A DNA stretch of 33,973 bases, taken from contig JALWKK010000100.1 of NCBI GenBank assembly GCA_027081505.1, positions 1-33,973 on the forward strand, read 5' to 3'. Of the stretch, positions 1 to 33,973 are shown piece by piece. The DNA comes from Flavobacteriaceae bacterium. GTDB taxonomy: Bacteria; Bacteroidota; Bacteroidia; Flavobacteriales; Flavobacteriaceae. The position numbers and the translations under genes are program-made. The first letter of the stretch is position 1. Each line of letters opens with the position of its first letter. Below the pieces are notes generated by a model. It was not told the origin of the DNA. It ran no database searches and worked only from the letters and a program-made list of their open reading frames with translations.

Positions 1-324
1 GCATCAAAAATAATATCTTTGGGAGCAGGGCAGTATGAATATAATATTGTCTGGTACCGTAACCTTACCTATCTCGGGATGGAAGACCAATCCTTACAAT
101 CTCTAAGTATTTACCCAAACCCCGCAACAGTGGTTTTACAAATAAATAACCCAAACAACGCAGTGATTAAACAAATACAAGTGTATAACTTATTGGGCAA
201 AGAAGTGATACAAGTGCAGGACAATAGCAAAACCATAAACGTGTCCAACTTACAATCCGGTGTTTACTTGGTAAAAGTGATTACGCAAGAGGGTGTTAGG
301 AGTTTTAAGGTGGTGAAGGAGTAA
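1..324 (+). CDS. C-terminal fragment of a T9SS (Por secretion) cargo protein with type A sorting domain
   Basis: The frame is open from base 1, so the gene begins outside the window and only the last 107 codons are visible. The C-terminal ~75 residues have the layout of a type A T9SS sorting domain: an SIYPNP motif, then IQVYNLLGKEV, then NVSNLQSGVYLVKV and a basic C-terminus ending RSFKVVKE. In this family the domain directs a Sec-exported protein through the SprA-containing outer-membrane translocon and is usually removed when the cargo is attached to the surface or released. The function of the passenger domain cannot be judged from what remains. An internal TTG at 19 is not a credible start because the frame continues upstream of it. 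Confidence 0.88.
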   Translation, partial: ASKIISLGAGQYEYNIVWYRNLTYLGMEDQSLQSLSIYPNPATVVLQINNPNNAVIKQIQVYNLLGKEVIQVQDNSKTINVSNLQSGVYLVKVITQEGVRSFKVVKE

Positions 325-486
325 ACCTTATTAATACAACCATATTACCAAAAGACACTACCGACTAAATCATTGTTTTATTACAAATAAAATTCTTGAT
401 ACTTTCAAAACTTCTTTTTAGTAAATAATCTAACTTACGTATTCGATTTTCTTATACTTTCGTATAAATTATACCTTAAACTGCCG

Positions 487-494
487 TATCTTTG
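487..494 (+). promoter_or_regulatory. Bacteroidota-type -7 promoter element upstream of maeB
   Basis: TATCTTTG matches the Bacteroidota -7 consensus TAnnTTTG exactly and lies 28 nt before the maeB ATG. I see no clean TTTG -33 box at the expected distance, so the call rests on the -7 element alone. Confidence 0.55.
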
Positions 495-522
495 TAGTTC
501 ACTTTAGACGGAACCAAAGATT

Positions 523-2817
523 ATGAGACGAAAAAGTAAAAAACAGCAAGCTCTCAGGTATCACTCACACCCAAAACCCGGAAAAATACAAGTAGTACCT
601 ACCAAAAAATATGCAACCCAAAGAGACCTTTCTTTAGCCTATTCGCCGGGAGTTGCAGTACCTTGTTTAGAGATTGAAAAAGAAGTAAACAACGTTTATA
701 AATATACCAATAAAGGAAATCTGGTAGCGGTAATTTCTAACGGAACCGCCGTTCTAGGGCTTGGAAACATTGGTGCCGAAGCATCAAAACCCGTTATGGA
801 AGGAAAAAGCCTACTGTTTAAAATTTTTGCCGATATAGATGTATTCGATATTGAAATAAACACCGAAAATGCAGATGAATTTATTGAAACAGTAAAAAAA
901 ATAGCACCCACATTTGGAGGTATCAACCTGGAAGATATAAAAGCACCCGAAGCTTTTGAGATAGAAAAAAGATTAAAAGAAGAGTTGGAAATTCCCGTGA
1001 TGCACGACGACCAACATGGCACCGCAATTATTTCGGCGGCAGCCTTACTTAACGCATTAGAGATAGCCAATAAAAAAATAGAAGAAGTTTCCATTGTTAT
1101 CAGTGGTGCCGGAGCTGCAGCAATTGCTTGTGCCGGATTGTATAAAGCCTTTGGAGTAAAAGCTGAAAATATTGTTATGCTGGACAGCAAGGGTGTTATT
1201 AGAAAAGATAGAGAAAAATTGCCCCTTCAAAAAGCTCAATTTGCTACTTCAAAAGACATCTATACTCTTGAAGAAGCCATGCACAATGCCGATGTTTTTG
1301 TGGGACTTTCAGTCGCCGATATTATTACACCTAAGATGCTTAAAACAATGGCAAAAAATCCAATTGTTTTTGCGTTGGCAAACCCCAACCCCGAAATAAA
1401 ATACGACTTGGCAATAAAAACCAGAGATGATATTATTATGGCAACGGGTCGTAGCGACCATCCAAACCAAGTAAACAATGTATTGGGATTTCCGTACATT
1501 TTTAGAGGCGCGTTGGATGTAAGAGCCGGTAAGATTAACGAAGAAATGAAAAAAGCTTCGGTGATTGCATTGGCTGCTCTTGCAAAAGAGCCTGTCCCCG
1601 AACAAGTAAATATTGCATACGGAGAAACCAAACTTTCGTTTGGGAAAGACTATATTATTCCCAAACCTTTTGATCCCAGACTCATTGCTACCATTCCAAT
1701 CGCCGTAGCAAAAGCAGCCATTAAAACAGGTGTGGCACAGAAAAAAATAACCGATTGGGCAAAATACGAAGACGAACTCTACAACCGAATGGGTAACGAC
1801 AACAAAATTGTAAGAATGTTATACAATCGGGCGAGAACCAACCCAAAGCGAATTGTTTTTGCCGAAGCCGATCACTTAGACGTCCTTAAAGCTGCACAAA
1901 TAGTTATGGAAGAAGGCATAGGAACACCCATTCTTTTGGGAAGAAAAGACAAAATACTTTCTTTAATGAAAGAAATAGATTTTGAAGACGATGTTAAAAT
2001 TTATGACCCTAAGAGCGATGATTTATTAGAAATAAAAAATAAATATGCCGAAAAATATTGGCAACAAAGACGACGAAAAGGAGTAACTCGTTATTCTGCC
2101 GGTAAAATCATGCGAGAACGAAATTACTTTGCCGCAATGATGGTAAACGAAGGTGATGCAGATGCTATGATTTCGGGTTATTCAAGATCCTACCCGGAGG
2201 TAATTAAACCCGTTTTAGAAACCATTGGAAGATACGAAGGTGTTAGTAAAGTGGCAACTACAAACTTAATGTTAACAAAAAAAGGACCGCTTTTTATATC
2301 AGATACTTCCATTAATATTGATCCTTCTGCAAAAGAACTGGCTAAAATCGCACAAATGACTAATTATACCATGAAAATGTTTGGTATAAAACCCGTGATA
2401 GCTATGATTTCTTATGCTAATTTCGGGTCTTCAAAGCATCCTCAAGCATTAAAAGTGAAAGAAGCAGTAGCTCTCTTACATAAATCTTGCCCCGACACCA
2501 TTGTGGACGGAGAGATACAAGTAGATTTTGCTTTAGACTCCAGACTTTTACAAGAAAATTTCCCGTTTTCAAAACTATCCGGAAAAAGAGTAAATGCACT
2601 AATTTTTCCAAATCTAACCGCCGCAAACGGCACCTATAAATTATTAAAATCGCTATACAATGTTGAATCCATAGGTCCTATTATGTTAGGAATGCGAAAA
2701 CCCGTACACATCCTTCAGCTGGGAGCCAGTGTTGAAGAAATGGTAAATATTGCAGCTGTTGCCGTTGTAGATGCACAACAAAAAGAAACCCGACAAACAG
2801 CCTTAAAAACGTGTTAA
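523..2817 (+). CDS. maeB: NADP-dependent malic enzyme (malic enzyme-phosphotransacetylase fusion type)
   Basis: Predicted cytoplasmic enzyme converting malate to pyruvate and CO2 with NAD(P) reduction. The 764-residue length is typical of the MaeB class, in which a malic enzyme domain (roughly residues 1-425) is fused to a phosphate acetyltransferase-like domain (roughly 430-755). Visible motifs are YSPGVAVPCLEI near residue 40, the malic enzyme signature MHDDQHGTAII and a Rossmann-type ISGAGAAAIACAGLYKAFG. In characterised MaeB proteins the C-terminal domain is regulatory rather than a working acetyltransferase; here that is inferred by family. The ATG at 523 follows AAAGA and gives the expected N-terminus. 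It has its own promoter-like element and precedes ruvA by 83 nt. Confidence 0.95.
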   Translation: MRRKSKKQQALRYHSHPKPGKIQVVPTKKYATQRDLSLAYSPGVAVPCLEIEKEVNNVYKYTNKGNLVAVISNGTAVLGLGNIGAEASKPVMEGKSLLFKIFADIDVFDIEINTENADEFIETVKKIAPTFGGINLEDIKAPEAFEIEKRLKEELEIPVMHDDQHGTAIISAAALLNALEIANKKIEEVSIVISGAGAAAIACAGLYKAFGVKAENIVMLDSKGVIRKDREKLPLQKAQFATSKDIYTLEEAMHNADVFVGLSVADIITPKMLKTMAKNPIVFALANPNPEIKYDLAIKTRDDIIMATGRSDHPNQVNNVLGFPYIFRGALDVRAGKINEEMKKASVIALAALAKEPVPEQVNIAYGETKLSFGKDYIIPKPFDPRLIATIPIAVAKAAIKTGVAQKKITDWAKYEDELYNRMGNDNKIVRMLYNRARTNPKRIVFAEADHLDVLKAAQIVMEEGIGTPILLGRKDKILSLMKEIDFEDDVKIYDPKSDDLLEIKNKYAEKYWQQRRRKGVTRYSAGKIMRERNYFAAMMVNEGDADAMISGYSRSYPEVIKPVLETIGRYEGVSKVATTNLMLTKKGPLFISDTSINIDPSAKELAKIAQMTNYTMKMFGIKPVIAMISYANFGSSKHPQALKVKEAVALLHKSCPDTIVDGEIQVDFALDSRLLQENFPFSKLSGKRVNALIFPNLTAANGTYKLLKSLYNVESIGPIMLGMRKPVHILQLGASVEEMVNIAAVAVVDAQQKETRQTALKTC

Positions 2818-2870
2818 ATGAATATGATTTTTTTACCCTTTCAAAATATGGCAGATGTAAATAATTATAC

Positions 2871-2878
2871 TATATTTG
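2871..2878 (+). promoter_or_regulatory. Candidate -7 promoter element for the ruvA-sprA-gcvH operon
   Basis: TATATTTG matches TAnnTTTG and sits 22 nt before the ruvA start in the 83-nt maeB-ruvA gap. No convincing -33 box is visible, so read-through from maeB also remains possible. Confidence 0.4.
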
Positions 2879-2900
2879 AAACTTCAACAGTAATTAGCCA

Positions 2901-3482
2901 ATGATAACCCACATACAAGGAAAACTTGTAGAAAAGAACCCTACAGATGTTGTGATAGAATGTAATGGTGTAGGATATAAAATTCACATTTCGTTGTTTA
3001 CATTTTCTAATATCCCCAATTCAGAAAATGTAAAGTTATATACACACCTTCAAGTAAGAGAAGATGCTCATACATTGTATGGCTTTTCGTCTGTGATTGA
3101 AAGAGAAATATTTAGATTATTAATTTCGGTTTCGGGTATAGGAACCGGTACGGCAAGAACCATGCTTTCGTCTCTTGATCCAGAACAAGTTAAAGAAGCA
3201 ATAGCTTTAAATGATATAGCAACCATTCAATCGGTTAAAGGAATTGGATTAAAAACAGCACAACGAGTGGTCATCGAGCTGAAAGATAAAATAGTAAAAG
3301 TGTACGGTATCGAAACAAATTCTACCGTGTTAAACAATACCAACAAAGATGAAGCGTTATCTGCTTTGGACACATTGGGTTTTTCGCGTAAGCAAGTCGA
3401 AAAAGTTTGCGACAAAATTTGTATGCAAAACCCTGATGCAAGCGTAGAAACCATCATTAAATTGGCTTTAAAAAATTTGTAA
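2901..3482 (+). CDS. ruvA: Holliday junction branch migration complex subunit RuvA
   Basis: RuvA binds four-way DNA junctions as a tetramer and positions the RuvB motor for branch migration during recombinational repair. The 193-residue length fits the family. The N-terminus (MITHIQGKLVEKNPTDVVIE) is the usual OB-fold start. Two helix-hairpin-helix motifs follow: SVSGIGTGTARTMLSSL and SVKGIGLKTAQRVVIEL. A C-terminal UBA-like RuvB-interacting domain (DEALSALDTLGFSRKQVEK) completes the protein. The stop TAA is one base from the TTG start of sprA, so the two are probably co-transcribed and may be translationally coupled. Confidence 0.97.
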   Translation: MITHIQGKLVEKNPTDVVIECNGVGYKIHISLFTFSNIPNSENVKLYTHLQVREDAHTLYGFSSVIEREIFRLLISVSGIGTGTARTMLSSLDPEQVKEAIALNDIATIQSVKGIGLKTAQRVVIELKDKIVKVYGIETNSTVLNNTNKDEALSALDTLGFSRKQVEKVCDKICMQNPDASVETIIKLALKNL

Positions 3483-3483
3483 A

Positions 3484-6400
3484 TTGGGCATAATACAAGA
3501 TAACAACCATCACAAAAGAGTATTAAAAATAGTTGTTTTTGTAGCTATTATTATTTGGGGATTACCGGCAAACGCACAAGACACAACCCAAACAGGATAC
3601 ACCACCGGAAGCATGATTCTCCCTACACCAACCAGCATCGAGGATTTATATACCTACGACCCCATAACCGATAGGTATATTTATACACAAACCCTAGGAG
3701 ATTTCAATATTAGTTACCCACTTATTCTTACTCCCGAAGAATATCAAAACCTAGTGTTAAAACAACAAATGAAATCCTATTTTAAAGATAAAATAGATGC
3801 AGCCGACGGTAGAAAAGAAGGCTCCGAAGAATTGCAGAAAAACTTAATACCGGCTCTCTATGTAAATTCAAACTTTTTTGAATCTGTTTTTGGAGGAAAT
3901 ACCATAGAAGTTATCCCGCAAGGAAGTGTAGAAATGGATTTGGGAATCCTTTTTACAAAACAAGACAACCCTTCCTTTTCGCCCCGAAACAGAAGAAATT
4001 TTTCGTTTGATTTTGACCAAAGAATAAGTCTTAGCCTTCTCGGAAAAGTAGGCGAACGCCTTCAAATCAATGCCAATTACGACACACAATCTACTTTTGA
4101 TTTTCAAAACCAAATCAAATTAGAATATACACCAACCGAAGACGATATAATTCGAAAAATTGAAGTAGGAAACGTAAATATGCCGTTAAACAGCTCTCTT
4201 ATTCAAGGTGCGCAAAGCCTTTTTGGTGTAAAAACCGAATTGCAATTCGGCAAAACAACCATAACCGGAGTTTTTTCAGAGCAAAAATCCGAAACACGTA
4301 CTGTCGTTGCCCAAGGAGATGCAACCATAACCGAATTTGAACTTTTTGCATTAGATTATGACGATAACAGACACTTTTTCTTATCACACTATTTTAGAGA
4401 CAATTACGATAGGGTTTTAAAACAATACCCGTTTATTAACTCAAATGTACAAATAACCCGTGTCGAAGTTTGGATTACCAACCGAAATAATACTATCGAG
4501 AACGTAAGGAATATTGTTGCTGTTCAAGACATAGGCGAGTCAAACCCCGAAAATATCGGGTTGCCTTTTCCTCCGGGAGGATTTATTAACACCTCTCCTT
4601 CCTCTTTTCCGGACAACGCAAACAACGATTTTAATCCTTTTGGAATTGACGGAAGTGAACAATCTATCTTAAACGAATCTATTAGAGATGTCGCCAGTGT
4701 ACAAGCCGGATTTAGCGGTGTACAGGTGCGCGACGGATTGGATTATGCAATATTAGAAAATGCCAGAAAACTTCAACCCAATGAATATACACTTAACTCT
4801 CAATTGGGATACATATCTTTAAATCAAAGACTTAATAATGACGAAGTACTCGGGGTTTCTTTTCAATTTACCGTAAACGGGCAAGTTTATCAAGTTGGAG
4901 AGTTTTCTAACGACGGAGTTGAAGCAAATGGAGGTGAACTACCGGGTAATGGCGGCGGAGGAAATAACAACGAGAATAATGTAGGGCTTGCACAAAACTT
5001 GGTGGTAAAAATGTTGAAAAGTAATATTACCAATGTAGATGAACCTGTCTGGGATTTAATGATGAAGAATATTTACCCTATCGGTGGTTTTCAATTAGAA
5101 CCCGAAGATTTTAGATTAAATATCTTATACTTAGACCCATCACCGCTTAACTATATAACAGCCGCAGAACCAACACCCGATTTTCCGGCTACACCACTAC
5201 CCGACGATGTTGAAAACACAACGCTTTTGCGAGTTTTTAATTTGGACAGACTAGATTTTAATCAAAACCTTCAACCCGAAGGTGATGGTTTTTTTGATTT
5301 TCTTCCCGGAATAACAGTTGACACACAAAACGGAAGAATTATCTTTACCAGCGTAGAACCCTTTGGCGAATACCTGTTTAATAAGTTAGACAATACTCCC
5401 GGCGGAACCGAAGACTACAACAACCCGACCACCTATAACGCAAATCAAAATAAATATGTCTATAAATCACTTTATGACAGCACAAAAATACAAGCCGAAC
5501 AAGAGGACAGCGACAAGAATAAATTTCAATTAAAAGGAAGCTACAAATCTACCGGCTCTAATGGAATTCCTATTGGAGGATTTAATATTCCGCAAGGATC
5601 AGTAACTGTAACAGCAGGTGGAAGAGTACTGGTAGAAGGAATAGATTATACAGTAAATTACCAATTAGGTACCGTTCAAATATTAGACCCATCCTTACAA
5701 AACTCCAATACACCCATAAGTGTTACCACCGAAAACACAACCTTATTTGGTCAGCAAACCAAGCGGTTTACGGGTCTTAACGTCGAACATAAATTTAGTG
5801 ATGAGTTTCAAGTAGGAGCCACTTACCTAAATTTAAATGAGAGACCTATGACCCAAAAATCATCTTATGGAGTAGAACCCATTAATAATACTATGTTTGG
5901 GATAAATGCAAATTATGCTACCGAAGTTCCCTTTTTAACAAGATTAGTAAATAAACTTCCTAATATAGACACCGATGTAGAATCTAATTTTTCAATAAGA
6001 GGCGAGTTTGCCTACCTTTTACCGGGTGCGCCAAAAGTTGCCGATTTTGGAGGAGAAGCAACAGTATATATAGATGATTTTGAAGCATCTCAAACACGTA
6101 TAGACATAAACACACCTCTATCTTGGTTCTTGTCTTCCACACCGGTAGGATTTGGTGGCGAACATCCCAACGATAATCTGGCATATAACTACAACAGAGC
6201 ACGATTGGCTTGGTATACCATTGACCCCATTTTTTACAGTCGCCAACGCCCTCCGGGAATTAATGATGAAGACCTGTCATCACCTTTTACCAGAAGAGTT
6301 TTTAGAGATGAAATTTTTCCCGAACAAGATATCGTTCAAGGTCAAACTCAAGCACTATTTACACTGGATTTAGACTACCATCCGGATGAACGAGGACCTT

Positions 6401-9400
6401 ATAACTTTTCACCCGAAGCAAATGGTGGAAATAATTTACCCAACCCGCAAGATCGATTTGCCGGTATTATGCGACAAATTACCAGCACCGACTTTGAGAG
6501 ATCAAATGTTGAGTTTATTGAATTTTGGATTATGGACCCCTTTATTTACGAAGAAAACCAAGGAAATCCGGGAGGTATAATTAATTTTAATTTGGGAAAT
6601 ATATCCGAAGACATCTTAAAAGACGGAAGAAAACAATACGAGAACGGACTTCCGATAGACGGCTCAACAGACGGAACTATAGAGACCAACTTCGGGAAAG
6701 TACCGCTTAACCAATCTTTAGTTTACACATTCGATACACAAGGACAAGAAAGGATAAACCAAGATATCGGGTTAGATGGATTAACCGATGCCGAAGAAGC
6801 AGCAAAATATCCGGCTTTTGCAAACTTGCCCGACCCCGCCGGAGATAATTACCTTTATTTTTTACAGGCAGAAGGAAATATTTTCGACAGGTACAAACTT
6901 TATAACGGAACACAGGGAAATTCTCCCGAAACTGTAACCAATACCGATAGAGGATCTACCCCACAACCCGATGTAGAAGATTTAAACAGAGATAACACCA
7001 TGAATACCGTAGATAGTTACTACGAGTATAAAGTAAATATATTCCCGGGAATGAATAGGGATAATAACCCTTACATAACAGATATTAAAGAAGTAGATGT
7101 TACCTTACCCAACAATAGCGTTATCCCTACACGTTGGGTTCAATTTAAAATCCCGATAAGTGAACCCGATCAAATTATAAACGGAATTTCCGACTTTAGG
7201 TCCATTCGTTTTATGCGAATGTATTTATCGCAATTTCCACAAGATATTGTGTTGCGATTTGCAACATTATCACTTGTAAGAGGCGATTACAGAAGATACT
7301 TGTTATCGCTGGACGAAACAGGAGAAGACCCCGTTTTAGACAATACTATCTTTGAAAACCAAAGTATTAGTATTGAAGAAAACGGTAGCAGACAACCCAT
7401 TCCTTATGTACTTCCCCCAGGAGTAATAAGAGAACAATTAAACAACAACAATAATATAATTCGCCAAAACGAACAATCTTTGGCTTTGAGAGTATGTGGG
7501 TTAGAACCGGGCGACGGAAGAGGTGTTTATAAAAACTTTAATGTAGATATGCGGCAGTATAAAAATCTGGAAATGTTTATTCATGCCGAATCTTTAGTAG
7601 CCGAAACTCCCCTAAATGATGAAGAAATGGTTGCATTTATTAGATTAGGGAACGATTTGGACCAAAGTTATTACGAAATACAATTACCCCTTAATCCAAC
7701 ACCCTTCGGAACGACTTCCAGAGAAGGAGTATGGCCCATAGAAAACAGGTTAAAGCTTCCGCTAAGTTTATTACAAGAAGTAAAAACAAGAGTTTTAGGC
7801 GACCCCAATTATAACCCTAATGATGTAGTCTTTTTTAATCAATCCGACCTTGAAGGAGGATATTCAGGTCCCGAAAATGAATTGCGTATAGGAATAAAAG
7901 GAAACCCCAGTTTCGGGAACGTTCGTATTGTAATGCTAGGATTAAGAAATGCAGCCAATAACGATATTTGCGGAGAAGTTTGGTTTAACGAGTTACGCCT
8001 TTCCGAACTAAACAACGAAGGAGGATGGGCAGCAGTAGCCAATATGGATGTTAATCTTGCCGATTTCGCTTCGATAACCGCTACCGGAAAAAGAAGCACT
8101 ATAGGTTTCGGGTCTATAGAGCAAGGTCCCAACCAAAGAAGCAGAGAGGATGTTCAATCCTATGATGTGGTTACCAATGTAAATTTAGGTCAACTATTAC
8201 CCAAAAAATGGGGCGTTCAACTACCATTTAATTACGGTCGAAATGAAGAACTTATAACGCCACAATTCGATCCCGAATATCAAGATATTGAGCTACAAGC
8301 TCGATTGGATAATACCGAAAATGCCGACGAAAGAAAACGTATTAAAGACCAATCTGTAAACTATACAAAACGACAAAGCATTAACTTTATCGGCGTTAGA
8401 AAAGACCGAACAGATTCAAAAACACAACGCGTTTATGATATAGAAAACTTTACTTTTTCCTATTCCTATAACCGGGTAGATCATACAGATTTTGAAATTG
8501 AAAAATCACTTGAGCAAAATGTAAACCTTGGTGGAACCTACAATTATAGTTTTAAAGCCAAACCCGTCGAACCCTTTAAGAAAAACGACTCCCTGTTTAC
8601 CGGAAAATATTGGAAATTTTTAAAAGACTTAAACTTTAACTACCTGCCTTCTAATGTGTCGGTAAGCTCAAGCATTATTAGACAATACAACGAACAAAAG
8701 TTTAGAAACATTAACCTGCTTGCCGGAAACATAGATGTTCCCGTATTGTACCAACGCAACTATTTATTCGATTGGCAATATACCTTAAACTATAATCTAA
8801 CAAAATCACTTCGAGCAAACTTCACATCTACAAATAACAGAATAGTAACAAATTATATCAACCCGGATTCGGGATTAATTGACAACAGTATAGGAATCTG
8901 GGACGGGTTTTTTAACCTTGGCGAACCCAATCAACATTACCAATCGCTTCAAGTTAATTACGACTTGCCGTTTAGTAAATTCCCGTTTTTAAAATTTGTT
9001 AGAGCCACCTATTCATATATGGGCAATTATCAATGGCAACGAAGCAGTAACTTATTTAGAGAAATAGAAATTCCGCTAAGAGATGGAACAACACAGGTAT
9101 TTGATTTAGGAAACACGGTACAAAACTCCAACCAGCATAAAATTAATTCTTCTCTTGATATGAAAAGTTTCTATAAGTACATAGGACTTACCAAGCGAAG
9201 AAAAGGCAGAAGAAAGAAAAATAAAATTCTTCAAGGAGAAGAAGAAAAACAAGGCGGAAAAGGTAAAGGAGGAAAGAATGAGCGAAACGAACGATTAAAA
9301 GGAAAAGAAGAAAGAGAAGAAAAAGGATCGTTTACAAGTAGCCTTAATAGCAGAGGTAATAAGGGAAGAGGAAGTAATTCTACTTCCGGAAGATCGAGTT

Positions 9401-10761
9401 TAAGCGGAGGCGATAAAGCACTAAACGGCTTGGTAGGAATTTTAACAGCAATAAAAAAAATTCAGTTTAATTACCAAGAAGATAACGGAATCTTCTTGCC
9501 CGGATACATACCTTCGGTAGGTTTTGCAGGAAGCCTAAAACCCACTGCCGGATTTACATTCGGTAGCCAAGCGGAAATTAGAGAACTTGCCGCTCGAAAA
9601 GGGTGGCTTACCATTTACCCCGAATTTAATGAGCAATACACCGAAATGGAAAAACAACAGTTTGACTATCAAATCAATACCGAAATACTTCCTAATCTAA
9701 AAATAGACTTTAACGGTAGTCGTATTTACAACGAAAACTATGCCGAAAACTATATCGTAGAAGACGGTTTGTACCGTACCTTGTCGCCAAACAATTTTGG
9801 TAATTTTAATATCTCTACCAACCTAATTAAAACCGCATTTAGCAAAAGCGACGAAAACGCCTCTACCGTATTTGACGATTTTAGAAATAACAGATTGGTA
9901 ATTGCAAAACGATTGGCCGAAAAACATTACGGTAGTACAAACTACCCGTTAGATGCAGAAGGATTTCCTGTTGGTTTCGGAAAAACCAGTCAAGACGTAT
10001 TATTACCCGCATTTTTGTCGGCATACAAAGGAAGTAACGCACAAAGAGAAAAAACAGGCTTCTTAAGAGACATTCCGTTGCCCAATTGGGATATGAAATA
10101 CACAGGATTAATGAAACTAAAATGGTTTAAAAAACGATTTAAACGATTTTCTATTCAACACGGCTATCGTGCCGACTATTCGGTAAACAATTTTAGAAAC
10201 AACTTAGATTACGATAAAAACAATCCGGAAGCAACCGATCAAGCAGGTAATTTTAAAACCAAAATGATACTCTCTAACGTAACACTTACCGAGCAGTTTT
10301 CACCACTTATTAAAATAGATTTTGAAATGAAAAACTCGGTTAAAATACTTGCCGAAATCAGAAAAGATAGAGCCATGTCATTAAGTTTTGCCAATAATTT
10401 ATTAACCGAAATTATTGGAAAAGAATACGTTATAGGATTGGGTTACAGAATTAAGGATTTGCGATTTGTAACTAACATTGGAGGTAAAAAGAAAGTGCTT
10501 AAAAGCGATTTAAACTTTAAATTAGATTTATCTCTACGAGATAATAAGACCATTATTAGATATCTGGATTTGGTAAACAATCAAACTACTGCTGGACAGA
10601 CCCTTTACGGAATTCAATTTACCGCAGATTATTCACTAACCAAAAACTTAACCGTATTGTTCTATTACGACCATACCTTCTCCGAATATGCTATCTCAAC
10701 GGCATTTCCACAAACCACAATTAGAAGCGGGCTAACACTAAGATATAATTTTGGAAATTAA
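3484..10761 (+). CDS. sprA: T9SS outer-membrane translocon / gliding motility protein SprA
   Basis: SprA is the very large outer-membrane beta-barrel forming the protein-conducting pore of the type IX secretion system; it is needed for secretion and gliding in flavobacteria. The 2425-residue length agrees with the family. A signal peptide is visible (hydrophobic run about residues 14-28, PANA-Q cleavage near 31), followed by long beta-rich barrel sequence ending TIRSGLTLRYNFGN. The only plausible start is TTG at 3484, one base after the ruvA stop; no in-frame ATG precedes the signal peptide. Residues about 1904-1979 are a Lys/Arg/Glu/Gly/Ser-rich low-complexity insertion, and a Gly/Asn-rich stretch lies near residues 479-500. 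gcvH follows after 21 nt. Confidence 0.97.
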   Translation: MGIIQDNNHHKRVLKIVVFVAIIIWGLPANAQDTTQTGYTTGSMILPTPTSIEDLYTYDPITDRYIYTQTLGDFNISYPLILTPEEYQNLVLKQQMKSYFKDKIDAADGRKEGSEELQKNLIPALYVNSNFFESVFGGNTIEVIPQGSVEMDLGILFTKQDNPSFSPRNRRNFSFDFDQRISLSLLGKVGERLQINANYDTQSTFDFQNQIKLEYTPTEDDIIRKIEVGNVNMPLNSSLIQGAQSLFGVKTELQFGKTTITGVFSEQKSETRTVVAQGDATITEFELFALDYDDNRHFFLSHYFRDNYDRVLKQYPFINSNVQITRVEVWITNRNNTIENVRNIVAVQDIGESNPENIGLPFPPGGFINTSPSSFPDNANNDFNPFGIDGSEQSILNESIRDVASVQAGFSGVQVRDGLDYAILENARKLQPNEYTLNSQLGYISLNQRLNNDEVLGVSFQFTVNGQVYQVGEFSNDGVEANGGELPGNGGGGNNNENNVGLAQNLVVKMLKSNITNVDEPVWDLMMKNIYPIGGFQLEPEDFRLNILYLDPSPLNYITAAEPTPDFPATPLPDDVENTTLLRVFNLDRLDFNQNLQPEGDGFFDFLPGITVDTQNGRIIFTSVEPFGEYLFNKLDNTPGGTEDYNNPTTYNANQNKYVYKSLYDSTKIQAEQEDSDKNKFQLKGSYKSTGSNGIPIGGFNIPQGSVTVTAGGRVLVEGIDYTVNYQLGTVQILDPSLQNSNTPISVTTENTTLFGQQTKRFTGLNVEHKFSDEFQVGATYLNLNERPMTQKSSYGVEPINNTMFGINANYATEVPFLTRLVNKLPNIDTDVESNFSIRGEFAYLLPGAPKVADFGGEATVYIDDFEASQTRIDINTPLSWFLSSTPVGFGGEHPNDNLAYNYNRARLAWYTIDPIFYSRQRPPGINDEDLSSPFTRRVFRDEIFPEQDIVQGQTQALFTLDLDYHPDERGPYNFSPEANGGNNLPNPQDRFAGIMRQITSTDFERSNVEFIEFWIMDPFIYEENQGNPGGIINFNLGNISEDILKDGRKQYENGLPIDGSTDGTIETNFGKVPLNQSLVYTFDTQGQERINQDIGLDGLTDAEEAAKYPAFANLPDPAGDNYLYFLQAEGNIFDRYKLYNGTQGNSPETVTNTDRGSTPQPDVEDLNRDNTMNTVDSYYEYKVNIFPGMNRDNNPYITDIKEVDVTLPNNSVIPTRWVQFKIPISEPDQIINGISDFRSIRFMRMYLSQFPQDIVLRFATLSLVRGDYRRYLLSLDETGEDPVLDNTIFENQSISIEENGSRQPIPYVLPPGVIREQLNNNNNIIRQNEQSLALRVCGLEPGDGRGVYKNFNVDMRQYKNLEMFIHAESLVAETPLNDEEMVAFIRLGNDLDQSYYEIQLPLNPTPFGTTSREGVWPIENRLKLPLSLLQEVKTRVLGDPNYNPNDVVFFNQSDLEGGYSGPENELRIGIKGNPSFGNVRIVMLGLRNAANNDICGEVWFNELRLSELNNEGGWAAVANMDVNLADFASITATGKRSTIGFGSIEQGPNQRSREDVQSYDVVTNVNLGQLLPKKWGVQLPFNYGRNEELITPQFDPEYQDIELQARLDNTENADERKRIKDQSVNYTKRQSINFIGVRKDRTDSKTQRVYDIENFTFSYSYNRVDHTDFEIEKSLEQNVNLGGTYNYSFKAKPVEPFKKNDSLFTGKYWKFLKDLNFNYLPSNVSVSSSIIRQYNEQKFRNINLLAGNIDVPVLYQRNYLFDWQYTLNYNLTKSLRANFTSTNNRIVTNYINPDSGLIDNSIGIWDGFFNLGEPNQHYQSLQVNYDLPFSKFPFLKFVRATYSYMGNYQWQRSSNLFREIEIPLRDGTTQVFDLGNTVQNSNQHKINSSLDMKSFYKYIGLTKRRKGRRKKNKILQGEEEKQGGKGKGGKNERNERLKGKEEREEKGSFTSSLNSRGNKGRGSNSTSGRSSLSGGDKALNGLVGILTAIKKIQFNYQEDNGIFLPGYIPSVGFAGSLKPTAGFTFGSQAEIRELAARKGWLTIYPEFNEQYTEMEKQQFDYQINTEILPNLKIDFNGSRIYNENYAENYIVEDGLYRTLSPNNFGNFNISTNLIKTAFSKSDENASTVFDDFRNNRLVIAKRLAEKHYGSTNYPLDAEGFPVGFGKTSQDVLLPAFLSAYKGSNAQREKTGFLRDIPLPNWDMKYTGLMKLKWFKKRFKRFSIQHGYRADYSVNNFRNNLDYDKNNPEATDQAGNFKTKMILSNVTLTEQFSPLIKIDFEMKNSVKILAEIRKDRAMSLSFANNLLTEIIGKEYVIGLGYRIKDLRFVTNIGGKKKVLKSDLNFKLDLSLRDNKTIIRYLDLVNNQTTAGQTLYGIQFTADYSLTKNLTVLFYYDHTFSEYAISTAFPQTTIRSGLTLRYNFGN
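9193..9420 (+). other. Highly charged low-complexity insertion inside SprA
   Basis: About 76 codons, starting KRRKGRRKKNK and continuing with repeated Lys/Glu/Gly blocks into a Ser/Gly/Arg-rich stretch ending SSLSGGDK. The region is purine-rich and contrasts with the beta-strand-like sequence on both sides, so it is probably a disordered loop of the barrel. Confidence 0.8.
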
Positions 10762-10782
10762 TAATTAAAAATAAAAACTATT

Positions 10783-11163
10783 ATGAACGTACCTGTTAAT
10801 TTAAAATACACTAAAGATCACGAATGGATTAAAATTGAAGGAGATATAGCTACTGTCGGCATCACCGATTTTGCACAAGGTGAATTGGGAGACATTGTTT
10901 ATGTAGAGGTAGAAACACTCGACGAAACCCTTGATAAAGATGAAGTATTCGGAACAGTTGAAGCCGTTAAAACCGTTTCCGATTTGTTTTTACCATTATC
11001 TGGAGAAATAATAGCGTTTAACGATTCGTTAGAAGCCGAACCCGAAAAAGTAAATCAAGACCCTTACGGAGATGGATGGATGATAAAAGTAAAAATTGCT
11101 AATCCCGATGAAATAGAGTCCCTTCTTGATGACCAGGCGTATAAAAAAATTATTGGCGCATAA
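10783..11163 (+). CDS. gcvH: Glycine cleavage system H protein (lipoyl carrier)
   Basis: H protein shuttles the aminomethyl group between the P, T and L proteins of the glycine cleavage system on a lipoyl-lysine arm. The 126-residue length and the sequence are typical: KYTKDHEWIKIEGDIATVGI at the N-terminus and FGTVEAVKTVSDLF around the lipoylated lysine, which I place at Lys63. The C-terminal NQDPYGDGWMIKVKI motif is also present. No other glycine cleavage genes are in the window. The gene sits 21 nt after sprA and its last ~35 nt overlap the next reading frame, which points to operon membership. Confidence 0.97.
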   Translation: MNVPVNLKYTKDHEWIKIEGDIATVGITDFAQGELGDIVYVEVETLDETLDKDEVFGTVEAVKTVSDLFLPLSGEIIAFNDSLEAEPEKVNQDPYGDGWMIKVKIANPDEIESLLDDQAYKKIIGA

Positions 11164-11530
11164 ATCTGTTTCGGTAGTTGTTGTAGTTTATACACTACTA
11201 ATTACACTATTGTTTTTAATGCCAAAGGTGGTATTGATACCCGTTAAAACCTACATTCCATTCGATAAAATAGGGCATACTATCATTCATTTATTTTTAG
11301 TTTTTGGGTGGTTATTGTTCTTTTACCGTCACGATAACAAGCATTTATCTATCTCAAAAGCACGGTTAATAGGTTTACTATGTTTTTTTTATGGCATAAT
11401 TATTGAGATTATTCAAGAATTGATGATTCCCTTACGTCAAGCCGATTTTTTTGATGTTTTGGCAAATACAATAGGGCTGTTTATAGGATTTACTCTGTTT
11501 TGGAAGTTAAAAGATAAGAAAAGTGTATAA
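11129..11530 (+). CDS. VanZ-like family membrane protein
   Basis: A small, very hydrophobic protein (133 residues from the ATG at 11129) with four likely membrane segments: SVVVVVYTLLITLLFLMPKV, a segment around HTIIHLFLVFGWLLFF, ARLIGLLCFFYGIIIEIIQ, and a C-terminal TIGLFIGFTLFWKL. The pattern IPFDKIGHTIIH followed later by QADFFDVLANTIG is typical of the VanZ-like family, whose biochemical role is not settled outside teicoplanin resistance. The ATG start overlaps the end of gcvH by 35 nt in another frame; an in-frame TTG at 11153 is an alternative that shortens the overlap. I infer co-transcription with ruvA-sprA-gcvH. Confidence 0.8.
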   Translation: MTRRIKKLLAHKSVSVVVVVYTLLITLLFLMPKVVLIPVKTYIPFDKIGHTIIHLFLVFGWLLFFYRHDNKHLSISKARLIGLLCFFYGIIIEIIQELMIPLRQADFFDVLANTIGLFIGFTLFWKLKDKKSV

Positions 11531-11548
11531 AAAATATTTCGTTATTTT

Positions 11549-11579
11549 TTTGATTACTATATGATTTATTATACTTTAG
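11549..11579 (+). promoter_or_regulatory. Candidate promoter for the first TonB gene
   Basis: A -33-like TTTG (11549-11552) is followed after 19 nt by TACTTTAG (11572-11579), one mismatch from the Bacteroidota -7 consensus TAnnTTTG. It ends 19 nt before the ATG at 11599. The spacing fits known flavobacterial promoters. Confidence 0.5.
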
Positions 11580-11598
11580 CAACTATAAATACAACACT

Positions 11599-12324
11599 AT
11601 GGAAGTAAAAAAAAATCCAAAGATTGACCTTTCGAAAAGAAGCTTATTATTTTTTCAATTAGGAATGATACTAATGCTTTTTATTACCTGGAGAGCCATT
11701 GAGCACAAAACTTACGAAAAATCTGATATCGATACCGGAATGGTTGATGTAGCCGATGACCTTGAAGAAGATATCCCGATTACAGATCAAACGACCCCTC
11801 CGCCTCCGCCTCCACCACCACCGGCAGCACCGGAAGAGATAGAGGTGATTGAAGACGAAGAAGACATCGAAGAAACCGTGATAGAATCTACAGAAACCGA
11901 TGCCGAGGAAGAAATCGTAGAAGTAGAAGAAATTGAAGAAGAAGAAGTAGAGGAAGAAATTGCCGATGTGCCTTTTGCCGTTATTGAAAAAGTACCTGTT
12001 TATCCGGGTTGCGAAAGCGCTAAAGGTAATGCGGCAAAGAAAAAATGTATGTCGGATAAAATCAAAAAATTTGTTAATAAAAAGTTTAATACCGATTTAG
12101 CCGGTGATTTAGGACTGGAAGGAAGACAACGAATTACCGTAATTTTTAAAATAGACAAGACCGGCGGTGTGACAGGAGTAAAAGCACGAGCACCGCACCC
12201 TAAGTTGGCGAAAGAAGCCGAAAAAGTTGTTAAAATGCTTCCTAAAATGCAACCGGGAAAACAACGAGGAAGACCGGTTGGTGTGCTTTACACGCTTCCT
12301 ATTATATTTCAAGTTCAAGATTAA
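11599..12324 (+). CDS. TonB-family energy transducer (first copy)
   Basis: Predicted inner-membrane protein that passes proton-motive force energy from ExbB/ExbD to outer-membrane partners; no ExbB/ExbD genes are in the window. Order of parts: short basic cytoplasmic tail, one membrane segment (about residues 15-32), a run of nine prolines (67-75), a strongly acidic linker (79-121), and a TonB C-terminal domain from about residue 127. The domain begins VPVYPGCES and carries a Cys pair (Cys138 and Cys150, C-x11-C) that recurs in the next gene and, with one residue less, in remB. The acidic linker, in place of the usual Lys-Pro spacer, is distinctive. A clear terminator follows, so it is probably its own transcription unit. 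Confidence 0.9.
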   Translation: MEVKKNPKIDLSKRSLLFFQLGMILMLFITWRAIEHKTYEKSDIDTGMVDVADDLEEDIPITDQTTPPPPPPPPPAAPEEIEVIEDEEDIEETVIESTETDAEEEIVEVEEIEEEEVEEEIADVPFAVIEKVPVYPGCESAKGNAAKKKCMSDKIKKFVNKKFNTDLAGDLGLEGRQRITVIFKIDKTGGVTGVKARAPHPKLAKEAEKVVKMLPKMQPGKQRGRPVGVLYTLPIIFQVQD

Positions 12325-12349
12325 ATTCAAACTATTTATATACTTTATA

Positions 12350-12376
12350 GCGTCCTTTTAAAGGGCGCTTTTTTTT
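12350..12376 (+). terminator. Rho-independent terminator of the first TonB gene
   Basis: GCGTCCT and AGGGCGC form a GC-rich stem (one G-U pair) around a short loop, followed directly by eight T residues. It begins 26 nt after the stop codon. Confidence 0.85.
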
Positions 12377-12584
12377 GGCATAAACCTTGCATAATTACGT
12401 ATATAATATCTATTCTTATACCAATAAATAGTCCAAAACTATTTTATATTTTAGAATGGATAATACCGGTACAGAATGAAAATAGTTCAATGAAAGAACA
12501 TGAAATTAAAATATATTGAATTTGTATTCGGTATAAGGCAGTAACCAAGACTTCCATTATGGCAGTCCTTTAATACATATCGTT

Positions 12585-13379
12585 ATGAAAACTATTATTT
12601 ACAAATTGCTGCCAACCAAAAAAATCACCTCCAAACTTGATGATAAAAAGTCAATAAACATTCCTTGGAATTCTAGACTTTTTTTTCAAATCGGACTCAT
12701 AATTAGTTTGTTACTCGGTTATTTTGTTATTGAAAGCACTTCAAAGCTAAGCATTTCGTATGTGCAACCCGAGTCAGATTATTTGTTAGAAGAAGCCCCA
12801 TTGGCAAATTATGTTTTAGAAGAATCCAAAAAGAAAACGGTTAAACAAAGAATCACTAAACCGGTTAAAAAACATCCAAAGCAACAAGTAGTATCACATA
12901 TTAAACCGGTGGATAACAGTTTTAACAAACAAGAAACCGGAGTTCCTTCTACAGAAATAAGCTCTGATGCTACCATTCCGGAAAAAGGAAAAACAACTGT
13001 CGAAGTGGTAAAACCGGATATAACCAAAAATATCAGGTCGGTAGAATTTGCTCCGGTTTTTCCCGGATGCGAAAGTACAACTACCAAACAAGAACGCATT
13101 AATTGTTTTTCAGAAAAAATAAAAAAATTTGTGTCTCGAAAATTTAATGCCGATAAAAGTTCGGGAGACCTCACGGGTGAACAACGTATTCCTATACAAT
13201 TTACGGTTGATGAAAAAGGATACATAACAGATGTTTTGGTGCAAACCGATGATAAAGGACTAGCAAAGGAAGCTAAAAGGGTAATAAGCAAACTTCCAAA
13301 AATGACTCCCGGAAGACAAGGTGATATCCCTGTAAAAGTTCAATATGTGCTACCTCTCGTTATAGTTGTAAACAACTAA
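12585..13379 (+). CDS. TonB-family energy transducer (second copy)
   Basis: A 264-residue paralogue of the preceding gene. It has a longer cytoplasmic N-terminus, one membrane segment (about residues 32-49), a Lys-rich linker without a polyproline run, and a TonB C-terminal domain from about residue 150. The shared core is easy to see: APVFPGCES, a Cys pair (Cys162 and Cys174, again C-x11-C), EKIKKFVSRKFNAD, GEQRIPIQFTVDEKG and LPKMTPGRQG. The acidic linker of the first copy is replaced by a basic one, so the two may reach different partners. The ATG at 12585 is the first in frame. Its terminator at 13405 separates it from remB. Confidence 0.88.
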   Translation: MKTIIYKLLPTKKITSKLDDKKSINIPWNSRLFFQIGLIISLLLGYFVIESTSKLSISYVQPESDYLLEEAPLANYVLEESKKKTVKQRITKPVKKHPKQQVVSHIKPVDNSFNKQETGVPSTEISSDATIPEKGKTTVEVVKPDITKNIRSVEFAPVFPGCESTTTKQERINCFSEKIKKFVSRKFNADKSSGDLTGEQRIPIQFTVDEKGYITDVLVQTDDKGLAKEAKRVISKLPKMTPGRQGDIPVKVQYVLPLVIVVNN

Positions 13380-13404
13380 TTATTAAAATTAATTCTATAA
13401 TTTT

Positions 13405-13435
13405 AAGCCTCGTTATCTTCGAGGCTTTGTTTTTG
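13405..13435 (+). terminator. Rho-independent terminator of the second TonB gene
   Basis: A perfect 8-bp stem, AAGCCTCG with CGAGGCTT, around a 7-nt loop, followed by TGTTTTT. It starts 26 nt after the stop codon. Confidence 0.9.
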
Positions 13436-13460
13436 ATATGCCAAAAATGACGTATCTTTC
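13432..13460 (+). promoter_or_regulatory. Candidate promoter for remB
   Basis: TTTG (13432-13435, embedded in the upstream terminator T-tract) is followed after 17 nt by TATCTTTC (13453-13460), one mismatch from TAnnTTTG. It implies a leader of roughly 100 nt before the remB ATG. Confidence 0.4.
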
Positions 13461-13532
13461 GAGGGTTTAAAATAACGTGTAAATGAAACGCCTGTAACTA
13501 AATTATTATTAAAACACCAATTTGGTTATGGT

Positions 13533-13549
13533 AAGTTCCAAGTGAACTT
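13533..13549. repeat. Short perfect inverted repeat in the remB leader (possible operator)
   Basis: AAGTTC-N5-GAACTT, centred about 32 nt before the remB ATG. The compact dyad with a 5-nt spacer is consistent with a dimeric regulator site or a small leader hairpin; which of the two cannot be told from sequence. Confidence 0.4.
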
Positions 13550-13572
13550 TAAAAATTAACAAAAATAAACAC

Positions 13573-15633
13573 ATGAAACCATTTGTTATATTGCTATTTC
13601 TTGTTTTTCAGATAACTCTTTTTGCCCAAGAATTAGAAAAATACCCTGTTTTTTCGGAATGTAGTGAAGTAGAAATCACCAACCTTCCCGACTGTTTTAA
13701 TAGTACGTTACAAAACACTATTTTGAAAAACTTTAACGTTCCCGAAATTGTAAATCAAGAAAATTATAAAGGAAATGTACAAGTACTTTTTGAGGTTGAT
13801 AAAGAAGGTGTTTTTAAAGTGGTTTATGTAGATGCTGTTTACGATGAGTTAAAAGAAGAAACCAAACGAGTTTTTAACTTGTTACCAAAAATTAAACCGG
13901 CAACATTTAATGCAAAACCACATTACGCACAATTTACACTTACCATAAAAATTCCGTTATCACAAAACACGGTTTTAATTGAAGAAACCAAACAAAACAT
14001 AGATTTGACAACCGAATACGATGCAATAATAAAAGAACCGTACAAAAATCAAGAGTTTGAAAGTGTACTTAACATTCCGTTATCATTTGAGCAGTATAAC
14101 CGTTTTGACGAAGCTATAAACAAAATAGGTTTTAATAACCATACATCTCAAAAACCCTATTTATATTCGGAAGTAAATAAATATTATAATTTTTCTGAAA
14201 AAAGAGCATCCTTACATAAAGATGTTACCGGTTGGTTAGGAAGAAAATTCTGGAATGAGCATATGGTGGCTTTTACAGGAGAAGACTATTGGATTACATT
14301 AGATCCGGGAGTAGATTTGCAAGTTGGAAAAGATTTTGACGAGGATATAAATACTTATAACAACACCCGTTTGGTATATGTACAAGGCGGATTGGGTAAA
14401 AATTTCAATTTTTTCGCAGTCGTTTATGAAAGTCAAGGGCGGTTTGCCGGTTATTTTAATCGCTATGCCGAAAGTATAAAACCCGATGGAGGAAATCCGG
14501 CAATTATCCCTGCAATGGGTATCGCCAAAGAGTTTAAAACCGATTCGTACGACTATCCCAGAGCAACAGGTTATATTTCCTATTCGCCTTCAGAAAAAGT
14601 GAATTTTCAATTAGGTCACGGTAAAAACTTTATAGGAGACGGCTACCGCTCGTTACTATTGAGCGACAATAGCAGTGCCTATCCCTACTTGAGAATTAAT
14701 ACTACTTTTTGGAAAATAAAATACACCAATACTTGGATGTCGCTTCGAGATGTGCGTCCCGAAGTAACCGATGGCGGCTCGTTTAGAACCAAGTTTATAG
14801 CAAACCATTATTTAAGCTATAATGTAACCAAACGATTAAACATAGGTTTGTTTGAAAGTGTAATTTGGGAAAACGATAACAACAGAGGATTTGACTTTAA
14901 TTACCTAAATCCGGTTATTTTCTTTAGAGCTATCGAATTTTCAACAGGATCGCGAGGCGGAAACGCACTTATAGGAATAACATCCAAATATAAATTTACC
15001 GACCGGATTAATGCATACGGACAATTATTAATAGACGAATTTTCTTCTTCCGATATTTTTGGCGGAAAAGGAAGTTATAAAAACAAAATAGGTTACCAAT
15101 TAGGTGCTAAATATTACCGAGCATTTGGAGTGGAAGGGCTTAACCTTCAAATGGAATACAACCGGGTAAGACCTTATACCTATTCGCATAATACGGTAGT
15201 GTTAAATTACGGGAATAATAACCAACCACTTGCACATACTTTGGGTGCCAATTTTTCAGAATTTATTGCAATTGCACGATATAACAAAAACCGAATTTTT
15301 TCAGACTTAAAAGTAGTAGTAGCAAAAAGAGGCTTTGATTTTAACACCGAAGAAGATACCTTTTCTTATGGCGGAAATGTTTATACCAGCGAATATGACA
15401 GACCATTTGATAACGGAAATGTGTTGGCACAAGGAAATACTGCCGACTTTTTCCATTTGGAAATTAATACGGGTTATATTTTAAACCCTGCTACTAACCT
15501 GAAAATTTACGGAAGTCTAATTTACCGAAACCTAAAACCTCAAACCAACACCGAAACGGTTTTTAAAGAAAATACCACGTGGCTAAATCTGGGTATTAGA
15601 ACCGATTTGTTTAATTGGTACAAAGATTTTTAG
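13573..15633 (+). CDS. remB: RemB-like gliding motility protein: TonB C-terminal-like domain fused to an outer-membrane beta-barrel
   Basis: A 686-residue secreted protein. A signal peptide (cleavage near residue 18) leads straight into a domain like the C-terminal domain of the two preceding TonB genes (about residues 24-135): YPVFSEC, a Cys pair (Cys30 and Cys41, C-x10-C), VQVLFEVDKEGVFKVVYVDA and LLPKIKPATF. The remainder (about 170-686) is a beta-barrel resembling Wzi-type capsule-assembly proteins, with motifs such as GHGKNFIGDGYRSLLLSDN and NYLNPVIFFRAIEF, ending NLGIRTDLFNWYKDF. RemB is a cell-surface gliding protein of Flavobacterium johnsoniae, and as I recall it lies a few genes after sprA there too; this synteny supports the name. 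The 3' end overlaps the convergent downstream gene by 4 nt. Confidence 0.75.
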   Translation: MKPFVILLFLVFQITLFAQELEKYPVFSECSEVEITNLPDCFNSTLQNTILKNFNVPEIVNQENYKGNVQVLFEVDKEGVFKVVYVDAVYDELKEETKRVFNLLPKIKPATFNAKPHYAQFTLTIKIPLSQNTVLIEETKQNIDLTTEYDAIIKEPYKNQEFESVLNIPLSFEQYNRFDEAINKIGFNNHTSQKPYLYSEVNKYYNFSEKRASLHKDVTGWLGRKFWNEHMVAFTGEDYWITLDPGVDLQVGKDFDEDINTYNNTRLVYVQGGLGKNFNFFAVVYESQGRFAGYFNRYAESIKPDGGNPAIIPAMGIAKEFKTDSYDYPRATGYISYSPSEKVNFQLGHGKNFIGDGYRSLLLSDNSSAYPYLRINTTFWKIKYTNTWMSLRDVRPEVTDGGSFRTKFIANHYLSYNVTKRLNIGLFESVIWENDNNRGFDFNYLNPVIFFRAIEFSTGSRGGNALIGITSKYKFTDRINAYGQLLIDEFSSSDIFGGKGSYKNKIGYQLGAKYYRAFGVEGLNLQMEYNRVRPYTYSHNTVVLNYGNNNQPLAHTLGANFSEFIAIARYNKNRIFSDLKVVVAKRGFDFNTEEDTFSYGGNVYTSEYDRPFDNGNVLAQGNTADFFHLEINTGYILNPATNLKIYGSLIYRNLKPQTNTETVFKENTTWLNLGIRTDLFNWYKDF

Positions 15634-16637
15634 TTGCCTTTTTTCTTTGCTTTTTGAGCTTCTTTTAGCTTGTCTTGCAGGCGTTGTTCTATCGTGCGTG
15701 TGTCCACCTCGCCAAGTTGTTTTTTTATGTCTTCATAGACGATGTTTACCATTTTTTTGCCATCTATAAATTCCCAGGTATATTTCTCGTCGTATTTTTG
15801 GGTAAGGTTCATAGCTTGAATTTCTTCGAGCGATTTGTTTTGGCGGTAATACATCATTACTCTTTTATAAATAAAAGTAAGCATATACATACTATTTTTT
15901 ACATCTTGCAAAGAAGCTAAATCGCCATGTCCCGGAATTATTTTTGTGTCATCATTTGCAAGCATCGTAATGTCTTTTAAGGCTGTGATTACTCCTTCTA
16001 CGCTTCCGCCATTCTTTATATCTATGTTTGGATACATTTTGTTAAAAAGTATATCGCCGGTATGTATTACATTGCTTTTCGGAAAATAAACAATGACATC
16101 GCCATCTGTATGTGCATTTGGAATGTGTTTTATTATAATTGTTTCGTTATCAAAATAGAAGGTTAAATCTTCTTTAAAGGTAATTTGCGGAAGTGTGATT
16201 TTTGGCGGCTTTGTAACTTCAATTTTTCCATTTTTGGAATTGGTTTTTCTAATTTCTTCTCTTCTATTACGCATCATTTTTTCTAAACCGGTGCGAGTGT
16301 TTTCTTGCGAAAAAATAGTAACACCTTTTTTAGCCAAATAGGTATTTCCTCCTGTGTGGTCGCCGTGCATATGGGTGTTTACCAAAAATTTTATAGGATT
16401 TTTACTAATACGCTTAATGTCTTTTACTACATCTTCAATATTATCGGCAAATTGGTCGTCGATCATAAAAATAGCGTCTTTACCAATAACTACACCAATG
16501 TTTCCACCTTTACTTTGGTACATATAAATATTGTTGGTTACTTGTGTAAATTTAGAATTGTTTGCTTTTCCGGAATCGGTTTGCGCAATTAAAATGGAAG
16601 AAGATAATAACAGAAAAAATAAAGTTTTATAGAACAT
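15630..16637 (-). CDS. Secreted metallo-beta-lactamase-fold hydrolase
   Basis: A 335-residue protein with an N-terminal signal peptide (hydrophobic run at residues 5-17, cleavage near 19), so it probably acts in the periplasm or beyond. The zinc-binding set of the fold is intact: the HMHGDH motif gives His89, His91, Asp93 and His94, followed by His176 (PNAHTDGD), Asp195 (HTGD) and His237 (PGHG). This supports an active binuclear metal site. The substrate cannot be read from sequence; antibiotic hydrolysis is one possibility in the fold but is not indicated. The C-terminus is Lys-rich. It converges on remB with a 4-nt overlap of coding regions and lies 45 nt after the next gene on its own strand, so those two may be co-transcribed. 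Confidence 0.85.
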   Translation of the reverse strand: MFYKTLFFLLLSSSILIAQTDSGKANNSKFTQVTNNIYMYQSKGGNIGVVIGKDAIFMIDDQFADNIEDVVKDIKRISKNPIKFLVNTHMHGDHTGGNTYLAKKGVTIFSQENTRTGLEKMMRNRREEIRKTNSKNGKIEVTKPPKITLPQITFKEDLTFYFDNETIIIKHIPNAHTDGDVIVYFPKSNVIHTGDILFNKMYPNIDIKNGGSVEGVITALKDITMLANDDTKIIPGHGDLASLQDVKNSMYMLTFIYKRVMMYYRQNKSLEEIQAMNLTQKYDEKYTWEFIDGKKMVNIVYEDIKKQLGEVDTRTIEQRLQDKLKEAQKAKKKGN

Positions 16638-16682
16638 AATTTGGTATAATTTTTTTGCAAGTTACTAAAAAAGTTTTGATGA

Positions 16683-17363
16683 TTAGTTATTAGAATCACT
16701 GCATAGATATTTTTTAATGATGTACTTGGTAATAGGTTTTAGCGTTTTACCGGTAAGCGGATGTTTACCATAATAGGTGAAGTAATCATAGTTGCCGGCG
16801 GGGCTTTTACCGTACCAAACAATGGGTTCGTTTTTTATAAAAAATGTGGTGTTGCAGGTAGGATGTATTTGTTTTAGGTTTTGTAATATATCTTCATTAC
16901 AGTAAACTATTTTTCTTTGCGCCAGTTTTTTAGCATTAAAATTCACCTCTATGTATTCTTCGTTTTGCCATTCCATCCAACAATCTTTTTTCGGAAAATA
17001 TAAAAAAGATGCTACTACAATAACGATGACTCCGGCAATTAAAATGGGTAAAATCTTGTTTTTTTTAATTTCTCTAATCGATTTTGTTTCGGGGTTTTTT
17101 GTTTTAAAATCTTCAAAGTCATGATAACTTAGAAATTCACAAAGTCCTTGAACCACCTTTTCTTGTTTTAAAACAACCGATTTGTTATTCTTAGCTTTAT
17201 TGTAATGGTTTTTTAAGCTTCTTCCGGTATATACAACTTTTTTTTCTTCCAATATTTCAGAAAGAAACTCGGCGCATTGTGACTCGGACGCATCAATACC
17301 ATATTTGGTTGCAAATATTTTTTTTGCTTTTTTAAAAGCATCAGATAGTAGTTTTTTGTGCAT
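16683..17363 (-). CDS. Unrecognised single-span membrane protein
   Basis: A 226-residue protein I do not recognise. The N-terminal ~100 residues are charged, helical and probably cytoplasmic, with a possible small DNA- or protein-binding fold (TKYGIDASESQCAEFLSEIL, then TGRSLKNHYNKAKNNKS). One membrane segment follows (about residues 103-123, ILPILIAGVIVIVVASFLYF). The ~100-residue C-terminal part would lie in the periplasm and contains several Trp, Tyr and Cys residues. This layout resembles a membrane-tethered sensor or regulator, but that is only an inference from topology. The ATG at 17363 is the first in frame. A weak -7-like TATCTTTA on the minus strand (17386-17393) could start transcription. 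Confidence 0.7.
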   Translation of the reverse strand: MHKKLLSDAFKKAKKIFATKYGIDASESQCAEFLSEILEEKKVVYTGRSLKNHYNKAKNNKSVVLKQEKVVQGLCEFLSYHDFEDFKTKNPETKSIREIKKNKILPILIAGVIVIVVASFLYFPKKDCWMEWQNEEYIEVNFNAKKLAQRKIVYCNEDILQNLKQIHPTCNTTFFIKNEPIVWYGKSPAGNYDYFTYYGKHPLTGKTLKPITKYIIKKYLCSDSNN

Positions 17364-17487
17364 AGCAACTTATTTTTCAAGTGATTAAAGATAAGAATTT
17401 TTTTAGAAAATATCCTTCCTAAAAATTTCGGTAAAGCTTCTGTTAATTTTCCAATATAGCCCGTTTTCAGGTTATTTATTTGCGTCA

Positions 17488-17537
17488 GAATTAAAGCAGC
17501 CTCCGGTGTAATGAGGCTAATTACACGGTTTTAATTC
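17488..17537 (+). other. Structured leader element, module 1 (nested and competing inverted repeats)
   Basis: A perfect 8-bp outer helix, GAATTAAA (17488-17495) with TTTAATTC (17530-17537), encloses two competing hairpins. One is AGCCTC (17498-17503) with GAGGCT (17513-17518). The other is GTGTAAT (17506-17512) with ATTACAC (17520-17526), extendable by two C-G pairs past a bulge. The two inner hairpins overlap and cannot coexist, because a pseudoknot would leave only one base to cross a 6-bp stem. Confidence 0.6.
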
Positions 17538-17538
17538 G

Positions 17539-17614
17539 GGATGACAAAGTAAGGTTTTTAACTTTTTTGAGAAGCAAGTTTTTGCCTTACTTACGTCATC
17601 CGTCAAGCTTCTCA
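17539..17614 (+). other. Structured leader element, module 2 (long hairpin with a competing alternative pairing)
   Basis: GGATGAC (17539-17545) pairs with GTCATCC (17595-17601), and AAGTAAGG (17547-17554) pairs with CCTTACTT (17585-17592), giving a 15-bp interrupted stem. AACTT and AAGTT (17560-17564, 17576-17580) pair inside the loop. TGAGAAGC (17568-17575), in that loop, is perfectly complementary to GCTTCTCA (17607-17614) just beyond the stem. Forming both fully looks sterically impossible, so this is again an either/or arrangement. Confidence 0.6.
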
Positions 17615-17618
17615 TCAT

Positions 17619-17647
17619 CCGGTTAGCAGGGTGCTATCCGGTAGGTT
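17619..17647 (+). terminator. Terminator-like hairpin directly upstream of a small lipoprotein gene
   Basis: CCGG-T-TAGCA-GGG-TGCTA-T-CCGG (17619-17641) forms a stem of 5 bp plus 4 bp with one T-T mismatch. After TAGG come T5, then further T6 tracts up to the ATG at 17672. The position inside a leader suggests attenuation, although four bases separate the stem from the first T run. Confidence 0.45.
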
Positions 17648-17671
17648 TTTAATTTTTTAATTTTTTAAATC

Positions 17672-17833
17672 ATGAAAAAAATAAGTTTTATTTTATTTAT
17701 GGCACTCATTGTTTTTGCCATTTTTTCTTGTACGCCAAGAAGCTTATCTGACAAATCAATAACCGAACAAGCCTGTTGCGGTGAAGAAGGGCAAATACCG
17801 CCTCCACCTCCCGACGGAGTAACCGGTGGATAA
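17672..17833 (+). CDS. Small lipoprotein with Cys-Cys and polyproline motif
   Basis: A 53-codon gene with a clear lipoprotein signal: Lys-Lys near the start, a hydrophobic run, then AIFSC with Cys20 as the likely lipidated residue. The mature peptide of about 34 residues contains a Cys-Cys-Gly motif followed by QIPPPPPDGVTGG. I do not recognise a characterised family. The very short mature part, the double Cys and the five prolines suggest a small surface or periplasmic peptide, possibly a signal or a binding partner. It sits 31 nt after the terminator-like hairpin of a structured leader. A second short signal-peptide ORF begins 52 nt downstream on the same strand. Confidence 0.65.
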   Translation: MKKISFILFMALIVFAIFSCTPRSLSDKSITEQACCGEEGQIPPPPPDGVTGG

Positions 17834-17885
17834 CGGTTTTACTGGTGTACCGGTATAAAACCGTAAGTTTTATTATTTTAGAGGA

Positions 17886-18026
17886 ATGAAAATAGCGCTA
17901 CTTTTATTCCTCTTTTTTTGTTTAACCGGATTTTCGCAAAGCGATAAAGACAGCATATCTTATTACCGAAACATATTCCTTAATCCTGAAAAATCCGGAG
18001 ATTTAACCAAATACAATTCCTTTTGA
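17886..18026 (+). pseudogene. Short signal-peptide ORF, possibly the stump of a longer secreted gene
   Basis: A 46-codon ORF starting MKIALLLFLFFCLTGFSQ, a good signal peptide, with a mature part of only ~28 residues (SISYYRNIFLNPEKSGDL and a few more). The opening resembles, from memory, the start of flavobacterial exported TPR-containing proteins that are hundreds of residues long, so the gene may be truncated here. After the TGA at 18024 the same frame stays open for about 38 codons but with no recognisable domain. The alternative is an intact small secreted peptide co-transcribed with the lipoprotein 52 nt upstream. Confidence 0.4.
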
Positions 18027-18269
18027 TATAAAATAGTGCAAAAACAGAAATCAAAAAGACAACTTAGCATTTACAAACAATTTATAACTACTATTCATTG
18101 TGCAATACAATATGGGGTTTTCATTAATCTCTTTTTATAGATTCAATTAAGAATAGGTATAAGCCGTACGAGCTTGTTATAGCTTGGTATGGGTGTGGTT
18201 ATGCCGTGCTAATATAAAGGTATAAATAAAAAATCAAACCTTACGTCCGGTGTGTTCCGGTTGGTGCAT
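18027..18269. other. Intergenic region without a supported gene
   Basis: AT-rich 243-bp gap between the short signal-peptide ORF (+) and the DUF1501 gene (-). It holds an imperfect dyad, TAGCTTGGTAT to ATGCCGTGCTA (about 18180-18212), and a small CCGG-N6-CCGG hairpin close to the DUF1501 stop. Neither is convincing as a terminator. The region could be decayed remains of a gene that once continued from 17886. Confidence 0.4.
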
Positions 18270-19889
18270 TTACTTAATTAAAATAGACTTACTGTAAAAC
18301 TGCCCGCCGGTTTCAATACGGTAAATATATTGTCCCATACTCAATCGTTTTTGTATAGCATTTTGTACATCTATGGTATGTCTGCCTTCAAAGAGAAGTG
18401 AGTTGGAGAGTACGCCTATTTCTCTACCCAGCATATCGTATAATCGAACAACGGTATGAGCGGTAACCGGCATATTTATTTCTATATACACACGGTTATT
18501 TTTGTAAACGGGAACATGAGTAAGTCTTGTTGTGTCGCCAAAATCGGGTGTTGCCAAGGCTTCGCAAGAAAAGCCAAGTTCTAAGTCTTGATAGGTTTCG
18601 TTAAGCAGTATGGTATTTACCACACTTGGGTCTAAGCAAAACCAGTTGGTAAGTACAGTAGAATAGATATCTCTAAAATCGGTAGAGGGTATCAGGTTAT
18701 CGTTTTCGTCCCAGGTGTTTAAATCGGGGTGTGTACCTACAAAACCGCTTCCGTTAAGTCCGCTACCAAAAAGCATCACCGGCGAAGCAGCACCATGGTC
18801 GGTTCCTTCCGAGCCGTTTTCGTAGGGTCGTCTTCCAAATTCAGAGATAGTCATTCCCAATACTTTATCGTCCATAGATGCGGTAGATAGATCATCGTAA
18901 AACGCTTTGATAGACGAGGATAGATCTTGGAGCAACTCTTGGTGTCTTACTACTTGGTCTGCATGCGTATCAAAACTTCCTAGCGATACCATATATACTT
19001 TCGAACCCAATCCACCTTTTATTAACCGAGCAACCAAAGCCAGTTGTTGAGCTAGGTTTCCAGTACCGTAATTGGCATTATTTGTAGCGGCATCATAGGC
19101 ATCGCTAATTACTTGAGAGTAAAAAAGTGTTGTATTGGCTGTTGCACGCATAAAAAGCAGTTTGTCGCCATACACACAATCGGGTAGGTTTACTACATCG
19201 TGCAAGTTTCCAGATTGGGCTATGTTTTGTAATTGATCTGCATTGGCAACGGTAAAGGCATAATTGTTATTGCTTCCTTCAAAAATAAGGTTTCCTACAT
19301 TGCCAATTTGCACTGCCGGAGGGATTTCGGGCGGATTAATAAGATAATCGGGGTATAAATCTTCAAAATAACGCCCCCACCAACCGGTTGGTTCTTCATA
19401 CAAATCGGCTGCAGAAGCCCAAATATCGGTAGATCTAAAATGTGATAAATTTTGCTCGGGATATCCTACTCCGTGAACAATTTTCATTTTTCCATCGCCC
19501 CAAACCGCTTGCATTTCGGTCATATAGTTAGGAATGGCAAAATCGGCATCCAAATTATACAGCGCATTGGTTGGGTGTTTAATGGTGGGTCTTAAATTAG
19601 CATAGGTTGCATAGTCGTAAACAGGAACAATGGTGTTAAGTCCGTCGTTCCCACCTTCCAGTCTAATAATTACTAAAATTCGGTCGTTTTCAGCATTGGC
19701 TAATGCAACGGATAGAGGAGAAACTTTAGAGGTTGTAATGGCATTATTTGCCAACATCATAGTACCGCCTCCGGCAAGTCCTAAGGCTTGAATAAAAGAA
19801 CGTCTGCTCCATTTTGTATGCTCGTCTTGGTGTGTGTTATTATTTATTCCGGCTTTAGCCGAACTGTACTGTTTGTTTTTTGAAGCCAT
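18270..19889 (-). CDS. DUF1501 family protein with twin-arginine signal and T9SS-type C-terminal domain
   Basis: A 539-residue exported protein. The N-terminus has a twin-arginine motif (WSRRSFIQAL, Arg29-Arg30) and the hydrophobic stretch LGLAGGGTMMLAN. The central region is the DUF1501 domain, with ILVIIRLEGGNDGLNTIVP near the start, FDTHADQVVRHQELL, TISEFGRRPYENGS and GTDHGAASPVMLFG. DUF1501 belongs to the alkaline-phosphatase-like/sulfatase-like fold as far as I know, with unknown substrate. The C-terminal ~80 residues resemble a T9SS type A sorting domain (VVRLYDMLGREIGVL, then LSMGQYIYRIETGG and SKSILIK). It would be exported folded by Tat, then moved across the outer membrane. It follows the DUF1800 gene by 6 nt. 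Confidence 0.9.
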   Translation of the reverse strand: MASKNKQYSSAKAGINNNTHQDEHTKWSRRSFIQALGLAGGGTMMLANNAITTSKVSPLSVALANAENDRILVIIRLEGGNDGLNTIVPVYDYATYANLRPTIKHPTNALYNLDADFAIPNYMTEMQAVWGDGKMKIVHGVGYPEQNLSHFRSTDIWASAADLYEEPTGWWGRYFEDLYPDYLINPPEIPPAVQIGNVGNLIFEGSNNNYAFTVANADQLQNIAQSGNLHDVVNLPDCVYGDKLLFMRATANTTLFYSQVISDAYDAATNNANYGTGNLAQQLALVARLIKGGLGSKVYMVSLGSFDTHADQVVRHQELLQDLSSSIKAFYDDLSTASMDDKVLGMTISEFGRRPYENGSEGTDHGAASPVMLFGSGLNGSGFVGTHPDLNTWDENDNLIPSTDFRDIYSTVLTNWFCLDPSVVNTILLNETYQDLELGFSCEALATPDFGDTTRLTHVPVYKNNRVYIEINMPVTAHTVVRLYDMLGREIGVLSNSLLFEGRHTIDVQNAIQKRLSMGQYIYRIETGGQFYSKSILIK

Positions 19890-19895
19890 AGCGTG

Positions 19896-21368
19896 TTATT
19901 TTAATTGAAATTCTGGGATGGTTGCAATGTGTTTAAGTAAAAGAACTACTTGATACCAAGCATCTGGCCAGTCAAGATTCCAGAGTCCGTCATCGTAATA
20001 ATTTTGCGGGACTTCCCATTTAAAAATATCGGTAGCTACATCATAATCTGTTGCTGTAAAAAGCTGTTTGGGAACAAAATGGTCTATTAGTACCTGCGTA
20101 ATAAATACCGGATCATTGCTGTCGTTGGTGAGGTCTTTGGCAAAATCGACAAAACTATTCTGAAGTCCGGCGTTATATAAAACCCATAAATAAGATTCGA
20201 TACCTTGCCATCTTCCGGTAAGTGTTGAAGAGTTAATCCAGTCTTCATCGCGTTGCCAACCAGCAACATCCGGCGGGTCATAAAGTCGTTGCCCAAACAC
20301 ACCACTATAGTACAAAAAAAGGTCTATTAGCGTATCGTCATAAAAAAATCCGGTTTCTTTAACATAGCCGAAAATTAAATCAAATGGGCTTTTTATCACA
20401 ACGCCTATAGCTCTTTCATTAAAAAAATGCTCACTTTTAAACAATTGTTTCAGCATAGGCACTAACTCGTAGTTGTTATTAATAAGAGTTTGTGCCAAAG
20501 GCTGGATGATATTGGTTCGTATTGTGGCATCTACTTCGGGGCTTACAAAGAATTTGTATAATTTTTCGCAGATATAATTAGCAATTAAAGCTCCTCGTTC
20601 TTGAAAAAGTATATCGATTACATCGTCGTATTTCCAGTTTCCGGTTTGCCCGAAAATGGTTTTATTACCATCTACCCAAGTACTTTCGTCAAAATAAATA
20701 GGTGCGCCGTAGTCGTTCCAATGGTTCCAGCCGGTAAGTGCCTCGGCAGTTGCTGTAATATCGGCTTGGGTGTATCCGTTACCTTCGCCTAAGGTGAAAA
20801 GTTCATATAACTCACGAGCATAATTCTCGTTAGGTTCGGTATTCGTGTTTTGAAATCCGTTTAAGTAAATTAACATTGCCGGTGTAATACCAATGGCGTG
20901 TACAAAATCTTTTAAATTCCCCAAAGCATAGGTCTGGCAAACATTGTAGTATTGAAACAAATAAGGCGCATAATAGTAGGTTTCCAAACCGGTAACAAAA
21001 TGGTTTAGCCAAAAAGCAACCATCCGTCCTCGCAAGCCATCGTTTAAAAAATCATTTCCGGTTTGGATAAACCAATCTTGTATATATTGCTCGTTTTCAG
21101 TCTCATAATTTGTGAAATCGCTATACGACCAATTTCCCCAGACAGGGGTTGCCGTAGGAGGAAGGTTATAGGCACTATCAACTAGGTTATCTATAAAATC
21201 ATTAGGTGAAAGTGTTAAAGCATTATCTACTTCCAATTGGCCGGCACTAAAGCTCAAGCGCCGATATGCGTGTTTTACCTTTTGAACATTCCAAGGGTTG
21301 ACTCCGTCAGGAATAAAGGGATCTAAAGTAGCGGTATTACAAGAAGGAGTGAGAACGGGTGTATTCAT
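19896..21368 (-). CDS. DUF1800 family protein
   Basis: A 490-residue protein of the DUF1800 family, commonly encoded next to DUF1501 proteins in Bacteroidota and Planctomycetes; the joint function is not established. Family features seen are HAYRRLSFSAGQLEVDNAL near the N-terminus, RGRMVAFWLNHFVTGLETYY, the ENYARELYELFTLGEGNGYT block and DPPDVAGWQRDEDWINSSTL near the C-terminal third. I chose the ATG at 21368; a TTG three codons upstream is possible. I see no signal peptide, which is odd for a partner of an exported protein, so export by another route or a missed start should be considered. It precedes DUF1501 by 6 nt in an evident operon. Confidence 0.88.
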   Translation of the reverse strand: MNTPVLTPSCNTATLDPFIPDGVNPWNVQKVKHAYRRLSFSAGQLEVDNALTLSPNDFIDNLVDSAYNLPPTATPVWGNWSYSDFTNYETENEQYIQDWFIQTGNDFLNDGLRGRMVAFWLNHFVTGLETYYYAPYLFQYYNVCQTYALGNLKDFVHAIGITPAMLIYLNGFQNTNTEPNENYARELYELFTLGEGNGYTQADITATAEALTGWNHWNDYGAPIYFDESTWVDGNKTIFGQTGNWKYDDVIDILFQERGALIANYICEKLYKFFVSPEVDATIRTNIIQPLAQTLINNNYELVPMLKQLFKSEHFFNERAIGVVIKSPFDLIFGYVKETGFFYDDTLIDLFLYYSGVFGQRLYDPPDVAGWQRDEDWINSSTLTGRWQGIESYLWVLYNAGLQNSFVDFAKDLTNDSNDPVFITQVLIDHFVPKQLFTATDYDVATDIFKWEVPQNYYDDGLWNLDWPDAWYQVVLLLKHIATIPEFQLK

Positions 21369-21474
21369 AATAAACAATTTTGGGAGCTATAAACTTATTA
21401 AAAATCAAATGACTATCAAAACTTTAACAAAATTTTTTAAAAAAAGGTTTAATTTTACCAAGAACTAAATTACA

Positions 21475-22377
21475 ATGCAAACTCCAAGATATTTAAAAAA
21501 AGGCGATACGGTTGCCGTTGTTTCTACGGCAAGGAAAGTAAAATACGAGGAATTAAAATATGCTATTTCGTTACTTAAAAGTTGGAAGTTTAACGTTGTT
21601 TTAGGAAAAACCGTAGGGGTTTCTTATAACCAATTTGCCGGAAGCGATAAACTTCGCGCCAATGATTTTCAAGCACAGCTTGATAACCCAAACGTAAAAG
21701 CTATTTGGTGTGCCAAAGGCGGATACGGAACGGTGCGTATTATCGATAAATTGGATTTTTCAAATTTCATTAAACAACCTAAATGGATTATAGGTTATAG
21801 CGATGTTACGGTTTTGCATAGCCATATACACAATCTCGGAGTAGAAACGTTACATGCGCAAATGCCGGTTGCAATCGAGGATAAAACACAAGAAAGCAAA
21901 GATTCTATCAAGGAAACCCTTTATGGAAATCCATACCGAATAACGGTTTCTTCAGATAAAAATAATAGATTGGGTAATGCTTCCGGACAATTGGTAGGTG
22001 GCAATTTATCTATCTTATATTCACTTTGCGGAAGCCCTTCGGCAATGGATACTACGGGTAAAATTCTCTTTATTGAAGATCTTGACGAATACTTGTATCA
22101 CATCGACCGTATGATGCAAAATTTAAATCGAAATGGTATGCTCAAAAGTCTGAAAGGGTTACTGGTTGGCGGAATGACCCAAATGCACGACAATACCATT
22201 ACGTTTGGTAAAACAGCCGAAGAAATTATTTTAGAAACTTGTAAAGAATATGATTTTCCCATTGTTTTTAATTTTCCTGCAGGACATATTTCGAATAACC
22301 GCGCTTTGATTTTGGGAAGAAAAATTTTACTGAAAGCAAATAAAGAAATGACAACTGTAATTTTTGAAACATCCTAA
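21475..22377 (+). CDS. ldcA: LD-carboxypeptidase (muramoyltetrapeptide carboxypeptidase, peptidase family S66)
   Basis: Predicted cytoplasmic serine peptidase that trims the terminal D-alanine from the L,D-bond of recycled murein tetrapeptides. The 300-residue length fits family S66. The catalytic triad can be placed: Ser109 in IIGYSDVT, Glu201 in LFIEDLDEYLYHIDRM and His271 in FNFPAGH. The N-terminal PRYLKKGDTVAVVSTARKV and the AIWCAKGGYGTVRI segment are also typical. The TAA stop overlaps the ATG of yraN by one base (TAATG), so the two are translationally linked. Confidence 0.93.
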   Translation: MQTPRYLKKGDTVAVVSTARKVKYEELKYAISLLKSWKFNVVLGKTVGVSYNQFAGSDKLRANDFQAQLDNPNVKAIWCAKGGYGTVRIIDKLDFSNFIKQPKWIIGYSDVTVLHSHIHNLGVETLHAQMPVAIEDKTQESKDSIKETLYGNPYRITVSSDKNNRLGNASGQLVGGNLSILYSLCGSPSAMDTTGKILFIEDLDEYLYHIDRMMQNLNRNGMLKSLKGLLVGGMTQMHDNTITFGKTAEEIILETCKEYDFPIVFNFPAGHISNNRALILGRKILLKANKEMTTVIFETS

Positions 22378-22739
22378 TGGCAACACATAATGAACTTGGT
22401 AAAATAGGAGAGCAATTAGCGGTAGATTATTTGGCACGTGAAGGCTATACCATACTTAAACGAAATTATTTTTATGATAAAGCCGAAATAGATATCATCG
22501 CTCAAAAAGAAGAAGGCGTTTTGGTGGTTGTAGAGGTAAAAACCAGAAACAGCGACTTTTTTGGCGACCCGCAAGAATTTGTATCCAAAAGCAAGATTAA
22601 AAACTTGGTAAAAGCAGCAAATGAATATATTATTTCAAACGACTTGGATGTAGAAGTACGGTTTGATATAATTGCCGTTTTAAAAAACAAAACACAAGAA
22701 AAAATCGAACATTTTAAAGATGCTTTTTATCACTTTTAG
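22377..22739 (+). CDS. YraN family (UPF0102) nuclease-fold protein
   Basis: A 120-residue protein of the YraN/UPF0102 family, which has a restriction-endonuclease-like (PD-(D/E)XK) fold; its cellular role is unclear. Typical features are GKIGEQLAVDYLAREGYTIL, RNYFYDKAEIDIIAQ and VVVEVKTRNSDFFGDP, which supply the Asp and Glu-x-Lys residues of the presumed active site. The ATG overlaps the stop of the LD-carboxypeptidase gene by one base. The region after its stop contains promoter-like elements for the next pair. Confidence 0.93.
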   Translation: MATHNELGKIGEQLAVDYLAREGYTILKRNYFYDKAEIDIIAQKEEGVLVVVEVKTRNSDFFGDPQEFVSKSKIKNLVKAANEYIISNDLDVEVRFDIIAVLKNKTQEKIEHFKDAFYHF

Positions 22740-22744
22740 CACCT

Positions 22745-22795
22745 TACTTTTGTGAGAAATGTCATTTTTTTCAGAACGAATCTATAGTAACTTCG
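22745..22795 (+). promoter_or_regulatory. Candidate promoter elements for the YeeE/YedE pair
   Basis: TACTTTTG at 22745-22752 matches the Bacteroidota -7 consensus TAnnTTTG, and TAACTTCG at 22788-22795 is one base off. Both lie in the 81-nt gap before the ATG at 22821. No strong -33 box is seen for either. Confidence 0.4.
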
Positions 22796-22820
22796 TAGTC
22801 TAATTTATAAAACCGTTAAA

Positions 22821-23465
22821 ATGGAAACTTTTTTTGAACAAGCTCATCAATTTATTAGCCAACCTTGGCCTTGGTGGATGGGCGGAATCGTAATAGGATT
22901 TACACTGTTTTTGCTATTATATTTTAATAAAGAATTCGGTTTGTCTGCCAATTTAAGAACCATGTGTGCAGCCGATGGTGCCGGCGAGTATGCCGACTTT
23001 TTTCAGTTTGATTGGGGTAAGCAGGGATGGAACTTAATGGTTGCCCTCGGTGCTATGTTTGGTGGTTATATCGCAGCTAATTATTTTGGTGGTGATGGTT
23101 TGGCACATGTTTCGCAAGCAACTATTCATACGCTTAATCAAATTTCGGGAGATCCATTACTAAACCATAGTAATGTACATTTAGTTCCCGGAAAAGATGT
23201 AATTCATGGTGTTGATATCCCTGATTTTTGGAACCTATACTCCTGGCAATCATTGTTTACGTTACGCGGATTTATAGTAATCGTAGTAGGTGGCTTTTTA
23301 ATTGGTTTTGGCGCACGTTATGCCGGAGGTTGTACTTCCGGACACGCTATTTCCGGTTTAGCAGACCTGCAAGCGCCTTCACTGGTTGCCGTAATAGGTT
23401 TCTTTGTAGGTGGATTGATAATGACTTGGCTTATCCTTCCTTATATTTTAAAAATTCCTTTTTAA
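22821..23465 (+). CDS. YeeE/YedE family membrane protein (sulfur-compound transport), first half
   Basis: A 214-residue polytopic membrane protein of the YeeE/YedE family, which includes the thiosulfate importer TsuA. Visible membrane segments include WWMGGIVIGFTLFLLLYF, NLMVALGAMFGGYIAANYF, GFIVIVVGGFLIGFGARYAG and LVAVIGFFVGGLIMTWLILP. The conserved cysteine motif GGCTSGHAISGL gives Cys171, the kind of residue thought to relay the sulfur compound in TsuA; Cys49 (TMCAADG) may be another. Together with the next gene, 21 nt downstream, it would make up a full-length transporter split in two. The substrate is inferred from family only. Confidence 0.85.
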   Translation: METFFEQAHQFISQPWPWWMGGIVIGFTLFLLLYFNKEFGLSANLRTMCAADGAGEYADFFQFDWGKQGWNLMVALGAMFGGYIAANYFGGDGLAHVSQATIHTLNQISGDPLLNHSNVHLVPGKDVIHGVDIPDFWNLYSWQSLFTLRGFIVIVVGGFLIGFGARYAGGCTSGHAISGLADLQAPSLVAVIGFFVGGLIMTWLILPYILKIPF

Positions 23466-23486
23466 CTAATTAAAAAAAACAATATT

Positions 23487-23900
23487 ATGAAACTTTTTAA
23501 ATATATGGTAGTCGGATTTGTTTTTGGGTTCGGAATGTGGAAACTAGAAGCCATTTCTACCTTTAGAATTATTGAAATGTTCCACTTTCAATCTTTTCAT
23601 ATGTACGGAATTATCATTGCCGGTGTACTAATAGGAATGATTATCACCCAACTTTTTAAAACCGGAAAAATTAAAACCAAAGACGGACAAATACACCAAT
23701 TTAATCCAAAAGCACCCCAATGGTGGCGATATATATTAGGCGGAATTATTTTCGGAATGGGTTGGGCGCTTACCGGTGTTTGCTCCGGAATGATGTTTGT
23801 GCTTTTAGGCTCAGGATATACCGTCTTTGTTGTATTTATTGCTGCAGCAATGTTAGGAACTTTTGCCTATGGTTATTTTAGAAAAGTATTACCACATTAA
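23487..23900 (+). CDS. YeeE/YedE-associated membrane protein (DUF6691-type), second half
   Basis: A 137-residue membrane protein beginning MKLFKYMVVGFVFGFGMWKL with several membrane segments (MYGIIIAGVLIGMIITQLF, YILGGIIFGMGWALTGVCSG, FVVFIAAAMLGTFAYGYF). The GWALTGVCSGMM motif (Cys99) mirrors the GGCTSGH motif of the upstream protein, as expected if the two correspond to the two halves of one YeeE/YedE transporter. A 21-nt gap and a similar start region support co-expression. No rhodanese or other sulfur gene is adjacent. Confidence 0.82.
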   Translation: MKLFKYMVVGFVFGFGMWKLEAISTFRIIEMFHFQSFHMYGIIIAGVLIGMIITQLFKTGKIKTKDGQIHQFNPKAPQWWRYILGGIIFGMGWALTGVCSGMMFVLLGSGYTVFVVFIAAAMLGTFAYGYFRKVLPH

Positions 23901-23954
23901 CTCCTAAGGTGTTAAAATTCTCTTAAATACTTAAAAGCATAGACCAAAAGACTG

Positions 23955-23991
23955 AAACCGGGCGTTACTATTTTTAAAGACGGTTTTTTTT
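23955..23991 (+). terminator. Possible terminator after the YeeE/YedE pair
   Basis: AAACCG (23955-23960) can pair with CGGTTT (23981-23986), whose T's run on to eight or more. The 20-nt loop is long, so the call is weak. Confidence 0.35.
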
Positions 23992-24075
23992 GTAATTTTT
24001 TTTCCTATTTTTAAACCTGCTTTTTCAACTAACCAATTCTTGTAAAGGTTCAAACTAATAACCAAATTAATTAAA

Positions 24076-27000
24076 ATGAAAATATTCTCTCGTATTCTTG
24101 TTGCCTTAATGGTGTTTTTTGTATTTTCTTGTAAAGACAAAACCCCTTCGCAAACCGATAATTTATTCCAATTTAAGGAATATATTTCCTATAACACCTA
24201 TGGAAACGTATCGGTGGTTTCTCCCATAAAAGTTCAAATGGTGAAACCGTTAAAACAATTTGAAATAAATCAAGAAATTCCTTCCGAATATCTTAAAATA
24301 ACACCTAAAATTTCGGGGAAATTACTTGTTGAAAACAGCAATACGCTAGTTTTTCAACCTTCTGAAAAGTTACAACCCGATACCGAGTACACCATTACTT
24401 TAAAATTGGACAAACTCTATGACGACCTTCCTAAAGAGTATAAAAAATACACTTTTAGTTTTAAAACAATAACCCCCGATTTTAAAGTTAAATTAGAAAA
24501 TTTACAATCGTACACAAAACAATTACAATATCTTACAGGAAGCATAATCCTTGCAGATGTAATCGATTTTAAAAAAGCGAAACAACTTATAGAAGCTACA
24601 CAAGAAACAAAAAATCTTCCCATTACTTGGGATTCGGTTACCGGCGATGCCAAATTTTTCCGGTTTAAAATAGATAGCATTAACAGAAAACAAGAAGATT
24701 CAAAAATAACTATAAAATGGGACGGCACTTCTATAGGAGCTTCCAACAAAGGCGAAAACACACTCGTTATCCCCGGACAAAACAATTTTAAAATAATAAC
24801 CGTTAAAACCACAATTGCGCCGCAAGCTTCGTTAGATATTAATTTTTCAGACCCCTTAAAAGAAAACCAAAACTTTTCCGGCTTGGTTTCATTAGATAAA
24901 GCAACCGATTTACGATTTGAAGTGGAAGGAAATGTATTAAAAGTATATCCTTCAAGTCCTATCACCGGAAATGTAAAACTTCGTGTTTTTAACGGCATTA
25001 AAAACATAGAAGACAACAAACTTAAAAACGATTTTTCAGAACTTATTTCGTTTGAACAGCTTAAACCCGAAGTTATCCTTGTAAGCAAAGGGGTAATCTT
25101 ACCGGCTTCGGCAACCACTCCATTCTATTTTAAAACCGTTAATCTAAACGCTGTAGATGTTCGGGTTATTAAAATTTACCAAGATAATATGCTTCAGTTT
25201 TTGCAAGATGCCAATTTAAATAACACCCATTATTACGATCTTAAAAAAGTAGGAAGACGCATTGCCAAAAAAACCATTTCACTTAAAAACACAATGACTA
25301 ATGTGTGGCAAGCACAAGCTATTAATCTTGCTAATTTTTTTAGTGCCGATCCCGGAGCTTTATATCAAATAGAAATTAGTTTTAAAAAAGAATATACAAC
25401 CTACACTTGTAATGCAAACCAAAACAATCAAGAAAATGAAGCCGATTATGAAGATGATTATTATGAAGAAACACCCGAATCACTTTCGTTAAATGAAGAA
25501 GAGCGCGAAGAACAATATTGGGATAACGAATTGTACAGATGGAGGCGATATACCTACAATTGGGAACAACGCGATAATCCGTGCCATCCGGCGTATTATA
25601 ACGAAGATAGAATTATACGCGCTAACATCTTAGGTTCTAACCTTGGGTTTATTGTTAAAAAAGGGAGTAACAATTCCTATCACGCAGTAACTACAGACCT
25701 TATAACGGCAAAACCTGAAGCCGGTGCCCAAGTTAATTTTTACAACTACCAACAGCAACTCGTTGGTACAGCTACTTCAGACAGTAATGGAATTGCTATT
25801 TTCGACAGTGATAAAACCATTGCTTTTGCCGTAGCTAAAAAAGGAACTAATTTTGCCTATGCCAAATTGAACGATGGTAATGCTTTATCGGTTAGTAACT
25901 TTGATGTTTCGGGCAAAAAACTGCAAAAAGGAATAAAAGGCTATATCTATACCGAGCGTGGTGTGTATCGTCCCGGCGATACCATTCACCTTACCTTTGC
26001 TTTAAACGATAATTCCAATAAATTACCAAAAGGACATCCTGTAAAACTTTTAGTTACCGATGCTCGTGGGAAACTGGTGCAAAAAACCGTTTATCATACC
26101 GGAAATAACGGAGGATTATCTAAAGAAGGATTCTTTTATTTTCCAATTCCCACACAAAAAGAAGCACCCACCGGAAACTGGTTGGCAACGTTACAAGTGG
26201 GAGGAGCAAAATTTTCTAAAACGTTAAAAGTAGCCACCATTAAGCCCAACCGATTAAAAATAAAATTAGATTTCGATCAAAATGTGCTTACTACTTCAAA
26301 ACCCGTATCCGGAAAAATCACTTCGCTATGGTTACACGGTGCCCCGGCACGTAACTTAAAAGTTGCTATGAATGCAACGCTTAGAAGTACGAATACCGCA
26401 TTTAAAAAATACCCGAATTTTCAGTTTAATGACCCCATTCTATCGTTTGATAAAGTTGAAATTCCGATTTTGGACGGTAAATTAAACGAAGAAGGCGTGA
26501 AATCTTTTTTCAAAAAAATAGAAGTCGGGAAGAAAGCACCCGGGATGTTACAAGCTACTTTTGAAACAAAAGTCTATGAAGGAGGAGGCGATTTTTCGAT
26601 GGATGTTTTTTCAAAAAACATAGCTCCTTTTACACATTTTGTAGGCTTGCAATCTCCCAAAACACAACGTTACGGCTCGTACGATACTGATGAAAATGTT
26701 TCGTTTCAGGTGGTAACGGTAAATCCCGAAGGAAAACCTTCCGGTAACAGAAAAGTAGAAGTTAAAGTTTTTCAAATAGAATGGCGTTGGTGGTGGAGTC
26801 GTGGTTACGACAACTTATCTCGATACGAAAACGCGACCATTCATCGACCGGTTAAAGCATTTACCGTAACAACCAATAGCAAAGGCAAAGCTAATTTTAC
26901 CGTTACTATTCCGGATGAAGAAGGAGGCAGGTATTTAATTCGGGTTATCGACCCGCAATCGGGTCATGCTACCGGACGCATTGCGTATTTTTATAAAAAT

Positions 27001-29637
27001 TGGTGGAAAAGCCCTTCAGACGGAAATCCCGACAGTGCCAAAATGCTTGTTTTTTCTGCTGATAAAGAAAAATATAACGTAGGCGAAGAAGCAATTATTA
27101 CCTTTCCTTCTTCAGGAGGAGGACGTGCTTTACTAAGCATTGAAAACGGCACCGAAGTACTTTCTACCCAATGGATAGAAACCCAAAAAGGAGAAACAAA
27201 AGCAACGGTACCACTTACCAAAGAAATGACACCCAACGTGTATGTAAATATTGCTTTGTTACAACCTCACGAACAAACCAAAAACGACCTTCCTATTCGG
27301 TTGTACGGTGTTATTCCGCTTTTAGTAGAAGACCCTCAAACCGTATTGCATCCTACCATAGATATGCCAGATGAGTTAAAACCCGAACAAACCTTTAGTG
27401 TAAAAGTTTCTGAAAAAAACGGCAATAAAATGACTTATACATTGGCAGTTGTAGATGAAGGATTGTTGGATTTAACCCGTTTTAAAACACCCGATATTCA
27501 CAATGCTTTTTATACTCGTGAATCACTCGGTGTTAAAACCTTTGATATTTTCGATTTGGTAATTGGAGCGTATTCGGGAAGCGTGTCTAATATTTATGCT
27601 ATTGGTGGTGGTGGTGGTGTGGCTGCCGGAGCAAAAAACCGAAAAGTAGACCGTTTTAAACCTGTGGTTAGATTTTTAGGTCCGTTTACGCTTCAAAAAG
27701 GAAAAACCGCTACACATAAAATCACGATGCCTAATTACATAGGCTCGGTTAGAACAATGGTTGTAGCCGGTGAAAACACAAAAAATGCCTATGGAAACAC
27801 CGAAAAAACAACACCGGTACGAAAACCGTTAATGGTGTTAACATCGCTTCCCAGAAAACTTTCTCCGGGCGAGAAGGTAACCCTTCCGGTTACGGTTTTT
27901 GCAATGGATAAAAAAATTAAAAATGTACAAATACGGGTAAAAACAGGCGACGCCCTAAAACCTTTAGGAGCTACTACAAAAAGTATTCGGTTTAACGCTT
28001 TAGGCGAGCAAATTGTAAACTTCGATTTTGAAGTACTGTCTTCTAAAGGTTTTCAAACTATCGAAGTTACAGCAAGCGGCTCGGGTGAAAAGGCATCTGC
28101 CAAAACCGAAATAGATGTATTAAACCCAAATCCGGTTTCGCAAAAAGCTACGCAATATGTTTTAGAGCCTAATACATCAAAAGAAATTACTTATGCTACT
28201 TTTGGCGTACCGGGCAGTAATAAGGTTCAGGTTGAACTTTCTACGCTTCCTCCAATGAATTTTATCAAACGAATGGAATATCTTATTCAATATCCGCACG
28301 GATGTGTAGAGCAAACCGCTTCTTCCGGTTTTCCGCAATTGTATCTGGCTGATATTTTTGACATAACGTTCGATAAGAAACAAGAAATAGAAAAAAACAT
28401 TAAAGCTACCATTCAGAAATTGGATGATTTTCAGTTGCCAAATGGCGGATTAAGCTATTGGAGAGGAGGTCGGGATGCAAGCGATTGGGCTACCAGTTAT
28501 GCCGGACATTTTATGCTGGAAGCCAAACAGAAAGGATATGCCTTGCCAATTTCGTTTTTAAGCAATTGGTTACAATATCAACAACAAGCCGCTCGGCAAT
28601 GGCAAAACGGAAACACTTGGTACAACGCATCGCTAAATCAAGCATACAGATTATTTACTCTTGCGCTTGCCGGAAAACCCGAATTGGCAGCAATGAACCG
28701 ATTACGCGAAAGCAACCGATTGAGCAATGAAGCCAAATGGCGACTGGCAGCAGCTTATGCCTTAGCCGGAAAAAAGGAAGTAGCACAAGAACTGATTAAA
28801 ACCGCCAATATAGATTTTACCTCTAATAACTACGATTATTTTACCTACGGCTCGGTGTTTAGAAACAGAGCTATGGCATTAGAAACAATGGTGGTTCTAG
28901 GTAATTCAAAACAACGGGAAGTTGCGCAATCCCTATCAAAAAATCTTTCTTCCGGCAGATGGTACAGTACACAAGAAACGGCGTTTGCTCTAATAGCGCT
29001 ATCTAAAATGGTAGAAAAAAACGGTGGAAAATCGATGGATGTTTCTCTACTTAATAACGGAAAAACCGATACAATTAAAACAGAGAAAGCAATTGTTAAT
29101 CGTGACCTTTCTTTTGTAATGGGAAGCAATACCATTACGATAAAGAACAATAAAAATAACACGGTATATGTAACTGTTTTACAAACCGGAAAATTACCTT
29201 TGGGAGAAGAGCTTACCCAACAAAAAAACCTTACGGTTGCTACACAATATGTAAACGGAGAAGGAAATCCGATAGATGTTTTAACGCTTCGTCAAGGCAC
29301 CGAAATTACTGCAAAAATTACCGTTACCAATACCACCGGAAATTGGATAGGAAATGTTGCAACAACACAACTATTTCCCAGCGGTTGGGAAATTGTAAAT
29401 ACAAGTTACAGCAATTTAGGAACCGGTAGTGTGGAAGAAGCCGATTATATAGACATACGAGACGATAGAGTGAATATTTATTTTAACATGGAGAAGCGTT
29501 CTACTAAAACTTTTACTATAAAATTGAACACCTCGTATTTGGGAAATTATTACCTGCCGGGCACACAAGCAGAGGCAATGTATGATAACGATTATTTTGC
29601 CAGAAATAAAGGAAAATGGGTAAACGTAATTCAATAA
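24076..29637 (+). CDS. Bacterial alpha-2-macroglobulin lipoprotein with intact thioester motif
   Basis: An 1853-residue envelope protein of the alpha-2-macroglobulin family, thought to trap foreign proteases that breach the outer membrane (YfhM type in E. coli). The lipoprotein signal ends VFSC with Cys19 as lipidation site. The macroglobulin repeats follow; KGYIYTERGVYRPGDTIHLT is the typical MG2 strand. The thioester motif GCVEQ is complete (Cys1410, Gln1413), and the alpha-helical thioester domain follows, with FQLPNGGLSYWRGGRDASDW and similar helices. Residues about 446-505 form a very acidic, aromatic segment ending NPCHPAYY, and a Gly run lies near 1177. pbpC begins 9 nt downstream, the arrangement known from other Gram-negative bacteria. 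Confidence 0.93.
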   Translation: MKIFSRILVALMVFFVFSCKDKTPSQTDNLFQFKEYISYNTYGNVSVVSPIKVQMVKPLKQFEINQEIPSEYLKITPKISGKLLVENSNTLVFQPSEKLQPDTEYTITLKLDKLYDDLPKEYKKYTFSFKTITPDFKVKLENLQSYTKQLQYLTGSIILADVIDFKKAKQLIEATQETKNLPITWDSVTGDAKFFRFKIDSINRKQEDSKITIKWDGTSIGASNKGENTLVIPGQNNFKIITVKTTIAPQASLDINFSDPLKENQNFSGLVSLDKATDLRFEVEGNVLKVYPSSPITGNVKLRVFNGIKNIEDNKLKNDFSELISFEQLKPEVILVSKGVILPASATTPFYFKTVNLNAVDVRVIKIYQDNMLQFLQDANLNNTHYYDLKKVGRRIAKKTISLKNTMTNVWQAQAINLANFFSADPGALYQIEISFKKEYTTYTCNANQNNQENEADYEDDYYEETPESLSLNEEEREEQYWDNELYRWRRYTYNWEQRDNPCHPAYYNEDRIIRANILGSNLGFIVKKGSNNSYHAVTTDLITAKPEAGAQVNFYNYQQQLVGTATSDSNGIAIFDSDKTIAFAVAKKGTNFAYAKLNDGNALSVSNFDVSGKKLQKGIKGYIYTERGVYRPGDTIHLTFALNDNSNKLPKGHPVKLLVTDARGKLVQKTVYHTGNNGGLSKEGFFYFPIPTQKEAPTGNWLATLQVGGAKFSKTLKVATIKPNRLKIKLDFDQNVLTTSKPVSGKITSLWLHGAPARNLKVAMNATLRSTNTAFKKYPNFQFNDPILSFDKVEIPILDGKLNEEGVKSFFKKIEVGKKAPGMLQATFETKVYEGGGDFSMDVFSKNIAPFTHFVGLQSPKTQRYGSYDTDENVSFQVVTVNPEGKPSGNRKVEVKVFQIEWRWWWSRGYDNLSRYENATIHRPVKAFTVTTNSKGKANFTVTIPDEEGGRYLIRVIDPQSGHATGRIAYFYKNWWKSPSDGNPDSAKMLVFSADKEKYNVGEEAIITFPSSGGGRALLSIENGTEVLSTQWIETQKGETKATVPLTKEMTPNVYVNIALLQPHEQTKNDLPIRLYGVIPLLVEDPQTVLHPTIDMPDELKPEQTFSVKVSEKNGNKMTYTLAVVDEGLLDLTRFKTPDIHNAFYTRESLGVKTFDIFDLVIGAYSGSVSNIYAIGGGGGVAAGAKNRKVDRFKPVVRFLGPFTLQKGKTATHKITMPNYIGSVRTMVVAGENTKNAYGNTEKTTPVRKPLMVLTSLPRKLSPGEKVTLPVTVFAMDKKIKNVQIRVKTGDALKPLGATTKSIRFNALGEQIVNFDFEVLSSKGFQTIEVTASGSGEKASAKTEIDVLNPNPVSQKATQYVLEPNTSKEITYATFGVPGSNKVQVELSTLPPMNFIKRMEYLIQYPHGCVEQTASSGFPQLYLADIFDITFDKKQEIEKNIKATIQKLDDFQLPNGGLSYWRGGRDASDWATSYAGHFMLEAKQKGYALPISFLSNWLQYQQQAARQWQNGNTWYNASLNQAYRLFTLALAGKPELAAMNRLRESNRLSNEAKWRLAAAYALAGKKEVAQELIKTANIDFTSNNYDYFTYGSVFRNRAMALETMVVLGNSKQREVAQSLSKNLSSGRWYSTQETAFALIALSKMVEKNGGKSMDVSLLNNGKTDTIKTEKAIVNRDLSFVMGSNTITIKNNKNNTVYVTVLQTGKLPLGEELTQQKNLTVATQYVNGEGNPIDVLTLRQGTEITAKITVTNTTGNWIGNVATTQLFPSGWEIVNTSYSNLGTGSVEEADYIDIRDDRVNIYFNMEKRSTKTFTIKLNTSYLGNYYLPGTQAEAMYDNDYFARNKGKWVNVIQ

Positions 29638-29646
29638 AATAAATGC

Positions 29647-31995
29647 GTGCGTAAGTTTTTAAAGAAACATAAGATAAAAACCGTTTTGCTTTTAGGTTTT
29701 TTTCTTGTTTGGTTGTTTTGCTTGCCTAAAAATTTATTTACAGATCCTTTATCTACGGTTGTTTTAAGTAAAGAAGGAAAATTATTAGGTGCCCGTATTG
29801 CCAAAGACGGGCAATGGCGTTTTCCAAAAACCGACAGCATACCCAAACGTTTTGAGGCTTGTATTCTGGCTTTTGAAGACGAATATTTTTATTATCATCC
29901 CGGTTTTAATCCGGTTTCTATTGCAAAAGCAATATGGCAAAACCTCACTACAAACAAAAGGCGAGGTGGAAGCACCATTACCCAACAGGTTATAAGGCTA
30001 TCCAGAAAAAACAAACCAAGAACGTATTCCGAAAAATTTATAGAGTTGGTCAAAGCAACTCGATTGGAAGTGCGATATAGCAAAAAAGAAATTCTAAATC
30101 TTTATGCTTCTTATGCTCCTTTTGGTGGTAATGTAGTAGGTCTCGAAACTGCTTCTTGGCGATATTTTGGCATTCCGGCTAATCAATTAAGCTGGGGGCA
30201 AGCAGCTTCGCTTGCCGTTTTGCCCAACGCTCCGGCACTTATTTTTCCGGGTAAAAACGAAGTAATACTAAAAAGCAAACGAGATAAATTATTGTTTAAA
30301 CTTTATAAAACAAGTGTTATAGACAGCACAACCTATAAATTAGCCATAAGCGAAAGGTTGCCGAGCAAACCGATTCGGTTACCAAACAGCACACCGCATT
30401 TAACCGAAAAAATAAGGAAGTTATACGGAGGAAAGAAAATGGAAACAACGATAGATTTTCAGTTACAAAAAAAAGTAAATACCATTGTAAAAAATCATTA
30501 TTCGGTGTTGCATCAAAATCAAATTAACAACATTGCTGTTTTAATTATAGATGTTACTACTCGCGAAGTACTTGCTTATGTGGGAAATGCACCAACAACA
30601 TCAAAAAACAGTAATTATGTTAATATAATTGACAAAAATAGAAGCGCGGGAAGCGTACTCAAGCCTTTTTTGTTTGCGGCGTTAATGGATTCGGGCGATT
30701 TATTACCCAATATGCTGGTTGCCGATGTGCCTACGGTAATTAACGGTTATAGTCCTGAAAATTTCAACAGGCAATATTCGGGTGCTGTACCGGCAAGAGT
30801 TGCTTTGGCTCGTTCGTTAAACGTTCCGGCAGTAAGAATGTTAAGACAATACGGTTTGCAACGATTTTACAATAAACTTCAAAAAATGAATTTTAAATCT
30901 GTAAATAAACCTGCAAATTATTACGGACTTTCATTGATTTTGGGTGGTGCCGAAAGTTCTTTGTGGGAGATAACTTCGGCTTATGCCGCTTTTGGAGCAA
31001 CTGTGATGAACTTTAACAAAACCTCAAGCGAATACCGCAAAAATGAATTTACCAATCCAACTTTTATTAAAAATGAAAAAGTTAATTATGGTAAGATAAT
31101 TAGAAAACATCCCGTGTTTGATGCAGGAGCTGTTTACCAAACTTTAGAAGCCCTGCAACACGTAAATCGTCCGCAAGGAGAAGAAAATTGGAGTTTTTAT
31201 AACGAAACCCAACCCATTGCTTGGAAAACCGGAACCAGTTTTGGGTTTAAAGATGCTTGGGCAGTAGGTGTTACACCTCAATTTGCCATAGGTGTTTGGG
31301 TAGGAAATGCAGACGGAGAGGGACGCCCCGGTCTTACCGGACTTCAAGCGGCAGCCCCTGTATTATTCGATGTGCTGCACGCAATGCCCAATACGGGTTC
31401 TTGGTTTAAAGTTCCGTATGATGAAATGAAAGAAGTAATTATTTGTAGCAAAAGCGGCTATTTGGCAGGTGTTTATTGTGACGAAACATATAAGCAATGG
31501 ATTTCTGTTAACGGAAGTAAAACAAAATCATGTCCTTTTCATCATCGAGTCATGTTAGATGCCTCAAAACAGTATAGAGTGAACTCCTCTTGTTATGAAA
31601 TTTCTGAAATGAAACCCGAAAATTGGTTTTCGTTACCTCCTGTATTAGAATATTATTACGCTGCAAACCATCCCGAATACAAACCGATTCCTCCTTTTAA
31701 ACAAGAATGTTTTATAGAAGGAGAGAAGATTATGGAGGTAATTTTTCCGAAAAAAAACGAAGCTATTTTACTTCCTAAAACATTCAACGAAACTACCGGA
31801 GAGGTTATTTTTAAGTTGGCGCATCAACATCCGGAAACAACGGTTTATTGGTATTTAAATTCCTATTATTTAGGAAGCACAAAAAGTTTTCACGAAATAG
31901 CCATAAAACCCAAACCCGGAAACTATACACTAACCGTAACAGACTCTGAAGGAAACGAATTAAAACAAACCGTGGAAATAGTTAAAACAGAATAA
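29647..31995 (+). CDS. pbpC: Penicillin-binding protein 1C (bifunctional peptidoglycan glycosyltransferase/transpeptidase)
   Basis: A 782-residue inner-membrane peptidoglycan synthase. One membrane anchor (about residues 11-27) precedes the GT51 glycosyltransferase domain with catalytic Glu77 in LAFEDEYFYYHPG and the RRGGSTITQQV motif. The transpeptidase domain has its active-site Ser336 in SVLK, a SLN motif and KTG at 527-529. The C-terminal part (from about 690) matches the PBP1C C-terminal domain. The start is GTG at 29647; the ATG four bases earlier meets a stop after three codons. Coupling with the alpha-2-macroglobulin gene suggests wall repair joined to protease defence. Confidence 0.93.
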   Translation: MRKFLKKHKIKTVLLLGFFLVWLFCLPKNLFTDPLSTVVLSKEGKLLGARIAKDGQWRFPKTDSIPKRFEACILAFEDEYFYYHPGFNPVSIAKAIWQNLTTNKRRGGSTITQQVIRLSRKNKPRTYSEKFIELVKATRLEVRYSKKEILNLYASYAPFGGNVVGLETASWRYFGIPANQLSWGQAASLAVLPNAPALIFPGKNEVILKSKRDKLLFKLYKTSVIDSTTYKLAISERLPSKPIRLPNSTPHLTEKIRKLYGGKKMETTIDFQLQKKVNTIVKNHYSVLHQNQINNIAVLIIDVTTREVLAYVGNAPTTSKNSNYVNIIDKNRSAGSVLKPFLFAALMDSGDLLPNMLVADVPTVINGYSPENFNRQYSGAVPARVALARSLNVPAVRMLRQYGLQRFYNKLQKMNFKSVNKPANYYGLSLILGGAESSLWEITSAYAAFGATVMNFNKTSSEYRKNEFTNPTFIKNEKVNYGKIIRKHPVFDAGAVYQTLEALQHVNRPQGEENWSFYNETQPIAWKTGTSFGFKDAWAVGVTPQFAIGVWVGNADGEGRPGLTGLQAAAPVLFDVLHAMPNTGSWFKVPYDEMKEVIICSKSGYLAGVYCDETYKQWISVNGSKTKSCPFHHRVMLDASKQYRVNSSCYEISEMKPENWFSLPPVLEYYYAANHPEYKPIPPFKQECFIEGEKIMEVIFPKKNEAILLPKTFNETTGEVIFKLAHQHPETTVYWYLNSYYLGSTKSFHEIAIKPKPGNYTLTVTDSEGNELKQTVEIVKTE

Positions 31996-32523
31996 AATTT
32001 ACTAAAAAAGATTCTTCATTTCCTTTTTTTGAAACAAATAGGGCAAGAAATTTATAGGATTTAAAACTCCTAATGAAGTTTTTTAGCTAATTTTAACCAT
32101 AGTTTTACACTTATTAATTGAATATAGCATACTTTACCGAAGCAAAACTTACTGAAGGGGCAACACCGGATAGTTTGGTTTCGTTTTTTACCGTTTACCG
32201 GCTTGAATTACCGAGTTAAAAGTCTCCCGATAAAATTGTTTGTAAAACCTAATGACTTTGAAAATTGAAAACTATTTAGCACCCGACTAATAATTTCAAA
32301 TCTGATACAATTATTTTGGGTTGTTTGATTTTTCAATATCGAAAAATTTAAAATTACAAGGTAAAAGCAAGGCAAGGTAACAATAAAAAGTAACGCTATC
32401 GGCACCATTTGTATCGCAGAGTGTAATTTTTTTAAATTTAACAAGAATTAACAAAATAACCTTTATTTTTGGGGTTTTATGCAAGTGTTTTTGATTATAT
32501 AAAGTGAAAAAACAAGTTATGAA
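31996..32523. other. 528-bp intergenic region between pbpC and the AraC-type regulator
   Basis: AT-rich and without a supported gene. It contains an A/T-rich dyad with T-run just after pbpC (32004-32030) and an imperfect stem at 32138-32183 (CGAAGCAAAAC with GTTTGGTTTCG) followed by six T's, either of which could stop pbpC transcription. It also holds the promoter-like element of the next gene. A short open frame at 32118-32219 starts only at TTG and is not credible. Confidence 0.5.
32465..32472 (+). promoter_or_regulatory. -7 promoter element for the AraC-type regulator
   Basis: TATTTTTG matches TAnnTTTG and lies 51 nt before the ATG at 32524. Two TTAACAA repeats (within 32438-32455) sit just upstream and could belong to a control site. 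No clear TTTG -33 box is present. Confidence 0.45.
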
Positions 32524-33420
32524 ATGAATAAAATTACGAGTAAAAATACCGATCAAAATTTATATGAAGAGGTTCGGTTAGACCATGCAGTTTCGGTTTT
32601 GTTGTTTACCAATGATAAAGAAGAACCAAAGTTTTTTAAACGGGAAATAGAACGCCATTATATTCAGTTTTATTTTTGTACGAAAGGAAAATTAGCTTTC
32701 CAATTTAATCAAGGCTCCTATGCAGTGCCTTTAAAAAAAGGGAAGTCGTTGTTACTGTACAATCCTAAACAAGAATTACCTTTGGATGTAACTTTGTATG
32801 CAGAAAGTAATTTGCTTTCGGTGTTAATTCCTATAAAAAAGTTTCATGAGTTGTTTTCTTCAGATGCCTATTACATTCCTTTTTTAAGTGAGGAGAATAA
32901 AGAGAAAAAATATTATAAAGATCAAGATATTACTCCAGATTTGGACATTGTTTTAAATCAAATGCTACATTATTCGCTTCACAATGCGGTAAAAAAGTTG
33001 TATTTTAAGGCGAAAGTCTTTGAGTTATTAAGTCTTTATTTTCATCAATCCAATCAGTCTGAAGTTGAGCAATGTCCTTTTTTAGCCGATCAGGTAAGTA
33101 TGCCAAAAATAAAACAAGCCAAAGAAATTATTATTTCACGAATTACCGAGCCTCCGTCTTTACAAGAGTTGGCAAATGAGGTGGGGCTTCCTATTAATCG
33201 ATTAAAAGAAGGTTTTAAACAAGTGTACGGCACATCGGTTTTCGGGTTTTTATTTGATTATAAAATGGAGTATGCCCGCCAACTCCTGTCATCGGGAAGT
33301 TATAATGTAAACGAAGTAGGACTTAAGGTAGGATACAGCACGGCAAGTCATTTTATAGCGGCTTTTAAAAAGAAGTTTGGTATTACGCCAAAAAAGTATA
33401 TAATGAGGTTAACGATATAA
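32524..33420 (+). CDS. AraC-family transcriptional regulator
   Basis: A 298-residue cytoplasmic protein. The N-terminal ~190 residues look like a cupin-type sensor domain (IQFYFCTKGKLAFQFNQGSY, VPLKKGKSLLLYNPKQELP), ligand unknown. The C-terminal ~100 residues are an AraC-type double helix-turn-helix: LQELANEVGLPINRLKEGFK is the first and VNEVGLKVGYSTASHFIAAF the second, followed by KKKFGITPKKY. The start is the ATG at 32524; a preceding ATG at 32519 is followed at once by AAA TGA and so encodes nothing. Its targets cannot be deduced. An insertion sequence starts about 48 nt after the stop, so any gene it once controlled downstream may be displaced. Confidence 0.92.
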   Translation: MNKITSKNTDQNLYEEVRLDHAVSVLLFTNDKEEPKFFKREIERHYIQFYFCTKGKLAFQFNQGSYAVPLKKGKSLLLYNPKQELPLDVTLYAESNLLSVLIPIKKFHELFSSDAYYIPFLSEENKEKKYYKDQDITPDLDIVLNQMLHYSLHNAVKKLYFKAKVFELLSLYFHQSNQSEVEQCPFLADQVSMPKIKQAKEIIISRITEPPSLQELANEVGLPINRLKEGFKQVYGTSVFGFLFDYKMEYARQLLSSGSYNVNEVGLKVGYSTASHFIAAFKKKFGITPKKYIMRLTI

Positions 33421-33518
33421 AAAAGGAGCTTTATATGAAGATTAGCATCAGAACACTCGGAATAAATTTGTATTAGCCCCCAAAAAAGTCGGACAAGATT
33501 CTATTTAAATATTTAGTA

Positions 33519-33526
33519 TAATTTTG
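33519..33526 (+). promoter_or_regulatory. Candidate -7 element of the IS transposase promoter
   Basis: TAATTTTG matches TAnnTTTG but lies only 6 nt before the orfA ATG, so transcription from it would give an almost leaderless mRNA. Weak call. Confidence 0.25.
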
Positions 33527-33532
33527 TCCTAT

Positions 33533-33850
33533 ATGAAAACAAAAAGAACCTTTACAATTGAAGAAAAACTCCAAATCTTGCAAGAAGCTGCCAGTAATGG
33601 AGTAACGACAACTCTGGAAAAGCATGGGATTTATGCGGCTACCTATTATAGTTGGCGTAAAAAGTTTAATGAAATGGGAGAAGACGGTCTAAAACATGGA
33701 ATGACCCCAGCTCACATTAAACGAATACGAGAGTTAGAAAAAGAGAACCGGAAGCTCAAAGAACTCGTTGCCGAAGAACGCTTGGCGGGCAAACTCAAAG
33801 ACGAGTTGCTAAAAAAGAAATGGGCCTTGGAGAAAAGAAGAAAGCGGTAA
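33533..33850 (+). CDS. IS3-family transposase OrfA
   Basis: A 105-residue DNA-binding subunit of an IS3-family transposase. The N-terminal half is a helix-turn-helix (FTIEEKLQILQEAASNGVTT, then KHGIYAATYYSWRKKFNEMG) and the C-terminal half a leucine-zipper-like coiled coil (IRELEKENRKLKELVAEERL, then KDELLKKKWALE), used for multimerisation. The ATG at 33533 is preferred over the in-frame TTG at 33524. Near its 3' end the slippery heptamer A_AAA_AAG (33811-33817) sits in the right phase for a -1 shift into orfB, the standard way IS3 elements make the OrfAB transposase. Confidence 0.92.
   Translation: MKTKRTFTIEEKLQILQEAASNGVTTTLEKHGIYAATYYSWRKKFNEMGEDGLKHGMTPAHIKRIRELEKENRKLKELVAEERLAGKLKDELLKKKWALEKRRKR
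33811..33817 (+). promoter_or_regulatory. Programmed -1 ribosomal frameshift site between orfA and orfB
   Basis: AAAAAAG, read in the orfA frame as A-AAA-AAG after the leucine codon CTA begins, is an efficient -1 slippery heptamer. A -1 shift puts ribosomes into the orfB frame, reading Lys-Lys-Glu-Met into the orfB ATG at 33820. Confidence 0.8.
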
Positions 33851-33973
33851 TCAAGTACAATTTCCAAGGCCTTCCCTTACGATTAGCTTTACCAATAGCG
33901 GGTATAAGCAAACATCAGTACTATTACCGTTCAAAACCGGGTACTCAGGGTAACAAACCTTCAGAAACAACGC
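33820..33973 (+). CDS. IS3-family transposase OrfB, 5' end only
   Basis: A reading frame in -1 phase to orfA and overlapping it by 31 nt, open to the window edge (51 full codons). It starts MGLGEKKKAVIKYNFQGLPL and continues LPIAGISKHQYYYRSKPGTQ, which fits the helical N-terminus of IS3-family OrfB, where a conserved Ser-x-x-x-Tyr-Tyr/Trp segment (here GISKHQYYYR) precedes the DDE integrase domain. The catalytic core lies outside the window, so activity cannot be assessed. Confidence 0.82.
   Translation, partial: MGLGEKKKAVIKYNFQGLPLRLALPIAGISKHQYYYRSKPGTQGNKPSETT

Follow-up and report, generated by a model that had tools for sequence, protein, structure and literature searches.

Covariation evidence for a conserved structured 5' leader RNA with crossing helices in flavobacteria

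We report that positions 17486-17615 of the window, by which we mean the whole stretch of 33,973 nucleotides of Flavobacteriaceae DNA that was analysed, almost certainly correspond to the core of a conserved structured cis-acting 5' leader RNA. This leader RNA family is found in flavobacteria and is absent from Rfam 15. Considered as a whole, the locus is best explained by a conserved leader, an autoregulated operon and switching between alternative folds, a combination that we judge to be probable.

Crossing helices and their conservation

The initial annotation had listed a series of perfect complementary arm pairs in this region, two sets of which were said to alternate as X-Y-X'-Y'. Each named pair is indeed present at its position within 17488-17641, and the alternating arm order is found in both sets. 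All helices are given here on the plus strand. The 5' domain (17488-17537) is closed by an outer helix, P1, GAATTAAA/TTTAATTC (17488-17495/17530-17537), and contains the first crossing set, in which S1 (X, AGCCTC/GAGGCT, 17498-17503/17513-17518) is crossed by S2 (Y, GTGTAAT/ATTACAC, 17506-17512/17520-17526), the latter being variable beyond a core group of sequences. It is followed by the long hairpin P3 (17539-17601), the X of the second set, which consists of outer arms GGATGAC/GTCATCC (17539-17545/17595-17601), of second arms AAGTAAGG/CCTTACTT (17547-17554/17585-17592) and of a small apical helix (17560-17564/17576-17580). The crossing helix of this second set, Y/Y', is formed by TGAGAAGC in the P3 apical loop (17568-17575) and GCTTCTCA at 17607-17614. 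Further 3', a CCGG...CCGG hairpin, CCGGTTAGCAGGGTGCTATCCGG, can be read from the sequence at 17619-17641; it is not a recognised terminator and, among 59 aligned copies of the RNA, its sequence occurs in the window and, in altered form, in the relative G004 only.

The leader region contains five perfect arms of at least 7 bp, whereas 1000 dinucleotide shuffles had 0.35 on average and never as many as five. The folding energy of 17440-17680 has a z of -3.4, with 0 of 200 shuffles equally stable.

A search at the DNA level gave one good relative, G004, which belongs to the window's genus and is 93% identical across 501 bases; the other DNA-level matches were short and mostly AT-rich and were taken as chance. 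All other relatives came from a protein search: with the small lipoprotein encoded at 17672-17833 as query, matches were obtained in 209 of 299 genomes of the family at a loose E of 1, and 60 regions were taken from these, in order from the best match. Upstream of the stronger lipoprotein relatives a common layout was visible by eye, with an outer helix at the RNA start enclosing an X-Y-X'-Y' set, then P3, then Y'. The core of the P3 apical loop, GRGAAGU, is complementary to the segment directly 3' of P3, and a GACGUC-type hairpin comes next in many copies.

A first alignment kept 38 of 62 sequences, after 21 had been omitted and three had been found to lack the anchor. Fourteen seeds were chosen by eye for clean alignment and one of them (L103), which was misaligned, was removed, leaving 13 seeds, none from the window's genus. 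The covariance model built from them, R1, holds nested helices only and contains one wrong pair (column 67 with 126 instead of 127); its E-values are rough according to the search tool itself. R1, a model without the window's genus, matches the window at 17486-17615 with an E of 2.1e-5, and at E ≤0.01 it has matches in 43 of the 62 source sequences. A second covariance model, R2, made from 12 of 17 Flavobacterium-type sequences, again with none from the window's genus, matches the window at identical coordinates (E 0.0015), the next-best match in the window having an E of 0.85. The 59 copies were aligned from 44 of the 62 sources and 17 others, the 18 sources with no, weak or doubtful matches being omitted; three of the 44 (L075, L076 and L105) have no match at E 0.004. 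Since this alignment was fitted to the nested helices, their paired percentages are biased upward, whereas the crossing helices lie outside the model.

The initial annotation had proposed alignment against relatives and a covariation check, and homologous leaders with compensatory changes were found. In the 13-sequence seed alignment, both-sided changes occur in 28 of 46 pairs, against 11.0 in shuffled alignments. In the 59 copies we counted 426 double-change cells against 131 shuffled, and 85.6% of cells are paired against 70.2% shuffled and 38-50% with slid partners. Compensatory changes are present in all helices, both crossing sets included. Y/Y', which was outside the model and hence not fitted, has 88.9% of its cells paired, with at least six of nine pairs in 59 of 59 copies and at least seven in 58; its variable pair occurs as G-C in 39 copies and as A-U in 19, and the AAG of Y shows little or no variation across the 59 copies. 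The first set is less widely kept, being clear in the core group only: 18 of 59 rows have at least four of five pairs in both S1 and S2, and of the three parts of S2 two are paired in only 55-60% of cells. Of the two alternating layouts noticed in the window, the second is kept in 59 of 59 copies and the first just in the core group. Two covarying crossing helices, as expected of an H-type pseudoknot, are present. The start-codon region was checked for a third crossing set; the hairpins there overlap and have no uniform pattern, and none is claimed.

Between the window and G004, substitutions at 17520, 17585 and 17598 keep pairs in the unshifted helices, all as G-U on the plus strand. Other changes break a pair, one at 17518 and one within the CCGG hairpin. 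The small apical helix of P3 is displaced by an indel accompanied by substitutions. Over all helices of a 56-row alignment, doubtful rows included, there is a modest excess of G-U over A-C (125 vs 69); Y/Y' runs opposite, with 14 A-C vs 5 G-U in the same 56 rows. We read the leader strand as plus, on the grounds that the RNA then leads into the peptide gene and that the G-U pairs point the same way.

Putative promoter, operon and distribution

A candidate -7 box of a Bacteroidota sigma-A promoter, TTTG, lies at 17479-17482 on the plus strand, with a predicted RNA start at about 17487. In 41 of 59 copies TTTG stands exactly 3 nt 5' of the model start, and in 48 it does so at 2-5 nt; it is missing from the 2-5 nt interval in the other 11. 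The promoter consensus used for comparison, TAnnTTTG, is that given in the available part of PMC9723704, and the window's match to it, TTTATTTG, is partial. Transcription probably starts near 17487, adjoining the outer helix, from a promoter of Bacteroidota sigma-A type.

Upstream of this box are four 11-bp direct repeats (17412-17455, no strand assigned), ATCCTTCCTAA/AAATTTCGGTA/AAGCTTCTGTT/AATTTTCCAAT, which score 18 of 24. A period of 10 or 11 fits best in 48 of 59 copies and one of 9 in nine more, with z=18 at 11 relative to single-base shuffles. The sequence of the repeats varies between genomes, a pattern that co-evolution with a DNA-binding regulator would produce. They are putative binding sites of the operon's response regulator.

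The gene that follows the leader (17672-17833, plus strand) encodes a small lipoprotein of 53 aa, ...SCTP...ACCGEEGQIPPPPPDG..., for which lipidation and export are predicted from the sequence; no Pfam or NCBIfam family matched it. On the minus strand, a divergent gene of 226 aa (16683-17363) has ORFs of similar length at the same position in many copies, often beginning MHK or MHR, and no Pfam or NCBIfam domain matched it. In an intact operon the order is divergent gene (~230 aa), leader, peptide, kinase (~550 aa) and regulator (~221 aa). Pfam scans, carried out on the proteins of G004, gave TPR and HATPase below the cut-off and Response_reg above it. G004 (locus L122) is intact, whereas in the window the kinase is reduced to a remnant of the start of a TPR histidine kinase, a 46-aa ORF on the plus strand (17886-18026, with G004-like similarity to about 18126), and the regulator gene is absent. 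No orthologous regulator was found in the window's assembly, which is ~79% complete, the best regulator-like matches elsewhere in it being ~28% identical. The window's genome has kept the leader and the peptide gene without the kinase pair.

Just 3' of the peptide gene, an inverted repeat, AGAGGAAT...ATTCCTCT (17880-17913), spans the kinase start. Comparable repeats of GAGGAAT/ATTCCTC or GAGGGA/TCCCTC type are seen at the kinase start in the distant copies L049, L052, L055, L056 and L058. This repeat is possibly a second cis element for the kinase.

When the 299 family genomes were scanned with R1 (E ≤0.05), 33 were matched, 13 of them being R1 seeds. All 33 matches sit 57-109 nt 5' of a match to the peptide gene, on the same strand, and a small ORF lies downstream in 33 of 33. 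Across the order, R1 matched 11 of 196 genomes; at one of these loci, L130, from another family, it is accompanied by a peptide-like ORF and by kinase- and regulator-like ORFs. A small ORF follows nine of the ten R1 matches at the order-wide loci examined, the tenth (L131, in genome G405) being a false match that falls within a large ORF resembling gyrase/topoisomerase. Over the whole class, two of 198 genomes were matched at E ≤0.01, the window's own and one of its family. Within the window's genus, four of 19 genomes are matched by R1 at E 0.1.

With R2, matches were obtained in 134 of 299 genomes of the genus g128, some with two or three copies; these 134 include at least three seeds (G376, G458 and G332), and equal bit scores suggest about eight. 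We take g128 as Flavobacterium because its copies match named Flavobacterium loci. We examined 23 R2 matches in 20 regions and observed a small ORF immediately 3' in 22 of them, which in L216 and L219 is no clear lipoprotein. A kinase lies within 3.3 kb in 22 of the 23, L226 being the sole match without one, and a regulator too in 20, these genes being named from length, place and first residues. The sole match with no small ORF occurs in L212, from a Flavobacterium-type genome, in which tandem RNA copies at 11828 and 12454, 626 nt apart, precede one peptide gene and kinase; it is the upstream copy of the two. Among the matches examined there was no free-standing copy save this upstream one.

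The regulator was also used to find 80 named loci. R1 matched nine of 78 (L135 and L203 not included) and R2 the same nine of 80. Named species that carry the locus include F. segetis (L139) and F. xinjiangense (L142). Five RNA-less loci that were inspected (L134, L145, L158, L178 and L199) have kinase-regulator pairs or a lone regulator, without leader or peptide, so that the kinase family is broader than the RNA. In three of the five (L134, L145 and L178), ribosomal-protein-like genes precede the kinase and regulator genes or the lone regulator, again with neither leader nor peptide. A Flavobacterium-type RNA copy adjoins the regulator at 1796-1934 of L143, a contig labelled as a Lentimicrobium MAG, which is likely mislabelled or misbinned.

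Proposed alternative folding and competing readings

The minimum-energy fold contains P3 in 56 of 59 copies and Y:Y' in two. When Y:Y' is forced instead of P3, the median cost is 2.6 kcal/mol, with a range from -9.4 to +13.4 and a value of 8.5 for the window; because this range is so wide, a balanced two-state design is not uniform across the copies. P3 and Y' are separated by at most 2 nt in 55 of 59 copies; the longest linker, 5 nt, is that of the window and G004. Of the 18 rows with both S1 and S2, 13 have a 1-nt loop across S1 and five have a loop of 2-3 nt. The usual 1-2 nt linkers seen here look shorter than the minimum loops of ordinary pseudoknots; a sharply bent P3 might nevertheless accommodate both helices. 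Given linkers this short, the likely options are alternative folding, pairing of two molecules and an unusual bent fold.

We propose the following mechanism. P3, the stable fold, would form first during RNA synthesis, and Y', which would emerge right after it, is complementary to Y in the apical loop. As the linker is usually no longer than 2 nt (5 nt in the window), one molecule could hardly form Y:Y' and keep P3 intact; Y:Y' would then represent an alternative state or else join two separate RNA molecules. A ligand, a protein or a partner RNA may drive the switching and in this way set the expression of the peptide and of the kinase operon. In addition, the operon's own regulator may bind the 10-11-bp repeats, giving an autoregulated system. 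Autoregulation by the paired regulator is what we believe to be the likelier situation. That the RNA acts specifically as a switch between alternative states, the option that we favour among the three, is put forward tentatively. With similar reserve, the leader could be seen as a new RNA family whose crossing helices have linkers too short to coexist, making it a bistable switch or an obligate dimer, and which controls an autoregulated exported-peptide/kinase signalling system across flavobacteria.

Regarding the mode of control, the initial annotation had supposed that the leader attenuates expression of 17672-17833 and that its last hairpin is terminator-like. A scan of the window between 17380 and 18000 returned no terminator-like site and TAGG intervenes between the last hairpin and the T runs, so the hairpin does not deserve that description. 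Because no terminator was found, attenuation by an intrinsic terminator is unsupported in the window, whereas the other half of the proposal, a structured leader beside the peptide gene, agrees with the linkage in 33 of 33 family matches. The T-rich stretch and start, ...TTTTTAATTTTTTAAATCATGAAAAAA (17643-17680), has matches elsewhere in genomes of the window's genus and is therefore not specific to the small lipoprotein gene; with its ATG it is perhaps a common translation-start context. Control through translation or RNA stability is possible. An ANTAR-target leader with antitermination was rejected on the G004 regulator, in which Pfam detects Response_reg alone and no ANTAR domain.

Could the crossing helices simply coexist? 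They would then form two compact, oddly shaped pseudoknots, a fixed structure binding a ligand or a protein with no switch, and both partners do covary in each crossing set, as is also seen in many pseudoknotted riboswitches. The internal loops that P3 has in some copies might allow it to bend. However, the linkers appear too short, with a single nucleotide spanning S1 in 13 of 18 rows and with P3 and Y' at most 2 nt apart in 55 of 59 copies, and the P3 stems of L062 and of the window look almost continuous. We hold coexistence to be unlikely.

The 5' part of the transcript might instead be a trans-acting regulatory RNA under two-component control, in the manner of RNAIII in the agr system, with the peptide gene riding along. 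The strongly conserved loop bases (the AAG of Y, over 59 copies) would suit such a role, as would a locus made of a peptide and a two-component system; moreover, the available part of PMC9723704 describes Rfp18 of F. psychrophilum, a genus-conserved RNA that affects protease mRNAs. This reading is nevertheless unlikely, since a small ORF follows 33 of 33, nine of ten and 22 of 23 matches in three sets and since the terminator scan, which covered 17380-18000 of the window alone, was empty.

Pairing of Y with the Y' of a second molecule, aided by palindromic hairpin loops, would abolish the difficulty posed by the linkers. In 18 of 59 copies, where 1.7 would be expected, Y' is in fact followed by a hairpin whose six-base loop is palindromic. 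Seven different palindromes are represented, but GACGTC alone accounts for 12 of the 18 and the shuffles preserve single-base composition only; furthermore, no such loop was found in the window, G004 or any of the 17 Flavobacterium-type rows. A homodimer of this kind seems to us quite improbable.

Finally, a mobile palindromic element, which had been named as the main alternative, or inverted repeats arising by chance in AT-rich surroundings can practically be discarded in spite of the density of the repeats: a check for recurrence found a single copy of the leader region in the window's genome (2.1-Mb assembly, 112 contigs, ~79% complete) and not the scattered copies of a REP or MITE, the 33 family matches share the same locus across genera, and covariation is well above shuffled and slid controls. 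The reading that we retain remains a conserved leader with alternative folds ahead of an autoregulated operon.

Comparison with known RNAs

Strong covariation and a fixed gene neighbourhood, together with absence from Rfam 15, make this an RNA family of comparative-genomics grade, common in one large genus that we infer to be Flavobacterium (134 of 299 genomes). The very short linkers between its crossing helices pose a sharp structural question. We recognised no published description of the flavobacterial leader RNA in the open-access literature, considered mostly at the level of titles and the beginnings of abstracts.

The leader resembles riboswitches and other 5' leaders with alternative folds, as this class is generally understood, in its cis position, its covarying alternative helices and its likely control of a gene; in particular, a position before the gene with covarying structure, as in metabolite riboswitches, was found. 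It differs from them in that it has no Rfam match, no known platform and no terminator in the window (17380-18000), an intrinsic terminator being one of several possible platforms, and in that the downstream genes hint at no ligand. The initial annotation had recognised no named riboswitch, and in agreement with it Rfam 15 gave no match at the gathering cut-off in the window and 12 homologous loci; a permissive search of 17380-17900 gave five weak matches, all far below the cut-off.

Flavo-1 and other structured RNA motifs of Bacteroidota were reportedly described by Weinberg et al. in 2010. Flavo-1 is included among the Rfam families. It is, like the leader, a structured RNA motif of Flavobacteriaceae, but the Rfam 15 search of the window and the 12 loci did not retrieve it or any other family. 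It is also mentioned in the available part of PMC9723704. The same part presents Rfp18 as an independent structured sRNA, conserved in Flavobacterium (PMC9723704). Rfp18 and the leader have in common that they are strongly structured and conserved beyond one Flavobacterium species; they differ in that Rfp18 is described as an independent transcript, the comparison being one of descriptions only, without position or sequence (PMC9723704, available part). On such a comparison Rfp18 may or may not be a member of the leader RNA family.

The combination of a small exported peptide with a kinase and regulator of its own is suggestive of a signalling or quorum-type system. To our knowledge, such peptide signalling systems are poorly known in flavobacteria. 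In Staphylococcus, RNAIII of the agr system, which belongs to a two-component locus, is likewise structured and includes the gene of a small exported peptide. The phylum and the layout are different, as here the RNA heads a kinase operon and has no known trans target, whereas the likeness lies in the presence, at one locus, of a structured RNA, a small exported peptide gene and a two-component system.
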